Part shown: positions 1-64,000 of the stretch, in pieces
Numbering within the stretch: the first letter of the stretch is position 1
Layout of the letters: each line of letters begins with the position of its first letter
Position numbers and translations under genes: made by a program
Source of the DNA: Paracoccus lichenicola
GTDB lineage: Bacteria; Pseudomonadota; Alphaproteobacteria; Rhodobacterales; Rhodobacteraceae
Direction of reading: 5' to 3'
Assembly: GCF_009708075.1 (NCBI RefSeq)
Contig: NZ_WMBT01000003.1
Location: forward strand, 310,001-374,000
Length of the DNA stretch: 64,000 nt
The notes under the pieces: model-generated
What the model was told of the DNA's origin: nothing
Seen by the model: only the letters and a program-made list of their open reading frames with translations
Database searches by the model: none

Positions 1-1
1 G

Positions 2-466
2 CGCGACTATCCCCTGACCCAGGCCAACCCCGGGGCCGCCGCCCGCACCGCCGCGCGCATGGATCTGGCCTCCGACCTGACCGCGCAGCGCATCCGCGAG
101 GGTTTCGGCCGCCCCGAGGCCGTGCCCGTCTGGCAGTTGCCGGGCTTCATCGCGGGCCTGGAACGGGCGGGCTTTTCGGCGGCGCGCCACAAGGTCTGGT
201 TGCAGATGGAACTGGCGCGGCCCTTCCTGATGGCCGCGATGGTGCTGATCGCCGCGGCCTTCACCATGCAGCATGTGCGCGGCAGGAACACCGGGGGCGC
301 GGTGCTGATGGCCTTCGGGGCCGGGATCGGGCTGTTCTTCCTGCGCAACCTGGCGCAGGTTCTGGGCGACAACGGGCAGGTGCCGCCCCTGCTTGCGGGC
401 TGGACGCCGCCGCTGGTGGGCGGGCTGCTGGCCATGGCGCTGATCCTGGCGCGGGAGGACGGATGA
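2..466 (+). CDS. lptG: LPS export ABC transporter permease LptG (3' end)
   Basis: This is the C-terminal part of LptG, the inner-membrane permease that with LptF and LptB extracts lipopolysaccharide and passes it to the periplasmic Lpt bridge. The frame is open from base 2, so the start lies outside the window. The visible part has the end of the periplasmic domain (RDYPLT..., residues on a helix rich in Ala/Arg), then three hydrophobic segments at about 235-285, 295-350 and 410-455, as in the C-terminal membrane bundle of LptF/LptG. Its stop overlaps the lptD start by four bases (ATGA). The lptG-lptD-surA order is conserved in alphaproteobacteria and supports LptG rather than LptF. Confidence 0.88.
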   Translation, partial: RDYPLTQANPGAAARTAARMDLASDLTAQRIREGFGRPEAVPVWQLPGFIAGLERAGFSAARHKVWLQMELARPFLMAAMVLIAAAFTMQHVRGRNTGGAVLMAFGAGIGLFFLRNLAQVLGDNGQVPPLLAGWTPPLVGGLLAMALILAREDG

Positions 467-2829
467 CAGGGCACATGCTGAAAGGCTGGGCATTGGGCCT
501 GGCGCTGCTGCCGTCGCTGGCGCTTGGCCAGACGGTGCTGACCCAGGACCCCGGCCTGGGCGCGGGCAGCATCGGCGGATCCGGCACCCTGGGGTGGAGC
601 GGCGAGGCCGCCCTGGCCCCGGCCGCCACGCCCCTGGGCAACAGCATCCTGGGCGACCGCACCCCGGAAGCCGCCGCGCTGGAAGCCGCGACCCCCGATG
701 CCGGCGTGACCCTGCCCGACCGCGACACCGGCGGTCCGCCCGATGACGCCGCGACCGTGCTGGCCGACAGCATGGTGTTGCAGGGCGACCGGACGCTGAT
801 CGCGGCGGGCGGCGTGGTCGTCTGGTACCAGGGCGCCCGGCTGGTCGCCTCGCGCATCGTGGTAGACGGCGCCTCGGGCGAGCTGACCATCGAAGGTCCC
901 ATCCACCTGTCCCGCCCCGGTGCCACCGACCCCGACGCCGAGGCCGTGCTGATCGCCGAATCGGGCCAGCTCGACCGCGAATTGCAGGACGGCATCATCC
1001 GCGGCGCGCGCCTGGTCCTGGCGCGCGAGTTGCAGCTGGCCGCGACCGAACTGACCCGCACCGGCAACGGGCGCATGACCAACCTGCGCCATGTCGTGGC
1101 CTCGTCCTGCCAGATCTGCGCGGGCGACCCGACACCCTTGTGGGAAATCCGCGCCCGCACCATCACCCATGACGCGGAAACCCGGCTGATCACCTTCGAC
1201 CACCCGCAATTCCGCGCCTTCGGCCTGCCGCTGGCGGCCGCGCCCTTCGCGCTGACCGCGCCCGATCCCACGGTCGAACGCCACACGGGCTTTCTGCGGC
1301 CGGAATTCCGCACCACATCCGGCCTGGGCTTCGGGATCAAGCTGCCCTATTTCGTGACGCTGGGCGATCATGCCGACGTGACGGTCACGCCCTATGTCTC
1401 GGCCAGCCGGACGCGGACGCTGGAACTGCGCTATCGCCAGGCCTGGTCGAACGGCGTCACCGAATGGAACGGCGCGGTCAGCCGCGACGACATCGAGCCG
1501 GGCGAGACGCGGGGATACGTCTTCGGCAACGCCCTGGTGGACCTGCCGCGCGGCTATCGCCTGGGGGTGCAGGTGCAGACCGCGTCCGACCGGGGCTATC
1601 TGCTGGACTACGACATCACCGACGCCGACCGGCTGTGGAGCGGGTTCACCCTGGACCGCGTGACCCGCGACAAGCTGTTCTTCGGGCGCGTGGGCAACTA
1701 TCATTCGCTGCGCGACGATGAAGACAACAGCACCTCGCCCGCCCAGGTGGCCGACGTGATCTGGCAGCGCAGCTTTACCCCGCGCTATATCGGCGGGCGG
1801 GCGGGCCTGGAATGGTCGGTCCACGCCCATCGCCGCCCGTCCGACCAGGATGAACTGGGCCGCGACATGGCCCGCGCCTCGGTCGGGCTGGACTGGCAGC
1901 GCAGCGAGATCCTGCCGGGCGGCGTGGTGGGCGCGGCCCTGGGGGGGTTCGATGCCGACATCTACCGCATCGCGCAGGACAGCCGTTATGACGACCTGGT
2001 GGCCCGCGCCGACCCGATGGTGGGTGTGGAACTGCGCTGGCCGCTGATCGGCGGGGCTGACGGAGCCACCCACATGGTCGAACCCGTGGCGCAGATCCTC
2101 TATTCCCCGCCGGGCCGCGACGACGACATCCCGAACGAGGACAGCCGCCTGATCGAGTTCGACGAGGGCAACCTGTTTTCCGACAACCGCTTCCCAGGCT
2201 GGGACGCGCGCGAGGGGGGCTTGCGCGCCAACCTGGGCGTGACCTGGACGCGCATCGACCCGACCGGCTGGTCGCTGGCCCTGACCGGGGGCCGCGTGTT
2301 GCGCGCCGACCCGGACGAGGCCTTTCCCGAAGGATCCGCCCTGTCGGGCACCCGGTCCGACTGGCTGGTCTCGGCCCAATACGACAGCGGCACGGGCCTG
2401 GCCATTGCCAACCGGGCGCTGTTCGACGACGGGCTGGACATGTCGCGCAACGAATTGCGGCTTGGCTGGCTGCGCGACGACCTGCAACTGTCGGCGGGCC
2501 ACCTGTGGCTGGACGGCGACAGCCGGAACGCGGTCGAGTTGCCCGACATCAGCGAACTGGCCGCCAATGTCGGCTGGCAGATCCGCGACGGCTGGTGGGG
2601 CCGCGCGGAAACCCGATACGACTTCGTGGCCGACCGGGCGCAGCGCGCGTCCCTGGATCTGACCTATCGCAACGAATGCCTGACGGTGGACATGGGCCTG
2701 TCGCGCCGCTTCACCAGTTCGGACAGCGTGCGCCCCGAAACCAGCGTCGGCCTGTCGGTCCGGCTGGGCGGCTTCGGGGTGCAGGAAGACTTGCCGGGCA
2801 CGGTGGCGCGCCGGTCCTGCATACGCTAA
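463..2829 (+). CDS. lptD: LPS assembly outer-membrane protein LptD
   Basis: LptD is the outer-membrane beta-barrel that with lipoprotein LptE inserts LPS into the outer leaflet. The 788-residue product starts with a signal peptide ending near ALGQ (residues 1-23). An OstA-like beta-jellyroll region follows at about 95-200 (ADSMVLQGD..., AGGVVVWYQGARL). The rest is a long barrel of alternating polar and aromatic strands ending in the typical C-terminal strand. Cysteines in SSCQICAGD and NECLTVD may form the disulfides known in the family. The ATG overlaps the lptG stop, so translation is probably coupled. Length and position before surA fit the family well. Confidence 0.92.
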   Translation: MTGHMLKGWALGLALLPSLALGQTVLTQDPGLGAGSIGGSGTLGWSGEAALAPAATPLGNSILGDRTPEAAALEAATPDAGVTLPDRDTGGPPDDAATVLADSMVLQGDRTLIAAGGVVVWYQGARLVASRIVVDGASGELTIEGPIHLSRPGATDPDAEAVLIAESGQLDRELQDGIIRGARLVLARELQLAATELTRTGNGRMTNLRHVVASSCQICAGDPTPLWEIRARTITHDAETRLITFDHPQFRAFGLPLAAAPFALTAPDPTVERHTGFLRPEFRTTSGLGFGIKLPYFVTLGDHADVTVTPYVSASRTRTLELRYRQAWSNGVTEWNGAVSRDDIEPGETRGYVFGNALVDLPRGYRLGVQVQTASDRGYLLDYDITDADRLWSGFTLDRVTRDKLFFGRVGNYHSLRDDEDNSTSPAQVADVIWQRSFTPRYIGGRAGLEWSVHAHRRPSDQDELGRDMARASVGLDWQRSEILPGGVVGAALGGFDADIYRIAQDSRYDDLVARADPMVGVELRWPLIGGADGATHMVEPVAQILYSPPGRDDDIPNEDSRLIEFDEGNLFSDNRFPGWDAREGGLRANLGVTWTRIDPTGWSLALTGGRVLRADPDEAFPEGSALSGTRSDWLVSAQYDSGTGLAIANRALFDDGLDMSRNELRLGWLRDDLQLSAGHLWLDGDSRNAVELPDISELAANVGWQIRDGWWGRAETRYDFVADRAQRASLDLTYRNECLTVDMGLSRRFTSSDSVRPETSVGLSVRLGGFGVQEDLPGTVARRSCIR

Positions 2830-2861
2830 TCTTTCCCCAAGAAACGACATGAGGCCAGCAG

Positions 2862-4124
2862 ATGCGGCATTTCCTTTCCAGCCTTGCCCTGGCGGCAGCC
2901 CTGGCTGCGGCACCCGCGCCGATCCTGGCGCAGAACCTGTTCGAGCCGGTGATCTATATCAACAACGCCGCCATCACCCGCTACGAGGTCGGGCAGCGCC
3001 AGAAATTCATGCAGATCCTGGGCGCCGCCGGCACCACGGCCGCCGAAGCCCAGCAGGCGCTGATCGACGACCGCCTGCGCAACCACGCCGCCCGGCAACT
3101 GGGAATCGCGCCGACCGAGGAAGGGCTGCAGAACGGGCTTGAGGAATTCGCGGGCCGCGCCGGCATGTCGGCGGCCGAATTCACCGCCGCGCTGGAACGT
3201 GCGGGCGTGGAACCCCAGGCTTACCGCGATTTCGTCAGCGCGGGCCTTGTCTGGCGCTCCGTGATCCGCGAACGCGTGGTGCCCCGGATCAAGGTCTCGG
3301 ACGCCGAGGTGGACCAGGAACTGCGCCGCCAGGTCGAAACGCCGATCCTGTCGCGGGTGCTGATTTCCGAACTGATCATCCCCGCCCCCCCGGGCCAGGA
3401 ACAGCAGGCCCTGAACCTGGGCCGCCAGATCGCCGGGGCGGGCCTTTCGTCCGACGAATTCGAGGCGGCGGCGCGGCAATATTCGGCGGCCGAATCGGCA
3501 GGGGCAGGCGGGCGGCTGGCCTGGGTGGACATCGACAACCTGCCCCCCGCCCTGCGCACGGTCATCACCGCGCTGCAACCCGGCCAGACGACGCAGCCGC
3601 TGACCGTCGAAGGCGCGGTCGTGCTGTTCCACCTGCGCGACAGCCAGGGCACGCTGCGCCCCGGCGCCACCCAGCAGGTGATCGACTATGCGGCCCTGCG
3701 CCTTGCCACGGCAACCGAGGCCGCGGCGCTGGCCGCGCGCACGCGCAGTTGCGACGATCTGTACGTCCAGGCCGGGCAGGCGGCCCCCCAGGTGCAGCGC
3801 CAGACCGTGCCGCAAGGCGCGATCCCCACGTTGATCGCGCAGCGGCTGGCAACCCTGGACCGGGACGAGGCGGGCGTGGTCGATTACGGCAACGGCGCCG
3901 ATCTGGTGATGCTCTGTTCCCGCCAGCCCGCGCTGGTGGCCGACATGGCGGACGTGCCCACCACCGCCCTGCCCGACGACGGGGTCGAGGCCGCGATCCC
4001 TGGCACCGACGCCCTGCCCACGCGCGAGGCCGTCCGCGACGAGATCTTCAACCGCAAGGCCAATGCCGCAGCCGAGGCCTATCTGGCCGAGCTGCGCGCC
4101 GAAGCCATCATCCGCCGTCCGTGA
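2862..4124 (+). CDS. surA: SurA-like periplasmic chaperone / peptidyl-prolyl isomerase
   Basis: This is a SurA-type chaperone that escorts outer-membrane proteins such as LptD through the periplasm. The 420-residue protein has a signal peptide (residues 1-23, ending ILAQ), an N-terminal SurA helical region (NNAAITRYEVGQRQ...), and one parvulin-like domain at about 160-270 containing GGRLAWVDIDNLPPAL. E. coli SurA has two parvulin domains, so this is the shorter alphaproteobacterial form. A purine-rich site lies just upstream (ATGAGGCCAGCAG). The gene lies between lptD and pdxA, the classic arrangement. Prolyl isomerase activity is inferred from the fold only. Confidence 0.88.
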   Translation: MRHFLSSLALAAALAAAPAPILAQNLFEPVIYINNAAITRYEVGQRQKFMQILGAAGTTAAEAQQALIDDRLRNHAARQLGIAPTEEGLQNGLEEFAGRAGMSAAEFTAALERAGVEPQAYRDFVSAGLVWRSVIRERVVPRIKVSDAEVDQELRRQVETPILSRVLISELIIPAPPGQEQQALNLGRQIAGAGLSSDEFEAAARQYSAAESAGAGGRLAWVDIDNLPPALRTVITALQPGQTTQPLTVEGAVVLFHLRDSQGTLRPGATQQVIDYAALRLATATEAAALAARTRSCDDLYVQAGQAAPQVQRQTVPQGAIPTLIAQRLATLDRDEAGVVDYGNGADLVMLCSRQPALVADMADVPTTALPDDGVEAAIPGTDALPTREAVRDEIFNRKANAAAEAYLAELRAEAIIRRP

Positions 4125-5089
4125 ACGCGCGCCGCATCATCCTGACCTGCGGGGAACCGGCGGGCGTCGGGCCGGAACTGGCCCCGCAGGCGCTGATATC
4201 CGGCGTCGATTTCGCCTGGATGGGCGATCCGCGCCACCTGCCTGCGGGCACCGCCTTCACCGAAATCGCCGCGCCCGGCGACCTGGTGCCTGCGGGCCAC
4301 CTGCCCGTCCTGCGCCATGACTTCGCGGCCCCCGCCGCGCCGGGCCGCCCCGATCCGGCCAATGCGGCAGGCGTGATCGACGTGATCGCCCGCGCGGTGG
4401 ATCTGGTGATGCGTGGCCAAGCCGCAGCCCTCTGCACCCTGCCCATCAGCAAGCAGGCGCTGAAGGAAGGGGCAGACTTTGCCTTTCCCGGCCATACCGA
4501 ATACCTCGCGCACCTCGCGGGCGGCGTGCCGGTGGCGATGATGCTGGCCTCGACCACCGTGGACCCGCCCTGCCGCGTGGTCCCCGCGACGATCCACATC
4601 CCCTTGCAGGACGTGCCCGCCGCCCTGACCGACGCGGTGCTGGAAGGGGCGATCCGCATCACCCATGCCGCGATGATCCGCGACTTCGGCATCCCCGCGC
4701 CCCGCATCGCGGTCGCGGGCCTCAACCCCCACGCGGGCGAGGGCGGCACCATGGGCCGCCAGGAAACCGACCGCATCGCCCCCCTGCTGACCCGCCTGCG
4801 GGCCGAGGGGCTTGACCTGACGGGTCCCCTGCCCGCCGACACGATGTTCCACGCCCCCGCCCGCGCCCGTTACGACGCGGCGGTCTGCGCCTATCACGAC
4901 CAGGCGCTGATCCCGATCAAGACGCTGGACTTCGACAATGGGGTGAACGTGACGCTGGGCCTGCCCTTCATCCGCACCTCGCCAGACCACGGCACGGCCT
5001 TCGACATCGCGGGCCAAGGCCTTGCCAATCCCGCATCCACTATCGCCGCCCTGCGCATGGCCCGCGCCATGGCGGAAAGCCGCGGATGA
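4121..5089 (+). CDS. pdxA: 4-hydroxythreonine-4-phosphate dehydrogenase PdxA
   Basis: PdxA oxidises 4-phosphohydroxy-L-threonine in the DXP-dependent pathway to pyridoxal 5'-phosphate. The 322-residue protein shows the N-terminal signature GEPAGVGPE (residues 11-19). The expected metal-binding histidines lie in PGHTEYLA (H125), LNPHAGEGG (H204) and [11 protein letters not shown] (H259), followed by [14 protein letters not shown] chose the GTG start at 4121 because it overlaps the surA stop as GTGA and gives the normal N-terminus. Upstream in-frame starts would run back through surA. A repeat element and rsmA follow. Confidence 0.95.
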
Positions 5090-5091
5090 TC

Positions 5092-5153
5092 CTGCATTGG
5101 ACCCTAAATATCCCACGGGGGTCCGGGGGTGTGAAACCCCCGGCTTTGCCACG
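5092..5153 (-). repeat. GGATATTT-type 3'-end element, copy A
   Basis: This is one of six related intergenic elements in the window. Read on the minus strand it has a hairpin CCGGGGG-loop-CCCCCGG, then CCCCGTGGGATATTT and a tail related to GCAGTCCAAAGCAGG. This copy fills the pdxA-rsmA gap. It is the only copy pointing against both flanking genes, and its hairpin ends three bases before the rsmA start codon, so it could also affect rsmA translation. Confidence 0.7.
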
Positions 5154-6008
5154 ATGACCACCATCGACAACCTGCCCCCCTTGCGCGACGTGATCGCCCG
5201 CCATGACCTGCGCGCAAAGAAGCAACTGGGCCAGAATTTCCTCCTGGACCTGAACCTGACCGCCAAGATCGCGCGCCAGGCAGGCGACATGACGCGATGC
5301 GACGTGCTGGAGATCGGTCCCGGTCCCGGTGGGCTGACGCGGGGCCTGCTGGCCGAAGGGGCGCGCCATGTGCTGGCCATCGAAAAGGACGCCCGCGCCC
5401 TGCCCGCGCTTCAGGAAATCGCCGACCGCTATCCGGGCCGGCTGACGGTGATCCATGGCGACGCGCTGGAAATCGACCCGCTGGCGCACCTGACGCCGCC
5501 GATCCGCATTGCCGCGAACCTGCCCTATAACGTCGGCACCGAACTGCTGATCCGCTGGCTGACCCCGCCCGACTGGCCGCCCTTCTGGCAGTCGCTGACC
5601 CTGATGTTCCAGAAGGAAGTCGCCGAGCGCATTGTCGCCACACCCGGCGGCAAGGCCTATGGCCGCCTGGCGCTCTTGGCGCAATGGCGGGCCGATGCGC
5701 GCATCGTCATGACCCTGCCGCCCGAGGCCTTCGTGCCCGCGCCCAAGGTCCATTCCGCCGTGGTCCACCTGACCGCCCTGCCCGCGCCCCGCTTTCCCGC
5801 CGATCCGGGCGTGCTGGCGCAGGTGACGGCGGCAGGCTTCAACCAGCGGCGCAAGATGCTGCGCGCCTCCCTGCGCGGGCTGCATCCGCAGATCGAGGCC
5901 TTGCTGGAACAGGCAAACATCCCGCCCACCGCGCGCGCCGAGGAGATCGACCTGGAACGGTTCTGCGCGCTGGCCCGCGCGCTGGAGACCGCGCGCCGGG
6001 ACCAATGA
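5154..6008 (+). CDS. rsmA: 16S rRNA (adenine1518/1519-N6)-dimethyltransferase RsmA (KsgA)
   Basis: RsmA dimethylates two adjacent adenines in the loop at the 3' end of 16S rRNA late in 30S assembly. The 284-residue protein shows KKQLGQNFL (residues 22-30), the SAM-binding motif [12 protein letters not shown] (51-62), the acidic residue after AIEKD (75-79) and the catalytic NLPYNVGT (122-129). The C-terminal domain has the [12 protein letters not shown] segment typical of KsgA. The ATG at 5154 gives the family N-terminus ([14 protein letters not shown]); an earlier in-frame start would translate the repeat element upstream. It follows pdxA, the usual alphaproteobacterial order. Confidence 0.95.
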
Positions 6009-6042
6009 AAAAGGCCGCCGGCTGATCGCCGCGGCCCCTTTG
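6008..6042 (-). terminator. Rho-independent terminator of the DUF4167 gene
   Basis: On the minus strand a GC-rich hairpin (GGCCGC...GCGGCC, arms at 6031-6036 and 6013-6018) is followed by five T residues (6012-6008), just beyond the stop of the minus-strand gene. The loop can fold further. On the plus strand the hairpin is followed only by CCCTTT, so it may act weakly for rsmA as well. Confidence 0.6.
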
Positions 6043-6044
6043 CC

Positions 6045-6827
6045 TTAGTCTTCGCTGACAGCGGGCGTGTCTTCCGCCTGCGCCTCGCCTTCCGGGGCCT
6101 TGCGGCGGCTCCGGGGCGCGCGCGGCGGCCCGGCGGGCTTTTCGCCCCGGGGCGCACGGGGGGCGCGGCTGCGGGCGGGCTTGGCCGCGGCCTCGGGGGT
6201 CTCGACCGGACCGGCCGCTTCTTCCTCAACGGTCGTCACCGCGTCCGGCAGGCCCTCGGCCCGAGGCAGTGCCTCGGGGGCGGGTTCCGGCTGGGGCGCG
6301 GGATGCTCGTGCTCGCGGATTTCGGCCGGGACGGGTTCGGGACGCGGCTGTTCGCGGCTGCCTTGGTCGCGGGGACCCTGATCGCGCTGCTGGTCGCGCG
6401 GGCCATTGTCGCGATACCCAGTGTCGCGATGGCCATTCTCGCGGGGACCGGTGTCCCGGCGATTATCCTCGCGCCCGCCCTGCTCGCGCGGCTGGTGGCC
6501 GTTGCTGCCGTTAGGCTGGACTTCGCGCGCCTCGTCGCCGTCTTGGCGGCCTTGGTGGAACTGCTGACGCTCGGCCATTTCCTTTTGCGCCTCGCCCAGC
6601 ATCCGGGTGTAATGCTCGGCGTGCTGCAGAAAGGCCTGTTCCGCCACGCGGTCGCCCGACAGCTGCGCATCGCGGGCCAGCGTCAGGTATTTTTCGATGA
6701 TCTGCTGGGGCGTGCCGCGCACCTTGCCCTCGGGGCCGGAACTGTCGAAGACGCGGTTGACGACATTGCCAAGCGTGCTGCGCTGGCGGTTCGACTTGTT
6801 GCGCGAACGGGATTTCGATGATCTCAT
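6045..6827 (-). CDS. DUF4167 domain protein, Arg-rich with low-complexity tail
   Basis: The product is about 260 residues. The N-terminal ~80 residues match DUF4167: a basic start MRSSKSRSRNKSNRQRS, then RVFDSSGPEGKVRGTP and QIIEKYLTLARDAQLSGD..., a helical block. This domain is conserved in alphaproteobacteria, usually beside prmC/prfA as here; its function is unknown to me, but the basic N-terminus suggests RNA or nucleic-acid binding (inference). The middle is low-complexity (RDTGPRENGHRDTGYRDNGPRDQ...) and the C-terminus is Pro/Ala/Arg-rich, so it is probably disordered. I chose the start at 6827 because homologues begin MRSSKS; an earlier ATG at 7022 adds 65 unlikely residues. The 262 bases up to prmC hold no gene I can support. 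Confidence 0.82.
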   Translation of the reverse strand: MRSSKSRSRNKSNRQRSTLGNVVNRVFDSSGPEGKVRGTPQQIIEKYLTLARDAQLSGDRVAEQAFLQHAEHYTRMLGEAQKEMAERQQFHQGRQDGDEAREVQPNGSNGHQPREQGGREDNRRDTGPRENGHRDTGYRDNGPRDQQRDQGPRDQGSREQPRPEPVPAEIREHEHPAPQPEPAPEALPRAEGLPDAVTTVEEEAAGPVETPEAAAKPARSRAPRAPRGEKPAGPPRAPRSRRKAPEGEAQAEDTPAVSED

Positions 6828-7090
6828 CAGTCTGTCTGCTTGTGTTCCAGTTGATCCGGGTTTCCAGGGATCTGGACGGCTTCGCGGGCGGCGGCAGCGG
6901 TTCAAGGATCGCGCCTTGCCGTTCAGCCCGCGCCTTGCGCCCGAACGAACGCAGGCGGCGTCCATCAGGGAATCGGCTTTTTCAGGCTGACCCGTGCCTG
7001 GGCATCGCTGCCCCCTGCACAAGGGCGACTAATCACGCCGGACGCCGGCTCGCAAGCGAAATCGTGTGGAAGACCCGTGATTCCCGGCCT

Positions 7091-7915
7091 TCACCCCGGA
7101 AACTGCGCCAGAACGACACGATCACGGCCATCAAGGTCGGCAATCACGCGCGTCTCGGCGCCCGCATCGGCAAGGATCGCCGAGACCGCCACGCCTTGGG
7201 TGGGACCCATTTCGACCAGCATGTGCCCGCCCGGGGCCAGATGGTCCCGCGCCCCCGCCGCGATGGCGCGATAGGCGGTCAGCCCGTCGGCCCCGTCGGT
7301 CAGGGCCGAATGCGGCTCCCATTCCCGCACCTCCGGGGAAAGGCCCGCCATCTCGTCCAGCGCGATATAGGGCGGGTTCGAGACGATCAGGTCAAATCGG
7401 CCCGTGACCCCCTTGTACCAGTCGGCCTGCGCGAAGCAGGCCGCGACGCCGATGACCCGGGCATTCTCCCGCGCCACATCAAGGGCCGCGCCCGAGATGT
7501 CGGTGCCAAGCCCCCTGGTCCCCTTCCGCGCCGCCAGAAGCGAGAGGAGGATCGCCCCGGTCCCCGTCCCCAGGTCCAGCACGCTGGCCCAGGGCAGATC
7601 CAGCGCCGCCCGGACCAGCACCTCGGTTTCCGGGCGCGGATCCAGCGTGTCGGGGGTCACGCGGAAGCGATGGTCATAGAAGTCCCGGAAGCCGACGATC
7701 TGCGCCACCGGCTGGCGCGCGGCGCGGGCGGCAAGGCCGCTTTCCAGCCGGGCCAGTTCGTCATCCGCCAGGTCGCGGTCATCGACGATGCGCAACCGGG
7801 CAGGCTCGATCCCCAGGACCGCCGCCAGGATCCGGTCGGCGTCGCGCGCCGCGCCTTCGATGCCAGCGGCGGTCAGGCGCCGGGCAGCCTCGCGCCGGGC
7901 CTCGGACAGCCTCAT
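7091..7915 (-). CDS. prmC: Peptide chain release factor N5-glutamine methyltransferase PrmC
   Basis: PrmC (HemK) methylates the glutamine of the GGQ motif in release factors RF1 and RF2. The 274-residue protein has the N-terminal helical substrate-binding domain, [10 protein letters not shown] (75-84), the SAM motif DLGTGTGAI (114-122) and the catalytic NPPY (180-183) that holds the target amide. It overlaps the prfA stop region by four bases (ATGA), so the enzyme is made together with its substrate RF1. Confidence 0.95.
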
Positions 7916-8964
7916 TCCTGGGCAGCCAGCCGCGCCGCCTGGTCATGGGCGGTCAGGGCGTCGATGATCTCGCCCAGATCGCCCGCCATGATCCGGTCCA
8001 GCGCATAAAGCGTCAGGTTGATGCGGTGATCCGTCATTCGCCCCTGCGGAAAGTTGTAGGTGCGGATCCGTTCGCTGCGGTCGCCGGACCCGACCTGAGA
8101 CTTGCGGTCCGCCGCCCGTTCGGCATCGGCGCGCGAGCGTTCCATGTCGTAAAGCCGCGCGCGCAGCACGGCCATGGCGTTGGCGCGGTTCTGGTGCTGG
8201 GACTTTTCGCTGCTGGTGACGACGATGCCGGTCGGCAGGTGGGTGATCCTCACCGCCGAGTCGGTGGTGTTCACATGCTGCCCGCCAGCGCCCGACGCGC
8301 GCATCGTGTCGATGCGGATGTCGGTCGCGGGAATGTCGATGTCCACATCCTCGGCCTCGGGCAAAACGGCCACCGTGGCCGCCGAGGTATGGATGCGCCC
8401 GCCCGATTCGGTTTCGGGCACCCGCTGGACGCGGTGAACGCCGGATTCGTATTTCAGCCGGGCGAAGACTCCCTCGCCCTCGACCCGGGCCACGGCTTCC
8501 TTGACGCCGCCCAGGTCGGATTCGGTCAGATCCAGCATCTGGAAGGTCCAGCCCTGCGCTTCCGCATGGCGGCGATACATCGAGAGCAGGTTGCCCGCGA
8601 ACAGCGCGGCCTCCTCCCCGCCGGTGCCGGGGCGGATCTCGATGATCGCGGGACGGGCGTCGGCGGCGTCCCTGGGCAGCAGGGCGATGCGCAGGGCCTG
8701 TTCCAGCGCGGGCATTTCCTCGCGCAGCCGGGCCATTTCGTCCTGGGCCAGATCCCGCATCTCGGGATCGGCCAGCATCGCCTCGGCATCAGTCAGCCCG
8801 TCCCGGGCGGCGCGCCAGCGGGCGATCTGCTCGACCACCGGCTTCAGCTCGGCATATTCCCGGCTGATGCGGGCGATCTGGTCGGGCGCCGCACCGGCAT
8901 TCAGCTGCGCTTCGAGAAACTCGAACCGCTGGACGATCTGGACAAGACGATCTTCAGGCAACAT
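7912..8964 (-). CDS. prfA: Peptide chain release factor 1
   Basis: RF1 reads UAA and UAG stop codons and triggers hydrolysis of peptidyl-tRNA. The 350-residue protein contains the GGQ motif in [16 protein letters not shown] (GGQ at 227-229). The stop-codon-reading tripeptide is PET (183-185) within [14 protein letters not shown], a position occupied by PxT in RF1. [12 protein letters not shown] (111-122) is also typical. RF2 is excluded by the tripeptide and by the lack of a frameshift site. prmC follows immediately. Confidence 0.96.
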
Positions 8965-8998
8965 GGGGGCGGATTACCTGCCCGATACAAAACCGGCA

Positions 8999-9072
8999 AG
9001 CCTGCTTTGGACTGCAAATATCCCGCAGGGGGCGCGGGGGACGCGAAGTCCCCCGCCGTCGCGGGACGCAAT
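8999..9072 (-). repeat. GGATATTT-type 3'-end element, copy B
   Basis: On the minus strand, the ureohydrolase stop is followed by a hairpin GCGGGGGAC-loop-GTCCCCCGC, then CCCCTGCGGGATATTT and GCAGTCCAAAGCAGG. It is in sense orientation with the upstream gene, as expected for a 3'-end or terminator-like element. It lies between that gene and prfA. Confidence 0.7.
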
Positions 9073-10032
9073 TCACCGCCGCGTCCACCCATACAGCGCA
9101 ATCAGTTCCATCGCCACATGCGCCCCCGCGATGGCCGTGGCCCCCGTCGTGTCATAGGGCGGAGAAACCTCGACCACGTCGCCGCCGATCAGATCCACCC
9201 CCGCCAGCCCGCGCAGCAGCGCCGCCGCCTGCCAGGAGGCCAGCCCGCCCCAGACCGGCGTGCCGGTGCCGGGGGCAAAGGCCGGGTCAAGCGCGTCGAT
9301 GTCGAAGGTGATGTAAACCGGACGGTCCCCGATCACCCGCCGAATGCGCGCCAGCGTGGCGTCCACCCCGTCGCGATGCACGCCCGGCGCGTCCAGGATG
9401 GTCACGCCCAGCGTGTCGGGGTTTTCCGTGCGGATGCCCACGCTGACGCTGGCCGCCGGATCCACGACCCCCTCGCGGATGGCTTTATACAGGAACGTCC
9501 CGTGGTCGATCCGGTCGGGATCGTCGTCCGCCCAGGTGTCGGAATGGGCGTCGAACTGGATCAGCGCGACCGGCCCGCGCCGGGCGGCCACCGCGCGCAG
9601 GATCGGCAGGGTGATCGAATGATCGCCCCCCAGCGTGATCGGCGCCGCGTCCGCGTCCAGGATGGCGCCGACATGCGCCTCGATCAGCCCCGGCACGGCG
9701 CGGACATTGGCGTAATCGAAGGCCATGTCGCCATAGTCGATCACCGACAGCAGCGACAGCGGATCATAGCCCCAGCCATAGGGCGGATCGAAGGGTTGCA
9801 GCGTCGATGCCTCGCGGATGGCGCGGGGACCGAAGCGCGCGCCCGGGCGATGCGTCACCGCCCCGTCGAAGGGGATCCCCGTCACCGCCACGTCCGCCCC
9901 GGCCAGGTCCTTGGTGTAACGGCGGCGCAGGAAACTGACGGCCCCGCCGAAGGCGTTCTCGAACGACAGCCCGCGCGGGTCCTTTCGCGTAAAGGCCTGA
10001 TCGACCTCATCCTTGGCATCTTCCAGCGCCAT
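9073..10032 (-). CDS. speB: Agmatinase / guanidinobutyrase-type ureohydrolase
   Basis: The 319-residue protein belongs to the ureohydrolase (arginase-agmatinase) family, which removes urea from guanidino compounds using two Mn ions. The metal ligands are visible: GGDHS (H138), QFDAHSD (D161, H163, D165) and TFDIDALDP (D243, D245). The length and FGPRAIREAS (67-76) fit agmatinases better than arginases, but guanidinobutyrase or another guanidinase is possible. The start at 10032 (MALEDAKDEV) gives family length; longer starts cross the divergent promoter region. It is divergent from the cytochrome c peroxidase gene, and I see no polyamine genes around it. Confidence 0.83.
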   Translation of the reverse strand: MALEDAKDEVDQAFTRKDPRGLSFENAFGGAVSFLRRRYTKDLAGADVAVTGIPFDGAVTHRPGARFGPRAIREASTLQPFDPPYGWGYDPLSLLSVIDYGDMAFDYANVRAVPGLIEAHVGAILDADAAPITLGGDHSITLPILRAVAARRGPVALIQFDAHSDTWADDDPDRIDHGTFLYKAIREGVVDPAASVSVGIRTENPDTLGVTILDAPGVHRDGVDATLARIRRVIGDRPVYITFDIDALDPAFAPGTGTPVWGGLASWQAAALLRGLAGVDLIGGDVVEVSPPYDTTGATAIAGAHVAMELIALYGWTRR

Positions 10033-10101
10033 TCCCGTCCCCCGCCGCCATTGCCATGGGGCATCGTGCCGCAGCCGCCGGCGCGCCGCAAGCGCCGCCA
10101 T

Positions 10102-10142
10102 TTGATCTGCATCAGGGCACAGCCTTGCGCGTCCGCTATGAC
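10102..10142 (+). promoter_or_regulatory. FNR-type box and -10 element of the cytochrome c peroxidase gene
   Basis: TTGAT-CTGC-ATCAG (10102-10115) matches the FNR consensus TTGAT-N4-ATCAA at nine of ten positions. TATGAC at 10137-10142 is a fitting -10, which puts the FNR centre near -41, the class II activator position. In Paracoccus denitrificans the peroxidase is known to depend on FnrP, so low-oxygen activation is the likely regulation here. Confidence 0.75.
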
Positions 10143-10180
10143 AGGATCCAGGCGCGCGACATTCATAACGAGAGACAGCC

Positions 10181-11245
10181 ATGAAGACCTCCCTTCTTGC
10201 CATCGCCGCCCTGGGCGTCCTGGCCCAGCCGGTGCTGGCCCAGACCGGATTGCCCGCCGATGCCGACCTGCGCCAGGCCGCGCTGGAATGGTTCGAGCCG
10301 ATCCCCGACACGCCGCAGGCGCCCCCGAACAACGTGCTGACGCCCGAGCGGGTGGAACTGGGCGCGATGCTGTTCTTCGATCCGCGCATGTCGGTGTCGG
10401 GCCTTTTCTCGTGCCAGACCTGCCACAACGTCGGCCTGGGCGGCGTGGACGGGCTGACCACCTCGATCGGCCATGGCTGGCAGCAAGGACCGCGCAACTC
10501 GCCCACCATGCTGAACTCGGTCTTCAACGTCGCGCAGTTCTGGGACGGCCGCGCCCCCGACCTGGCAGCCCAGGCCAAGGGTCCGCTGCAGGCCGGGGTC
10601 GAGATGAACAACACCCCCGAGAACCTGATCGGCACGCTGAATTCGATGCCGGGCTATGTGGATGCCTTCAAGGCCGCCTTCCCCGACGAGGCGACGCCCG
10701 TCAGCTTCGACAACTTCGCCCGCGCCATCGAATCCTTCGAGGCGACGCTGATCACCCCCGACAGCGCCTTTGACCGCTATCTCAAGGGCGACGACGCGGC
10801 CATGTCTGATCAGGAAAAGCGCGGGCTGGCGGCCTTCATGGACACCGGCTGCACGACCTGCCATTCGGGCCGCAACGTCGGCGGGCAGGATTACTATCCC
10901 TTCGGCGTGGTCGAACGTCCGGGCGGGTCGATCCTGCCCGAGGGCGACCGGGGCCGCTTCACCGTGACGCAGACGGCGGACGATGAATACGTCTTCCGCG
11001 CAGCCCCCCTGCGCAACGTGGCGCTGACCGCGCCTTATTTCCATTCGGGCGCCGTCTGGGATCTGCACGAGGCCGTCAGCATCATGTCCTCGTCCCAGCT
11101 GGGCACCGAACTGGCCGAACCCCAGGTCGATGAGATCGTGGCCTTCCTGGGCACCCTGACCGGCAAGCAGCCCCAGATCGTGCATCCGGTCCTGCCCGTG
11201 CGCCAGGCCGACACGCCGCAGCCCCAGCCAATGCTGGTGCGCTGA
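10181..11245 (+). CDS. ccpA: Di-heme cytochrome c peroxidase
   Basis: This periplasmic enzyme reduces hydrogen peroxide with electrons from cytochrome c. The 354-residue product has a signal peptide (1-20, ...VLAQ) and two heme c sites: C78-QT-C81-H82 in the peroxidatic domain and C224-TT-C227-H228 in the electron-transfer domain. [15 protein letters not shown] and [15 protein letters not shown] are typical of bacterial CCP rather than of MauG, which it resembles in architecture. The upstream FNR box fits micro-oxic expression. A short Pro-rich tail follows the second domain. Confidence 0.93.
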
Positions 11246-11296
11246 CCCGGGCCTCCTGCCCGGTCCGCCGCGCGGGCCGGGCACCCGCGAATCGCC

Positions 11297-11324
11297 TTGC
11301 ATCCCCGGCTTTCGCCGCTATAAA
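11297..11324 (+). promoter_or_regulatory. Putative sigma-70 promoter of rpsF-rpsR-rplI
   Basis: TTGCAT (11297-11302) and TATAAA (11319-11324) are separated by 16 bases, a good housekeeping promoter in an otherwise very GC-rich gap. Transcription would start near 11331 and give a leader of about 97 bases before rpsF. The leader contains a perfect 7-bp hairpin, GACGGGC (11370-11376) with GCCCGTC (11388-11394). Confidence 0.55.
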
Positions 11325-11427
11325 GCCCCATCCTTCCGCCGAGATCTTGCCACCGGCGCAGCCTCTCGTGACGGGCGCGGAAGGATTGCCCGTCGATGAA
11401 ATGCGTCTTGCAACTGAAAGGGATGCC

Positions 11428-11883
11428 ATGGCTCTGTACGAGCATGTGCTGATCGCCCGCCAGGACCTGTCGAACACGCAGGCCGAAGGGCTGATCGAAC
11501 ACTTCGGGGCGGTGCTTGCCGACAACGGCGGCCGCGTCATCGAGAACGAATACTGGGGTGTGCGCACCCTGGCCTACAAGATCAACAAGAACCGCAAGGG
11601 CCATTACGCCTTCCTGCGTTCGGACGCGCCCTCGGCCGCCGTGCAGGAGATGGAGCGTCTGGCCCGCCTGCATGACGACGTGATGCGCGTCATGACCGTG
11701 CGCGTGGACAAGCACGAGGAAGGCCCCTCGGTCCAGATGCAGAAGCGCGAGGAACGCGGCGAGCGTGGGGACCGCGGGGATCGCGGCGACCGTGGCGACC
11801 GCCCGCGCGGCGACCGGGGCGACCGTGATCGTGGCGACCGCGGTGATCGTGGCGAACGCCGCGAGCGGACTGAAAGGATCTGA
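11428..11883 (+). CDS. rpsF: 30S ribosomal protein S6 with RGD-repeat tail
   Basis: S6 binds the 30S platform as a heterodimer with S18. Residues 1-95 form the S6 fold ([15 protein letters not shown]..., [21 protein letters not shown]). Residues about 106-151 form an unusual low-complexity tail of repeated RGD/GDR units that ends RERTERI. The DNA there (11755-11865) is a degenerate GGCGACCGT-like minisatellite. The ATG at 11428 follows a GAAAGGGA ribosome-binding site; an in-frame ATG at 11401 is less likely. rpsR begins two bases after the stop. Confidence 0.95.
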
Positions 11884-11885
11884 TC

Positions 11886-12113
11886 ATGGCCAACAAACCG
11901 TTTTTCCGCCGCCGCAAGGTTTGCCCCTTCTCGGGTGAAAACGCGCCCGCGATCGACTACAAGGACACGCGCCTGCTGCAGCGCTACATTTCGGAACGCG
12001 GCAAGATCGTGCCCTCGCGCATCACCGCCGTCTCGGCCAAGAAGCAGCGCGAGCTGGCCCGCGCCATCAAGCGCGCCCGCTTCCTGGCCCTGCTGCCCTA
12101 TGTCGTGAAGTAA
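11886..12113 (+). CDS. rpsR: 30S ribosomal protein S18
   Basis: S18 is a 75-residue platform protein that pairs with S6. The sequence shows [10 protein letters not shown] at the N-terminus, IDYKDTRLL at 23-31, the basic block [22 protein letters not shown] and the end FLALLPYV, all typical of S18. It lies in the standard order rpsF-rpsR-rplI, so S6 and S18 are produced together. Confidence 0.97.
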
Positions 12114-12125
12114 GGAGACGGGGAC

Positions 12126-12710
12126 ATGCAAGTCATCCTGCTGGAACGCGTGGCGAAACTTGGCCAGATGGGCGAAGTCGTCAACGTGAAACAAGGCTTT
12201 GCCCGCAACTTCCTGTTGCCGCAGGGCAAGGCGCTGCGCGCGTCCGACGCCAACATCAAGGCGTTCGAAGGCCGCAAGGTCCAACTGGAAGCGCAGAACG
12301 CCGAATCCAAGGCCGAAGCGCAGAAGATCGCCGACACGCTGGACGGCCAGACCTTCGTGGTCATCCGCTCCGCCTCTGATGCCGGCGCGCTGTATGGGTC
12401 CGTGACCACCCGCGACGCCGCCGATGCCGCGACCGAGGCCGGCTTCACGCTGGACCGCAAGCAGGTCGTCCTGATCCAGCCGATCAAGGAACTGGGCCTG
12501 CACGAGGTCAGCGTCGTGCTGCACCCCGAGGTGAACGCGACCATCGTCCTGAACGTCGCCCGTTCCGCCGAAGAGGCCGAACTGCAGGCGCAGGGCAAGT
12601 CGATCCAGGACCTGGCCGCCGAGGCCGATGCCGCCGCCGAATTCGAGATCGCCGAACTGTTCGATGACATCGGCGCGGCGAACGACGAGGACAGCGACGA
12701 CCGGAACTGA
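12126..12710 (+). CDS. rplI: 50S ribosomal protein L9
   Basis: L9 binds 23S rRNA domain V and extends away from the 50S subunit. The N-terminal domain is clear ([21 protein letters not shown], then [16 protein letters not shown]), followed by a long charged connecting helix and the C-terminal RNA-binding domain (to about 148). With 194 residues it is longer than E. coli L9 (149), because of an acidic, Ala-rich C-terminal extension ([20 protein letters not shown]..., ending DEDSDDRN). Such extensions occur in other Rhodobacterales. A strong terminator follows. Confidence 0.96.
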
Positions 12711-12734
12711 TCCCGGGCGCACGCGCGAATTTCA

Positions 12735-12768
12735 GGGCCGTGGCGGGAAACCGTCACGGCCCTTTTTT
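12735..12768 (+). terminator. Rho-independent terminator after rplI
   Basis: The inverted repeat GGGCCGTGGCGG (12735-12746) and CCGTCACGGCCC (12751-12762), with a four-base loop, is followed directly by six T residues. This is the strongest intrinsic terminator in the window and closes the ribosomal-protein operon. Confidence 0.9.
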
Positions 12769-12782
12769 CGTTTCGATGCAAA

Positions 12783-12811
12783 TTGTTTCCCATCGGAACC
12801 AGACGTATCAT
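12783..12811 (+). promoter_or_regulatory. Putative promoter of the homocysteine methyltransferase gene
   Basis: TTGTTT (12783-12788) and TATCAT (12806-12811) are separated by 17 bases in an AT-richer stretch after the rplI terminator. The predicted leader of about 55 bases contains CCGTC-CCTG-GACGG, a small possible hairpin. I could not match it to a known SAM-type riboswitch. Confidence 0.45.
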
Positions 12812-12872
12812 GGACTTGATGATTGGTAGCCGTCCCTGGACGGAGATTTCGCATTTTACCCGGGGGTACCGG

Positions 12873-13835
12873 ATGCCCGACCCGTTGAGCCAGCTTCTTG
12901 CCAAGCGCGACTGGCTGATGGCCGACGGCGCGACGGGAACCAACCTGTTCAACATGGGCCTGCCCTCGAACGTCGCGCCCGACTTGTGGAACATCGACCA
13001 GCCCGACCTCGTGCGCCGCCTTTATCGCGATTCGGTGGATGCCGGAGCCGACCTGTTCCTGACCAACACATTCGGCGGCAATGCCAGCCGCCTGCGCCTG
13101 CAGGGCGCGGCCCATCGCGTGCGCGAGGTGAACCGGACGGGCGCGGCCATGGCGCGCGACATCGCCGACGCCTCGGGGCGCACGGTGGTGGTCGCGGGCA
13201 ACATCGGTCCCACGGGCGAGATCATGGTCCCCATGGGCACCCTGTCGCACGCCAGCGCCGTCGCCATGTTCCACGAACAGGCCGAGGCGCTGAAGGACGG
13301 CGGGGCCGACGTTCTGTGGGTGGAAACCATCAGCTCCGAAGGGGAATTCCGCGCCGCCGCCGAGGCCGCGCGCCTGGCCGACATGCCCTGGTGCGGGATG
13401 ATGAGCTTCGACACCGCGGGCCGCACCATCATGGGCGTGACCTCGGCGCAACTGTCGGCGCTGGTGGAACGGCTGCCGAACCCGCCCATCGCCTATGGCG
13501 CCAATTGTGGCGTGGGGGCGGCGGACCTGCTGCGCACGGTGCGCGACTTCGTGGCCTCGGGCAACGAACGGCCCATCATCGCCAAGGGCAACGCGGGCAT
13601 CCCGCATCTCGAGGACGGGAACCTCCATTACGACGGCACCCCCGCCATCATGGCCGATTACGCCTGCCTGGCCCGCGACCTAGGCGTGCGCATCATCGGC
13701 GGCTGCTGCGGCACCACGCCCGCCCATCTGCGCGCCATGCGCGAGGCGCTGGAAACGCGCCCGGCAGGTCCCCGCCCCTCGCTCGAGGAAATCGCGGCGC
13801 GGCTTGGCGGCTTTTCCTCGGTCGGCGGGGTCTAG
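12873..13835 (+). CDS. bmt: Betaine-homocysteine-type S-methyltransferase
   Basis: The 320-residue protein is a single-domain, zinc-dependent homocysteine methyltransferase that makes methionine from homocysteine, most likely with glycine betaine as methyl donor. Visible features are ADGATGTNLF (17-26), LTNTFGGNA, and the zinc cysteines in GANCGVG and in GGCCGTTP near the C-terminus. There is no cobalamin- or methyltetrahydrofolate-binding region, so it is not MetH. S-methylmethionine as donor (MmuM type) is an alternative. The ATG at 12873 follows a GGGGGTACCGG stretch and gives the family N-terminus. Confidence 0.82.
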   Translation: MPDPLSQLLAKRDWLMADGATGTNLFNMGLPSNVAPDLWNIDQPDLVRRLYRDSVDAGADLFLTNTFGGNASRLRLQGAAHRVREVNRTGAAMARDIADASGRTVVVAGNIGPTGEIMVPMGTLSHASAVAMFHEQAEALKDGGADVLWVETISSEGEFRAAAEAARLADMPWCGMMSFDTAGRTIMGVTSAQLSALVERLPNPPIAYGANCGVGAADLLRTVRDFVASGNERPIIAKGNAGIPHLEDGNLHYDGTPAIMADYACLARDLGVRIIGGCCGTTPAHLRAMREALETRPAGPRPSLEEIAARLGGFSSVGGV

Positions 13836-13887
13836 GCCCTGGATCCGGCCTGCTGACAAGACCCGTCCCTTGGGCTAGACGGATGCC

Positions 13888-14673
13888 ATGGCACGCCCCA
13901 TCCACATCCTGCGCCCCTTTGCTTCGGCAAGGGTGCTGGTCAGCCATCGGCGCAGCCCGGGCAGCGATCATGTGCTGGCGCTGTTCCTGGCGGGTATCGC
14001 GGGCGCATCGAACGCGGGCGGGTTCTTTGCCCTGGGGCAATACACGTCCCACATGACGGGCTATCTGTCGCAGATCGCCGACAGCCTTGCCACGGGCCAC
14101 CTGCTGGTCACGGCGACGGCGCTGCTGGCCATCGCGTCCTTCGTCACCGGCGCCGCCTTTTGCGCCTTTCTGGTGAACTGGGCGCGGCACCGGATGGGAC
14201 GGCGGCAATTCGCGTTGCCGCTGGCGGTGCAGGGCGCGTGCCTGGCCTGCTTCGGCTTTGGCGGCATCTTCACCACCACGCCGGGCCGCTTGTTCGCCTT
14301 GTGCTGCCTGTGCTTCATCATGGGAATGCAGAACGCCACGATCACCAAGATCTCGGGCGCGCGGATCAGGACCACCCATGCCACGGGCATGATCACCGAC
14401 ATCGGGATCGAAGGGGGCCGGGCGCTGTACCGCCGGCTTCACCCCGGCAGGGGGGTCGGCGTCGATGGGGCGAAACTGCGCATTCTGCTGTCCCTTGTCG
14501 GAACCTTCGTGGCGGGTGGCATCGTTGGTGCCTTGGGCTATGCGATGGCGGGTTTCTATTTCTCGTGGCCGCTGGCGGCCTTGCTGCTGGGGCTGGCGGT
14601 TCCGGCCCTTGCCGCCAAGACCCGGCAGGACGCCACCCGGCCAGCGGCCGAACCACAAGGACCAGCACCATGA
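13888..14673 (+). CDS. YoaK/DUF1275 family membrane protein
   Basis: This 261-residue integral membrane protein has about six hydrophobic segments (roughly residues 33-52, 68-98, 110-132, 137-152, 193-215 and 220-240). It carries the DUF1275 pattern GASNAGGFFALGQYTSHMTG near the N-terminus and NATITKISG...RTTHATGMITDIG in the middle. The family is widespread and of unknown transport function. It overlaps the next gene by four bases (ATGA), so both are probably made together. Confidence 0.82.
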   Translation: MARPIHILRPFASARVLVSHRRSPGSDHVLALFLAGIAGASNAGGFFALGQYTSHMTGYLSQIADSLATGHLLVTATALLAIASFVTGAAFCAFLVNWARHRMGRRQFALPLAVQGACLACFGFGGIFTTTPGRLFALCCLCFIMGMQNATITKISGARIRTTHATGMITDIGIEGGRALYRRLHPGRGVGVDGAKLRILLSLVGTFVAGGIVGALGYAMAGFYFSWPLAALLLGLAVPALAAKTRQDATRPAAEPQGPAP

Positions 14674-15035
14674 CGGACGAACGCGACAGCAGAACGGCCA
14701 TCGGCCGGGGCCTGCTGAACAAATGCCCGAACTGCGGCAAGGGAAAGCTGCTGCGCGGCTACCTGGGCGTCCCGGCGGAATGCGAGGTTTGCCACGCCCC
14801 CCTGGGCCGCTATCCCGCCGCCGACGGGCCGGCCTTCTTCACCATGACGATCATGCTGCTGCTGCTGATCCCGCTGATCGGCTTTACCTGGGTGCTGTTC
14901 CGCCCGTCACCCGTGATGCTGCTGGTGATCACGGGAGTGATCACCACGCTTGTGACGCTGGTCCTGCTGCGCTTCATCAAGGGCGCCTTCATCGGCTATC
15001 TCTGGGCCAAGAACGAACAGGACCGGGGGGCCTAG
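14670..15035 (+). CDS. DUF983 family zinc-ribbon membrane protein
   Basis: The 121-residue product has two CxxC pairs (CPNCGKG near residue 19 and CEVCH near residue 38) that probably form a zinc ribbon, followed by two transmembrane helices (about 54-75 and 80-104). This is the DUF983 layout, common in alphaproteobacteria; its function is unknown. Its TAG stop shares the palindrome CTAG with the stop of the convergent radical SAM gene, so the two genes overlap by four bases. Confidence 0.85.
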   Translation: MTDERDSRTAIGRGLLNKCPNCGKGKLLRGYLGVPAECEVCHAPLGRYPAADGPAFFTMTIMLLLLIPLIGFTWVLFRPSPVMLLVITGVITTLVTLVLLRFIKGAFIGYLWAKNEQDRGA

Positions 15036-16111
15036 AACAGCGACAGCTGCTCGCCCGCCCTGGGCGGCGGGCCGAAGCGGCTGCAATCCAGGGGCGCGCC
15101 GTCCTTGCCGTATCCCAACCGCTTGCGCGCCAGGCGGAAGCGTTGCAGGGCCAGGTCCGCCTCGGCCCCCTGCCCGCGAAAGCGGTGGCCAAAGCGCGCG
15201 TCGTTGTCGCGCCCATCCCGCATGGCCCCCACGCGGTTCATCACGTGCGCGGCCATGCCGGGACGGTGGCGGTCCAGCCAGTCGCGGAACAGGGGCGCAA
15301 CCTCCAGCGGCAGGCGCAGGGGGATCATGCTGGCGGTGGTGGCGCCTGCCGCGCGCGCGGCGGCCAGGATCGCCTCGATCTCGGGTTCCGTCAGGACGGG
15401 GATGACGGGGGCGACCATGACCCGCACGGGCACCCCGGCGGCGGACAGTTCCCGGATCATCCGCAGGCGCGTGGCGGGCGTGGGCGCGCGCGGCTCCATC
15501 GCGCGGGCAAGGTCCAGGTCCAGCGTGGTGATGCTGACGCCGACCGCCGCCATCTGCTTGGCGGCCAGTTCCGCCCACAAGGCCAGGTCGCGCAGCACGA
15601 CCGTGCCGCGCGTGACCAGCGTCACCGGATGGTTCCAGTCCGACAAGACCCGCAGGATCCCCGGCATGATCGCCAGTTTCGCTTCGACCGGCTGGTAGGG
15701 ATCCGTGTTGGTGCCCAATGCGATGGGTGCAGGACGATAGGACGGCCGCGCCAGTTCGCGTTCCAGCAAGCGGGCGGCATCGGGCTTGGCGGTGATCTTC
15801 GTCTCGAAGTCCAGGCCGGGCGACAGGCCAAGATACGCATGGGTCGGCCGGGCATAGCAATAGATGCAGCCATGCTCGCACCCCCGATAGGGATTGATCG
15901 AGCGGTCAAAGGAAATGTCGGGCGAGGTGTTGCGCGTGATGATGCTGCGCGGGCGTTCCGTCGCCACCTCGGTCCGCAGCAGGCGGCTTTCCTCGGGGAT
16001 GTCCCAGCCATCGGCTTCGCGGGTCCGCCGGTGCGCCTCGAACCGGCCGTCGGGGCGGGTGTCCGCGCCGCGGGCCTTCAGGCGTTCGTCGGGGTTGCGG
16101 GGCGGCAGCAT
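15032..16111 (-). CDS. PA0069-family radical SAM protein (SplB-like)
   Basis: The protein of about 359 residues has the radical SAM 4Fe-4S motif C-x3-C-x2-C in GCEHGCIYCYARPTH. It belongs to the PA0069 group related to spore photoproduct lyase (ITRNTSPDISFDRSINPYRG..., ALGTNTDPYQPVE, ending EQLSLF). The reaction is not established; DNA repair-like chemistry is suggested only by SplB homology. The start is uncertain: ATG at 16111 or the upstream in-frame GTG at 16129. It converges on the DUF983 gene with a shared CTAG stop. Confidence 0.85.
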   Translation of the reverse strand: MLPPRNPDERLKARGADTRPDGRFEAHRRTREADGWDIPEESRLLRTEVATERPRSIITRNTSPDISFDRSINPYRGCEHGCIYCYARPTHAYLGLSPGLDFETKITAKPDAARLLERELARPSYRPAPIALGTNTDPYQPVEAKLAIMPGILRVLSDWNHPVTLVTRGTVVLRDLALWAELAAKQMAAVGVSITTLDLDLARAMEPRAPTPATRLRMIRELSAAGVPVRVMVAPVIPVLTEPEIEAILAAARAAGATTASMIPLRLPLEVAPLFRDWLDRHRPGMAAHVMNRVGAMRDGRDNDARFGHRFRGQGAEADLALQRFRLARKRLGYGKDGAPLDCSRFGPPPRAGEQLSLF

Positions 16112-16216
16112 GGCGTCATATTGGAACACAACGGGAACACATGCCAGCGTTTTGATGGGTTGATGTTCGCGCCGCCCCCACGCATCCTGCGCCCGAACCA
16201 GCGTTGAGGAGGCGTC

Positions 16217-17083
16217 ATGACCGACGATTATACCCCGCCAAAGGTGTGGACCCAGAAGGGCGAGAACGGCGGCCAGTTCGCCAGCATCAACCGCCCCGTG
16301 GCAGGCCCGACCCATGACAAGGATCTGCCGGTGGGCAAGCATCCCTTGCAGCTTTATTCGCTGGCCACGCCCAACGGGCAGAAGGTCACGATCATGCTGG
16401 AGGAGCTGCTGGAAGCAGGCTTCGACGCCGAATACGACGCCTGGCTGATCCGCATCAACGAAGGCGACCAGTTCGGCAGCGGCTTCGTGGCGGCGAACCC
16501 GAATTCCAAGATCCCTGCGCTGATGGACCATTCCGTGACCCCGCCGCGCCGGGTGTTCGAGTCGGGGTCCATCCTGGTCTATCTGGCCGAGAAGTTCGGC
16601 GCCTTCCTGCCCGCCGATCCCGCGGCGCGGACCGAGGCGATGAACTGGCTGTTCTGGCAGATGGGGTCCGCCCCCTTCTTGGGCGGCGGCTTCGGGCATT
16701 TCTATGCCTATGCCCCGGTCAAGATCGAATACGCCATCGACCGCTACACGATGGAGGCCAAGCGCCAACTGGACGTGCTGAACCGGCATCTGGCCCAGAA
16801 CCGCTTCATGGCGGGGGACGATTATTCCATCGCCGACATGGCGATCTGGCCCTGGTACGGGCAGATCGTCGCGGGCAAGCTTTACGGCGACGCAGCGACC
16901 TTCCTGGATGCGGGCATCTACGAAAACGTCCGCCGCTGGCATGACGAGATCGCGACGCGCCCTGCCGTGCAGCGCGGGATCATGGTGAACAAGACGGGGG
17001 GCGATCCGTCGCAGCAATTGTGGGAACGCCACGACGCCAGCGACTTTCAGACCCGGACGCAGGACAAGATCGGCGCAGAATAA
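16217..17083 (+). CDS. yghU: YghU-type glutathione S-transferase / disulfide-bond reductase
   Basis: The 288-residue protein closely matches YghU, a Nu-class glutathione transferase that binds two glutathiones and reduces disulfides and organic peroxides. The long N-terminal extension (YTPPKVWTQ...GGQFASINRPVAGPTHDKDLPVG) is diagnostic. It is followed by the thioredoxin-like domain (LYSLATPNGQKVTIMLEEL, NSKIPALMDHS) and the helical C-terminal domain (FMAGDDYSIADMAIWPWYG). The GAGGAG site just before the ATG supports the start. Convergent with ilvC. Confidence 0.92.
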   Translation: MTDDYTPPKVWTQKGENGGQFASINRPVAGPTHDKDLPVGKHPLQLYSLATPNGQKVTIMLEELLEAGFDAEYDAWLIRINEGDQFGSGFVAANPNSKIPALMDHSVTPPRRVFESGSILVYLAEKFGAFLPADPAARTEAMNWLFWQMGSAPFLGGGFGHFYAYAPVKIEYAIDRYTMEAKRQLDVLNRHLAQNRFMAGDDYSIADMAIWPWYGQIVAGKLYGDAATFLDAGIYENVRRWHDEIATRPAVQRGIMVNKTGGDPSQQLWERHDASDFQTRTQDKIGAE

Positions 17084-17279
17084 GAAGGGGGGCGTTGCCC
17101 CCCGTCCTTCGGACTCCCCCCAGGATATTTTCGGTCCGTCGCAGGCCTGCTTTGGACGCTAAATATCCTCGGGGTGAGACGCGCCCGGAAAAAGGTCCAG
17201 TGGACCTTTTTCAGCGGCGAACGCCTGCCGCCATGCGGCAGGCAGGGGGGTGGAAAACCCCCGGCTTTGGCGAAACGGA
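17084..17279. repeat. Two facing GGATATTT-type 3'-end elements (copies C1 and C2)
   Basis: This 196-base gap between the convergent genes yghU and ilvC holds two elements pointing at each other. C1 on the plus strand right after yghU has the hairpin GGGGGGC-GTT-GCCCCCC, then TCCCCCCAGGATATTTT. C2 on the minus strand after ilvC has the hairpin CCGGGGG-loop-CCCCC, about 50 unique bases, then CCGAGGATATTTAGCGTCC and AAAGCAGG. Each gene therefore has its own sense-oriented copy. No gene is seen here. Confidence 0.7.
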
Positions 17280-18884
<1,605 letters not shown>

Positions 18885-18888
<4 letters not shown>

Positions 18889-19346
18889 CGGATCTGGACG
18901 CGACCGACCTGGCGATCCTGCGCATCCTGGCCGCTGATGCCACCAAAAGCGCGGCCGAAGTGGGTCGGGTCATCGGCATCGGCCAGCCCGCCGCCTGGCG
19001 CCGCATCAGGCGGCTGTCCGATGCCGGCATCCTGGCCGGGCGGCGGGTGATCGTGGACAATGCCGCCCTGGGCTTTGGCGTCACGGTCTTCCTGGGCATC
19101 CGCTTGGCCGCCAAGGGCCGCACGTCGCTCGAGGATTTCGAGCGCGCCGTGACCGCCATCCCCGAGGTGCAGACCGTCCAGCACGTGCTGGGCCAGTTCG
19201 ATTACCGGTTGCGCATCACCGCCCGCGACATTTCCGATTTCGAACGCATCCTGCGCCGCCGCATCATGACCCTGCCCGGCGTGGGTCAGGTCGAGGCGAA
19301 CGTCATGCTGTCCGAGGAACGACGACCGGGACCGCTGGGCGGTTGA
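18885..19346 (+). CDS. Lrp/AsnC family transcriptional regulator (second of the pair)
   Basis: This 153-residue paralogue of the preceding gene has a winged helix-turn-helix (LDATDLAILRILAADATKSAAEVG, then AAWRRIRRLSDAGILAGRR) and a RAM domain (GVTVFLGIRLAAKG..., VQTVQHVLGQFDYRLRITARDI). The GTG start at 18885 is chosen because it overlaps the first regulator's stop and gives a normal length. Both paralogues share a WRR recognition-helix feature but differ widely elsewhere, so the duplication is old. The neighbouring ilvC suggests branched-chain amino-acid control. Confidence 0.86.
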
Positions 19347-19395
19347 AGCGCGTTCCCTCTGGCCCCGTCCCCCATCCCGCGCTACAGATTCCCTC

Positions 19396-20622
19396 ATGCA
19401 AAAGATCACCCTTCCCGAACGGCCCCATTGGCGCGACACCGCAAAAGAGGTGGGCTTCACCTTCGCCGACATGCATGGCGAGCCTTACTGGGACGAAACC
19501 TCGGCCTACCAGTTCACGCTGCGGCAGATCGAGGACGACATCGAGGATCCCTCATCGGACCTGCACGCGATGTGCCGCGATGCCGTGGCCGAGATCGTCG
19601 CCAGCGAACGGATGATGGACCGGCTGGGCATCCCCGCGCAGCACCGCGACCTGATCTCCGACAGTTGGCGCAGGAACGAGCCGGAAATCTATGGCCGCCT
19701 GGATCTGGCCTATGACGGCACCGGTCCGGCGAAGCTTCTGGAATATAACGCCGACACGCCGACGGCGCTGTACGAAAGCGCGGCCTTCCAGTGGCAATGG
19801 CTGGAGGATCAGTTGGCCGCAGGCGTGCTGCCGCGCGGGGCCGACCAGTTCAACGGCATCCACGAGGCGCTGGTCGAACGCTTTCGCGCGCTGTTCGACC
19901 GGAACACCGACATCCACTTCACCGCCGTGGCGAACAACCCCGAGGATTACGCCACCGTCGAGGCCATGGCCTGGGCCGCGCGAGAGGCCGGGATGGGCGC
20001 ACATTACAGCGACCTGGACAAGCTGGGCGTTACCAAGCAGGGCCAGTTTGTGGATGACCAGGACCGGGTGATCGGCACGCTGTTCAAGCTGTATCCGTGG
20101 GAGGATCTGCTGCGCGACGATTACGCGCGCCATATCCGGGGATCGGGTTGCCTGTTCCTGGAACCCGCCTGGAAGGCGCTGGTGTCGAACAAGGGGATCC
20201 TGCCCGTGCTGTGGCAGATGTTCGAAGGCCATCCCAACCTGCTGCCTGCCTTCTTCGCCGACGACGTGGCCGATGCGCTTGTCGCGGGCGGGCGTCCGGT
20301 GCCTGCCGTGGCCGACGCCTTCGGCAAGGTTGCCGACCAGTTCAAGCGCGGCCATGTGGTCAAGCCGATCTTTTCGCGCGAAGGCGCGGGCGTCAGCATC
20401 GTCGAGGCTGGCGAAGTGACCGAAGCCTCACCAAATACCGATTATGACGACCATCCGCGCATCGTCCAGGCCTATGCGGCCCTGCCCGACTTTGACGGCT
20501 TCCGGCCCATCGTCGGCGCCTGGATCGTGGGCGATGCTTGCGTGGGCATGGGGTTGCGAGAGGACCGGGCGCGCATCACGCAGGACTTGTCGCGCTTCAA
20601 GCCGCATTTCATCGCGGGCTAA
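19396..20622 (+). CDS. ygiC: Glutathionylspermidine synthase-family ATP-grasp protein (YgiC-like)
   Basis: The 408-residue protein resembles the synthetase half of glutathionylspermidine synthase, as do YgiC and YjfC. Typical parts are the N-terminal region (ERPHWRDTAKEVGFTFADMHGEPYWDE), YNADTPTALYESA, and the C-terminal ATP-grasp region (KPIFSREGAGVSIVE, then PIVGAWIVGDACVGMGLRED). It lacks the amidase domain of true Gsp. The natural substrate of YgiC proteins is not established; a peptide or amine ligase role is inferred. A ygiB-like lipoprotein gene follows after 12 bases, the usual partner. Confidence 0.87.
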   Translation: MQKITLPERPHWRDTAKEVGFTFADMHGEPYWDETSAYQFTLRQIEDDIEDPSSDLHAMCRDAVAEIVASERMMDRLGIPAQHRDLISDSWRRNEPEIYGRLDLAYDGTGPAKLLEYNADTPTALYESAAFQWQWLEDQLAAGVLPRGADQFNGIHEALVERFRALFDRNTDIHFTAVANNPEDYATVEAMAWAAREAGMGAHYSDLDKLGVTKQGQFVDDQDRVIGTLFKLYPWEDLLRDDYARHIRGSGCLFLEPAWKALVSNKGILPVLWQMFEGHPNLLPAFFADDVADALVAGGRPVPAVADAFGKVADQFKRGHVVKPIFSREGAGVSIVEAGEVTEASPNTDYDDHPRIVQAYAALPDFDGFRPIVGAWIVGDACVGMGLREDRARITQDLSRFKPHFIAG

Positions 20623-20634
20623 GGGAGGAAGGCC

Positions 20635-21210
20635 ATGAGGAAACGTTCCAGGACCGTCGCGCTGAGCATCCTGGGTGCCGCCAGCTTCGCCATCGCCGGC
20701 TGCCGCGAGGAACAGGTCGAGGCCCAGGCCTTTCCCAATCTGGACGCCTGCCTGACTGCCGCCGACGAAGGCGGGCTGTTCACCGCCGACGAATGCCGCC
20801 AGTCCTTCGCCGAGGCCGAACAGCTGCACGTCGAATCCGCCCCCCGCTATGACAGCCTTCAGGTCTGCGAGGAACAGCACGGCGTCGGCAATTGCGGGTC
20901 CGAGGCGCAACAGACCGGCGGCGGCGCGGGCGGCATCTTCATGCCGCTGCTGGCGGGATACCTGATCGGGTCCATGCTGGGGGGCGGCGGATTGTCGCGG
21001 TCCCAGCCGATGTATCGCACGCCCCAGGGCGGCTATACCAATGCCGCGCGCACCAGCACGTTTTCCTCCAACACGGGCCGGGCCGCGCTGAACAGCAGCC
21101 AGTTCGCCCGGCCCGCCGCGACCGCGGGCCAGGCGCCGATGTCGCGGGCCACCGCGGCCTCTCGCGGGGGGATCGGGGCGACCGGCGGCAGCCGCAGCTT
21201 TGGCGGTTGA
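20635..21210 (+). CDS. ygiB: YgiB/DUF1190 family lipoprotein
   Basis: The 191-residue product begins with a lipoprotein signal (RSRTVALSILGAASFAIAGC, lipobox IAGC with the modified Cys near residue 23). DUF1190 follows, with conserved cysteines (LDACLTAADEG, ADECRQSF, QVCEEQHGVGNC), a hydrophobic Gly-rich segment (IFMPLLAGYLIGSMLGGGG) and a low-complexity Ser/Ala/Gly tail ending in SRSFGG. Function unknown. It is probably exported and acts near the envelope, paired with the YgiC-like enzyme upstream. RBS GGGAGGA is present. Confidence 0.84.
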   Translation: MRKRSRTVALSILGAASFAIAGCREEQVEAQAFPNLDACLTAADEGGLFTADECRQSFAEAEQLHVESAPRYDSLQVCEEQHGVGNCGSEAQQTGGGAGGIFMPLLAGYLIGSMLGGGGLSRSQPMYRTPQGGYTNAARTSTFSSNTGRAALNSSQFARPAATAGQAPMSRATAASRGGIGATGGSRSFGG

Positions 21211-21283
21211 CCCGTCACGGATTTGAGGGAACCCTGCCCGGGCCGGGGCGTCTTGCCCCTGTCCCTTGTCAGGAGTGCTGCCC

Positions 21284-22189
21284 ATGTTCCGTTTCGCCCC
21301 GCTTGTCGCCACCCTGCTGATGGCGGCAACGCCCCTGGCCGCGCAGGACATCGTCGTGTCCTCGAAGATCGACACCGAGGGCGGGCTTCTGGGCAACATG
21401 ATCCTGCTGGCGCTGCGGGACGCCGGGCTGCCGGTGCAGGACCGGCTGCAACTGGGCGGCACGCCGATCATGCGCGACGCCATCGTGGCGGGCCAGATCG
21501 ACATCTATCCCGAATACACGGCCAACGGCGCCTTCTTCTTCAACGAGGGGGACAGTCCGGTCTGGAAGGACGCGGCCCAGGGCTATGCCCGCGTGGCGGA
21601 ACTGGACAAGCAGCAGAACGACATCGTCTGGCTGACCCCCTCGCCCGCCAACAACACCTGGGCCATCGCCCTGCGCCAGGACGTGGCCGAGCAGAACGGC
21701 CTGACCACCATGTCGCAGATGGGGGCATGGATCGCGGGCGGGGGGCAGGTGAAACTGGCGGCCTCCAGCGAATTCGTGACCTCGCCCGCGGCCCTGCCCG
21801 CCTTCCAGCAGACCTATGGCTTCACCCTGACCCCCGACCAGCTTGTGCAGCTTGCGGGCGGCGACACGGCGGCGACCATCGCGGCGGCGGCGCAGGGGAC
21901 CTCGGGCGTGAACGCGGCGATGGTCTATGGCACCGACGGCGCGATCGCCGAGGCCGGGCTGCTGGTGATGGAGGACGACAAGGCCGTCCAGCCCGTCTAT
22001 CAGCCCGCCCCCATCGTCCGCGCCCCGGTGCTGGAGGCGCATCCGCAGATTGCCGAAGTGCTGGAGCCGATCTTCGCCTCGCTGACGCTGCAAACGCTGC
22101 AAACGCTGAACGGCCGCATCCAGGTCGGGGGCGAGCCTGCCGCCGCCGTCGCCCAGGACTACCTGACGCAGGCGGGCTTCCTGGACTGA
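21284..22189 (+). CDS. yehZ: YehZ/OsmF-type ABC transporter substrate-binding protein
   Basis: This 301-residue periplasmic binding protein has a signal peptide (1-22, ...LAAQ) and the OpuAC-like fold typical of the glycine betaine/choline family (VVSSKIDTEGGLLGNMILLALRDAGLPV, then MRDAIVAGQIDIYPEYTANG). The start at 21284 follows AGGAG. It begins a four-gene set in the same order as E. coli yehZYXW. That E. coli system binds betaine with low affinity, so the exact ligand here is uncertain. Confidence 0.88.
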   Translation: MFRFAPLVATLLMAATPLAAQDIVVSSKIDTEGGLLGNMILLALRDAGLPVQDRLQLGGTPIMRDAIVAGQIDIYPEYTANGAFFFNEGDSPVWKDAAQGYARVAELDKQQNDIVWLTPSPANNTWAIALRQDVAEQNGLTTMSQMGAWIAGGGQVKLAASSEFVTSPAALPAFQQTYGFTLTPDQLVQLAGGDTAATIAAAAQGTSGVNAAMVYGTDGAIAEAGLLVMEDDKAVQPVYQPAPIVRAPVLEAHPQIAEVLEPIFASLTLQTLQTLNGRIQVGGEPAAAVAQDYLTQAGFLD

Positions 22190-22194
22190 TCCCT

Positions 22195-23334
22195 GTGGCG
22201 CGCCTTCAGCCGCCCGCCGTCCTGTTCGCCCTGATCGGGCTGGCGGGGCTGGCGCTGCCGCTGGTGCAGTTCAAGCCGAACCGGATCGTCCCGGGCGAGG
22301 GGGTCGGTCTTTTGGCGCTGCCCCAGGGTCTTGCCATAACGGGCGCGGTGGCCGTTGTCCTGATCGCCGCCTGCGCCCCGCGCTGGCCTGCCGCGCTGCG
22401 GCTGGCGGTCGCGGCGGCGGGGCTGGCCGGGGTGATCCTGTCGCTGGGCGCGGCGGCGGCGCATCTCGTGCCGCCGGGCAACGCCCTGGCCCGTGTCGCC
22501 CCTGCCTCGGGCTTCTGGCTGTTGCTGCTGGCCTTCGGGTTGATGGGGACCGATGCGGTGAACCGGCTGAAACCGGGCCTGGCGCTGCGCTGGCAGATGC
22601 TGGCGGGCGCGCTGGCGCTGGCGGCGGCGATCCTCGTCTCGGGCGCGCTGGACGGCGTTTCGGTGATGCGCGAATATGCCAGCCGTCGCGACCTGTTCGG
22701 GCGCGAGGCGCAGGCCCATCTGGCGCTGGCCTTCGGATCGCTGGGGCTGGCGCTGATCGTCGGCATCCCGGCAGGCATCGCGATCTTCCAGGCGCCACGC
22801 CTGCGCGGGCCGGTTCTGGGCGTGCTGAACATCCTGCAGACCATCCCCTCGCTGGCGCTGTTCGGGATCATGATCCCGGTCCTGGGCTGGGTGGCCGCGA
22901 CGGTGCCGGGCGCGGCGCGGGCGGGCGTGTCGGGCATCGGCGTCTTTCCGGCGCTGGTGGCGCTGTTTCTGTATTCCCTGCTGCCGGTCGTGTCGAACAC
23001 GCTGGCGGGGCTGTCGGGCGTGCCCGCCGCCACGCGGGACGCGGCCATCGGCCTGGGCATGACGCGGGCGCAGGTGCTGGCGCAGGTGCTGGTGCCGCTG
23101 GCGCTGCCGGTGCTGCTGGCCGCGGTGCGGATCGTGCTGGTCCAGAACATCGGCCTTGCGGTGATCGCCGGGCTGATCGGGGGTGGCGGCTTCGGCACCT
23201 TCGTCTTTCAGGGGCTGAACCAGACGGCCATGGATCTGGTCCTGCTGGGGGCGTTGCCGACCATCGCGCTGGCCCTGGTCGCCGGGATCGCGCTGGACCT
23301 GCTGGTCCAGGGCGCGCGCCGGGTTCCGGCATGA
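22195..23334 (+). CDS. yehY: YehY-type ABC transporter permease
   Basis: The 379-residue permease has an N-terminal extension with several transmembrane segments (about residues 5-150) before the standard permease domain (about 170-375), as in YehY. The permease motif is seen around GLGMTRAQVLAQVLVPLALPVLLAAVRIV. The GTG at 22195 starts a frame five bases after yehZ and gives the expected length. It overlaps the ATPase gene by four bases. Confidence 0.86.
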   Translation: MARLQPPAVLFALIGLAGLALPLVQFKPNRIVPGEGVGLLALPQGLAITGAVAVVLIAACAPRWPAALRLAVAAAGLAGVILSLGAAAAHLVPPGNALARVAPASGFWLLLLAFGLMGTDAVNRLKPGLALRWQMLAGALALAAAILVSGALDGVSVMREYASRRDLFGREAQAHLALAFGSLGLALIVGIPAGIAIFQAPRLRGPVLGVLNILQTIPSLALFGIMIPVLGWVAATVPGAARAGVSGIGVFPALVALFLYSLLPVVSNTLAGLSGVPAATRDAAIGLGMTRAQVLAQVLVPLALPVLLAAVRIVLVQNIGLAVIAGLIGGGGFGTFVFQGLNQTAMDLVLLGALPTIALALVAGIALDLLVQGARRVPA

Positions 23335-24251
23335 TCGAGATCCGCAACCTGACCCGCCTTTACGCCGGGATGCCGGTGGTGGACGATGTCAGCCTGACCG
23401 TGGAGCGGGGACAGCTTCTGGTGCTGGTCGGCACCTCGGGGTCGGGCAAGACCACGCTTCTGCGCATGATCAACCGCCTGGTCGAGCCGTCGTCGGGCCG
23501 CGTGCTGATCGAGGGCGTGGACACCGCCACCCTGCCCGCCCATCTGCTGCGCCGCCGGATCGGCTATGCCATCCAGGGCCACGGGCTGTTCCCGCACCGC
23601 ACGGTCGCGCAGAACATCGCCACCGTGCCGCGCCTGCTGGGCTGGCCGCGCGCGCGGATTGCCGCGCGTGTCGAGGAACTGCTGGACCTGTTCCAGATGG
23701 ACCCGGCGGCGTTCCGCGACCGGATGCCGCACCAGCTGTCCGGCGGCCAGGCGCAGCGCGTGGGCGTGGCCCGCGCCTTGGCCGCCAGGCCCGACCTGCT
23801 CTTGATGGACGAACCCTTCGGCGCGCTGGACCCGCTGATCCGCGCCAAGGCGCAGGCCGACCTCAAGGACATCCAGCGCCGCCTTGGCACCACGCTGATC
23901 CTGGTGACCCACGACATGGCCGAAGCCGTGGCCCTGGGCGACCGCATCGCCGTCATGGATCACGGCAAGCTGCTGCAGGACGACAGGCCCGCGCGCATCC
24001 TGACCGATCCGGCGACGCCCTTCGTGGCCGACCTGATCGGCACGGCGGACCGGGCGCTGCGGCTGCTGTCGCTGATCCCGGTCGGCGCCATCGCGGTCCC
24101 GGGCGAGGCCGAAGGCGCGCCCATCGCCCCCGGCGCCACCCTGCGCGACGCCCTGGCCGAATGCCTGTGGAGCGGCCGGTCCGCCCTGCCCGTCGAAGGC
24201 GGCGGCGTGGTCACGCTGGACGCCCTGCGCGCGCAGGCCCGCCACCCATGA
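23331..24251 (+). CDS. yehX: YehX-type ABC transporter ATP-binding protein
   Basis: The 306-residue ATPase has Walker A GTSGSGKTT (33-41), the Q-loop in YAIQGHGLFPH, the signature LSGGQAQR, Walker B LLLMDEPFGALDP and the switch His in LVTHDM. The C-terminal part (about 235-306) corresponds to the tandem CBS-like regulatory region of glycine betaine ATPases but is short. It energises the two permeases encoded on each side. Confidence 0.9.
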   Translation: MIEIRNLTRLYAGMPVVDDVSLTVERGQLLVLVGTSGSGKTTLLRMINRLVEPSSGRVLIEGVDTATLPAHLLRRRIGYAIQGHGLFPHRTVAQNIATVPRLLGWPRARIAARVEELLDLFQMDPAAFRDRMPHQLSGGQAQRVGVARALAARPDLLLMDEPFGALDPLIRAKAQADLKDIQRRLGTTLILVTHDMAEAVALGDRIAVMDHGKLLQDDRPARILTDPATPFVADLIGTADRALRLLSLIPVGAIAVPGEAEGAPIAPGATLRDALAECLWSGRSALPVEGGGVVTLDALRAQARHP

Positions 24252-24982
24252 CCGGCCGCATCCTGCTGGCGGGGGCCGGGCTGTTCCTGCTGGGTTTCCT
24301 GGTCTCGCCCGCCAGCTTCGCCCCGCTGTTCCAGCCCTTCACCCGCAACAACGCCCCGGCGATCTATGCGCAGACCAGCCTTCTGTCGCTGACCTTGTCG
24401 CACCTGGCCATCGTGGCGGTTGCCGTCGCGGCCTCGACCGTCGTCGGACTGGCGCTGGCGATCCTGGTCACGCGGCGCGCGGGGCGAGAGTTCCTGCCGC
24501 TCGCCCGCACCGTCACCGCTGTGGGCCAGACCTTTCCGCCCGTCGCGGTGCTGGCGCTGGCGGTGCCGGTCCTGGGCTTCGGCACCGGGCCGACGCTGGT
24601 GGCGCTGTTCCTTTATGGCCTGCTGCCCGTCTTCGAGACGGCGCTGGCCGGGCTGACCGGCCAGCCGCCCGCCATCATTGATGCCGCGCGCGGCATGGGC
24701 CTGACGCCGGGCCAAAGGCTGTGGCAGATCGACCTGCCGCTGGCCCTGCCCCTGCTGCTGGCGGGGATGCGGCTGACCGCCGTGATCTCGCTGGGAACGG
24801 CGACTATCGGATCCACCGTCGCCGCCCGCACCCTGGGCGAGGTCATCATCGCCGGGCTTCTGTCCTCGAACACCGCCTTTGTCCTGCAGGGCGGGTTGGT
24901 CGTGGGCATCCTGGCGGTGCTGATCCACCACGGGTTCCAGGGATTGGAGAACGGTGTGAGGCGGCGGATGGGGCTGGAGTGA
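24248..24982 (+). CDS. yehW: YehW-type ABC transporter permease
   Basis: The 244-residue permease has about six transmembrane helices and the permease cytoplasmic loop (AARGMGLTPGQRLWQIDLPLALPLLLAGMRLT). It overlaps the ATPase gene as ATGA and completes a YehZYXW set with two different permeases. The 215-bp multi-hairpin repeat begins almost directly after its stop. Confidence 0.88.
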   Translation: MTGRILLAGAGLFLLGFLVSPASFAPLFQPFTRNNAPAIYAQTSLLSLTLSHLAIVAVAVAASTVVGLALAILVTRRAGREFLPLARTVTAVGQTFPPVAVLALAVPVLGFGTGPTLVALFLYGLLPVFETALAGLTGQPPAIIDAARGMGLTPGQRLWQIDLPLALPLLLAGMRLTAVISLGTATIGSTVAARTLGEVIIAGLLSSNTAFVLQGGLVVGILAVLIHHGFQGLENGVRRRMGLE

Positions 24983-24984
24983 CC

Positions 24985-25207
24985 TGATTTGGCGAAGGCC
25001 ATCGCCTTCGCCACGTCACAACATCGCAACCGGAACCGCCGGGCTTCAAAGGCCCGGCCAGCGCCCGCCCCGCCCCCAAGCGGGCGCTTCACGCCCCCCC
25101 CTCCTCGGGGCGGGCGCCGGCCTTCCGTGGTCGCAGGGCTTCACCGTCTTTGGTTGCAGCATCGGACAAAGGGCGCGGGAAATGCGATGCATTTCCTGAT
25201 CCCGCCT
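24985..25207 (+). repeat. Multi-hairpin convergent-gene repeat, copy 1
   Basis: This ~220-bp element lies between the convergent genes yehW and glgP. In order it has hairpin 1, GGCGAAGG...CCTTCGCC (24991-25012); hairpin 2, GCCGGGC-TTCAAAG-GCCCGGC (25038-25059); a long GC-rich stem-loop region with GCGCCCGCC and GGCGGGCGC arms (25060-25125); and hairpin 3, GGAAATGC...GCATTTCC, enclosed by GCGGG/CCCGC (25175-25206). Two further copies lie at 42073-42285 (inverted) and 52928-53138. No protein-coding frame is conserved among the three. Confidence 0.85.
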
Positions 25208-25232
25208 TGACAGGTTCCCCTTGACCGCAGGG

Positions 25233-27620
25233 TCAGATCGCCACCGGCAGCACGTTCCAGATGTCGGTCATGTATCCCCGGATCGTCCGGTCCGAGGAGA
25301 AGAACCCCGACCGCGCGATGTTGAGCGCCGCCATCCGGTCCCAGGACGCGCTGTCGCGATAGGCCGTATCGACGCGCCGCTGCGTGGCGAAGTAGTCGTC
25401 GAAATCGCTGGCGACCAGGAAGGGATCGTCGTTCCAGGTCCGGTCCAGCAGCGTGTAATAGCTTTCGGCCCGGCCAAAGCGCCCTTCGGCGATCAGGTGC
25501 AGCGCGGCACGCAGATCCTCGCTTTTCTCGATGGCGCGGCGGGCATGGCCGGGGGTGGCGGTCTCGGCCGCGGCCCCTTCCGCCGTCAGGCCGAACAGGA
25601 AGAAGTTCTCGGTCCCGACCAGCTCGCGGATTTCCACGTTCGCCCCGTCCAGCGTGCCAATGGTCAAGGCGCCGTTCATGGTGAACTTCATGTTGCCGGT
25701 GCCCGAGGCCTCTTTCCCCGCGGTGCTGATCTGTTCGGACAGGTCGGCGGCGGGGATCAGATCCTCGGCCATCGAGACGTTGTAGTTCGGCGGATAGGCG
25801 ATCTGGAGGTATTTCGACGTGACCGGATCGCTGTTGATGGTCGCGGCCACGTCGTTGATCAGGTGGATCACCGATTTCGCCAGCCAGTATGCCGGGGCCG
25901 CCTTGCCGCCGAAGATCTTGATGCGCGGCGTCCAGTCGCCATTCGGATCGTCATGGATGCGCTTCCACAGGGCGATGGCTTCCAGGATGTTCAGAAGCTG
26001 GCGCTTGTATTCGTGGATGCGCTTGACCTGGATGTCGAAGATCGCGTCCGGGTCGGCCTTGATCCCAAGGTTCGCCAGCACGCCGTTCGACAGCCACACC
26101 TTGTTGGCGCGCTTGACCTGGCCAAGCGTCTCGCGGAAGCCCGCGTCCTCGGCATGGGGTTCCAGGCCGCGCAGCTGTTCCAGGTCGGCCGTCCAGCCCT
26201 CGCCGATGGTGTCGTCCAGAAGCTGCGCCAGGCCCGGATTGGCCATGCGCAGCCAGCGGCGGGGGGTGACGCCGTTGGTCTGGTTCACGATCCGGTCGGG
26301 ATGCAGCCTGTGCAGGTCGGCAAAGACCGTGTCCTTGACCAGTTCGGTATGCAGCGCCGAAACGCCGTTCACCTTGCCCGCCATGATGAAGGCCAGCTCG
26401 CCCATGTGCACCTGGTCGTGCCGGACGATGCCGACATGGGGGGGACGGTGGCTGGTCGCGCGGTGATGATCGTCGATCATCTGGATGATCTGCATGTGGC
26501 GGGGCAGCACGCCGCCCAGAAGCCAGGTGGACCACCGCTCCAGCGCCTCGGGCATCAGGGTGTGGTTGGTATAGTTCAGCGTGCGCTGCGCCAGGTCATG
26601 CGCCCCCTCGAAGGACAGGCCGTGGTCGTCCATCAGCAGGCGGATCAGTTCCGGCCCGGCGATCGCGGGATGGGTGTCGTTGAGCTGCATCGCCACCTTG
26701 TCGGGCAGCAGCTGCAGGTCGCCATGTTCCTGCAGGAAGCGCCGCAGGATGTCCTGCAGGGACGCCGCCGTCAGGAAATATTCCTGCTTCAGCCGCAACT
26801 CCTTGCCCGCGTCCGTCGTGTCGTCGGGGTAAAGCACGCGCGACAGGGTGCGGGCCAGGGCCTCGGGTTCCGCCGCCGCCGTGTGGTCGCCCGCGTTGAA
26901 GCGGTGCAGGTCCAGCAGCGTCGTCGGATGCGCCCCCCACAGGCGCAGGGTGTTGGCCCAGTGGCCGCCCCAGCCGACGACCGGCGTGTCATAGGCGCGC
27001 GCGATCACGCTTTCGCCGGGATGCCAGACGGCCCGGCCATCGACGGTTTCGACATGCCCCTTGAAGCCCACCTCGTAGCTGTAGTCGAGCTTGACGAATT
27101 CCCAGGGGTGGGGCTGGTTCAGCCAGTCCTCGGGCGTCTCGACCTGCTGGCCGCCCTCGAACCGCTGGCGGAACAACCCGTGTTCATAGCGGATGCCATA
27201 GCCGAAGGCCGGGCATTGCAGCGACGACAGCGATTCCATGAAGCAGGCCGCCAGCCGCCCCAGGCCGCCGTTGCCGAGCGCGGCGTCGGGTTCGTTGTCC
27301 AGGATTTCCTGCCGGTCGAGACCCAGCATCCGCAGCGCCTCCTCCATGGGCCTTTCCAGCCGCAGGTTGATGATCGCGTCATCCAGGATCCGCCCGATCA
27401 GGAATTCCATCGACAGATAGCAGACGCGCTTGGCCCCCTGGTCGCGCGCGGCGCGGAAGGCATCGACCCAGGTTCCCGCGATCAGGTCGCGCACCGCATA
27501 GCTGACGGCCAGCCGCCAGTCGAAGGTCGTGGCGAATTCCGCCCCGCGCCCCTGGCTGTGGGTCAGGTGGTGGAGGATCTGGTCGCGCAGGGCCAATGCC
27601 GTCGGAGGAGTTTTCAACAT
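25233..27620 (-). CDS. glgP: Glycogen/starch phosphorylase
   Basis: GlgP releases glucose-1-phosphate from the non-reducing ends of glycogen. The protein of about 795 residues carries the pyridoxal-phosphate lysine in GKEASGTGNMKFTMNGALT, the GGLGRLAACFMESL segment and PGHARRAIEKSED-type phosphorylase features. I place the start at 27620 (MLKTPPTAL); a start at 27653 adds 11 residues and lacks an RBS. It is the last gene of the glg operon, separated from glgX by 183 bases in which I see no gene, only GC-rich inverted repeats. Confidence 0.95.
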   Translation of the reverse strand: MLKTPPTALALRDQILHHLTHSQGRGAEFATTFDWRLAVSYAVRDLIAGTWVDAFRAARDQGAKRVCYLSMEFLIGRILDDAIINLRLERPMEEALRMLGLDRQEILDNEPDAALGNGGLGRLAACFMESLSSLQCPAFGYGIRYEHGLFRQRFEGGQQVETPEDWLNQPHPWEFVKLDYSYEVGFKGHVETVDGRAVWHPGESVIARAYDTPVVGWGGHWANTLRLWGAHPTTLLDLHRFNAGDHTAAAEPEALARTLSRVLYPDDTTDAGKELRLKQEYFLTAASLQDILRRFLQEHGDLQLLPDKVAMQLNDTHPAIAGPELIRLLMDDHGLSFEGAHDLAQRTLNYTNHTLMPEALERWSTWLLGGVLPRHMQIIQMIDDHHRATSHRPPHVGIVRHDQVHMGELAFIMAGKVNGVSALHTELVKDTVFADLHRLHPDRIVNQTNGVTPRRWLRMANPGLAQLLDDTIGEGWTADLEQLRGLEPHAEDAGFRETLGQVKRANKVWLSNGVLANLGIKADPDAIFDIQVKRIHEYKRQLLNILEAIALWKRIHDDPNGDWTPRIKIFGGKAAPAYWLAKSVIHLINDVAATINSDPVTSKYLQIAYPPNYNVSMAEDLIPAADLSEQISTAGKEASGTGNMKFTMNGALTIGTLDGANVEIRELVGTENFFLFGLTAEGAAAETATPGHARRAIEKSEDLRAALHLIAEGRFGRAESYYTLLDRTWNDDPFLVASDFDDYFATQRRVDTAYRDSASWDRMAALNIARSGFFSSDRTIRGYMTDIWNVLPVAI

Positions 27621-27803
27621 CAAGCCTCGCAGGGGCGGAAAAAAGGGGGACATTCGGGCGATGGCGCCGGGGCGATGCCGCCGCCGGGCCGGTTTTTGTT
27701 GCCAGCTTTCGGGGCGGTTGAAAAGGCCTTGCCTGATTCCCTGCCGCCGCGTCTTGCGGCTGCCTGCCTGGCGGATGCCCTGCCCCTTCCGAAAGCCTGC
27801 AAG

Positions 27804-29888
27804 TCAGGCATCCGCTGCCGGCCCGCACAGCACGAAGGCCACGACGCTTTCCGCCGCGATCGGCTCGGCCGCGCCGGCCGGCCGGTCCGGGATGTCGTCC
27901 CGCGCGCTGTCCAGCCGCCTTTGCCAATGGCCGCCCCCCGGGGGGTCGGGCAGACGCACGGTCGCGTCGGGACTGTTGTTCAGGACCAGGAAGACCGCGC
28001 CCGGCAGCGCCGCATAGGCGGGCGTCCCCGAGGCCATGCGCAGTTCCGCCGCCAGCAGCCGCGCATGGGGGTCGGACCAGTCGGCCAGCGTCATCGGCTG
28101 GCCGTCGGCGCGCCGCCAGAACAGGTCGGCCAGCCCGTCCTGTTCGCGCGGCTGGCTGTGCAGGAAACGGCGCTGGCGCAGGATCGGCTGGGCCTTGCGG
28201 AAGGCGATCACCCGGCGGCAGAAATCCAGAAAGGCCGGGTCCGCCCCGTCCCAATCCACCCAGCCGACGGGATTGTCCTGGCAATAGGCGTTGTTGTTGC
28301 CCCCCTGCGAATTGCCAAGCTCGTCGCCCGCCAGGATCATCGGGGTGCCCTGGCTCAGCAGCAGCGTGGCCATCAGGTTGCGGCGGCGGCGGTCGCGGCG
28401 GGCGCGGATGGCGGGGTCGTCGGTCGGGCCTTCGACGCCCATGTTGCCCGACAGGTTGTGGCCGTGGCCGTCGCGGTTCCCCTCGCCATTGGCCTCGTTA
28501 TGCTTGGCGGCGTAGCTGACGGTATCCATCAGGGTGAAGCCGTCATGGGCGGCGATGAAGTTGACGGATGACGTGGCCGCCCGCCCGTCATGGTCGAACC
28601 GCGCCGCCGATCCCGCGATGCGCTTGGCCAGGGTGCCGATCTGCCCGCCATCCCCGCGCCAGAAGGCCCGCACCCCGTCGCGGAAGCGGTCGTTCCATTC
28701 GCAGAAGGGCGCAGGGTATGCGCCCAGTTGATAGCCCCCCTCGCCCAGATCCCAGGGTTCCGCGATCAGCTTGACGCGGTTCAGGACCGGATCCTGCCGC
28801 ACCGCGCGGAAGAACGGCCCGTCGGGATCGAAGACGCCGCGCGTGCGGCCCAGGACCGAACACAGATCGAAGCGGAAGCCGTCCACATGCATCGCCTCGA
28901 CCCAGTATCGCAGCGAATCCATCACCAGCCGCAGCGCGAAGGGGTTGTCGAGATCCAGGACATTGCCGGTGCCCGCATCGTTGACGTAGAAGCGCCGGTC
29001 GTCCTTCAGCCGGTAATAGGCGGCGTTGTCGATGCCCCGGAAACACAGCGTCGGGCCAAGCTCGTCCCCCTCGGCGGTGTGGTTATAGACCACGTCCAGG
29101 ATCACCTCGATCCCGGCCTGGTGAAAGCGCGCGACCATCTGCTGGAACTCGGCGATGTCGCCCGCCTGCATGTAGCGCGGATCGGGCGCGAAGAAGCCAT
29201 AGGACATGTAGCCCCAGTAGTTCGTCAGCCCCCGGGCGGCGAGGGCGCGGTCGTCGGCAAAGGCATGGACGGGCAGCAGCTCGATGGCCGTGACGCCCAG
29301 GGCGGTCAGGTGGTCCAGGATCGGGTCCGAGGACAAGGCCAGGAAGGTGCCGGGATGGGGCACCCCGGGGTGCAGCATGGTCAGGCCCTTCACATGCGCC
29401 TCGTAGATCACCGTATCCGTCAGGGGGGTGCGCGGCGGGCGATCCTCGCCCCAGCTGAAGGCCGGGTCCACCACCACGCAGCGCGGCATGTGGGCGGCGC
29501 TGTCGCGACGGTCGAAGGACAGGTCCGCGTCCGCGTGGCCCGCGCGGTATCCCATCAGCGCGTCGTGGATGCGCGGGGGACCTGTCAGGCGCCGGGCATA
29601 GGGGTCGATCAGCAGCTTGTTGGGGTTGAAGCGGTGCCCGTCCCGGGGGCGATAAGGGCCGTGGACGCGGTATCCGTATCGCTGCCCCGGGACCAGCCCG
29701 GCGATGTATCCGTGCCAGATGTGCCCCTCGCGTTCCGGCAGGGGGATGCGCGTTTCGCGGTGCCGGTCGTCGAACAGGCACAGCTCCACCCGCTCGGCGT
29801 GTTGCGAGAAGATGGCGAAGTTGACCCCGCCCCCGTCGAAGGATGCGCCCAACGGGAAGGGATGCCCCGCCGTGATCGGGTGGGACAT
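27804..29888 (-). CDS. glgX: Glycogen debranching enzyme GlgX
   Basis: GlgX hydrolyses alpha-1,6 branches of phosphorylase-limit glycogen. The 694-residue protein has an N-terminal CBM48 domain (GHPFPLGASFDGGGVNFAIFSQHAERVELCLF), the GH13 barrel with VIYEAHVKGLTMLHPGVP, DVVYNHTAEGDELGP, DGFRFDLCSVLG (nucleophile Asp) and LIAEPWDLGEGGYQ (acid/base Glu), then a C-terminal beta domain. The start overlaps the glgA stop by one base (TGATG). Its presence implies branched glycogen, although the local glgB is destroyed. Confidence 0.95.
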   Translation of the reverse strand: MSHPITAGHPFPLGASFDGGGVNFAIFSQHAERVELCLFDDRHRETRIPLPEREGHIWHGYIAGLVPGQRYGYRVHGPYRPRDGHRFNPNKLLIDPYARRLTGPPRIHDALMGYRAGHADADLSFDRRDSAAHMPRCVVVDPAFSWGEDRPPRTPLTDTVIYEAHVKGLTMLHPGVPHPGTFLALSSDPILDHLTALGVTAIELLPVHAFADDRALAARGLTNYWGYMSYGFFAPDPRYMQAGDIAEFQQMVARFHQAGIEVILDVVYNHTAEGDELGPTLCFRGIDNAAYYRLKDDRRFYVNDAGTGNVLDLDNPFALRLVMDSLRYWVEAMHVDGFRFDLCSVLGRTRGVFDPDGPFFRAVRQDPVLNRVKLIAEPWDLGEGGYQLGAYPAPFCEWNDRFRDGVRAFWRGDGGQIGTLAKRIAGSAARFDHDGRAATSSVNFIAAHDGFTLMDTVSYAAKHNEANGEGNRDGHGHNLSGNMGVEGPTDDPAIRARRDRRRRNLMATLLLSQGTPMILAGDELGNSQGGNNNAYCQDNPVGWVDWDGADPAFLDFCRRVIAFRKAQPILRQRRFLHSQPREQDGLADLFWRRADGQPMTLADWSDPHARLLAAELRMASGTPAYAALPGAVFLVLNNSPDATVRLPDPPGGGHWQRRLDSARDDIPDRPAGAAEPIAAESVVAFVLCGPAADA

Positions 29889-31309
29889 CAAGCCGCCGTC
29901 AGCCTTGCGTAAAGCGCGGCATAGGCGCGGGCCGACTGGTCCCAGCCGACGGGTTGCGCCATCGCGTTCCGCTGAAGCCGGGACCAGGTGTCGCGGTCCC
30001 GGTAAAGATGGCACAGCCGCGTCAGCGCGCCCTGCAACGCCCCCACGGTCACGGGCGAGAACTGAAGCCCCGTCGCGACCCCTTGTGCCAATGCCGCGGG
30101 GGACGCGTTGATGACGGTATCGGCCAGCCCCCCGGTCAGCGCGACGACCGGCACCGTGCCATAGCGCAGCCCGTACATCTGCGTCAGCCCGCACGGCTCG
30201 AACCGCGAGGGGACCAGGATGGCGTCGCCCCCGGCGATCAGCCGGTGCGACAGCGCCTCGTCATAGCCGATGCGGACGGCGACCTGGGGGTTCCGTTCGC
30301 CCAGGGTGCGGAAGGCGTGCTCCAGCCCGGCATCCCCCGATCCCAGCACCGCCAGTTGCCCGCCATGGTCCAGCAGCGCGGGCAGCGCGTCCAGCACCAG
30401 GTCGAGACCCTTCTGGTGGCTCATCCGGGACACGATCACGCAGAGCGGACCCTCTGCATCCGGTAGGCCCATCTCGGCCCGCAGGGCGGCAGTGTTCGCG
30501 GCCTTGCCTTCGGGGCTGTCATAGGGCCGGATCGCCGGGTCGGCGGCGGGGTTCCAGGCGTCAAGGTCGATGCCGTTCAGGATGCCGGTCAGCGATTCGC
30601 GCCGGCGCCGCATCACCCCGTCCAGGCCCATGCCATATTCGGGCGTCATCAGTTCGGCGGCATAGGTGGGCGACACGGTGGTCAGCGCGTCCGCGCCCAT
30701 CAGCCCGGATTTCAGCGCCGAGATGCCGCCATAGAACTCATACCCCTCCATGTGGAAATGCCAGGGATCAAGACGCAGCGACCCGATCCGGCCGGGATCG
30801 GTGGACCCCGTGAAGGCGATGTTGTGGATGGTCAGCACCGTGGCGGGACCCCCGCCCATCTGGCGCAGGTACTGGGGCACGAAACCCGCCTGCCAGTCGT
30901 GCCCGTGCAGCACCTGCGGATGCCAGCCAAGCGCGCCATGCACCCCCACATGCGCGCCGACCCAGGACAGGGCGGCAAAGCGTTCGGGATTGTCCGGCCA
31001 GTCGCGCCCGTCAGGGGCCATGTAGGGGTTGCCCGGGCGGGCGAACAGATGGGGCGCGTCGATCGCCAGCAGGTCCAGCCCCGCCGCCCGGCCGGCCACA
31101 AGCCGCGCGGGCGCGCCGAACAGGTCGTGGAAATAGAAGACCTCGGTCACGTCCCGCAGGGCGTCCATCACGGCGGGATAGCCGGGCAGCAGGGTCCGCA
31201 TCCCCACCCCCTCGGCCCGCAAGGCGGCGGGCAAGGCGCCCGCCACGTCCGCCAGCCCGCCCGTCTTGACCAGCGGCGCGCATTCCGAGGCGATCGACAG
31301 CACCCGCAT
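29888..31309 (-). CDS. glgA: Glycogen synthase (ADP-glucose)
   Basis: GlgA extends alpha-1,4-glucan chains from ADP-glucose. The 473-residue GT5 enzyme has the nucleotide-sugar motif KTGGLADV (15-22), GHDWQAGFVP, the GILNGIDLDAWNP segment and the C-terminal donor site (SRFEPCGLTQMYGLRYG). The start at 31309 overlaps the glgC stop (TGATG), so expression is tightly coupled. Confidence 0.96.
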   Translation of the reverse strand: MRVLSIASECAPLVKTGGLADVAGALPAALRAEGVGMRTLLPGYPAVMDALRDVTEVFYFHDLFGAPARLVAGRAAGLDLLAIDAPHLFARPGNPYMAPDGRDWPDNPERFAALSWVGAHVGVHGALGWHPQVLHGHDWQAGFVPQYLRQMGGGPATVLTIHNIAFTGSTDPGRIGSLRLDPWHFHMEGYEFYGGISALKSGLMGADALTTVSPTYAAELMTPEYGMGLDGVMRRRRESLTGILNGIDLDAWNPAADPAIRPYDSPEGKAANTAALRAEMGLPDAEGPLCVIVSRMSHQKGLDLVLDALPALLDHGGQLAVLGSGDAGLEHAFRTLGERNPQVAVRIGYDEALSHRLIAGGDAILVPSRFEPCGLTQMYGLRYGTVPVVALTGGLADTVINASPAALAQGVATGLQFSPVTVGALQGALTRLCHLYRDRDTWSRLQRNAMAQPVGWDQSARAYAALYARLTAA

Positions 31310-32565
31310 CACAGGCTTGCCGCCCGCCTGTCCAGCATGTCCTGGGTGATCAAGGTGATGCCTCCTTCGCTGACACGGAACCACCTGGCGTCTTGCTGCG
31401 GATCCTCGCCCACCACAAGCCCTTCGGGGATGACCACGCCCCGGTCGATCACGGCCCGCGTCAGCCGGGCACGGCGCTGGACCGTGACATAGGGCAGCGC
31501 GACGACATGATCCAGCGCGGCATAGCTGTTGGTGTGGACCTGCGTGAACAGCAGCGAATTGCGGATCTCGGTCCCCGAGATGATGCAGCCGCCCGACACC
31601 ATCGAGGATATGGCGATCCCGCGCCGGTCCTTTTCGTCATGGATGAACTTGGCGGGCGGCGTCGCCTCGGAATAGGTCCAGATCGGCCATTCGCGGTCCC
31701 ACAGGTTCAGTTCGGGCGTGAAGTCGGTCAGGTCGATATTGGCCTTCCAGAAGGCGTCCACCGTGCCCACGTCCTTCCAGTATGCGGGCGCGCCGGGATC
31801 GCGGACGCAGGACACGTCGAAGCGGTGCGCCATGGCCCTGCCGTTCCGGACGATGTCGGGGATCAGGTCATGGCCGAAATCGTGGCTGGAGTTCGGATCC
31901 TCGGAATCCTTCAGCAGCAGGTCGCGCAGGAAGGGCCAGCTGAAGACATAGATCCCCATGGACGCCAGCGCGCTGTCGGGATCGTCGGGCATCCCCGGCG
32001 GATCGGCGGGCTTTTCCAGGAAGGACGTGATGCGCCCGGTATCGTCCACCGCCATCACGCCGAAGGCCACGGCATCCATCCGGGGCACGGTCAGGCAGCC
32101 GATGGTGACATCTGCGCGGCTTTCGCAATGCTCGCGCAGCATGATCTCGTAATCCATCTTGTAGATGTGGTCGCCCGCCAGGATGACGATGTAGTCCACG
32201 TCATAGCTGTCCACGATGTCGATGTTCTGCGCCACCGCGTCGGCCGTGCCGCGATACCACATGGATTCGTCATACCGCTGGCTGGCGGGCAGGATGTCCA
32301 TGAATTCGTTGCGTTCCGCGCGAAAGAAGTTCCAGCCGCGCTGGACGTGGCGGATCAGGCTGTGGGCCTTGTATTGGGTGGCCACCGCGATCTTGCGGAT
32401 GCCGGAATTCATCGCGTTCGACAACGCGAAGTCGATGATGCGGGTCTTGCCGCCGAAATAGACCGCCGGTTTCACGCGGCGGTCGGTCAGTTCCTTCAAT
32501 CGGCTGCCGCGCCCCCCGGCCAGAACAAAGGCCATCGCGCGCCGGGTCAGTCTCAGTTCGCTCAT
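31309..32565 (-). CDS. glgC: Glucose-1-phosphate adenylyltransferase
   Basis: GlgC makes ADP-glucose and is the regulated step of glycogen synthesis. The 418-residue protein has [20 protein letters not shown] (from residue 16), the catalytic GDHIYKMDY region and the left-handed beta-helix end with [12 protein letters not shown]. Its ATG overlaps the stop of the shortened glgB frame (TAATG), so its translation probably depends on ribosomes ending there. Confidence 0.96.
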
Positions 32566-33125
32566 TAACCATCCTCCCCTTCACCATCCTTGCCCGCCAC
32601 CAGGATCACGGCCGACAAGGGCGGCAGCGTGATCCCCATCGAGGCGGGCTGACCGTCCTGCGGCTTGTCCCGGGCCATGACCCCGCCCAGGTTGCCCATG
32701 CCGCTGCTGCCATAGACCTGCGCATCGGTGTTGATCGCCTCGCGCCAGGGACCCGCCTGCGGCACGCCGATGCGGAAGCCGGGACGCGGGACGGGCGTGA
32801 GGGTGCAGGCGACAACGACCGGCGGATCGCCCGCATCGCCGCGCCGGATCCAGGCGAATGCCGATTGCGCGGGGTCGGTGGCGATCCACCGGAACCCGTC
32901 GGGTTCGGCATCCTTGCGGCAAAGATGGTTCAGGTCGCGCACCAGCGCCTGCACGCCCTTGTGCAGCGGCTTGTCAGAGGCGTCCCACATGAAACCGTAG
33001 AAGGCACAGGCGGTCAGCCAGCCTTCGTGCGGGCCAAGGATGTCGAACGGGCGGTCGCAGCGCCCGCCGGCCAGGGCGGCGATGTCGTCATGCGTCAGCC
33101 GTGACAGGTCAGGCACTTGTCCCAT
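32565..33125 (-). pseudogene. glgB: glgB remnant: branching enzyme reduced by in-frame deletions
   Basis: The 186-residue frame starts like a branching enzyme (LTHDDIAALAGG, then CDRPFDILGPHE, residues 10-33). It then jumps to a piece matching the end of the catalytic barrel (AFYGFMW), and continues with DAS, PLHKGVQALVRDLNHL and the intact C-terminal beta domain (PDGFRWI..., TPVPRPGFRIGVPQAGPWREAINTDAQVYG, LPPLSAVILVA). Compared with GlgB (about 730 residues) one deletion of roughly 500 residues removed CBM48 and all GH13 catalytic residues. At least three small gaps follow, after FMW, inside DAS..PLHK and after NHLCR. All keep the frame, and the stop overlaps the glgC start. It cannot be a branching enzyme. 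Either it is decaying while frame is kept for coupling to glgC, or the mini-protein has a new role. The start at 33125 is inferred. Confidence 0.85.
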
Positions 33126-33244
33126 GAAAGCCACTCTACCCCGCCTGCGATCGGGGGCAATCCGTTCGTGATGCCGAAACCGCCTTTCTGTCGCGCCGTT
33201 GGTCGTGTTCAATCCCCCCGGACACAACCCGACAGGAGAGCCGG

Positions 33245-34846
33245 ATGACGGAATGGTGGCGCGACGCGGTGATCTATCAGATCTATCCCCGCAGCTTTCA
33301 GGACAGCGATGGCGACGGCATCGGCGACCTGCCCGGCATCACCCGGCGGCTGGATCATGTCGCATCCCTGGGGGTGGACGCGATCTGGCTGTCGCCCATC
33401 TTCACCTCGCCCATGAAGGACATGGGCTATGATGTCAGCAACTATTGCGACATCGACCCGCTGTTCGGCACGCTTTCCGATTTCGACGCCATGGTGGCCC
33501 GCGCGCATGACCTGGGCCTGAAGGTCATCATCGACCAGGTTCTCAGCCATTCCAGCGACCGCCACCCGTGGTTCGCCGAAAGCCGCGCCAGCCGCGACAA
33601 CGACCGCGCCGACTGGTATGTCTGGGCCGATCCGAACCCCGACGGCACGCCGCCCAACAACTGGCCTTCCGTCTTCGGCGGCCCGGCCTGGGAATGGGAG
33701 CCGCGGCGCCGCCAGTATTACCTGCACAACTTCCTGATCGAGCAGCCCGACCTGAACCTGTGGAACCGCGACGTTCAGGACGCGCTTCTGGACACCATGC
33801 GCTTCTGGCTGGACCGGGGCGTGGACGGGTTCCGGCTGGACACGGTCAACTTCTATTTCCACGACGCCCGGTTGCGCGACAACCCGCCCAACCCCGACAG
33901 CGCCGCGCCCGACACCTACAACATGCAGCGCCACGTTTATTCCAAGAACCGGCCGGAAAACATCGCCTTCCTCAGGCGGATGCGGAAACTCACCGACGCA
34001 TACGACGCCCGCATGATGGTGGGCGAGGTCGGCGAAAGCGGCGACACGGCGATCCGCATCATGGCCGAATACACCGCGGGCAGCGACCGCCTGCACATGT
34101 GCTACAGCTTCGAGATGCTGAGCCACGCCTTCACTGCCCGCCACTTCCGCCACACGATCGAGGGCGTCCACCAGGACGCGCCCGACGCCCATGCCTGCTG
34201 GTCATTCTCCAACCACGACGTGTTCCGCCATGTCACCCGCTGGCTGCCTTACGCGGAATCGCCCGAGGCTCTCGCCCGGCAGGCGGCGGCGATGCTGTTG
34301 TCCTTCCCCGGCACCATCTGCCTCTACCAGGGCGAGGAACTGGGCCAGACCGAGACCGAACTGACCTATGACGAACTGACCGACCCCCCGGCCCTGCGCT
34401 TCTGGCCCGAGGTCAAGGGCCGCGACGGCTGCCGCACGCCGATGGTCTGGGACGACAGCGAAAACGCCGGCTTCACCACGGCCAAACCCTGGCTGCCGGT
34501 CAAGGAACCGCAGGCCGCGCGCCATGCGGCGGGCCAGCAGGGCGACAACGACAGCGTGCTGTCGGCCTATCGCGCGACCATCGCCTTTCGCAAGGCGCAG
34601 ATGCCGCTGCGGAGGGGCCAAACCTCGTTCCTGGACCTGCCGGAACCGATCCTGGCCTTTTACCGGGGCGCCGAGGGGCAGGCGCTGACCTGCGTCTTCA
34701 ACCTGTCCACCGCGCCCGAGACCCTGACCCTGGCCGAGGATGCGGCGCTGGTCGGGCCGTCCCGCGCCACGCTGTCGGGAAGGGTTCTGGACCTGCCGCC
34801 GAACGGCTTTGCCTGGCTGGACCGGGCGGTCCGGCTGTCGGCCTGA
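33245..34846 (+). CDS. aglA: GH13 alpha-glucosidase (AglA-like)
   Basis: This cytoplasmic GH13 enzyme of 533 residues hydrolyses alpha-glucosidic bonds of small maltosaccharides or sucrose. It shows WWRDAVIYQIYPRSFQDSDGDG (4-25), the calcium-like DGDGIGD loop, the nucleophile D199 in GFRLDTVNF, the acid/base E261 in MVGEVGES and D325 in FSNHDV. The C-terminal beta domain follows. An AGGAGAG site precedes the ATG. It is divergent from the glg operon, with 119 bases between. No LacI regulator or sugar ABC genes are adjacent, unlike many aglEFGAK clusters. Confidence 0.92.
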   Translation: MTEWWRDAVIYQIYPRSFQDSDGDGIGDLPGITRRLDHVASLGVDAIWLSPIFTSPMKDMGYDVSNYCDIDPLFGTLSDFDAMVARAHDLGLKVIIDQVLSHSSDRHPWFAESRASRDNDRADWYVWADPNPDGTPPNNWPSVFGGPAWEWEPRRRQYYLHNFLIEQPDLNLWNRDVQDALLDTMRFWLDRGVDGFRLDTVNFYFHDARLRDNPPNPDSAAPDTYNMQRHVYSKNRPENIAFLRRMRKLTDAYDARMMVGEVGESGDTAIRIMAEYTAGSDRLHMCYSFEMLSHAFTARHFRHTIEGVHQDAPDAHACWSFSNHDVFRHVTRWLPYAESPEALARQAAAMLLSFPGTICLYQGEELGQTETELTYDELTDPPALRFWPEVKGRDGCRTPMVWDDSENAGFTTAKPWLPVKEPQAARHAAGQQGDNDSVLSAYRATIAFRKAQMPLRRGQTSFLDLPEPILAFYRGAEGQALTCVFNLSTAPETLTLAEDAALVGPSRATLSGRVLDLPPNGFAWLDRAVRLSA

Positions 34847-34848
34847 GG

Positions 34849-35031
34849 TCAATCCGGCCTGCGCCTGACGAACAGCGCGAAGGCCAGATAAAGACCGGCA
34901 GCCCCCGACAGAAGCGCCCAGAAGGGGCTGCCGGTATAAAGCTCGACCCCCGCCCAGGCCAGGGGCACCACCACGCACAGGATCCGCACCCACAGGGGAC
35001 GGAAGAACGGCGCATTCGGATCAACCAGCAT
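34849..35031 (-). CDS. Small membrane protein, DUF3329-like
   Basis: A 60-residue protein begins MLVDPNAPFFRPLWVRILCV and contains two hydrophobic helices (about 15-31 and 35-54), ending FVRRRPD. The opening 'DPNAPFF.PLW' is typical of short Rhodobacterales proteins annotated with DUF3329; I recall this from family knowledge and rate it moderate. Its stop lies two bases from the aglA stop. The function is unknown. Confidence 0.65.
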   Translation of the reverse strand: MLVDPNAPFFRPLWVRILCVVVPLAWAGVELYTGSPFWALLSGAAGLYLAFALFVRRRPD

Positions 35032-35041
35032 CTGTTTACGG

Positions 35042-35107
35042 CTCCTGCTTTGGACTGCAAATATCCCACGGGGGTCCGGGGGTGTGAAACCCCCGGCCTT
35101 GCCACCC
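35042..35107 (-). repeat. GGATATTT-type 3'-end element, copy D
   Basis: On the minus strand, directly after the LysR stop, a CCGGGGG-loop-CCCCCGG hairpin is followed by CCCCGTGGGATATTT and GCAGTCCAAAGCAGG. It is nearly identical to copy A at 5092-5153, including the 26 bases around the hairpin. Sense orientation to the upstream gene. Confidence 0.75.
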
Positions 35108-36004
35108 TCACAACCCCTCCAGCCACGGCGGCGCGCCCGCAAAGGCCCCCGCCACATGGTCGATGAAGGCGCGCGTCTTGCGCGGCATCGGCCGGACCGG
35201 CGGCCAGACCACGCTGACGGGCAGGGGCCGCTGCGGCAGATGGGGCAAAAGCCGCACCAGCCGCCCGTCGCGCAGCGCATCGTGGACGATGAACATCGGC
35301 AACAGCGCCAGCCCGAGGCCCCCTACCGCCATGTCGCGGATCGCGTCGCCGTTGTTCGCGGTGATCCGCCCTAGCAGCGGAGGCGTCACGTCGGCAAAGG
35401 GCCACAGGTCGCCCATCCGGGCGTTCAGATAGCCGATGGCGCGGTGCCGGGCCAGGTCGGCGGGCGCCTCGATGGGGCCATGCACCGCCAGGTAATCGGG
35501 GCTGGCGACCAGCACGCGCGGATCCTCGCACAGCCTGCGGGCCATCAGGCTGCTGTCCTTCAGATCGCCGATGCGCAGGCCCACGTCGAAGCCCGCCCGG
35601 CCCAGGTCGGCCAGCTGGTCGTCGTAATCCAGCACGATCTCCAGCCCCGGATGGGCGCGGGCGAAACCGGCGATCACGGGGCCAAGATGGCGGATGCCGA
35701 AGCTCATAGGCGCGGCGATGGCCAGGCGGCCGCGCAGATCGGCCTGCCCGCCGACGCTTTCGGTCGCGGCGATCAGTTCGGCCAGGGCCGGGCGCAGGCG
35801 GTCGGCCAGGGCCAAGGCGCTGTCGGTCGGTGCGATGCGGCCCGCGTGTCGGGTGAACAGCGCCACGCCAAGCGCTGCCTCGAAATCGCTGATGCGCTTG
35901 CTGACCACGGATTTCGACAGATCGGCCCGCGCCGCAGCGCCCGAGATGCTGCCCGCGTCCAGCACCGCCAGGAACGTGCGAATGTCGCTGATCGACCAGT
36001 TCAT
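35108..36004 (-). CDS. LysR family transcriptional regulator
   Basis: The 298-residue regulator has an N-terminal winged helix-turn-helix (MNWSISDIRTFLAVLDAGSIS, then AAARADLSKSVVSKRISDFE) and a LysR substrate-binding domain from about 90 with GRLAIAAPMSFGI. It belongs to the single-gene-divergent type often found near redox genes. It is divergent from the VOC dioxygenase gene at 36126. A perfect inverted repeat in the shared gap is a likely operator. The start at 36004 gives the family N-terminus; longer frames run into the operator. Confidence 0.9.
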   Translation of the reverse strand: MNWSISDIRTFLAVLDAGSISGAAARADLSKSVVSKRISDFEAALGVALFTRHAGRIAPTDSALALADRLRPALAELIAATESVGGQADLRGRLAIAAPMSFGIRHLGPVIAGFARAHPGLEIVLDYDDQLADLGRAGFDVGLRIGDLKDSSLMARRLCEDPRVLVASPDYLAVHGPIEAPADLARHRAIGYLNARMGDLWPFADVTPPLLGRITANNGDAIRDMAVGGLGLALLPMFIVHDALRDGRLVRLLPHLPQRPLPVSVVWPPVRPMPRKTRAFIDHVAGAFAGAPPWLEGL

Positions 36005-36027
36005 CGGGGCACCATAGCCGGGACATG

Positions 36028-36050
36028 GGCGTTCGCAAGAACCGAACGCC
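36028..36050. promoter_or_regulatory. Perfect inverted repeat, probable LysR operator
   Basis: GGCGTTCG (36028-36035), seven spacer bases, then CGAACGCC (36043-36050) form a perfect 8-7-8 palindrome in the 121-base gap between the LysR gene and the dioxygenase gene. It contains the T-N11-A pattern of LysR sites (TTC-N9-GAA core). Confidence 0.7.
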
Positions 36051-36125
36051 GCATTGCCCATCAGGCGGCTGTCCCGAACGGCCCGCCCGGGCCATATTGG
36101 TTCCGACGCAACAAGAGGCGCACCC

Positions 36126-37067
36126 ATGCAACTGACCGGCATCCACCACCTGACCGCGATCACGGCGAATGCGGCAGGCAACAACCGCTTCTATACCGAC
36201 ACGCTCGGCCTGCGCCGGGTCAAGAAGACGGTGAACCAGGACGACACTTCGGCCTATCACCTGTTCTTCGCCGATGGCGCGGGCACGCCCGGCACGGACA
36301 TCACCTTCTTCGACTGGCCCGCCCCTCGCGAACGGCGCGGCACCCGCTCGATCAGCCGCACCGGGCTGCGGGTGGCGGAAGACAGCCTCGACTGGTGGGC
36401 CGCGCGCCTGTCCGGCCGGGGCGTATCCACCGGCACCGTCACGACACTGGACGGCCGCGCCAGCCTGGACCTGGAAGACCCCGAAGGCCAGCGCCTGCGC
36501 CTGGTCGCCGCCCCCGACCCGGCGGGCCAGCCCTGGGACCAAAGCCCCGTCCCGGCGCAGCACCAGATCCAGGGCCTTGGCCCCATCACCATCTCGGTCC
36601 CCGACCTGGCCCCGACCGAGGCCGTGCTGACGCAGGTGATGAACATGACCCGAGTCCGCGATTATGCCAGCCCGGACGGGCAGGGCACGGTCCATGTCTT
36701 CCAGATGGGCGACGGTGGCGCGGCCGCCGAACTGCATGTCGCGGTCCAGCCCGGCCTGCCCGTGGCGAGCCAGGGCGCGGGCGGCGTCCATCACGTCGCC
36801 TTCCGCGTGCCCGACCCGGATGCGCTGACCGAATGGACCGCCCGCGTCCGGGGCTTCCGCGTGCCGAACTCGGGCGAGGTGGAACGGTATTACTTCCGCT
36901 CGCTCTACTTCCGCGAACCGGGCGGCAACCTGTTCGAGCTGGCGACCGACGGCCCGGGCTTCGACGTGGACGAGCCGCGCGACAGCATGGGCCAGGGCCT
37001 GTCCCTGCCCCCCTTCCTGGAGGGCCGCCGCGCCGCCATCGAGGCCGGGCTGAAACCGCTGGACTGA
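36126..37067 (+). CDS. Ring-cleaving dioxygenase of the MhqO/PcpA type
   Basis: The 313-residue protein consists of two vicinal-oxygen-chelate modules (about 1-140 and 150-300). It begins [20 protein letters not shown], with the first metal His in GIHH, a second in VHHVAFRV and a carboxylate in ELATDGPGF. This matches the MhqO/PcpA group, Fe(II)-dependent enzymes that cleave hydroquinones. The exact substrate is unknown. It is the first gene of an operon with a flavin reductase and a second VOC protein, controlled by the divergent LysR (inferred). Confidence 0.85.
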
Positions 37068-37116
37068 ACCCCTGCGCCAGGGGCACCCTGCCCCGGCCTT
37101 GCCACAGGAGACACGC

Positions 37117-37671
37117 ATGACCACCATCCTCGGCCTGTCGGGCAGCCTGCGCCGCGCCTCGATCAACACGGGCCTTCTGCGCGCCGCGCGGGATCTGGCG
37201 CCCGAAGGCGTGCGGATCGTCATCGGCGACATTTCCGCCGTGCCGCTCTATGACGGCGACGAGGAAGCCGCCCATGGCACGCCCCCTGCGGTCGCCGCCC
37301 TGAACCGGCAACTGGCCGAGGCCGACGGGCTGCTGCTGGCGACGCCGGAATACAACAACGGCATCCCGGGCGTCTTCAAGAACGTCATCGACTGGATGTC
37401 GCGGGGCGAGGGGCTGGCGCTTTTCGTGAACAAGCCAGTGGCCGTGATCGGCGCATCGCCCGGCGGCTTCGGGACCACGCAGGCGCAGACGCATTGGTGG
37501 CCCGTGCTGCGCACCCTGCGCACGCGCCCCTGGTGGGATGGCCGGCTGATGGTGTCGCGCGCGGGCGGGCTGTTCGACGCGGACGGCACCCTGACCGACG
37601 ACAAGACCCGCGGGCAGCTTGCCGAGTTCGTGGCGGGCTTTGCCGCCACATTGCGAAAGGACCAGCCATGA
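37117..37671 (+). CDS. NADPH-dependent FMN reductase / quinone reductase
   Basis: The 184-residue flavodoxin-like protein has LGLSGSLRRASINTGLLRAA (FMN phosphate loop) and TPEYNNGIPGVFKNVIDWMSR, both typical of the ChrR/ArsH/azoreductase group. Such enzymes reduce quinones in two-electron steps, which fits the neighbouring hydroquinone dioxygenase. The ATG at 37117 follows CAGGAG. Its stop overlaps the next gene (ATGA). Confidence 0.88.
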   Translation: MTTILGLSGSLRRASINTGLLRAARDLAPEGVRIVIGDISAVPLYDGDEEAAHGTPPAVAALNRQLAEADGLLLATPEYNNGIPGVFKNVIDWMSRGEGLALFVNKPVAVIGASPGGFGTTQAQTHWWPVLRTLRTRPWWDGRLMVSRAGGLFDADGTLTDDKTRGQLAEFVAGFAATLRKDQP

Positions 37672-38426
37672 CCCCCGCCATCGACCATGTCGCCCTGACC
37701 GTACGCGACCTGCCCGGCATGACGGGCTTTTACCGCGACGCGCTTGGCCTGGCCCCGCTGGGCGGCGACGGCGAAACCGCGCGGCTTGGCGCGGGCGACC
37801 GGACGCTGCTGGAACTGCGCCGCGATCCTGCCGCCCGGCCCCGCGATCCCCGCGGGGCGGGGCTGTTCCATACCGCCTTCCTTTTGCCCGGCCGCGCGGC
37901 GCTGGCCCGCTGGCTGCGCCACGCCGCCGACAGCGGGATCCGCCTGTCGGGGGCCAGCGACCACGGCGTCAGCGAGGCGATCTATCTGGACGACCCCGAA
38001 GGCAACGGCATCGAGATCTATCGCGACCGCCCCGAATCGGACTGGACCCGCGACGGCGACCGCATCGCCATGTTCACCCGCCGCCTGGATCTGGACGACC
38101 TGCTGTCCGCCGCGGACGGTCCCTGGACCGGCGCGCCCGAGGGCAGCACGGTCGGCCATGTCCACCTGCAAGTGGGCGACCTGGACCGGGCGCACGGCTT
38201 CTTCGCGGGCGACCTGGCGCTGATGCGGACCTTCGACGGGCATGGCGGGGCGTGGTATGGCTGGAACGGCTATCATCACCATCTGGCCGGGAATACCTGG
38301 AACAGCCAGGGCGCGGGGATGCGCGAGGCGGGGATGGCGGGATTGGCCGAGATCGTGATCGGGGATCCCGGCCGTGCGGGCCAGGCGATCAGCGATCCAT
38401 GGGGCACGCGGTTCCGGTTTGTGTAG
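37668..38426 (+). CDS. VOC family dioxygenase/glyoxalase (CatE-like)
   Basis: The 252-residue protein has two VOC modules (about 5-120 and 160-252). HVALTVRDLPGMTGFYRDALGL opens the first and GHVHLQVGDLDRAHGFF the second; a metal Glu is in GNGIEIYRDRP. It resembles YfiE/CatE-type extradiol enzymes. The TAG stop lies inside the first unit of a GTAGGGTG palindromic repeat, so the repeat has defined this gene's end. Confidence 0.84.
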   Translation: MTPAIDHVALTVRDLPGMTGFYRDALGLAPLGGDGETARLGAGDRTLLELRRDPAARPRDPRGAGLFHTAFLLPGRAALARWLRHAADSGIRLSGASDHGVSEAIYLDDPEGNGIEIYRDRPESDWTRDGDRIAMFTRRLDLDDLLSAADGPWTGAPEGSTVGHVHLQVGDLDRAHGFFAGDLALMRTFDGHGGAWYGWNGYHHHLAGNTWNSQGAGMREAGMAGLAEIVIGDPGRAGQAISDPWGTRFRFV

Positions 38427-38572
38427 GGTGGGGTTTCACCCCACCATGCGCCGGTAAACGGTGGGGTGAAACCCCACCCTACACCCGAGGACCGTGGCAA
38501 AGAACCCGTAGGGTGCGTGCTTGCACGCACCGATGCCGCCGGAAAAAGGTGCGTGCAAGCACGCACCCTACG
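38421..38572. repeat. Two pairs of GTAGGGTG palindromic (REP-like) repeats
   Basis: Pair 1: GTGTAGGGTGGGGTTTCACC and on to 38445, with its inverse at 38460-38483. Pair 2: CGTAGGGTGCGTGCTTGCAC and on to 38531, with its inverse at 38549-38572. Each unit is itself palindromic (TGGGGT..ACCCCA; GTGCGTGC..GCACGCAC). The gap lies between convergent genes whose TAG stop codons (38424-38426 and 38568-38570, minus) are both part of the repeat motif. Confidence 0.9.
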
Positions 38573-38867
38573 TCGTGAACACGTCCTCCCATTCCGGGTG
38601 CTTCGCATAGCGCCCCGCGACATAGGAACACAGCGGCACGATCCGAAAGCCCTCCTTGCGGGCATCCGCCACCATCGCCTCGACCAGGGCGCCTGCCGCA
38701 CCCGTGCCGCGCAGCGCCTCGGGCGCGCCGGTGTGATCGGCGCTGATGCGGCCCTCGCCGTGGCGGGTGAAGGTCAGTTCGGCCTCGGCCTCGATGCCCG
38801 CGATGCGGGCGACATAGCGGCCGTGACGGGCGTCGGTGTCTTCCCGGGTGATGGTCAGGTCAGGCAT
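38568..38867 (-). CDS. GNAT family N-acetyltransferase (YjdJ-like, short)
   Basis: The 99-residue protein has the short Gtf3/YjdJ-type GNAT fold: EAELTFTRHGEGRISADHTGAPEALRGTGAAGALVEAMVADARK includes the acetyl-CoA loop (RGTGAAG). It ends with PLCSYVAGRYAKHPEWEDVF, a conserved end of this subgroup. The substrate is unknown. It overlaps the preceding fusion gene by eight bases and ends inside the palindromic repeat. Confidence 0.85.
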   Translation of the reverse strand: MPDLTITREDTDARHGRYVARIAGIEAEAELTFTRHGEGRISADHTGAPEALRGTGAAGALVEAMVADARKEGFRIVPLCSYVAGRYAKHPEWEDVFTT

Positions 38868-40383
38868 TCGTCACCTCTTTCATCCATGCCGCGGCGGCGG
38901 TTAGGTCGTCGGCCACGATGTCGTGCCCGGCCTGCACGACGCGGGCATCCAGGGCCGCACCCCGGGCGGCCAGCCACTCGTTCAGGCGCGGCGCGTGGGG
39001 ACCATAGGGATCGCGCGCCCCGGTCAGGGTCAGCACCGACACGCCCGCAAGGTCGGCCTGCGGCAGATCCTCCAGCGCGGCCATCGACCGCATCAGGATC
39101 GCCCGCCGGATCAGCCCGGGATGCAGGCCCATCACGGCGGCGGCGAAGTTCGCGCCGTTGGAATAGCCCATCACCGTGATCCGCGCGGGATCGAGGTCAT
39201 AGGCCGCCAGCGCGCCGGTCCAGAAGGCGGCGAAGGCCTCGGCCTCGGCCCGGATGTCGGCCTGGTCGAAGCTGGTCATCGCCGTGCGGCGGAAAAAGCG
39301 CGGGATGCCTTCCTCGGTCGAACGGCCGCGCACGCCCAGCAGCGTGGCATGGGGCGCGATGCGATGGGCCAGCGGCATCAGGTCGGTCTCGTTCCCGCCC
39401 GATCCGTGCAGCAGCACCATGGCGGATCCGTCGGGATGATCGGGCTGGCGAAGCCGGTGAACGAAGGGCAGCTCTCTCATCCGTGTCCTTTCCTCGCCCG
39501 GCCGGGCGAATTGCGGCAAGCGCAGCCGCAGGTCGCCGTTGTCCGCGACATGCGGGGGAATCATCAGGGTCCGGCCCAGACTATCCGCATCCTCGTCCAC
39601 CGCCATGCCCGGACCGTCGGTCGCAAGCTCGACCAGCGCATCCCCCGGCTCGCGGACGTAAAGCGAGGCGAAATAAAGCCGGTCATGCACCGTCACCGCG
39701 CCCGCGTTGCGCGTTTTCAAGGCATCGTGGTGATCCTGCAAGGCCGTCCGGTCGGGCACCCGCAGGGCGACGTGGTCGATGATGCCGGTGCCGGGAATGC
39801 CCGCGACGAAGCCCGAGGCGTCGCGAATGTCGATGGCGTCGGTGTCCGACAGAAGCCGCGCCAGCCCGCCCTCGGACGGGCCGGGCCGATAGCCGAAGGG
39901 GCGCAGGAAGGCGGCGGTCCGTTCGGGGACGGCGGACCAGATCGTCACCGCGCGGATCCGGGCGGGCGCGGCGGGCCAGCCGGTGTCCGGCGCATCCGTG
40001 CCCACCAGCTTGACGATGATGCCGTCGGGATCCTTCAGGCGCAGCACGGGTTCGCCGAACTCTCGGGTCGGGCCTTCGACCGCCAAGCCCCGCTGCATGG
40101 CGCGGGTCAGCCAGTCGCCGATCCGGGCGCGGGGGATCGCCAGGGCGATTTCCGCCACCTGACCGTGCCCCACGCGGCCCGCCGCGCCGTCCTGCCAGAC
40201 CAGGAAGCTGATCAGCGTGCCGGGGCTGCCCACGGGATCGCCATAGAACAGGTGCAACTGCGCGGCATCCTCGAATCCCGCCGTCTGCTTGACCAGGGAC
40301 AGGCCCAGGAAGCCCATCCAGAAATCGACATTCGCCTGCACGTCGCGGGTGATCGCCGTCACGTGATGGATTCCGCCCGTCAT
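38860..40383 (-). CDS. Fused VOC dioxygenase and alpha/beta hydrolase (MhqO-MhqD-like)
   Basis: The 507-residue protein joins two enzymes. Residues 1-300 are an MhqO-like VOC dioxygenase (GIHHVTAI, H6/H7; HVALRV, H204; ELATDGPG, E252). Residues 305-507 are an alpha/beta hydrolase of the carboxylesterase/MhqD type (LLHGSGGNETDL; nucleophile S408 in GYSNG; D458 in GARDPYGP; H487 in AGHDI). In Bacillus mhqNOD these are separate proteins. The junction (EERTRMRELPFVHR) is continuous, with no stop and no frame change. The start at 40383 has an AGAGGTG site. Coupling of ring cleavage with hydrolysis is inferred. It overlaps the GNAT gene. Confidence 0.87.
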   Translation of the reverse strand: MTGGIHHVTAITRDVQANVDFWMGFLGLSLVKQTAGFEDAAQLHLFYGDPVGSPGTLISFLVWQDGAAGRVGHGQVAEIALAIPRARIGDWLTRAMQRGLAVEGPTREFGEPVLRLKDPDGIIVKLVGTDAPDTGWPAAPARIRAVTIWSAVPERTAAFLRPFGYRPGPSEGGLARLLSDTDAIDIRDASGFVAGIPGTGIIDHVALRVPDRTALQDHHDALKTRNAGAVTVHDRLYFASLYVREPGDALVELATDGPGMAVDEDADSLGRTLMIPPHVADNGDLRLRLPQFARPGEERTRMRELPFVHRLRQPDHPDGSAMVLLHGSGGNETDLMPLAHRIAPHATLLGVRGRSTEEGIPRFFRRTAMTSFDQADIRAEAEAFAAFWTGALAAYDLDPARITVMGYSNGANFAAAVMGLHPGLIRRAILMRSMAALEDLPQADLAGVSVLTLTGARDPYGPHAPRLNEWLAARGAALDARVVQAGHDIVADDLTAAAAWMKEVTNA

Positions 40384-40548
40384 CGCGCACCTCTGGCCCA
40401 GGAACATCCGCGCCGAAGATGCGGTTCCGCCGTGCAGGACACCATCCGCCCCGGCGGAAACCCGGCGTTCGGCCCGGACGAACGCTTCGACGCTTGGCGG
40501 TTCGTGCCCGTCGGACCTATCTTGGGGGCAGTCCAAGGAGGACCCGTC

Positions 40549-41484
40549 ATGAGCTGGAACCCCGCCCTGACCCCCGGCTGCCCCGACGCCATCGGCCCCG
40601 ACGCCATCGAGACGCTGATCATCCCCCGCGCCCGCGACATCGGCGGGTTCGAGGTCCGCCGCGCCCTGCCCGCGCCGAAACGCCAGATGGTCGGACCCTT
40701 CATCTTCTTCGACCAGGTGGGACCGGCGGAATTCCTGACCGGCCGGGGCATCGACGTGCGCCCCCACCCTCATATCGGGCTTGGCACCGTCACGTACCTG
40801 TATCGCGGCGACTTCCATCACCGCGACAGCATCGGCAGCGACCAGGTGATCACGCCGGGCGCGCTGAACTGGATGGTGGCGGGCCGGGGCGTCACCCATT
40901 CCGAACGCACGGCGGGGCGGGACGGGCCGCACGGGTTGTTCGGCATCCAGACCTGGATCGCCCTGCCGGAACGCCACGAGGACATGGAACCCGTCTTCGA
41001 ACATCACGGGCGCGACGCCCTGCCGGTGATCCGCGATGCGGGCATCCAGGCGCGGCTGATCCTGGGCCGCGCCTATGGCGAGACCGCGCCCGCGACGATG
41101 TATTCCGACACCTTCTACCTGGACGTGGCGCTGGACCCCCGCGCCCGCTTTCCCCTGCCCGACGACCACGAGGATCGCGGCCTTTACGTCACCGAAGGCT
41201 CGGTCCGCATCGCCGGGCAGGAGTTCGAGGCCGGGCGGATGATGGTCTTTCGTCCCGGGGACGCGATCACCGTGCAGGCGGGCGACCGGGGCGCCCGGCT
41301 GATGGCGCTTGGCGGGGAAACGCTGGACGGGCCGCGCCATATCTGGTGGAATTTCGTGGCCTCCTCGCGCGAGCGGATCGAGGAGGCAAAGCGCCAATGG
41401 CGCGCGGAACGCTGGGGCCAGGGCCTGTTCGACCTGCCGCCCACCGACCGGGCCGAGCATATCCCCTTGCCGGAAAGGAGCTGA
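40549..41484 (+). CDS. Pirin family protein
   Basis: The 311-residue bicupin has the pirin N-terminal motif with metal ligands (VRPHPHIGLGTVTYLYRG, HH pair and a later His in VTHSER) and the pirin C-terminal domain (LYVTEGSVRIAG). Bacterial pirins can have quercetinase-like dioxygenase activity or respond to redox stress. The AAGGAGG site sets the start. It is divergent from the fusion gene and fits the surrounding aromatic-detoxification genes. Confidence 0.88.
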   Translation: MSWNPALTPGCPDAIGPDAIETLIIPRARDIGGFEVRRALPAPKRQMVGPFIFFDQVGPAEFLTGRGIDVRPHPHIGLGTVTYLYRGDFHHRDSIGSDQVITPGALNWMVAGRGVTHSERTAGRDGPHGLFGIQTWIALPERHEDMEPVFEHHGRDALPVIRDAGIQARLILGRAYGETAPATMYSDTFYLDVALDPRARFPLPDDHEDRGLYVTEGSVRIAGQEFEAGRMMVFRPGDAITVQAGDRGARLMALGGETLDGPRHIWWNFVASSRERIEEAKRQWRAERWGQGLFDLPPTDRAEHIPLPERS

Positions 41485-41487
41485 CGC

Positions 41488-42033
41488 ATGACGATCAGGA
41501 CTGCCCAGGACGTGCTGGATTTCTGGTTTTCCCCCGACATGGAACCCCACTGGTTCGCCAAGTCGGACGCCATCGACGCCCGCATCCGCGAGGGCTTCGC
41601 CGAGACCTATCAGGCCGCGCATCGCCGCCAACTGGACGGTTGGGCCGCAACGCCCGATGGCGCGCTGGCCCTGGCGATCGTGCTGGACCAGGTCCCGCGC
41701 AACATCTTTCGCGGCACGCCCCGCGCCTTCGAATCGGACGACCTTGCGCTGGACCATGCCCGCGCCGCCGTGGACGCGGGCTTCGACAGCCAGGTCGATC
41801 CGAAGCGGCGGGTGTTTTTCTACCTGCCCTTCGAACACAGCGAGGATCTGCCCGACCAGACCCGCTCGGTCGAGCTGTTCGAGACCCTGGGCGATCCGGG
41901 CTATCTGGACTATGCCGTCCGGCACCGCGACATCATCGAGAAATTCGGCCGCTTTCCGCATCGCAACGCGATCCTGGACCGCCCGAACACCCCGGACGAG
42001 GACGAGTTCCTGAAGACGCACAAGGGGTTTTGA
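41488..42033 (+). CDS. DUF924 family protein
   Basis: The 181-residue protein has the DUF924 pattern: VLDFWFSPDMEPHWFAKSDAIDARIREGF, then LALAIVLDQVPRNIFRGTPRAFESD, and FFYLPFEHSEDLPDQ. The fold is helical, TPR-like; the function is unknown. It starts three bases after the pirin stop and is certainly cotranscribed. Confidence 0.9.
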   Translation: MTIRTAQDVLDFWFSPDMEPHWFAKSDAIDARIREGFAETYQAAHRRQLDGWAATPDGALALAIVLDQVPRNIFRGTPRAFESDDLALDHARAAVDAGFDSQVDPKRRVFFYLPFEHSEDLPDQTRSVELFETLGDPGYLDYAVRHRDIIEKFGRFPHRNAILDRPNTPDEDEFLKTHKGF

Positions 42034-42072
42034 CGGGCAACTGAGTTTGCTGCAGGCAAAGACCACGATCCA

Positions 42073-42285
42073 GGGCGGGACAAGGAAATGCACTGCATTT
42101 CCCCCGCCCTTCGTGTGACGGCGCAATCAGAGATGGTGCAGCCCCGCGACCACATAAGGCCAGCGCCCGACCCGAGGGGGGCGTGAAGCGCCCGCCTGGG
42201 GGCGGGCGGGCGCTGGCCGGGCCTTTGAGGCCCGGCGGTTCCGGTGGATATGTTCCGCTGTGGCGAAGGCGATGGCCTTCGCCAG
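42073..42285 (-). repeat. Multi-hairpin convergent-gene repeat, copy 2
   Basis: This inverted copy lies between the convergent DUF924 gene and the monooxygenase gene at 42295. Read on the minus strand it has GGCGAAGG..CCTTCGCC (42262-42283), GCCGGGC..GCCCGGC, the GC-rich GCGCCCGCC region and GGAAATGC..GCATTTCC enclosed by GGGCGGG-like arms. Hairpin arms are conserved while loops and some spacers differ from the copies at 24985 and 52928. Confidence 0.85.
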
Positions 42286-42294
42286 ACTTCCGTC

Positions 42295-42615
42295 CTATCC
42301 CGCCCGGCCGATCGTCTGGATCGCGGTGAACCCCTCGAACCGGGGACCGCCCTCGTACAGCTTCTTCGTCTCGCCCGCGCGGGCATGGGCGTCGCGGAAC
42401 TGCTGGCTGCGGGTCCAGCCGCGGAAATGATCCTCGGATTTCCACACCGTGTGCGAGGCGTAAAGGCGCCGCCCGTCCTCCTCGGGACCCTTCAGCATGT
42501 GGAATTCGACAAAGCCCGGCAGCTCGTCCAGCTTGCTGTCGCGCGACAGCCACAGGGCCTCGAAGGCCTCGGCGTTCTCGACGGGCACGGTGAAGCGGTT
42601 CATGGCGATGAACAT
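42295..42615 (-). CDS. Antibiotic biosynthesis monooxygenase-domain protein (HmoA-like)
   Basis: The 106-residue protein is a dimeric ferredoxin-like ABM domain (MFIAMNRFTVPVENAEAFEALW, then GFVEFHMLKGPEEDGRRLYASHTVWKSEDHFRGW). This pattern matches the heme-degrading HmoA/IsdG-like subgroup; heme degradation is possible but unproven. The start at 42615 follows AAAGGA. A start at 42648 would add 11 unlikely residues. Confidence 0.82.
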   Translation of the reverse strand: MFIAMNRFTVPVENAEAFEALWLSRDSKLDELPGFVEFHMLKGPEEDGRRLYASHTVWKSEDHFRGWTRSQQFRDAHARAGETKKLYEGGPRFEGFTAIQTIGRAG

Positions 42616-42768
42616 GGGCGTCCTTTCTGATGACCTTGCAGGCATCATCCCGCCGCTTGGCCGCGGGCGACAGCCCTGTCACGCGCTTGTGAGCCGCCGG
42701 GACCGCTGCGGCTTTGGGCGCATGGCGGATCCGCGCTAGCCTTTCCCTGTCACGCCAAGGGGGACATC

Positions 42769-43584
42769 ATGCGCCTTGCGATCCTTGCCGCCCTGTGTCT
42801 CGCCGCGCCCCTGGCCGTCCAGGCGCAAGAGCGGCGGCCCAGCCATTGCATCGCCATCGCCGGCGGGCCGGAGCGGGTCCGGCAGGCCGCCTGGTCGGAC
42901 CCGGTGCCGGAACGGTCGGTCCGGCTGTCCTATCTGGGCCATTCGATGTTCCTGATCCAGACCGAAGGGGGCCTGGACATCGTCACCGATTATAACGGCG
43001 CCCTGCCCGCCGGCGCGCCCGCCCCGGACGTGGTGACGATGAACCACGCCCATTCCTCGCACTGGACCGACGCGGTCGAGGGCGTTCCCCATGTGCTGCG
43101 CGGCTGGTCCGACCGGTTCGGCATCGCCGCCGATCATTACCTGACGCTGGGCGACGTGCTGATCCGCAACGTGCCGACCGACATCCGGTCCTGGGGCACG
43201 GTCGAGGAAAACGGCAATTCCATCTTCGTCTTCGAGGCCGGGGGCCTGTGCATCGGCCACCTGGGCCATCTGCACCACGAGCCGACCGATCAGCAATACG
43301 CGACCCTGGGCCGGGTGGACGTGCTGCTGGTGCCGGTGGATGGCAGCTACACGATGGAGCAGGCGGCGATGATGCGGGTGGTCAGCCGGCTGAACAGTTC
43401 CGTGGTGATCCCCATGCACTGGTTCGGCCCGGCGCGGCTGGAGGCCTTCCTGACCGGCATGTCCGGGCAGTTCGACATCCGGCGGCCGGGGGGCAGCGAA
43501 TACCTGGCGTCCTTGCGCGGGCTGCCCGACCGGCCCACGGTGGTGGTGCTGGAACCCGTGTCCTACGGGCGAAGCCTGCCTTGA
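42769..43584 (+). CDS. Secreted metallo-beta-lactamase-fold hydrolase (UlaG-like)
   Basis: The 271-residue product has a signal peptide (1-20, ...AVQAQ) and the metallo-beta-lactamase fold with LGHSMFLIQTEGGLDIVTDYNG, MNHAHSSHW (metal His region, HAHSSH where HxHxDH is usual), GHLGHLHHEPTD and PMHWFGP. The motif HAHSSH lacks the usual Asp, so catalysis may differ. Annotated relatives are called L-ascorbate metabolism protein UlaG, but export to the periplasm argues against that role here. Confidence 0.82.
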   Translation: MRLAILAALCLAAPLAVQAQERRPSHCIAIAGGPERVRQAAWSDPVPERSVRLSYLGHSMFLIQTEGGLDIVTDYNGALPAGAPAPDVVTMNHAHSSHWTDAVEGVPHVLRGWSDRFGIAADHYLTLGDVLIRNVPTDIRSWGTVEENGNSIFVFEAGGLCIGHLGHLHHEPTDQQYATLGRVDVLLVPVDGSYTMEQAAMMRVVSRLNSSVVIPMHWFGPARLEAFLTGMSGQFDIRRPGGSEYLASLRGLPDRPTVVVLEPVSYGRSLP

Positions 43585-43638
43585 CGGGAACGGGCGGGCC
43601 GAACAGTCTGCGCGCCTGATCCCAGCGAAAGCCCCGTC

Positions 43639-44328
43639 ATGCCCGATTTCGTCATCCCGCCCGCCACCGTCTCCTCGTTGCCCGTGGCAGGCGGCAGCCG
43701 CCGCTTTCCGGTGCGCCGGATCTATTGCGTGGGCCGCAACTTTGCCGACCACGCGCGAGAGATGGGCCACGACCCGGACCGGGAACCGCCGTTCTTCTTT
43801 TCCAAGCCCACCGATGCGCTGCTGACGGACGGCGCCGACCTGCCCTATCCACCGCAGACCCGGGATCTGCATTTCGAGGCCGAACTGGTCGTGGCGCTTG
43901 GCGCGGGCGGGGCGGACATCGCGCCCGGCGATGCGCAAGGGCTGATCTGGGGCTATGCGGTGGGCAACGACTTCACCCGGCGCGACTTGCAGGCGGCGGC
44001 CAAGAAGGCCGGGCGGCCCTGGGACCTGGCCAAGGGGTTCGACCTGTCGGCGGCCTGCGGGACGCTGCATCCGGTCGGGGAAACCGGCCCGATCAACGGC
44101 GGGCGGATCGCGTTGAGCGTCGATGGCGCGCTGCGGCAGGAATCGGACCTGTCGCGGATGATCTGGCCGGTGGCCGACGTGATCGCGCATCTGTCGCGAT
44201 CGGTGCGGCTGGCGGCGGGCGACCTGATCTTCACCGGCACTCCGGCGGGGGTGGGGGCGGTCACGCGGGGGCAGGTCGTCACGGTCGAGATCGACGGGCT
44301 GACGCCGCTGGTGACGCGGATCGTTTGA
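43639..44328 (+). CDS. Fumarylacetoacetate hydrolase family protein
   Basis: The 229-residue protein has the FAH fold: RRIYCVGRNFADHAREMG, FFFSKPTDALL, DLHFEAELVVALG (metal Glu pair), GYAVGNDFTRRDLQ and FTGTPAGVGAV. This matches the short single-domain group that includes acylpyruvases and oxaloacetate decarboxylases (FAHD1-like). The exact substrate cannot be read from sequence. Confidence 0.9.
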   Translation: MPDFVIPPATVSSLPVAGGSRRFPVRRIYCVGRNFADHAREMGHDPDREPPFFFSKPTDALLTDGADLPYPPQTRDLHFEAELVVALGAGGADIAPGDAQGLIWGYAVGNDFTRRDLQAAAKKAGRPWDLAKGFDLSAACGTLHPVGETGPINGGRIALSVDGALRQESDLSRMIWPVADVIAHLSRSVRLAAGDLIFTGTPAGVGAVTRGQVVTVEIDGLTPLVTRIV

Positions 44329-44334
44329 AGGGGC

Positions 44335-44414
44335 GGTGCGTGCAAGCACGCACCCTACGCATGGGCAATCCCGACCGGCAGGGCCACCCCGTAGGGTGCG
44401 TGCTTGCACGCACC
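44335..44414. repeat. Pair of GTAGGGTGCGTGC palindromic (REP-like) repeats
   Basis: Inverted units at 44335-44359 and 44390-44414, each of the form CGTAGGGTGCGTGCTTGCAC or its inverse, are separated by 30 bases. They match pair 2 at 38507-38572 base for base and lie between the convergent FAH and RND genes. Confidence 0.9.
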
Positions 44415-44458
44415 TTGGTTCAACACCACCCATGCAGGCGCCGCGCGCCATTCCCTTC

Positions 44459-47400
44459 TCAGGCGGGTTTCGCCTTTCTTCTTCTCACAAGCTCGACCGC
44501 CTTCAGCACGGCCACATAGAAGACCGGCACCAGGAAGATCCCGATCACGGCGGACGAGGCCATGCCGCCCAGAACCCCGATCCCGATCGAGTTCTGCGCC
44601 CCCGCCCCCGCCCCCGATGCGATGGCCAGCGGCAGCACGCCCAGCATGAAGGCGAAGGTGGTCATCAGGATCGGGCGCAGGCGCATCTTCGACGACTCGA
44701 TGGCCGCATCCAGCAGCGGACGCCCCTGCGCCACCAGGGATTGGGCGAATTCCACGATCAGGATGGCGTTTCGCGCGGCAAGGCCGATGGTCGTCAGCAG
44801 GCCCACCTTGAAGTAAACGTCGTTCGACTGGCCGAAGACCAGCGCCGCGGCCAGTGCCCCCAGGATGCCGATGGGCACGGTCAGCATCACCGCCAGGGGC
44901 ACCGTCCAGCTTTCGTAAAGCGCGGCCAGCGCCAGGAAGACCACCAGGGCGGACAGCGCGAACAGCACCGGTGCCTGGTTCCCGGACAGCCGTTCCTGAT
45001 AGGACAGGCCCGTCCAGGCGGTGCCGTAACCGCCCGGCATGTCGGCCACCATCTCCTCCATGGCAGACATGGCCGCGCCGGACGACAGGCCCTGCGCCGC
45101 AGCCCCCGACAGTTCCAGCGCGCGGGTGCCGCCGTAACGGGCCAGGGCCTGCGGTTCCTGGTCCCAGACCTGGGTGGAAAAGGCGCCGAAATTGACCATG
45201 TCGCCGTCGGCGTTGCGGGCGAACCAGCGGTCGATGTCCTCGGGTTGGGACCGGGCATAGGCCTCGCCCTGGACGATCACCGGGCGCAGTTCGGTGCCCA
45301 GGGCAAAGTCGTTCACGTCGCGCCCCGAGAAGATCACGGACAGCATCGCGTTCACCTCGGAAACCGACAGGCCGAAGGCCGCGGCCTTCTGCTGGTCGAT
45401 GTCCAGGCGCAACGATGTCTGGAACGGCGCCTCGTTGCCCCGCAGGTTGGTGACGCGGCCATCGGCCTGGGCGGTCGCGACCAGATCGTCGGCGGCGGCC
45501 GACAGCGCCTCTTGCCCCTGCCCGGACTGGTCCAGCAGGTACATCGAGAAGCCCGAGGACGCGCCCATGCCGGGGATCGAGGGCGGTTGCAGGAAGAAGG
45601 CCTGCCCCGCGCGGTTGTTCATGAAGAAATGGCCGTTGGCGCGCGACACCAGGGACGCCACGTCCAGGCCGGGCCGTTCCTCGTAGTCGCGCAGTTTCGC
45701 GAACAGCATGGCGTTGTTCTGGCCCGATCCGCCGAAGCTGAAGCCCAGCACCGAGAAGGTGGATTCCACCGTGTCGGCCTCCGGGCCGCGCAGGTATTGC
45801 TCGACCTTTTCGACCAGCGCCTGTGTCTGGGCGGTGGTCGATCCGTCGGGCGTCTCGATCATCACCATCATCACGCCCTGATCCTCGTCCGGCAGGAAGG
45901 ATCCGGGCAGCTTGCCGTAAAGCGCGGCAACGCCCAGGCTGATGGCGGCCAGCACGATCAACATGCGGAACGGGCGGCGCACCAGCCGGGCCACGACATT
46001 GCCATAGCCGTTGGTCGCCCGGTCCAGGTTGCGGTTGAACCAGCGGGCGGGGGCGATGCCGCCGCCATGCTTGCGCGGTTTCAGCAGGCTGGCGCACATG
46101 GCGGGGGTCAGCGTCACCGCCACGCCCAGCGACAGCACCATGGCGGTGATGATCGTCAAGGAAAACTGGCGATAGATCACCCCGGTGGCGCCCGTCATGA
46201 AGGCCATGGGCAAAAACACCGCCGACAGCACCATGACGATGCCGACCAGGGCCGAGGTGATCTCGTCCATGCTTTTCTCGGTCGCCTCGACGGGACCGAG
46301 ACCCTCCTCCTCCATCACGCGCTCGACGTTTTCCACCACGACGATGGCGTCATCGACCAGCAACCCGATGGCCAGGACCAGGGCGAACATGGTCAGGGTG
46401 TTGATGGAAAAGCCCGCCACGGCCAGCACGCCGAAGGTGCCCAGCAGCACCACCGGGATGGCGATCACCGGGATGATCGTCGCGCGCCAGCTTTGCAGGA
46501 AGGCCAGGATCACCAGGAAGACCAGCACCACGGCCTCGGCCAGGGTGTGATACACCTGGTTGATCGATTCCTCGACAAAGGGCGAGGTGTCGTAGGGATA
46601 GACGACCTCGACCCCCGCCGGCAGCGAGGGCGCGATGCCGTCGATGACCCCGCGCACGGCCTCGGCGGTGCTGACCGCATTGGCCCCCGTGGCCAGGTTG
46701 ACGCCAAAGCCCGCCGCCGGGTTGCCGTTGTACCGCGCGGTCCCGCCATAGGCTTCCTGCCCGATCTCGATCCGGGCGACATCGCCCAGGAAGACGGTCG
46801 AGCCGTCGGGATCCACGCGCAGCAGGATGCGTTCAAATTCGGGAACGGACGAGAACTGCGACTGCGCCGACAGGGTCAGGGTCAGCCGCTGGCCTTCGGC
46901 ACTGGGTTCGGCCCCCAGGTCGCCCACGGTGACGTTGGTGTTCTGTTCGGACACGGCGGTGGTCACGTCGGCGGGCGTGACCTGGTATTGCGCCATCTTC
47001 ATCGGGTCCAGCCAGATGCGCATGGCATAGCCCGACCCGAAGGTGTTGATGGATCCGACGCCCGCCGTGCGCTTGACCGGATCCTCAATCATCTGGGACA
47101 CCAGATCGCCCAGTTCGACCGAGGAATAGCTGCCGTCGCTGCTGGTCAGCGCCCCCACCAGCAGGATCGACGAGGTGGACCGCGACACCTCCACGCCCTG
47201 CTGTTGCACGAGGTCGGGCAGTTGCGACGTGACCAGCTGCAGCTTGTTCTGGACCTGCACCTGCGCGATGTCGGGATCGACCGTGTCGTCGAAGGTCAGC
47301 GACACGGACGCCGAACCGGGCGTCGAGTTCGAGGTCATGTAGATCAGCCCGTCAAGGCCGGTCATCGCGTCCTCGATCACGGTGGTGACGGAATTTTCCA

Positions 47401-47569
47401 CGATGGCGGCCGAGGCGCCGGTATAGGTCGCGCTGATGCGCACGGTGGTGGGGGCGATCTGGGGATATTGCTCGATCGCCAGCGTTTGCAGGCCAAGCGC
47501 GCCCGCCAGCATGGTCACGAGGGCCAGAACCCATGCGAAGACGGGGCGGTGGATGAAGAAGCGCGCCAT
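44459..47569 (-). CDS. RND multidrug efflux permease (HAE1 family, AcrB/MexB-like)
   Basis: This 1036-residue inner-membrane proton-driven exporter starts MARFFIHRPVFAWVLALVTM and has the usual two repeats: one transmembrane helix, a large periplasmic loop (about 30-330 and 560-870), and helix bundles. The proton-relay Asp pair is in AIGLLVDDAIVVVENVERV. Length and motifs match the AcrB/MexB type, but its substrates are unknown. The membrane fusion protein gene lies five bases upstream. No outer-membrane factor gene is nearby, so it must share one encoded elsewhere. The C-terminus is basic (RRRKAKPA). Confidence 0.93.
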   Translation of the reverse strand: MARFFIHRPVFAWVLALVTMLAGALGLQTLAIEQYPQIAPTTVRISATYTGASAAIVENSVTTVIEDAMTGLDGLIYMTSNSTPGSASVSLTFDDTVDPDIAQVQVQNKLQLVTSQLPDLVQQQGVEVSRSTSSILLVGALTSSDGSYSSVELGDLVSQMIEDPVKRTAGVGSINTFGSGYAMRIWLDPMKMAQYQVTPADVTTAVSEQNTNVTVGDLGAEPSAEGQRLTLTLSAQSQFSSVPEFERILLRVDPDGSTVFLGDVARIEIGQEAYGGTARYNGNPAAGFGVNLATGANAVSTAEAVRGVIDGIAPSLPAGVEVVYPYDTSPFVEESINQVYHTLAEAVVLVFLVILAFLQSWRATIIPVIAIPVVLLGTFGVLAVAGFSINTLTMFALVLAIGLLVDDAIVVVENVERVMEEEGLGPVEATEKSMDEITSALVGIVMVLSAVFLPMAFMTGATGVIYRQFSLTIITAMVLSLGVAVTLTPAMCASLLKPRKHGGGIAPARWFNRNLDRATNGYGNVVARLVRRPFRMLIVLAAISLGVAALYGKLPGSFLPDEDQGVMMVMIETPDGSTTAQTQALVEKVEQYLRGPEADTVESTFSVLGFSFGGSGQNNAMLFAKLRDYEERPGLDVASLVSRANGHFFMNNRAGQAFFLQPPSIPGMGASSGFSMYLLDQSGQGQEALSAAADDLVATAQADGRVTNLRGNEAPFQTSLRLDIDQQKAAAFGLSVSEVNAMLSVIFSGRDVNDFALGTELRPVIVQGEAYARSQPEDIDRWFARNADGDMVNFGAFSTQVWDQEPQALARYGGTRALELSGAAAQGLSSGAAMSAMEEMVADMPGGYGTAWTGLSYQERLSGNQAPVLFALSALVVFLALAALYESWTVPLAVMLTVPIGILGALAAALVFGQSNDVYFKVGLLTTIGLAARNAILIVEFAQSLVAQGRPLLDAAIESSKMRLRPILMTTFAFMLGVLPLAIASGAGAGAQNSIGIGVLGGMASSAVIGIFLVPVFYVAVLKAVELVRRRKAKPA

Positions 47570-47574
47570 GGGGG

Positions 47575-48756
47575 TTACTCCGCCGCCGGGGCGGGTTGGG
47601 CTTGCGCCGGGGCGTCAGGGACCGCCTGTTCCAGGACCACGCCGTTCTCGTCCAGCGTGACGGGCACGGTCGTCACCGCGGCCCCCTGGGTCAGGGCCGA
47701 CAGGTTGTCCACCGCCAGAAGGTCGCCCGGCTCCAGCCCGTCGGTGACGATCCAGTGGTTCCGGTAGCTGCCGTTGTCGGCCAGGTCCACCTGCACGGCC
47801 TTGCCGTCGCGGACCACCCAGGCCGACAGCTGGCCCGTCTTGTTGCGGGTCGCGGCGTTCTGCGTGACCAGGAAGCCTTCGGTCGTGCCCAGGTTGATCT
47901 GGCCGCGCAGGAACATGCCGGGCAACAGAAGCCTGCGCGGATTGTCGAAGCGGAACCGCGTATCGACCGCCCCGGTCGTGGTCGAGACGCTGAAGCCCGG
48001 CGCGACCAGTTCGCCCGTCGCGGCATAGGTTTCGCCGGTTTCCAGCGTCAGCGTTGCCTCGATCTTCTCGGTCCTTTGCAACCGCCCGCTGCTGATATCC
48101 TCGCGCAGCGACAGCATCCGGGCCGAAGTCTCGTACATGTCCACCTCGATGGGGTCCAGGCGGGTGACGGTCGCCAGGGCGTCCGCCTGGTTCGCCGTGA
48201 CCAGATCGCCCACGGACACCTGCGCCACGCTGGCCATGCCGTCGATGGGGCTGGTCACGGTGGTCCAGTCCAGTTCCGCCTGCGCCAGGGTCCGCGCGGC
48301 CTCGGCCGATTGCAGCGCGGCCTGCGCCTGTTCCAGCGTGGCGCGGGCTTCATCGACCTGTGCCTGGGCAGTGCCCGATCCCAGCAACCGGTCTGCCCGA
48401 TCAAAGGATATCTCGGCCTCGGTCAGCGCCGCCCGGGCCGATGTCACCTGGGCCTCGGCGCTGGACAGGTTGGCCTGGTAGGTGGTCGGGTCGATGCGGA
48501 ACATGGGCGCGCCCTGTTCCAGCGCGGCGCCGGGCTGGTAGAGGATCTCGGTCACCAGCCCGCCGACCCGGGGCCGGATCGCCGCCTCGGCCTGCGCCAC
48601 GGCCCGGCCCGGCAGCGTCACGATGCGCGGCACCTGCTGGGGCTGGACGGTGACGACGCCGACCCGGGGGGGCGGCATCTGCCCGTCCTGCGCATGGACC
48701 GGCAGGGCGAGGCTCCACAGCAGCGGGATGCAGGCAAGGGGGCGGACTCGGAACAT
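47575..48756 (-). CDS. RND efflux periplasmic adaptor (membrane fusion protein)
   Basis: The 393-residue protein has a signal peptide (1-23, ...VHAQD), the first lipoyl half with PRVGGLVTEILYQPGAALEQGAPMFRID, an alpha-helical hairpin (about 95-170), the second lipoyl half and beta-barrel (IEVDMYETSARMLSLRE), and a Pro/Ala-rich C-terminus. There is no lipobox, unlike AcrA. It bridges the permease at 44459-47569 to an outer-membrane factor. The start at 48756 is favoured because longer frames run across the regulatory gap. Confidence 0.9.
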   Translation of the reverse strand: MFRVRPLACIPLLWSLALPVHAQDGQMPPPRVGVVTVQPQQVPRIVTLPGRAVAQAEAAIRPRVGGLVTEILYQPGAALEQGAPMFRIDPTTYQANLSSAEAQVTSARAALTEAEISFDRADRLLGSGTAQAQVDEARATLEQAQAALQSAEAARTLAQAELDWTTVTSPIDGMASVAQVSVGDLVTANQADALATVTRLDPIEVDMYETSARMLSLREDISSGRLQRTEKIEATLTLETGETYAATGELVAPGFSVSTTTGAVDTRFRFDNPRRLLLPGMFLRGQINLGTTEGFLVTQNAATRNKTGQLSAWVVRDGKAVQVDLADNGSYRNHWIVTDGLEPGDLLAVDNLSALTQGAAVTTVPVTLDENGVVLEQAVPDAPAQAQPAPAAE

Positions 48757-48808
48757 CGGACGATTCCTTCGCGGAAGGGTGCCGGGACAGCGGCAGTTGC
48801 TCATCTTG

Positions 48809-48833
48809 TTGCACATCAATGCATACTGTGCAA
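48809..48833. promoter_or_regulatory. Inverted repeat in the tetR-efflux gap, probable TetR operator
   Basis: TTGCACA (48809-48815), 11 spacer bases with the palindrome ATGCAT at its centre, then TGTGCAA (48827-48833) form a symmetric 25-bp site. It lies in the only AT-rich stretch of the 114-base gap between the efflux operon and the TetR gene, where a TetR regulator would block both promoters. Confidence 0.65.
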
Positions 48834-48870
48834 TGTTTGCTTGGTGTGAATACTGGGGGAAGGGTGACAC

Positions 48871-49464
48871 ATGGCCGTGAAGCCAACGCTGCGTGATCGC
48901 AGGCGGTTGCAAACCTCGCGCGAGATCCAGCGGGCGGCCCTGTCGCTGGCCTTGCGCCACGGCCATGACGCCGTCACGACCGAGATGATCGCCGCCCAGG
49001 CCGGGATCAGCCAGCGGACCTTCTTCAACTATTACCTGAACAAGGACGCGGCGTTCGTGGGCACGCCGCTCTGCTTCGACGACGGCACGGTGGCGTGGTT
49101 CCGCGCCTCGTCCGGGCCGCTGCTGGCCGACCTGCTGCAGGCGTTGCGGCAGATGCTGAACGGCAGCGACCTGGATCGCGGCACCGGGCGGCTGATCGAC
49201 CGGCTGCTGGGGACGGCGCCGGACCTGCTGCCGATCTTCTACGGGTCGCTGAAACGGCTGGGCGACCAGATCGCGGACCTGGCCGTGACCCGGGTGGGAG
49301 AGGACGCGCGCCCCGACGCGCGATTGCTGGCCGAGGCGATGGCGCACGCGCTGGCCGACACCTTGCGCATCTGGGCCAATGACGACGCGATGTCGGCGGA
49401 CAGCATCGTCGATGTCGCCGGTGCCAAGCTGCAGGTGCTGCGAAGGCTTCTGGGGCAGGTCTAG
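48871..49464 (+). CDS. TetR family transcriptional regulator
   Basis: The 197-residue protein has a TetR DNA-binding domain (RRRLQTSREIQRAALSLALRHG, then TTEMIAAQAGISQRTFFNYYLNKDAAF, residues about 10-60) and a helical C-terminal ligand domain. It is divergent from the RND efflux pair, the usual place of a local repressor such as AcrR/MexR-like TetR. Its TAG stop overlaps the stop of the next, convergent gene in the palindrome CTAG. Confidence 0.9.
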   Translation: MAVKPTLRDRRRLQTSREIQRAALSLALRHGHDAVTTEMIAAQAGISQRTFFNYYLNKDAAFVGTPLCFDDGTVAWFRASSGPLLADLLQALRQMLNGSDLDRGTGRLIDRLLGTAPDLLPIFYGSLKRLGDQIADLAVTRVGEDARPDARLLAEAMAHALADTLRIWANDDAMSADSIVDVAGAKLQVLRRLLGQV

Positions 49465-50861
49465 GGGCGGGCGGCTGCCGCGATCAGCCGCCGGGCCAGA
49501 TGCGCGGTCTGGTCGCGGATGTCGGGGATCGCGGTGATTTCCCAGAAGGCGGCGCGGGACGCGGGGCCGATGGCGAAGATCCGGTCCGAGGGGGTGCCGC
49601 CCGCGTCGATGACGGCGGCATCCGGGCCGACATCCAGGCCCAGCCTCAGCGGGTCGATGCGCGCCTGCCCGCCCTGCAGCAGGCTTGCCACCACGGGCGT
49701 GGCGTTGCGTTCGGGATCGCGGCGGATGCCCCGGCAGTCGATGATGCGCGCGCACTTGATCCGCTGTTCGACCCGGCTGCCGCGGCATCGGATCACGGCC
49801 TGCACCTGGCCTTGGGCATTGCGTTCGGCCCCCTGGAAGCTGGCGGCCAGCAGGCGCATCCGCCCGGTTTCCATCGCGGCATGGATCGGGACCGCGCTTT
49901 CGGGCGGCAGGCGGTGGCGGTGAACCTCCCACCAGGACGCCGCATGGCGCAGGAAGCGGGCGCGTTCCCCGGGGGGCAGCGCCTGCCAGATCGCGCGGAT
50001 ATGGGGGCGCACCCCGTCCATCGCGTCGCGCCAGGTGCCGCCCGCGTCCTCGGCCCGGGCGGCAAGGGCGCGCAGCCAGGCCATCAGCCGGCTGACCGGC
50101 GCGCCCAGGGGAATATCGGCGACCGCCACCGCCAGGGGCCGGGTCGCGGCATGGACGCGCGGCAGTTGCGCGCGGCGCGACACCACCAGGATCTCGCCCC
50201 GGTGGCCGCGCCGCAGCAGGCTGAGAGCCTGATCGACCATCGACAGGCCCGATCCCACCATCACCACGCGGTCGTCGCGGCCGGGCAGATCCGCCTGTTC
50301 CCAGGATCCCTGCACCAGCCCCTCGGGGTCGGGTTCGGGCAGGGCATGGCCCGTGGCCAGCACCGCCCTGTCGGCGCGGATGCGGGTGCCGTCGGACAGG
50401 TGCGCGGTGACGCCCGTGCCGTCTTCCTCCAGGCCCAGGCAAAGGGCGCGCAGGCAGCGCAGGCGGCGGGAACCGTCGCCGCGCGACCAGGGCGCGATCA
50501 GGCTGGCCATGTAGGCGCCATAGGTGGACCGGCTGACGAAGCCGTCGCCCGGCTGCGGACCGGCGGCAATGCCCTGGGCCGCCAGCCAGTCGCAAAAATG
50601 GCCGGGCTGGTCGGGAAAGGCGCTCATGCTGATGGCGCGGGTGTTCAGCAGATGGTCGGGATCGTCGGTCGAATAGGCGATGCCGCAACCCAGCATGTGC
50701 CGCCCCTCGATGATCGTGACCCGCGCCTGGCCGTGCGGATCGCGCAGCAGGTGGGCCGCCATCAACACGCCGCTGGCGCCGCCGCCGATGACGACGACAT
50801 GGGGACCGTCACTATGCGCCAGCGGGGCCGAGGGGGCCGTAAGGATCGGGTCAAGGGTCAT
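49461..50861 (-). CDS. FAD/NAD(P)-binding oxidoreductase (NAD_binding_9-type)
   Basis: The 466-residue flavoprotein has a FAD dinucleotide fold near the N-terminus (VVVIGGGASGVLMAAHLL, about residues 22-39) and the COG4529-like pattern EGRHMLGCGIAYSTDDPDHLLNTRA. A second nucleotide-binding stretch is VVMVGSGLSMVDQALSLLRRGHRG, and FAIGPASRAAFWEITAIPDIRDQ is near the end. Its substrate is unknown. It is downstream of the hydrolase and the small tail-anchored protein, 21 bases apart, so the three probably form one operon. Confidence 0.85.
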   Translation of the reverse strand: MTLDPILTAPSAPLAHSDGPHVVVIGGGASGVLMAAHLLRDPHGQARVTIIEGRHMLGCGIAYSTDDPDHLLNTRAISMSAFPDQPGHFCDWLAAQGIAAGPQPGDGFVSRSTYGAYMASLIAPWSRGDGSRRLRCLRALCLGLEEDGTGVTAHLSDGTRIRADRAVLATGHALPEPDPEGLVQGSWEQADLPGRDDRVVMVGSGLSMVDQALSLLRRGHRGEILVVSRRAQLPRVHAATRPLAVAVADIPLGAPVSRLMAWLRALAARAEDAGGTWRDAMDGVRPHIRAIWQALPPGERARFLRHAASWWEVHRHRLPPESAVPIHAAMETGRMRLLAASFQGAERNAQGQVQAVIRCRGSRVEQRIKCARIIDCRGIRRDPERNATPVVASLLQGGQARIDPLRLGLDVGPDAAVIDAGGTPSDRIFAIGPASRAAFWEITAIPDIRDQTAHLARRLIAAAARP

Positions 50862-50882
50862 CGGGGACCTCGTGCGCGGGGG

Positions 50883-51104
50883 TCAGAGCAGCGTGGCCGC
50901 CAGCAGGGACAGGGCCGACAGGTTGGCCGCGATCAGGATCGCGCGGGCGGCGCGGCCGGTCTCATGGGCGGCCGCGGCATCGCGTCCGGCACGGCGCAGG
51001 TGCAGCTCGGTCTGGATGTCGAACATGAAGGGCACTCCGAAGTCGATGATGGGGGCGGGATCGGGGTCGGCGTGGCGCCGGACGCTGCGGGCGGGCATCG
51101 TCAT
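50883..51104 (-). CDS. Small tail-anchored membrane protein of unknown function
   Basis: I do not recognise this 73-residue protein. It starts MTMPARSVRRHADPDPAPII, continues with DFGVPFMFDIQTELHLRRAGRDAAAAHETGR and ends in a hydrophobic helix (ARAILIAANLSALSLLAATLL, about 52-73) with nothing after it, like a C-terminal membrane anchor. The ATG overlaps the hydrolase stop as ATGA, which argues that it is translated. A shorter start at residue 3 (MPARS) is also possible. Codon usage is like its neighbours'. Confidence 0.62.
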   Translation of the reverse strand: MTMPARSVRRHADPDPAPIIDFGVPFMFDIQTELHLRRAGRDAAAAHETGRAARAILIAANLSALSLLAATLL

Positions 51105-51706
51105 GCGCCGGGCAGGCGGGGCCGGATGGGGGCGGTCTGCCCGAACCACCGGCGCAGGACCGAGGGGCGTTCCGTCTGCTCCAGCAGGCGGTCGCGGATC
51201 ACCTTGCCGCCGGGCCAGGGACCAAAGCCCGAGGCCACGTTGACATGACCCGCATGGCCCAGGTCGATCAGGTCGGCGCCAAGCGCATCGGCCAAATCCC
51301 GGCTGCGGTTGAAGGCCATCCAGGGATCGTTGCGGCTGGCGACCAGCACCGCCGGCACGTCCAGCGCCCTGTCCGGCAGCGGGCCGAAGCGGCGGATGCG
51401 CTTGCAGTCGTCGAATCCCGCATGGGGATCGGCGGGCGCGACCAGCATGGCGCCGCGCACCTTCAGCCCCGACCAGTGGGCCAGCATCTGCGCGATCAGC
51501 ACCGAACCCAGCGAATGGCCGACCAGGATGCTGTCCGGATGGCGCAGGATCATCACGGCCAGGGCGGCCTCCCAGGCCTCGCGGACGGGGCGGCGGGGAT
51601 CGGGCAGATCGACGATCATCGCGTTGGGATCGGTGCGGGCCCACCAGTCCTGCCAATGGGGCGCGGGCGATCCGTCAAGGCCGGGAACGATCAGGGTCTT
51701 GGACAT
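51101..51706 (-). CDS. RBBP9/YdeN family alpha/beta hydrolase
   Basis: The 201-residue serine hydrolase has VPGLDGSPAPHWQDWW near the N-terminus, the nucleophile elbow GHSLGSV, an acidic segment ASRNDPWMAF and the catalytic His in LGHAGHVN, all typical of the RBBP9/YdeN group. The substrate is unknown. The start at 51706 follows AAGGA. It is the first gene of a three-gene operon with the small protein and the flavoprotein. Confidence 0.88.
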   Translation of the reverse strand: MSKTLIVPGLDGSPAPHWQDWWARTDPNAMIVDLPDPRRPVREAWEAALAVMILRHPDSILVGHSLGSVLIAQMLAHWSGLKVRGAMLVAPADPHAGFDDCKRIRRFGPLPDRALDVPAVLVASRNDPWMAFNRSRDLADALGADLIDLGHAGHVNVASGFGPWPGGKVIRDRLLEQTERPSVLRRWFGQTAPIRPRLPGA

Positions 51707-51769
51707 CGGGCGATTCCTTCCGCTTAATTCCACATAACACTACACAGTTTGTCGTGATTTAGTTCCCAA

Positions 51770-51798
51770 AGATCCTCTGCCAAAGAGAACGAGGATCT
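51770..51798 (-). terminator. Candidate terminator of the Lrp-type gene
   Basis: On the minus strand, just past the stop of the gene at 51800, AGATCCTC and GAGGATCT form an 8-bp hairpin around a 13-base loop, followed by only two more T residues. The weak T run makes this a modest candidate. Confidence 0.4.
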
Positions 51799-51799
51799 C

Positions 51800-52273
51800 T
51801 CAACGGTCGCGGGTATTGACGGGATAGGCGGTGGTATAGCGCAGCCGCTCCATCGCGAAATGCGAGGTCAGGTTCTTGATGGGCACGGCATCGGTCAACC
51901 GGCGGTAGAAGTCGTCATAGGCCGCCATGTCGGGCACCGCCACGCGCAGCAGGTAATCCATGTCCCCCGCCATGCGATAGGCTTCCATCACCTCGGGGAA
52001 CTTGCGCACGGTCGTCAGGAAGGCGTCGCGCCAGTCGGCGCCGTGGTCGGTGGCCTCGATCCCCACGAAGACGGTCAGGCCCAGGCCAAGCTGCGCCGGA
52101 TCGGCCAGGGCCACGCGGCCGGTCAGCACGCCGGTCGCCTCCAGCTTCTGGATGCGCTTCCAGCAGGGGGTCTGCGACAGCCCCACGCGGTCGGCGATCT
52201 GCGCGATCGGCTGGGTCGCGTCCTCCATCAGGGCGGCGATGATCTTGCGGTCGATGAGATCCAGGCTGTTCAT
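51800..52273 (-). CDS. Lrp/AsnC family transcriptional regulator
   Basis: The 157-residue protein has a winged helix-turn-helix (LDLIDRKIIAALMEDATQPI, then RVGLSQTPCWKRIQKLEATGVL) and a RAM domain (LGLTVFVGIEATDHG..., EAYRMAGDMDYLLRVAVPDMAAYDDFYRRL). It is closer to standard Lrp/BkdR-type regulators than the pair at 18433. The start at 52273 gives the usual N-terminus. It is divergent from the Rrf2-type gene, with 186 bases between. Confidence 0.9.
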   Translation of the reverse strand: MNSLDLIDRKIIAALMEDATQPIAQIADRVGLSQTPCWKRIQKLEATGVLTGRVALADPAQLGLGLTVFVGIEATDHGADWRDAFLTTVRKFPEVMEAYRMAGDMDYLLRVAVPDMAAYDDFYRRLTDAVPIKNLTSHFAMERLRYTTAYPVNTRDR

Positions 52274-52414
52274 GCGTCGTTCCTTCGGCAGCATCGTGAA
52301 ACCCAGGGTGCCAGAAAAACAGCAAATGTCTAGCGTCTTTGTCGTATATTTTGGAATGGAAGCCTGCGGGCTGTCGGCGGCGGCAAAAAATCCTGTCGAA
52401 GGCGGGCGTTGCCT

Positions 52415-52439
52415 AAATCTCGACCTTGAGTCGGGTTTT
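52415..52439 (+). promoter_or_regulatory. Palindrome upstream of the Rrf2 gene, possible self-operator
   Basis: AAATCT-CGAC-CTTGA-GTCG-GGTTTT is an imperfect 25-bp palindrome: CGAC/GTCG pair fully, and the AAA/TTT ends and one more position match. It ends 20 bases before the Rrf2 ATG, where an IscR/RirA-type protein would control its own gene. The assignment is an inference from symmetry and position. Confidence 0.45.
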
Positions 52440-52459
52440 TCCCCGCCGTAGGGTGGGCC

Positions 52460-52912
52460 ATGATCACGCAGAAGATGAAATACGCGCTCAAGGCGATGCT
52501 GGTGCTGGGCGACGAGGCCGCCCAACCCGTCCCCGAGGCCCTGACCATCGAAAAGATCGCCCGCCGGTCGGACACGCCCAAGAGGTTCCTGGAACAGATC
52601 CTGCTGGAATTGCGCAACGCGGGCATGGTCAGCTCGATTCGCGGGCGGTCGGGCGGCTATCTGCTGATCAAGCGGCCCGCCGACATTTCCATATCCGAAC
52701 TGCTGCGCCTGATCGACGGTCCCATCGCCCCCCTGCCCTGCCTGTCCCGCCGCGCCTATCAACGCTGCGAGGATTGCCGGGACGAGGCGTCGTGCCGCAT
52801 CCGCAAGGTCTTCGCCGAGATCTTCTGGTCCTACCTGATCCTGATCGAATCGCTGACGCTGGAGGACATGCTGCGGTCCGAACAGGTGGCGGACCAGGTG
52901 ATCGGGGCCTAG
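52460..52912 (+). CDS. Rrf2 family transcriptional regulator with Cys cluster
   Basis: The 150-residue protein has an Rrf2 winged helix-turn-helix (MITQKMKYALKAMLVLGDEA, then IEKIARRSDTPKRFLEQILLEL, RGRSGGYLL). Four cysteines C94, C103, C106 and C112 follow, in PCLSRRAYQRCEDC and EASCR. Rrf2 proteins such as IscR, RirA and NsrR bind an Fe-S cluster through a similar cluster of cysteines and sense iron, NO or redox state. Four cysteines here instead of the usual three is noteworthy. The regulon cannot be read from this window. Confidence 0.88.
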   Translation: MITQKMKYALKAMLVLGDEAAQPVPEALTIEKIARRSDTPKRFLEQILLELRNAGMVSSIRGRSGGYLLIKRPADISISELLRLIDGPIAPLPCLSRRAYQRCEDCRDEASCRIRKVFAEIFWSYLILIESLTLEDMLRSEQVADQVIGA

Positions 52913-52927
52913 AGGCAAGGTTTGGCT

Positions 52928-53138
52928 GGCGAAGGCCATCGCCTTCGCCACGCTGCGACATCGCCACCCGAACCGCCGGGCTTCAAAAGCCCGGCCAGCG
53001 CCCGCCCCGCCCCCAGGCGGGCGCTTCACGCCCCCCTCGGGTCGGGCGCCGGCCTTCCGTGGTCATGGGATTGCCCCGTCTCTGGTGGCGATGTCGTTTG
53101 GCGGTCGGGGGAAACGCAATGCGTTTCCTGATCCCGCC
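52928..53138 (+). repeat. Multi-hairpin convergent-gene repeat, copy 3
   Basis: This copy lies between the convergent Rrf2 and rluA-type genes, in the same direction as copy 1. GGCGAAGG..CCTTCGCC (52928-52949), GCCGGGC..GCCCGGC, the GCGCCCGCC/GGCGGGCGC region and a terminal hairpin are conserved. In the last hairpin, GGAAACGCAATGCGTTTCC carries paired changes relative to GGAAATGCGATGCATTTCC in copy 1: T to C on the left and A to G on the right. That is a compensated base pair. Confidence 0.85.
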
Positions 53139-53151
53139 CGGCAGCGGTTTC

Positions 53152-53802
53152 CTAAAACGGCGCCGCCTGGCTGAAGCTGACCTGAACCCCGCTGTCGGGA
53201 TGGCGCAGCCGCAGGCTTTCGGCGTGCAGCATCAGGCGGGGATGGTCCGCCGCGGCACCCGTGGCATACAGCGGATCGCCCAGGATCGGGTGGCCGGTCT
53301 CGGCCATGTGGACGCGCAACTGGTGGCTGCGCCCGGTCAGCGGGAACAGCCGCACGCGGGTTTCATCATCGCTCGCGCGGATCACCCGCCACTCGGTCAG
53401 CGCGGGGCGGCCCGCCTCGTGATCGACCTTCTGGCGCGGGCGGTTCGGCCAATCGACGATCAGCGGCAGATCGACGGTTCCGGTCTTGGGTTCCAGCCGC
53501 CCGGCCAGGCGGGCGACATAGGCCTTTTTCACGCGCCGATCCTCGAACTGCCTGGACAGGGTGCGTTGCGCGTGCGGCGTCAGGCCGAAGACCATCACGC
53601 CCGAGGTGTCCTGGTCCAGCCGGTGCACCAGCAGCACCGTGGGAAAGGCCCCGCGCAACCGGTTGATGAGGCAATCGTCCTTGCCCTCTCCCCTGCCGGG
53701 GACGGACAGCAGGCCCGCAGGCTTGGCCACCACCAGGATCTCGTGATCGGCATGGATCACCTGCGGCGCGTCAGGCGGCGGGGCATAGGCGGGCAAGGTC
53801 AC
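53152..53802 (-). CDS. RluA family pseudouridine synthase
   Basis: The 216-residue enzyme has the RluA motif HRLDQDTSGVMVF with the catalytic Asp, the N-terminal VIHADHEILVVAKPAGLLSVPG segment and the C-terminal GRSHQLRVHMAETGHPILGDPLY motif. It lacks an S4 domain, like RluA/TruC. The target uridine in rRNA or tRNA is not known; RluA (23S U746 and tRNA U32) is most likely. The GTG start at 53802 overlaps the LysE stop (GTGA). Confidence 0.87.
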   Translation of the reverse strand: MTLPAYAPPPDAPQVIHADHEILVVAKPAGLLSVPGRGEGKDDCLINRLRGAFPTVLLVHRLDQDTSGVMVFGLTPHAQRTLSRQFEDRRVKKAYVARLAGRLEPKTGTVDLPLIVDWPNRPRQKVDHEAGRPALTEWRVIRASDDETRVRLFPLTGRSHQLRVHMAETGHPILGDPLYATGAAADHPRLMLHAESLRLRHPDSGVQVSFSQAAPF

Positions 53803-54425
53803 TTCGTGACCAGCCGGATCGCCAGGCCCGCGAACATCACGGCGGCTATCTTGTTGATGAGGCCCAGCCGCCGCCCGATCACATGGCCCGCATGGCCCGC
53901 GACGATGCCGTAGCCCATCGTGACCAGCGTGCCCGTGAAGGCGAAGATCAGCCCCAGGCCCAGGATCTGCTGCCAGACCGGACCCCAGGCGGGATTGGTG
54001 AACTGCGGCAGGAAGGCCAGCAGGAACAGCACCGGCTTGGGGTTCAGCGCGTTGGACAGGAACCCGCGCCGGATGATGTTCCAGGGTCGGACGCTGCCGC
54101 GCGCGGACGGATCGGCCGGTCCCGCCCGCCAGCTTTTCCACGCCAGCCACAGCAGATAGGCGGCGCCCGCGTATTTCACGGCCAGCAGCGCACCCGGATG
54201 GGCCGCGACCAGGGCGCCCAGGCCCACGGTCGCCAGCGTCACGTGCATCAGCACGCCCAGGCCCACCCCGAAGCCCGCAAGCGCCCCCGCGCGCGGCCCG
54301 CCCCCGATGCCGCAGGCGCTGGCGAAGAACACGTCCTGGCCGGGGGCCACGTTCAGCATCAGCCCCCCCGCGACGAAGGCGGTCAGTTGCGCGGGGGGGA
54401 TGGCGGCGATGGTGTCCCAGATCAT
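53799..54425 (-). CDS. LysE family translocator (RhtB type)
   Basis: The 208-residue membrane protein has about six helices and the LysE/RhtB signature (GGLMLNVAPGQDVFFASACGIGGGPRAGALAGFGVGLG near residues 20-57, then FLSNALNPKPVLFLLAFLPQF). It is probably an amino-acid or small-metabolite exporter; the substrate is unknown. It overlaps the preceding GFA gene (ATGA) and the following pseudouridine synthase gene (GTGA). Confidence 0.9.
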   Translation of the reverse strand: MIWDTIAAIPPAQLTAFVAGGLMLNVAPGQDVFFASACGIGGGPRAGALAGFGVGLGVLMHVTLATVGLGALVAAHPGALLAVKYAGAAYLLWLAWKSWRAGPADPSARGSVRPWNIIRRGFLSNALNPKPVLFLLAFLPQFTNPAWGPVWQQILGLGLIFAFTGTLVTMGYGIVAGHAGHVIGRRLGLINKIAAVMFAGLAIRLVTK

Positions 54426-54799
54426 CCCTGCGGCTCCTGCGGCAGGCCGTCGGCGATGTCGTAATAGTCGCCCTTGTCGGCCACGAAGATATGGCCCTGC
54501 AACCGGATCCCGGTGGGATTGTCCACCGCGCCCGGCGCGACCTCGATCCCGCCGCCGTCCAGCCTGCGCCAGAACAGGCTGCTGCCGCATTGGGGGCAAA
54601 AGCCCCGCTCGGCAATGTCCGAGGACCGGAACCACTTGACCGCGCCCCGGATCGTCAGATCGGCGGTTCCGGCCGCGGCCCAGACATGGCCCGACCAGCG
54701 GCGGCACTGGGTGCAATGGCAGGCGCGCAGGGGATCGCCGCCCCAGCTGCCCGTGAAGGTGACGGCCCCGCACAGGCAGTGCCCGGTGAAGTCAGACAT
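54422..54799 (-). CDS. GFA family (glutathione-dependent formaldehyde-activating-like) protein
   Basis: The 125-residue protein has the zinc-binding cysteines of the GFA/Mss4-like fold: GHCLCGAVTF, ACHCTQCRRWSG and FCPQCGSSLFW. It is a short GFA-domain protein; most members are not shown to act on formaldehyde. The start at 54799 overlaps the fRMsr gene by eight bases; a start at 54841 would extend further into that gene. Confidence 0.88.
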   Translation of the reverse strand: MSDFTGHCLCGAVTFTGSWGGDPLRACHCTQCRRWSGHVWAAAGTADLTIRGAVKWFRSSDIAERGFCPQCGSSLFWRRLDGGGIEVAPGAVDNPTGIRLQGHIFVADKGDYYDIADGLPQEPQG

Positions 54800-55244
54800 C
54801 GGCGAAAACCTCCTCCAGGATGGCGGCCAGCCGGTCGGCATCGTCTTGCGTGAAGGCGTCGGGCCGGTCGCTGTCGATGTCCAGGACGCCGATCAGCCGT
54901 CTGTTCTTGCCAAAGACCGGCAGCACGATTTCCGACCGGGTGGAACTGGCGCAGGCGATATGGCCGGGAAAGGCGTTCACGTCGGGAACAAGCTGAACCT
55001 GTCCTGTCCGCGCCGCCGCCCCGCAGACGCCCCGCGAGAACGGGATTACCAGGCAACCATGCCCGCCCTGGTAGGGACCGATCTTCAGCAGTTCGGGCGC
55101 GACCACGCGGTAAAAGCCGGTCCAGTCGAAGCGGTCGTCGGAATGGTGGATCTCGCAGGCCAGCGTCGCCATGAGGGCAACTTCATCGGTCTCGCCCTGG
55201 GTCAGGGCGCGGATACGGGCGTGAAGGGCGTCGTGATCGGTCAT
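54792..55244 (-). CDS. msrC: Free methionine-(R)-sulfoxide reductase (GAF domain)
   Basis: The 150-residue protein is a single GAF domain of the YebR/fRMsr type. It contains DWTGFYRVVAPELLKIGPYQGGHGCLVIPFSRGVCGAAARTG and ASSTRSEIVLPVFGKNRRLIGVLDIDSD. The catalytic cysteine pair of the family is seen around GHGC, GVCG and HIACAS. It reduces free methionine-R-sulfoxide. First gene of the four-gene overlapping minus-strand operon. Confidence 0.88.
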   Translation of the reverse strand: MTDHDALHARIRALTQGETDEVALMATLACEIHHSDDRFDWTGFYRVVAPELLKIGPYQGGHGCLVIPFSRGVCGAAARTGQVQLVPDVNAFPGHIACASSTRSEIVLPVFGKNRRLIGVLDIDSDRPDAFTQDDADRLAAILEEVFADV

Positions 55245-55304
55245 GGGGCCTTTCTATGCCGGTCGATCTTTACGGGCAACCGGGCCTCGGCCAATCTGCG
55301 CGCC

Positions 55305-56639
55305 ATGAACCGCCTTTCGCTGACGCAGCGCATCCTTCTGGTGATCCTGGCCGTGCAGGCGGCGCTGTTCGCGGCGCTGGCCGTGGCCAGTCTGGAAAGC
55401 GTGCGCCGCGACATCGCGACCGAAACGCGGCTGGCGGTGGACACGGCGCGCGCGCTGGTGCTGGCCACCGTCGGCACCATGCACGGGGCGGTGCCGCCCG
55501 ACCGGATCATGCGGCTTTTGCCGGAACGGCTGGTGGTGCCGCGCCACGTGACGGTGGGAACCGTGGACATCCTGGACGGCGTGGTGCGCCGCGCGCCGGT
55601 TCCCCCGCAGGCCCCCGCCCCGGCCCCGCGCTGGTTCGCGGCCCTCGTCGCCCCGAACCCCCTGGAAACCCGCCTGCCCGTGGTGATCGAAAGGCGGCCG
55701 CGCGGCTATGTCTTCATCGCCACGGATCCGGGAGCGGAAATCGGCCTGGCCTGGCAGCACCTGAAGGCCTTCCTGGGATTGGCCGCCCTGGGGGCCGTGG
55801 CACAGGCGGCGCTGATCCTGTGGGCCACGGGGCAGGCGCTGCGGCCCGTCGCCATCATCGCCAGACGCCTGGCCGACCTGCGCCGGGGGGATCTGGCGGC
55901 GCGGGTGGGTCCGGTGGCCGGACGCGACCTGGGACCGATCGCCGCCGGGGTGGACGACCTGGCCCAGGCCCTTCAAAAGGCGCAAGGGGATCGCGCCCGC
56001 CTTCAGCGCCGTGTGGTCACGCGCGGAGACGAGGAACGCAAGGCCATCGCCCGCGACCTGCACGACGAGATGGGACCCTGCCTGTTCGGCCTGCGGGTCG
56101 AGGCCGACGCCCTGCGCGAGGCCGCCCCCACCCCCGCCATCGCGGCCCATGCCCGGGCGATCACCGACATCGCCGAGGAAATCGCCCGCGTGAACCGCGC
56201 CCTTCTGGGCGACCTGCGGCCCGTGGCGATCGGACAGCTGCCGCTGGCCGCCGTGCTGGCGGATTACGTGGCCGACCTGGGACGGCGCTTTCCCGATCTT
56301 GACATCGCCCTGGATCTGGCCCCCGGCCTGCCGGAACCCGACGAGGCGACCGCGCTGACCCTGTTCCGCATCCTGCAGGAAGGCACCACCAATGCCCTGC
56401 GCCATGCCGGGGCCAGCTGGGTTTCGGTGCGGCTTTGGACCGATCCCGCGCATTGGCGGATGGAGCTGCGCGACAACGGGCGCGGCATGGCCCCGGGGGC
56501 GCGCGAGGGCACCGGCTTGACCGGGATGCGCGAACGGATCACCCTTCTGGGCGGCGATTTGTCCTTGTCCTCGGGCGCAGGGGGAACCACCATCGCCGCC
56601 ACCCTGCCCTTGCCGCAGACCGAAGAAGGATCGCCATGA
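55305..56639 (+). CDS. Sensor histidine kinase (HisKA_3 / NarX-like type)
   Basis: The 444-residue kinase has an N-terminal transmembrane helix (about 9-29), a periplasmic sensor of about 120 residues, a second helix (about 155-175), a HAMP region (176-228) and the HisKA_3 box with H253 in AIARDLHDEMGPCLFGL. An ATPase domain (EGTTNALRHAGA, then DNGRGMAPGAREGTGLTGMRERI) ends the protein. Its signal is unknown. It partners the LuxR-type regulator encoded immediately downstream (ATGA overlap). Confidence 0.92.
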   Translation: MNRLSLTQRILLVILAVQAALFAALAVASLESVRRDIATETRLAVDTARALVLATVGTMHGAVPPDRIMRLLPERLVVPRHVTVGTVDILDGVVRRAPVPPQAPAPAPRWFAALVAPNPLETRLPVVIERRPRGYVFIATDPGAEIGLAWQHLKAFLGLAALGAVAQAALILWATGQALRPVAIIARRLADLRRGDLAARVGPVAGRDLGPIAAGVDDLAQALQKAQGDRARLQRRVVTRGDEERKAIARDLHDEMGPCLFGLRVEADALREAAPTPAIAAHARAITDIAEEIARVNRALLGDLRPVAIGQLPLAAVLADYVADLGRRFPDLDIALDLAPGLPEPDEATALTLFRILQEGTTNALRHAGASWVSVRLWTDPAHWRMELRDNGRGMAPGAREGTGLTGMRERITLLGGDLSLSSGAGGTTIAATLPLPQTEEGSP

Positions 56640-57259
56640 AATCCGCGCTTGTCATCGACGATCACCCGATCACCCATCTGGGCGCGAACCGCCTGCTGCG
56701 CGATCTGGGATACGAGCGGATCGGCCAGGCCATGTCGGGCGAGGAGGCGCTGTCGCAACTGGCCGAAGGCCCCGCCCCCGACCTGATCGTGCTGGACATC
56801 AGCCTGCCGGGCGCGGGGGGCCTGGATCTGGTGGCGCCCCTGCGCGCCGCCGCCCCCGATGCGCGGATCCTGATCTTTTCCATGAACGACCAGACGGGTT
56901 TCGCGGCCCGCGCGCTTCAGGCGGGCGCGCAGGGCTTCCTGTCGAAGAACGCGCCCCCCGCCGATTTCCGAGAGGCCGTGCGGATGCTGGAAGGGGGCGA
57001 GTTCTACCTGTCCCCGCGCCACGCCATGGCGCTGGCCACCCTGCGGGCGGGGGCATCCGCCGATCCCCTGGGGGCGCTGTCGGACCGCGAACGGCAGGTG
57101 CTGGCCCTGATCGGGCGGGGCCTCAGCCTGCAGGCCATCGCGGATGAACTGGATGTCAGCTACAAGACCGCCGCCAACACCTCGTCCATGCTCAAGAAGA
57201 AGCTGGGCGTGGACGGGATCAACGGCTTGATGAAATTCGCGCTGGACAGCGGGGTATGA
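56636..57259 (+). CDS. LuxR-type (NarL family) response regulator
   Basis: The 207-residue regulator has a receiver domain (D8, D9, phosphoacceptor D54 in IVLDISLPG, and a conserved Lys in GFLSKNAPP) and a LuxR helix-turn-helix (about 145-205, LSDRERQVLALIGRGLSLQAIADELDVSYKTAANTSSMLKKKLGV). The overlap with the kinase gene and with the DUF2478 gene suggests one operon in which the system controls its own set. Confidence 0.93.
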   Translation: MKSALVIDDHPITHLGANRLLRDLGYERIGQAMSGEEALSQLAEGPAPDLIVLDISLPGAGGLDLVAPLRAAAPDARILIFSMNDQTGFAARALQAGAQGFLSKNAPPADFREAVRMLEGGEFYLSPRHAMALATLRAGASADPLGALSDRERQVLALIGRGLSLQAIADELDVSYKTAANTSSMLKKKLGVDGINGLMKFALDSGV

Positions 57260-57777
57260 CGGCGATGCTGGGTTGGTTCGGTCTGGAGGACGACGCCCCG
57301 CCGGGCGAGGGCGACCGCATCCTGGCGCGATTGTCTGTCAGGCTGGCGGATGCGGGGCTGCGGGTGGCGGGCGCCATCCAGCGGAACACCGATCTGGGGA
57401 CCGACTGCGCCTGCGACATGGACGTGCTGGTGATCGGAGAGGAGGACGCGCCCGTCCGCATCTCGCAATCGCTGGGCGGCGGCTCGACCGGCTGCCGGCT
57501 GGATCCCGGCGCGCTGGAGGCGGCGGCCGTGCGCGTTGCCGCCCGCATGGCCGGGGCCGAGTTGCTGATCCTGCCCAAGTTCGGCCGGCAAGAGGCCGCC
57601 GGGCGCGGCTTTCGCAGCGTGATCGCGCAGGCGGTGGCGGACGGCATCCCGGTACTGCTGCATGTCCCGCCCGAACAGCGCGCGGCATGGGCCGATTTCT
57701 GCGGCGGCATGGGCCAGCGCCTGCCGCCCAAGGCCCTGGAGGACTGGTGCCTGGACCAGGCGGCGGGCGTCCGATGA
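57256..57777 (+). CDS. DUF2478 domain protein
   Basis: The 173-residue protein matches DUF2478: GAIQRNTDLGTDCACDMDVLVIG, then RISQSLGGGSTGCRLDPGALEAAA and ILPKFGRQEAAGRGFRSVIAQAVADGIPVL. Members often lie next to molybdate transport or Moco genes, and the fold resembles NTP-binding proteins, but no biochemical function is known to me. Here it sits between a two-component system and a TusA-like sulfurtransferase, overlapping both (ATGA). Confidence 0.82.
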   Translation: MTAMLGWFGLEDDAPPGEGDRILARLSVRLADAGLRVAGAIQRNTDLGTDCACDMDVLVIGEEDAPVRISQSLGGGSTGCRLDPGALEAAAVRVAARMAGAELLILPKFGRQEAAGRGFRSVIAQAVADGIPVLLHVPPEQRAAWADFCGGMGQRLPPKALEDWCLDQAAGVR

Positions 57778-58046
57778 GCGTGCTGGTCGATGCGCGCGGG
57801 CTCTTGTGCCCCCTGCCGGTGCTGCGGCTGCGCAAGGTGCTGCTGGGCCAGGCCGTGGGCGCGCGGGTGCGGCTGCTGGCGACCGATGCGATGGCCGCGG
57901 TGGACGTGCCGCATTTCTGCGAGGGTGCGGGGCATCGGCTGCTGGACCAGCGCGACACGGGCTGCGGGGTGATCGAATTCACCGTCGAAAGGGGGCCTTC
58001 CGCCCCCCCGGCCGCTGGCGCGGCCTCACCCCCCGAGGATATTTGA
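57774..58046 (+). CDS. TusA-family sulfurtransferase
   Basis: The 90-residue protein has the TusA motif LLCPLPVLRLRKVL with catalytic C12, and RLLATDAMAAVDVPHFCEGAGH. TusA proteins pass persulfide sulfur to tRNA thiolation, Moco or Fe-S pathways; the neighbour DUF2478 points to the molybdenum side (inference). The last ~15 residues (PSAPPAAGAASPPEDI) are translated from a CCCCCGAGGATATTTGAG repeat element, whose TGA ends the gene. A domain proper would end near FTVERG. Confidence 0.87.
   Translation: MSVLVDARGLLCPLPVLRLRKVLLGQAVGARVRLLATDAMAAVDVPHFCEGAGHRLLDQRDTGCGVIEFTVERGPSAPPAAGAASPPEDI
58003..58046 (+). repeat. GGATATTT-type 3'-end element, copy E (overlaps tusA)
   Basis: A short GC-rich dyad (GGCCGCTGGCGCGGCC region) is followed by ACCCCCCGAGGATATTTGAG at 58028-58047. 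It is in sense orientation with tusA. Unlike the other copies it lies inside the reading frame and supplies the stop codon. Confidence 0.6.
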
Positions 58047-58060
58047 GTGAAGAAGAAGCC

Positions 58061-58987
58061 GTGCTGGCCGTATTCCTGAAGACGCTGCCCTTTTTCGGGC
58101 TGATCGGCCTGGGCTGGCTGGCCGCGCGCACGCGGTTCTTTCCGCAGGACGGCGCCGCCTGGCTGACGAAGTTCGTCTTTTACTTCGCGTTGTCGGCGAT
58201 GCTGTTCCGCTTTGCCGCGCGCCTCGATCTGGCCGCCCTGTTCGACGGGCGCTTCGTGCTGGCCTATCTGGCGGGATCATCGGCGGTCTGGCTGGCGGGC
58301 ATGGCGGTGGCCCGGGCGCGCGGCCTGCCCTTGGCCGAGGCCGCGATGGAGGCGCAGTGCTGCATGATCGGCAACACCGGCTTTTTGGGCGTGCCGATGC
58401 TGGTGGTGCTGCTGGGGGACCGCGCCATCGGGCCGGTGCTGATGGTGCTGACCATCGACATGCTGGTCTTTTCCACGCTGATCACGCTGATCATCCATGC
58501 GGGCCGCAGCGGCGGCCTGCGTCTTGCCACGCTGGTCCCGATCGGGCGCGGCATCGTTGCCAACCCGATGATCCTGTCCATGGTCGCGGGCCTGGCCTGG
58601 GCGCAGATGCGCCTGCCCCTGCCCGGTCCCTTCGACGAATTCCTGGTCCTGCTGGGCGCGGCCGCCACCCCCGGCGCGCTGTTCGCCATCGGCGCCAGCC
58701 TCGCCGGGCGGCGGATCGGGCGGCTGGCAGCCTCGGTCTGGCTCAGCGCGGCCAAGCTGGTGCTGCATCCCCTGGCGGTGGGGCTGGCGGCCTGGGCGTT
58801 GGGGGTGCAGCCCTTTGCGGCGGGCGTCATGATCGCCGCCGCGGCCCTGCCTGTGGCGGGCAATGTCTATATCCTGGCCCAGCATTTCGGCATCGCGCAG
58901 CAGCGGGTGTCCGCCGCGATCCTGATCTCGACCGCGCTTGGCATCGTGACGATCCCGCTGGTGATGATGCTGATCGGGCAGGCGTAG
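58061..58987 (+). CDS. AEC family (auxin efflux carrier-like) transporter
   Basis: The 308-residue membrane protein has about ten helices, split into two five-helix halves, and conserved AEC segments (GWLAARTRFFPQDGAAWLTKFVFYFALSAMLF, then GNTGFLGVPMLVVLLGD and VAGNVYILAQHFG). The GTG at 58061 is the likely start; an in-frame TTG at 58043, overlapping the tusA stop, is an alternative. Substrates of bacterial members are mostly organic acids such as malonate or lactate, but unknown here. Last gene of the two-component operon. Confidence 0.87.
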   Translation: MLAVFLKTLPFFGLIGLGWLAARTRFFPQDGAAWLTKFVFYFALSAMLFRFAARLDLAALFDGRFVLAYLAGSSAVWLAGMAVARARGLPLAEAAMEAQCCMIGNTGFLGVPMLVVLLGDRAIGPVLMVLTIDMLVFSTLITLIIHAGRSGGLRLATLVPIGRGIVANPMILSMVAGLAWAQMRLPLPGPFDEFLVLLGAAATPGALFAIGASLAGRRIGRLAASVWLSAAKLVLHPLAVGLAAWALGVQPFAAGVMIAAAALPVAGNVYILAQHFGIAQQRVSAAILISTALGIVTIPLVMMLIGQA

Positions 58988-58990
58988 GGA

Positions 58991-59998
58991 TCAGTCGATG
59001 CGCCGCCCGGTCTCGGGGTGGAACAGGTGCAGCGAACCGGGCCGGTAGGTCAGGCGGAGCGTGTCGGACAGGGGCGCGTCAGAGGGCATCGCCACCGTCA
59101 GCCTTTCGCCCCCGGTCTGGCCGTGGACCAGGCGCTGCGCGCCCAGTTCCTCGACCGCCAGCACCTCCATTTCCAGGGGGCCGTCGGGGGCCACCGACAG
59201 ATCCTCGGGGCGGATGCCGATGGTGCCGGCCTGCGCGGCGGCGGGCAGGTGCGGCACGGCGCGGCTGCTGATCAGGTTCATGGCCGGGCTGCCGATGAAG
59301 CCCGCGACGAATGTGGACGCGGGCTTGCGATACACTTCCAAGGGCGTGCCGATCTGTTCGATCCGGCCCGCGTTCAGCACCACCAGCCGGTCGGCCAGGG
59401 TCATCGCTTCCAACTGGTCATGCGTCACGTAGATCGACGTCGTGCGCAGGCGGCGCTGCAACTCCTTGATCTCCAGCCGCATGGTCACGCGCAGCTTCGC
59501 GTCCAGGTTCGACAGCGGTTCGTCGAACAGGAACGCGGCCGGTTCGCGCACGATGGCGCGGCCCATGGCGACGCGCTGGCGCTGGCCGCCGGACAGGGCG
59601 CGGGGCTTGCGGTCAAGGAAGGGGCCGATCTGCAGGATCGCGGCGGCCTGGGCCACGCGGCGCTCGATCTCGGCCCGGGGCGTGCGGCGGTTCTTCAACC
59701 CATAGGCCAGGTTCTGGCGCACCGACATGTGCGGGTAAAGCGCATAGTTCTGGAACACCATGGCGATGTCGCGGTCGGCGGGTTCGATGTCGTTGACCAC
59801 GCGGTTGCCGATGCGGACGGTGCCTTCGCTGATCGCCTCAAGCCCCGCCACCATGCGCAGCAGGGTGGACTTGCCGCAGCCGGACGGGCCGACCAGCACG
59901 ATGAATTCGCCATCCGCGATGTCGATGCTGACATCGCCCACGGCGCGAGTGCCGCCGGCATAGATCTTGCCGACCTTGTCGAGGGTGATGGATGCCAT
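58991..59998 (-). CDS. ugpC: sn-glycerol-3-phosphate ABC transporter ATP-binding protein
   Basis: The 335-residue ATPase has Walker [10 protein letters not shown] (38-46), signature [15 protein letters not shown], Walker [16 protein letters not shown], the switch His in [15 protein letters not shown] and the C-terminal OB-like TOBE domain with [13 protein letters not shown]. It is the last gene of ugpBAEC, two bases after ugpE. It is somewhat shorter than E. coli UgpC (356). Confidence 0.93.
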
Positions 59999-60000
59999 GT

Positions 60001-60849
60001 TTATTTCTCCGTCTCGACAAGGCCCTTGACGAACAGGCGCTGCATCCCGATCACCACCGCGACCGGAGGCAGCATCGCCAGCATCGCGGTGGCCATCACC
60101 AGATGCCATTGCGGCAGCCCGTCCACCGCGTCGGCCATGCGCTTGATGCCCGCGACGATGGTGTAATAATCGCTGCTGGTGGTGATCAGCAGCGGCCACA
60201 GATACTGGTTCCAGCCATAGATGAACAGGATCACGAACAGCGCCGCGATGTTGGTGCGCGACAGGGGCAAAAGGATGTCGCGGAAGAACTTCATCGGGCC
60301 TGCGCCGTCGATCCGCGCGGCCTCGGTCAACTCGTCCGGGATGGTCAGGAAGACCTGCCGGAACAGGAAGGTCGCGGTGGCCGACGCGATCAGCGGGATC
60401 GTCAGCCCGGCATAGCTGTTCAGCATCCCCAGGTCTGCCACCACCTGGAAGGTGGGCACGATCCGGACCTCGACCGGCAGCATCAGGGTGATGAAGATGC
60501 ACCAGAAGGCCAGGGTGCGCAGCGGAAAGCGGAAATAGACGATGGCAAAGGCCGAGGTGATGGAAATCGCGATCTTGCCACAGGCGATCAGCAGCGCCAT
60601 GACCAGGCTGTTCAGCATCATCGTGCCGACCGGGGGCGTGCCGCTGGTGGACACGCCGGTATCCAGCATCCGGGCATAGTTTTCCACCAGATGCGGGCCG
60701 GGCCACAGCGGAATGGTGCCCGACATGAAGTCGGTCGCGGTGTGGGTGGACGCGACAAAGGCCACCCAGACGGGCAGCGCGACGATCACGACCCCCGCCA
60801 TCAGGGTCAGATGCGCCAGAAGGGTCAGGCCGGGCCGGTTCTCGATCAT
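60001..60849 (-). CDS. ugpE: sn-glycerol-3-phosphate ABC transporter permease UgpE
   Basis: The 282-residue permease has six helices and the permease loop [33 protein letters not shown] place the start at ATG 60849, which overlaps the ugpA stop as TGATG; a TTG three bases earlier is an alternative. Its position and the rest of the cluster make UgpE clear. Confidence 0.93.
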
Positions 60850-61727
60850 CAATAGGCCACCTTCTTTTCGACATAGCGGAACTGGATGGCGGTCAGCGCG
60901 ATCACGATCCCCATCAGGATCACCGATTGCGCCGCCGACGACCCCAGGTTCTGTCCCACGAAGCCGTCGAAATAGACCTTGTAGACCAGGATGTTGGTGG
61001 CCTGAGCGGGGCCGCCCTCGGTCGTGGCGTCGATCACGGCGAAGGTGTCGAACATGGCATAGACGATGTTCACGACCAGCAGGAAGAAGGTCGTGGGCGA
61101 CAGCAGGGGCAGGGTGATGTCGAAGAAGCGGCGCACCGGACCCGCGCCGTCAATGGCGGCGGCTTCGCGCAAGGACGCGGGGATGGATTGCAAGCCCGCC
61201 ACGAAGAACAGGAAGTTGTAGCTGATCTGCTTCCAGGCGGATGCGATGACCACCAGGATCAGCGCATCGGACTTGGAACTGATGTGGTTCCAGTCATAGC
61301 CGATCCCCTCCAAGACATAGGGCATGATGCCGATGGTCGGGTTGAAGATGAACCACCACAGGATGCCCGCCACCGCCGGGGCCACCGCATAAGGCCAGAC
61401 CAGCAGCGTGGTGTAAAGGCTGGCCGACCGGATCATCCGGTCGAGCGCCACGGCCAGCAGCAGCGACAATCCCATCGACAGCACCGTCACCAGCACCGCA
61501 AAGACCGCCGTGACCTGCAAGGAATTCAGATATTCCGGGCTGTTCCACAGCGCCCTGAAGTTCGCCAGGCCCACGAAGCTGGTGTTGATGCCGAAGGCGT
61601 CCTGGCGCAGGAAGCTTTGCCGCACGGCCTGGGCCGCGGGCCACAGGAAGAAGACGAAGGTGATCGCCAGCTGCGGGGCCAGCAGCAGCCAGGGCAGCCA
61701 CTGGTTGCGGAACAGGGTGCGCTTCAT
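60849..61727 (-). CDS. ugpA: sn-glycerol-3-phosphate ABC transporter permease UgpA
   Basis: The 292-residue permease starts [20 protein letters not shown], has six helices and the loop [32 protein letters not shown]. The segment [19 protein letters not shown] is typical of UgpA. It couples to ugpE by overlap and follows ugpB after 52 bases. Confidence 0.94.
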
Positions 61728-61779
61728 CGGGGGGCCTTTCCAAGGGAAGCGGGGCCGCCGGCGCGCGGCCCCGTGCCGG

Positions 61780-63093
61780 TTACTGGTTCTGCGCCTCGAA
61801 TTCCGCGATCAGCGCGTTGCCGCGTTCGACCACGGAATCCAGCGCGCCCTGGGCGTCCTTGGACCCGGACAGCAACTGCTCGAACTCCTCGTCGATGATG
61901 CCGCGGATCTGGACATAGTTGCCGAAGCGCAAGCCCTTGGAATTCTCGGTCGGCTCGTTCAGCGTGATCTGGCGGATCCCCGTGTCCGCGCCGGGGTTCT
62001 GGGCATAGAAATCCGCCATCCGGTCCATCGCCGCCTGCGTGATCGGCAGATAGCCCGAGAAGGACGCCCAGTCCGCCTGAACCTCGGGGGTAGAGAGATA
62101 CTCGAAGAACTTCGCCACGCCTGCGTATTCTTCGTCAGGCCGCCCAGACAGCACCCACAAGGATGCGCCGCCGATGATGGAATTCTGCGGCGCGCCTTCC
62201 ACGTCGTCGTAGTAAGGCAGCATCCCGTAGCCCAGCTCGAAATCCTTGGCGTTGGCGATCACGCCCGCCCGGCTGGCGGAACTGGCCATGTACATCGCGC
62301 AGTCCTGGGAATAGAACATCGGCGCCGCGTTGTCGCCGCCCACCGGGCCGCCATACTTGAAGACGCCTTCATCCGACAGGCGCTTGAGGTTTTCCCAATG
62401 CTTGACCTGCACCGGCCCGTTCAGCGTCAGCCGCGCCGACAGCCCGCCAAAGCCGTTCTGTTCCGTGCCGATCGGCTGGTTGTGCCAGGCCGACAGGTTT
62501 TCCGTCTGGATCCAGCTGATCCACTGGGTCGTGAAGCCGCAGGTGCCCGCGCCGGATTCGATGATCTTCTTGCTGAACTCCTCAAGCTCGGCCCAGGTCT
62601 TGGGCGGCGTGTTCGGGTCAAGCCCTGCCTTCTCGAACATGGTCTTGTTGTAATAGACGATCGGGGTCGAGCTGTTGAAGGGCAGCGACAGCATGTTGCC
62701 CTGGGTGTCGGTGTAGTATCCCACCACGGCGGGCAGATAAGCCTGCGGGTCGAAGGCCACCTCGTTGTCGGCCATCAGCTGATGGACCGGAACGATGGCC
62801 CCTTCGGCGGCCATCATGGTGCCGGTGCCGACCTCGAACACCTGGACGATGGCGGGCTGCTGCTGCGCGCGGAAGGCGGCGATGGCGGCGGTCATCGTCT
62901 CGGGATAGGTGCCCTTGTAGGACGGCACGACCGTGTAGTCGTCCTGGGCATCGTTGAAGCCCTTGGTGATCTCCTCCAGCTTGGCGCCCAGTTCGCCCCC
63001 CATGGCGTGCCACCACTGGATTTCGGTCTGCGCATGGGCCGCCGACAGCGATGCCGACAGCGCCAGCGCGGACGCCGTGAAAAGTCGGTTCAT
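61780..63093 (-). CDS. ugpB: sn-glycerol-3-phosphate ABC transporter substrate-binding protein
   Basis: The 437-residue periplasmic protein has a signal peptide (1-21, ...AAHAQ) and closely follows Ugp[23 protein letters not shown], then [16 protein letters not shown] and [20 protein letters not shown]. It captures glycerol-3-phosphate and probably phosphodiesters as a phosphate source. The start at 63093 follows GGGAGGAC. Two Pho boxes lie upstream, so the operon should be induced by phosphate starvation. Confidence 0.95.
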
Positions 63094-63147
63094 GATAGTC
63101 CTCCCTTGTGGAGTTCCGGTTCGCGGACCGGGCCTAGCGCGGCCCGG

Positions 63148-63185
63148 TGACGCGAACGCGACACTCGCATGACGGAAGGGTGACA
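63148..63185 (-). promoter_or_regulatory. Double Pho box upstream of ugpBAEC
   Basis: On the minus strand TGTCA, CGTCA, TGTCG and CGTCA begin at exactly 11-base steps (63185, 63174, 63163 and 63152). This is the direct-repeat pattern of two tandem PhoB-binding sites. A possible -10 (TAGGCC) follows ten bases after the last repeat, and ugpB starts about 55 bases downstream. E. coli ugp is a known Pho regulon member. Confidence 0.82.
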
Positions 63186-63270
63186 TCCTTCGGGGAATCG
63201 GTCAATGACGCCAAGCCGCTGTCCGCATTGAGGTTCCGCACCCGCGCCGCGCCGGGCGGCCTGGAACCCC

Positions 63271-63891
63271 TCAGGTCAGCTTGCGCAGGCGGGGAATGTC
63301 CTTGACATGCAGCAGATGCACGCCGGTCCGCCGGGACAGGGCCTTGGCGCTTTGCGTGTAATGGCCCGTGGTGATCACCACCGCGATATCGACGCGGTGA
63401 AAGGCGCGGCCGGAAAAGGCCTCTTGCACGGCCTTGTTGCCGACGGGACCGTCATAGCGCTTGCACTGGATGCCCACCTTGCGGCCGTCGCGCCGTGCGA
63501 TGATGTCGATGCCCTGGTCGCCCGACCCTGCCGTGACATCGGCGCGCCAGCCGTGCGTTTCCAGCTTGCCCGCGACCCATTGCTCGAAGGCGTGGCCGTC
63601 CCGGGGGCAAGAGGCCGGGCGGCGGGATACGGGTTTTTTCGGACGCCGCCCCCTGGCGCGCCGCGTCGTCGTCCGGCGCAGCAGAAGCGCGGGCAGCAGC
63701 AGCGCGGCCAGCACCATGCCCGCCATCACGGGCACCGGATTGCGCCGGGTTTCCACCGAATCCCCGGCAAAGGTCGCCATCAGGAATCCGCAGGTCACCA
63801 CCAGGGCGGCGGACAGAACGGCATATCTGAAGAAATAGAAAAGGGTCGAGATCAGATGGCGCATTTCCGTTCGAGCCTGGGAGGACAACAT
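63271..63891 (-). CDS. Membrane-anchored Mrr-like restriction endonuclease-fold protein
   Basis: The product is up to 206 residues; homologous-looking starts are MLSSQ (63891) and MRHLIST (63864). Two N-terminal helices (about 12-42 and 52-72 of the longer form) are followed by a basic linker (RRTTTRRARGRRPKKPVSRRP). The C-terminal Mrr-type PD-(D/E)xK domain (about 98-206) shows FEQWVAGKLETHGW, GSGDQGIDIIARRDGRKVGIQCKRY (catalytic Asp, then Gln-x-Lys) and VVITTGHYTQSAKALSRRTGVHLL. Such proteins may cleave modified or foreign DNA. No methyltransferase gene is nearby. The 109 bases beyond it to the window end hold no gene I can support. Confidence 0.83.
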   Translation of the reverse strand: MLSSQARTEMRHLISTLFYFFRYAVLSAALVVTCGFLMATFAGDSVETRRNPVPVMAGMVLAALLLPALLLRRTTTRRARGRRPKKPVSRRPASCPRDGHAFEQWVAGKLETHGWRADVTAGSGDQGIDIIARRDGRKVGIQCKRYDGPVGNKAVQEAFSGRAFHRVDIAVVITTGHYTQSAKALSRRTGVHLLHVKDIPRLRKLT

Positions 63892-64000
63892 GCCCCGAGC
63901 GAGCGTAAACCCAGGAAGCCCATCCTAGGGGAAGAACGAACCGACAACAATTCTTGAATCGCGGCCTGGCCTTGGCATTTCAAGGCGTTCCGGGACAGGA

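Follow-up and report, generated by a model that had tools for sequence, protein, structure and literature searches.

The window analysed here, a 64,000-nt stretch of the Paracoccus lichenicola genome, carries three copies of a multi-hairpin repeat that is present far beyond chance, with at least 34 full-length copies in the genome and full-length homologs in other genera. The element occurs in many dispersed copies, compensatory changes maintain its helices, and sites orthologous between species have been found filled, empty or bearing remnants. It is probably a Rhodobacteraceae-specific, non-autonomous mobile structured repeat of BIME/ERIC-like character, which would be moved in trans by a putative enzyme and kept at the 3' ends of genes. 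The original prediction, made from the sequence of the window, had described three copies of about 215 bp, the second one inverted, and had offered a 3'-end element, a DNA site and a mobile repeat as explanations; among these the mobile repeat has become the best supported, and a 3'-end role is compatible with it. The copies lie at the predicted places with ends shifted by a few nt (each covariance-model match has the same ends as the element given here), and their neighbours have been assigned by the gene caller and Pfam:

24988..25208, + strand: element copy 1
24248..24982, + strand: BPD_transp_1 permease, convergent neighbour of copy 1
25233..27596, - strand: carbohydrate phosphorylase, convergent neighbour of copy 1
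42072..42286, - strand: element copy 2
41488..42033, + strand: DUF924, convergent neighbour of copy 2
42295..42615, - strand: ABM (HmoA-like), convergent neighbour of copy 2
52925..53140, + strand: element copy 3
52460..52912, + strand: Rrf2, convergent neighbour of copy 3
53152..53802, - strand: pseudouridine synthase, convergent neighbour of copy 3

All three copies are thus placed between convergent genes, as had been claimed, and the TGGC start of the element lies 7, 10 and 14 nt from the preceding stop codon in copies 1, 2 and 3, in agreement with the predicted start within about 15 bases. The common order of hairpins, with conserved arms and variable loops, has likewise been recovered in the three copies.

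Within this genome (3.70 Mb, 56 contigs), BLAST has yielded at least 45 aligned pieces, which merge to at least 40 places, a lower bound since 40 of 144 candidates were scored. At least 34 of them run full-length from H1 to H5; six pieces are partial or interrupted and have been left out of the pair counts, one of which (L033) carries another palindrome inserted in its centre. The covariance model R1 matches at least 21 of 125 genomes of the genus Paracoccus (best 18 candidates per genome) and at least 116 of 295 Rhodobacteraceae genomes (best 8 candidates per genome), the host being included in both numbers and stricter filters being used in searches spanning more than 40 genomes. In a class-wide sample, judged on the best 12 candidates per genome, at least 4 of 190 genomes match, namely the host, two other family members and one outsider, and this only match outside the Rhodobacteraceae is weak (25 bits). 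The element is nearly restricted to the Rhodobacteraceae. Scoring of the best 150 candidates per genome has given 72 copies in Pseudorhodobacter sp. PARRP1 (G394), 50 in Frigidibacter albus SP32 (G352), 39 in P. shandongensis wg2 (G114), 32 in R. viridis, 29 in G389 and 14 each in G173 and G127; for Rhodobacter sp. SGA-6-6 all 150 scored candidates match, which corresponds to at least 150 copies. This family of structured repeats is large and deeply conserved, and it extends, within a bacterial family of importance, to the model organism R. capsulatus, where strain DSM 1710 gives 43 matches. A covariance-model scan of the host genome and its relatives, a covariation test and a tabulation of the flanking genes had been proposed together with the original prediction, and upon these analyses the observation has held and grown.

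The element is about 180 to 225 nt long and shows a fixed order of H1, H2, a central four-segment domain, a variable linker and H5, which in copy 1 takes the following form:

24990..25013, + strand: H1 hairpin, 10-bp stem with CATC loop (helix 1)
25039..25057, + strand: H2 hairpin (helix 2), with both-side change in all 7 pairs
25056..25122, + strand: central C/G-rich domain of mutually complementary segments A, B, A', B', closed by GGNC/GNCC
25171..25206, + strand: H5 terminal hairpin, two stacked stems with a 4-nt bulge (helices 4 and 5)

Model R1 comprises 215 positions and 40 pairs. Among the 34 full copies from this genome, pairing is present in 97.7% of the 1355 cells. Both sides have changed in 5 pairs and in 18 cells, where shuffling gives 2.2 and 3.8; among 500 shuffles, 8 reach the 5 pairs and none the 18 cells. 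An alignment of 70 copies from 20 genomes, which has been fitted to the model and thus leans towards the modelled structure, shows 95.8% of 2750 cells paired and both-side changes in 30 of the 40 pairs and 252 cells (shuffles, 14.1 and 56.5, with none of 500 reaching either value), while slid structures on the same copies give at most 38 both-side cells. For helix 1, 96.8% of the cells are paired family-wide, and all 10 pairs have changed on both sides. The clear excess of compensatory changes, lying well above the shuffles, strongly supports the earlier suggestion that the pairing is held by selection; the lack of such an excess had been named as contrary evidence. The single compensated pair that had been read from copies 1 and 3, GGAAATGC/GCATTTCC becoming GGAAACGC/GCGTTTCC, is a real change, and this position is C-G in 24, U-A in 9 and unpaired in 1 of the 34 full copies. 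Indeed, whole H1 arms swap jointly, which is visible by eye: Paracoccus has TGGCGAAGGC/GCCTTCGCCA, G173 has TGACCGAGGC/GCCTCGGTCA, and G389 combines TGACCAAGGC with CCTTGGTCA. The architecture is retained in other genera despite wholly different arms.

The centre is shortened in 6 of the 34 full copies (L028, L031, L032, L034, L036, L038) and allows two alternative pairings. The 5' arm can join either the middle segment, where 97.4% of 643 cells are paired and 8 double changes occur, or the 3' arm, for which the values are 94.2% of 825 cells and 19 double changes; the outer P3 pairing of the model is one of these two pairings with support. A coherent change in all four central segments has been seen in L072, and the four-segment picture as such is taken from plain pattern matching, to which 56 of 78 cores conform. 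A module of H2 plus centre has also been encountered in other genera without the usual H1 and H5, sometimes near unrelated hairpins (L104, L105, L106, L110, L111, L114), and most of eight weaker matches inspected represent the same module in other surroundings. Since it occurs without the usual H1 and H5, this module may be the most ancient part of the element, or one that spreads by itself.

Wobble pairs bear on the level at which the structure acts. On the + strand, G.U occupies 39 and A.C (a G.U for the opposite strand) 69 of 2750 cells; as G.U does not exceed A.C, there is no sign of selection on a single RNA strand, and either DNA or both strands matter. A strand-specific RNA, judged by wobble, has accordingly been discarded for want of any bias. 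The broader idea of a dispersed small RNA or cis-regulatory RNA with a function of its own could draw on the elaborate conserved fold and the possible alternative pairings, but we regard it as highly improbable, considering the missing G.U excess, the orientation of co-directional copies, which shows no clear preference (44 with and 36 against transcription, although SGA-6-6 by itself leans 24 to 12), and the lack of an Rfam match. At gathering score, the window has no Rfam match. A search of six loci from other genera, with E = 1 as the limit, gave four matches, all of them far below gathering.

Gene context has been scored with an in-house, unpublished codon-score script as gene caller. Of the 40 pieces in this genome, 29 lie at convergent and 10 at co-directional junctions (5 each way) and none at a divergent one, with one piece unscorable; the 64 gene pairs of the window comprise 11 convergent, 43 co-directional and 10 divergent ones, and the element sits in 3 of the 11 convergent junctions. 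For SGA-6-6, 400 kb picked around listed copies has been sampled, in which 65 of 67 elements entered the tally as 26 convergent, 36 co-directional and 3 divergent, against a junction background of 65, 253 and 61 in the same 400 kb (convergent versus divergent, Fisher p ~2e-6). Ten further genomes from eight groups add 119 copies, taken from 53 of 55 matches of one search and 66 of 71 of another, with 77 convergent, 34 co-directional and 8 divergent. Pooled over the twelve genomes, 223 scored copies split into 132 convergent, 80 co-directional and 11 divergent, 6 of the 11 divergent calls coming from Frigidibacter and being taken as called by the script. The statement that the element always lies between convergent genes consequently stands for the three window copies and fails genome-wide, as well as over the twelve genomes, for the co-directional share; the many copies in operons or between divergent genes that had been named as contrary evidence have not appeared, divergent junctions accounting for so few of the scored copies.

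At convergent junctions, the median distance to the stop codons is 9 to 22 nt in the Paracoccus and Rhodobacter groups and larger, 52 to 116 nt, in Pseudorhodobacter, Frigidibacter and G173/G389, and co-directional copies lie at a median of 18 to 59 nt from the upstream stop and 96 to 197 nt from the next start. The convergent majority, the closeness to stops at both types of junction and the Watson-Crick pairing retained for both strands would suit a host-owned bidirectional 3'-end element, one selected where it stands to terminate transcription in both directions or to stop exonucleases and not primarily mobile, and we grant this reading a real though less than even chance. A T-tract has been found behind neither H1 nor H5, whichever strand is read (T fraction 0.11 to 0.18 against a background of 0.158, taken over the 12 nt beyond each hairpin in 34 copies, both strands considered, with an approximate inner H5 edge on the minus strand), so that a classical intrinsic terminator is unlikely. 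A host-owned element is further at odds with several related species in which the same junction holds no copy and the stop codons abut, and with the wide range of match numbers in related genomes, from none detected in some to at least 150 in one.

A mobile repeat, which we prefer, is indicated by the comparison of orthologous sites. The joined flanks of seven sites have been searched in six Paracoccus species, and every site is empty in at least one of them. At the junction of copy 3, the element is absent in five of the six Paracoccus relatives, four of which have stop codons overlapping as CTAG, and the sixth, P. shandongensis, carries it in the opposite orientation. Remnants have been found at orthologous Paracoccus sites as well, consisting of H1 alone, H5 alone or H1 plus H5. 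Altogether, 43 same-junction pairs with both flanks orthologous (five species and one single locus) comprise 25 with like and 18 with opposite orientation, a count of non-independent pairs that used 30 G114 pieces (versus the 39 G114 matches counted) and in which one of 11 same-orientation pairs between this genome (G000) and G114, L032/L249, consists of two pieces, one per orientation; four additional pairs are matched on one flank. Orientation is in conflict at seven junctions (L009, L010, L014, L027, L028, L030 and L237/L089), and the species groupings at L009, L027 and L030 disagree with each other. G000 and P. shandongensis have 16 junctions in common, 5 of them with opposite orientation, where a random expectation based on ~600 convergent junctions, extrapolated from the window, would give ~2 and ~1.

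The spacers between element and stop codon help to separate inheritance from new insertion. Their mean identity is 0.59 for pairs of the same orientation (n = 30), 0.46 for opposite orientation (n = 24) and 0.40 for random pairs (n = 395), as plain means over non-independent pairs from which spacers below 4 or above 70 nt and one resultless pair have been excluded; between G000 and P. shandongensis, 8 of 12 same-orientation spacers reach an identity of at least 0.7. Because their spacers are near random, opposite-orientation pairs are best read as separate insertions and not as in-place flips, and many same-orientation pairs look inherited, some not. The expectation that same-site pairs would be closest relatives has been dropped: the elements at shared sites are not in general each other's closest relatives, which is read as a mixture of inheritance and separate insertion, and for the same reason gene conversion among copies may act too. 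We infer, with good support, that different species have separately gained the element in opposite orientations at the same convergent junctions. This apparent repeated gain amounts to a natural experiment on structured spacers between convergent genes.

The element is of interest, too, for the mover that a hairpin array of 215 nt would need where no clear RAYT is present. Empty orthologous sites are shared with MITEs and small IS; terminal inverted repeats and target duplications are not. As for a target site duplication, the longest k-mer shared by the flanks is that of shuffled pairs in the two genomes compared, and flank coincidences of CTAG or TGACC have been noticed by eye at two sites alone. 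No long terminal inverted repeats have been seen, the ends H1 and H5 are dissimilar with a hint of TGGC...GCCA of at most 4 nt by eye, and the search for conserved termini or a target has given nothing past ~6 to 9 weakly conserved nt. An autonomous parent or mover between close SGA-6-6 copies has been considered and set aside, as the genes there look housekeeping (SmpB, AcpP, Gdh, DsbB, names given from a reading of the translations). No plasmid or phage carriage of a window copy has been found in a search that may omit records near this genome; with an R. capsulatus copy, one core-like stretch has been matched on a Leisingera plasmid.

A REP/BIME mosaic mobilised by a RAYT (HUH Y1) transposase would account for palindromic, intergenic and multicopy units with a 3'-end bias, and for the modularity seen in lone H1, lone H5, H1 plus H5 remnants and the core module alone. 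Eight host genomes with 14 to at least 150 copies have been searched with Y1_Tnp (PF01797), a search whose control was positive in five known genomes. There was no match in seven of them (G000, G114, G127, G352, R. capsulatus, R. viridis and SGA-6-6), and G394, with its 72 copies, gave one borderline match at 22.7 bits against a cut-off of 23; G012 and G022 were also without match, and Y1 genes are present in three other Paracoccus species (G008, G015, G021). A conserved tag is likewise missing: of 70 copies across the family, 3 contain GTAG, in each case away from the ends, and 4 have CGTC directly behind H1, a position where 10 of the 34 copies in this genome carry it. The RAYT-mobilised REP is therefore disfavoured, and we take it to be very unlikely.

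In SGA-6-6 (L425-L444), a strong strand polarity has been observed over 146 listed copies on 14 contigs, where neighbouring copies lie on the same strand in 102 and on different strands in 30 cases (p ~2e-10). The orientation tends to follow GC skew in 20-kb stretches, with 20 + and 9 - copies at positive and 6 + and 30 - copies at negative skew (Fisher p 3e-5), a link that is moderate (Spearman 0.45, p 0.046) over the 20 stretches, which were picked for holding listed copies, and weak for convergent copies alone (16 - and 2 + at negative versus 5 - and 3 + at positive skew). Together with the low number of wobble pairs (39 of 2750 cells) and with REPs of other bacteria that are described, in the available text of PMC5082802, to interact with Pol I, IHF and gyrase, this polarity could argue for a DNA-level architectural site, for example for gyrase, an IHF-like protein or as a marker of replication or segregation polarity, with convergent junctions favoured by positive supercoils. 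Such a site is nevertheless unlikely to be the explanation, because no polarity has been found in G394, G352, G000 and G114, and 104 of 125 genomes of the genus are without match (best 18 candidates per genome, strict filters). Polarity as a general rule has been abandoned, SGA-6-6 alone among five genomes showing it. Returning to a mobile repeat, the missing target duplication and the strong polarity in one dense genome would perhaps point to a single-stranded DNA route; its replication-coupled form is offered as a hypothesis, since the skew link is weak in convergent copies and polarity is missing in four genomes.

No named family had been recognised for the element at the outset, which holds for Rfam and for the literature searched. 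The element has not been found in the available portions of this literature (including PMC3733652, PMC8632094, PMC2267715, PMC1590033, PMC2864571, PMC5107571, PMC2229807 and PMC5082802), which covers few subscription papers; older genome papers on R. capsulatus, for example, fall outside it. Kindred kinds are REP/BIME, ERIC, YPAL, CIR and Br-REP1. According to the portions available of PMC5082802, Br-REP1, reported from Bradyrhizobium and Rhodopseudomonas, is strikingly alike in its setting, with three palindromes in overlapping 3'-UTRs of convergent genes in Bradyrhizobium, and also occurs in many copies with very unequal abundance between species; it differs in sequence, order and host, and its central 20-nt unit is widely repeated (~200 sites), whereas the ordered 215-nt array is what usually recurs here. 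REP/BIME sequences, as the accessible text of PMC3733652 describes them, share the palindromic, extragenic character, the location mostly between convergent and unidirectional ORFs and the variability among relatives. They are 20 to 40 bp long and mostly GTAG/CGTC-tagged, the GTAG type being associated with RAYTs, in contrast to the 215-nt array with neither a conserved tag nor a clear Y1 gene; Paracoccus and Rhodobacter are not named in the main text of that paper.

The remaining kinds are compared on the basis of the available text of PMC2229807. The enterobacterial ERIC/RU-1 (127 bp) is intergenic, structured and dispersed like the element, but has terminal inverted repeats, TA termini and target duplications, none of which has been detected in the element with its several separate hairpins. 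YPAL/RU-2 of Yersinia (168 bp) comes close with internal inverted repeats, without TA termini and without A+T-richness, and its mobility has been deduced from empty versus filled sites as it is here; it differs by target duplications of 3 to 26 bp, which have not been detected in the element, and by its unrelated host group. The element shares with both the character of a multicopy structured intergenic repeat of the 100 to 200 bp kind and is set apart by the descriptions; it is not filed under ERIC or YPAL because its architecture differs. CIR of Caulobacter and Brucella are alphaproteobacterial intergenic repeats with hairpin arms and a linker, conserved between species, whereas their ~110 bp carry a GANTC methylation (CcrM) site, a motif present in none of the 34 copies of this genome and in 3 of 70 family-wide. 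As the tests for REP, MITE, CIR and intrinsic terminator have failed, the element is regarded as a new variety of dispersed structured intergenic repeat.

Concerning mechanism and function, the putative trans-acting enzyme would recognise the hairpins, perhaps as single-stranded DNA, and insertions would be retained mostly just behind stop codons, because other places would hurt promoters or operons. Between convergent genes, very stable hairpins would then close each transcript; they may protect its 3' end or, together with Rho, limit read-through. The element may have a two-way 3'-end role, and a 3'-end barrier with Rho-terminated transcripts and 3' exonucleases is possible, as is an architectural DNA role. 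More speculatively, and rather doubtful in this full form, the element could represent a family-wide class of selfish multi-hairpin DNA that is moved in a single-stranded, replication-coupled manner by a non-REP enzyme, homes repeatedly and in either orientation to convergent stop-codon junctions, acts as a removable 200-bp two-way 3'-end insulator and switches folds in its centre.

Other repeats share the window with the element. Its convergent junctions are bimodal in length: 4 of 11 measure at most 36 bp, two of them with genes overlapping by 4, and the other 7 at least 130 bp, with palindromic repeats inside as seen by eye. A second palindromic repeat (GTAGGGTG.../...CACCCTAC) at 38427-38567 and 44329-44458 fills two more convergent junctions; some units of this GTAGGGTG/CACCCTAC repeat have GTGCGTGC/GCACGCAC arms, and similar units adjoin element copies in SGA-6-6. 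A third dispersed repeat (families D3/D4), composed of AAATATCC and G/C-rich arms, occurs in four window copies at 5091, 9001, 17146 and 35044, and a AAAAAGGTCCAGTGGACCTTTTT palindrome lies in the convergent junction at 17084-17279, a near copy of which sits in the centre of element L033. In Rhodobacter MAGs (L276, L296, L306, L316), contig ends have been found 14 to 75 nt from the element core, and matches at other sequence starts are similar; the repeat seems to break short-read assemblies.
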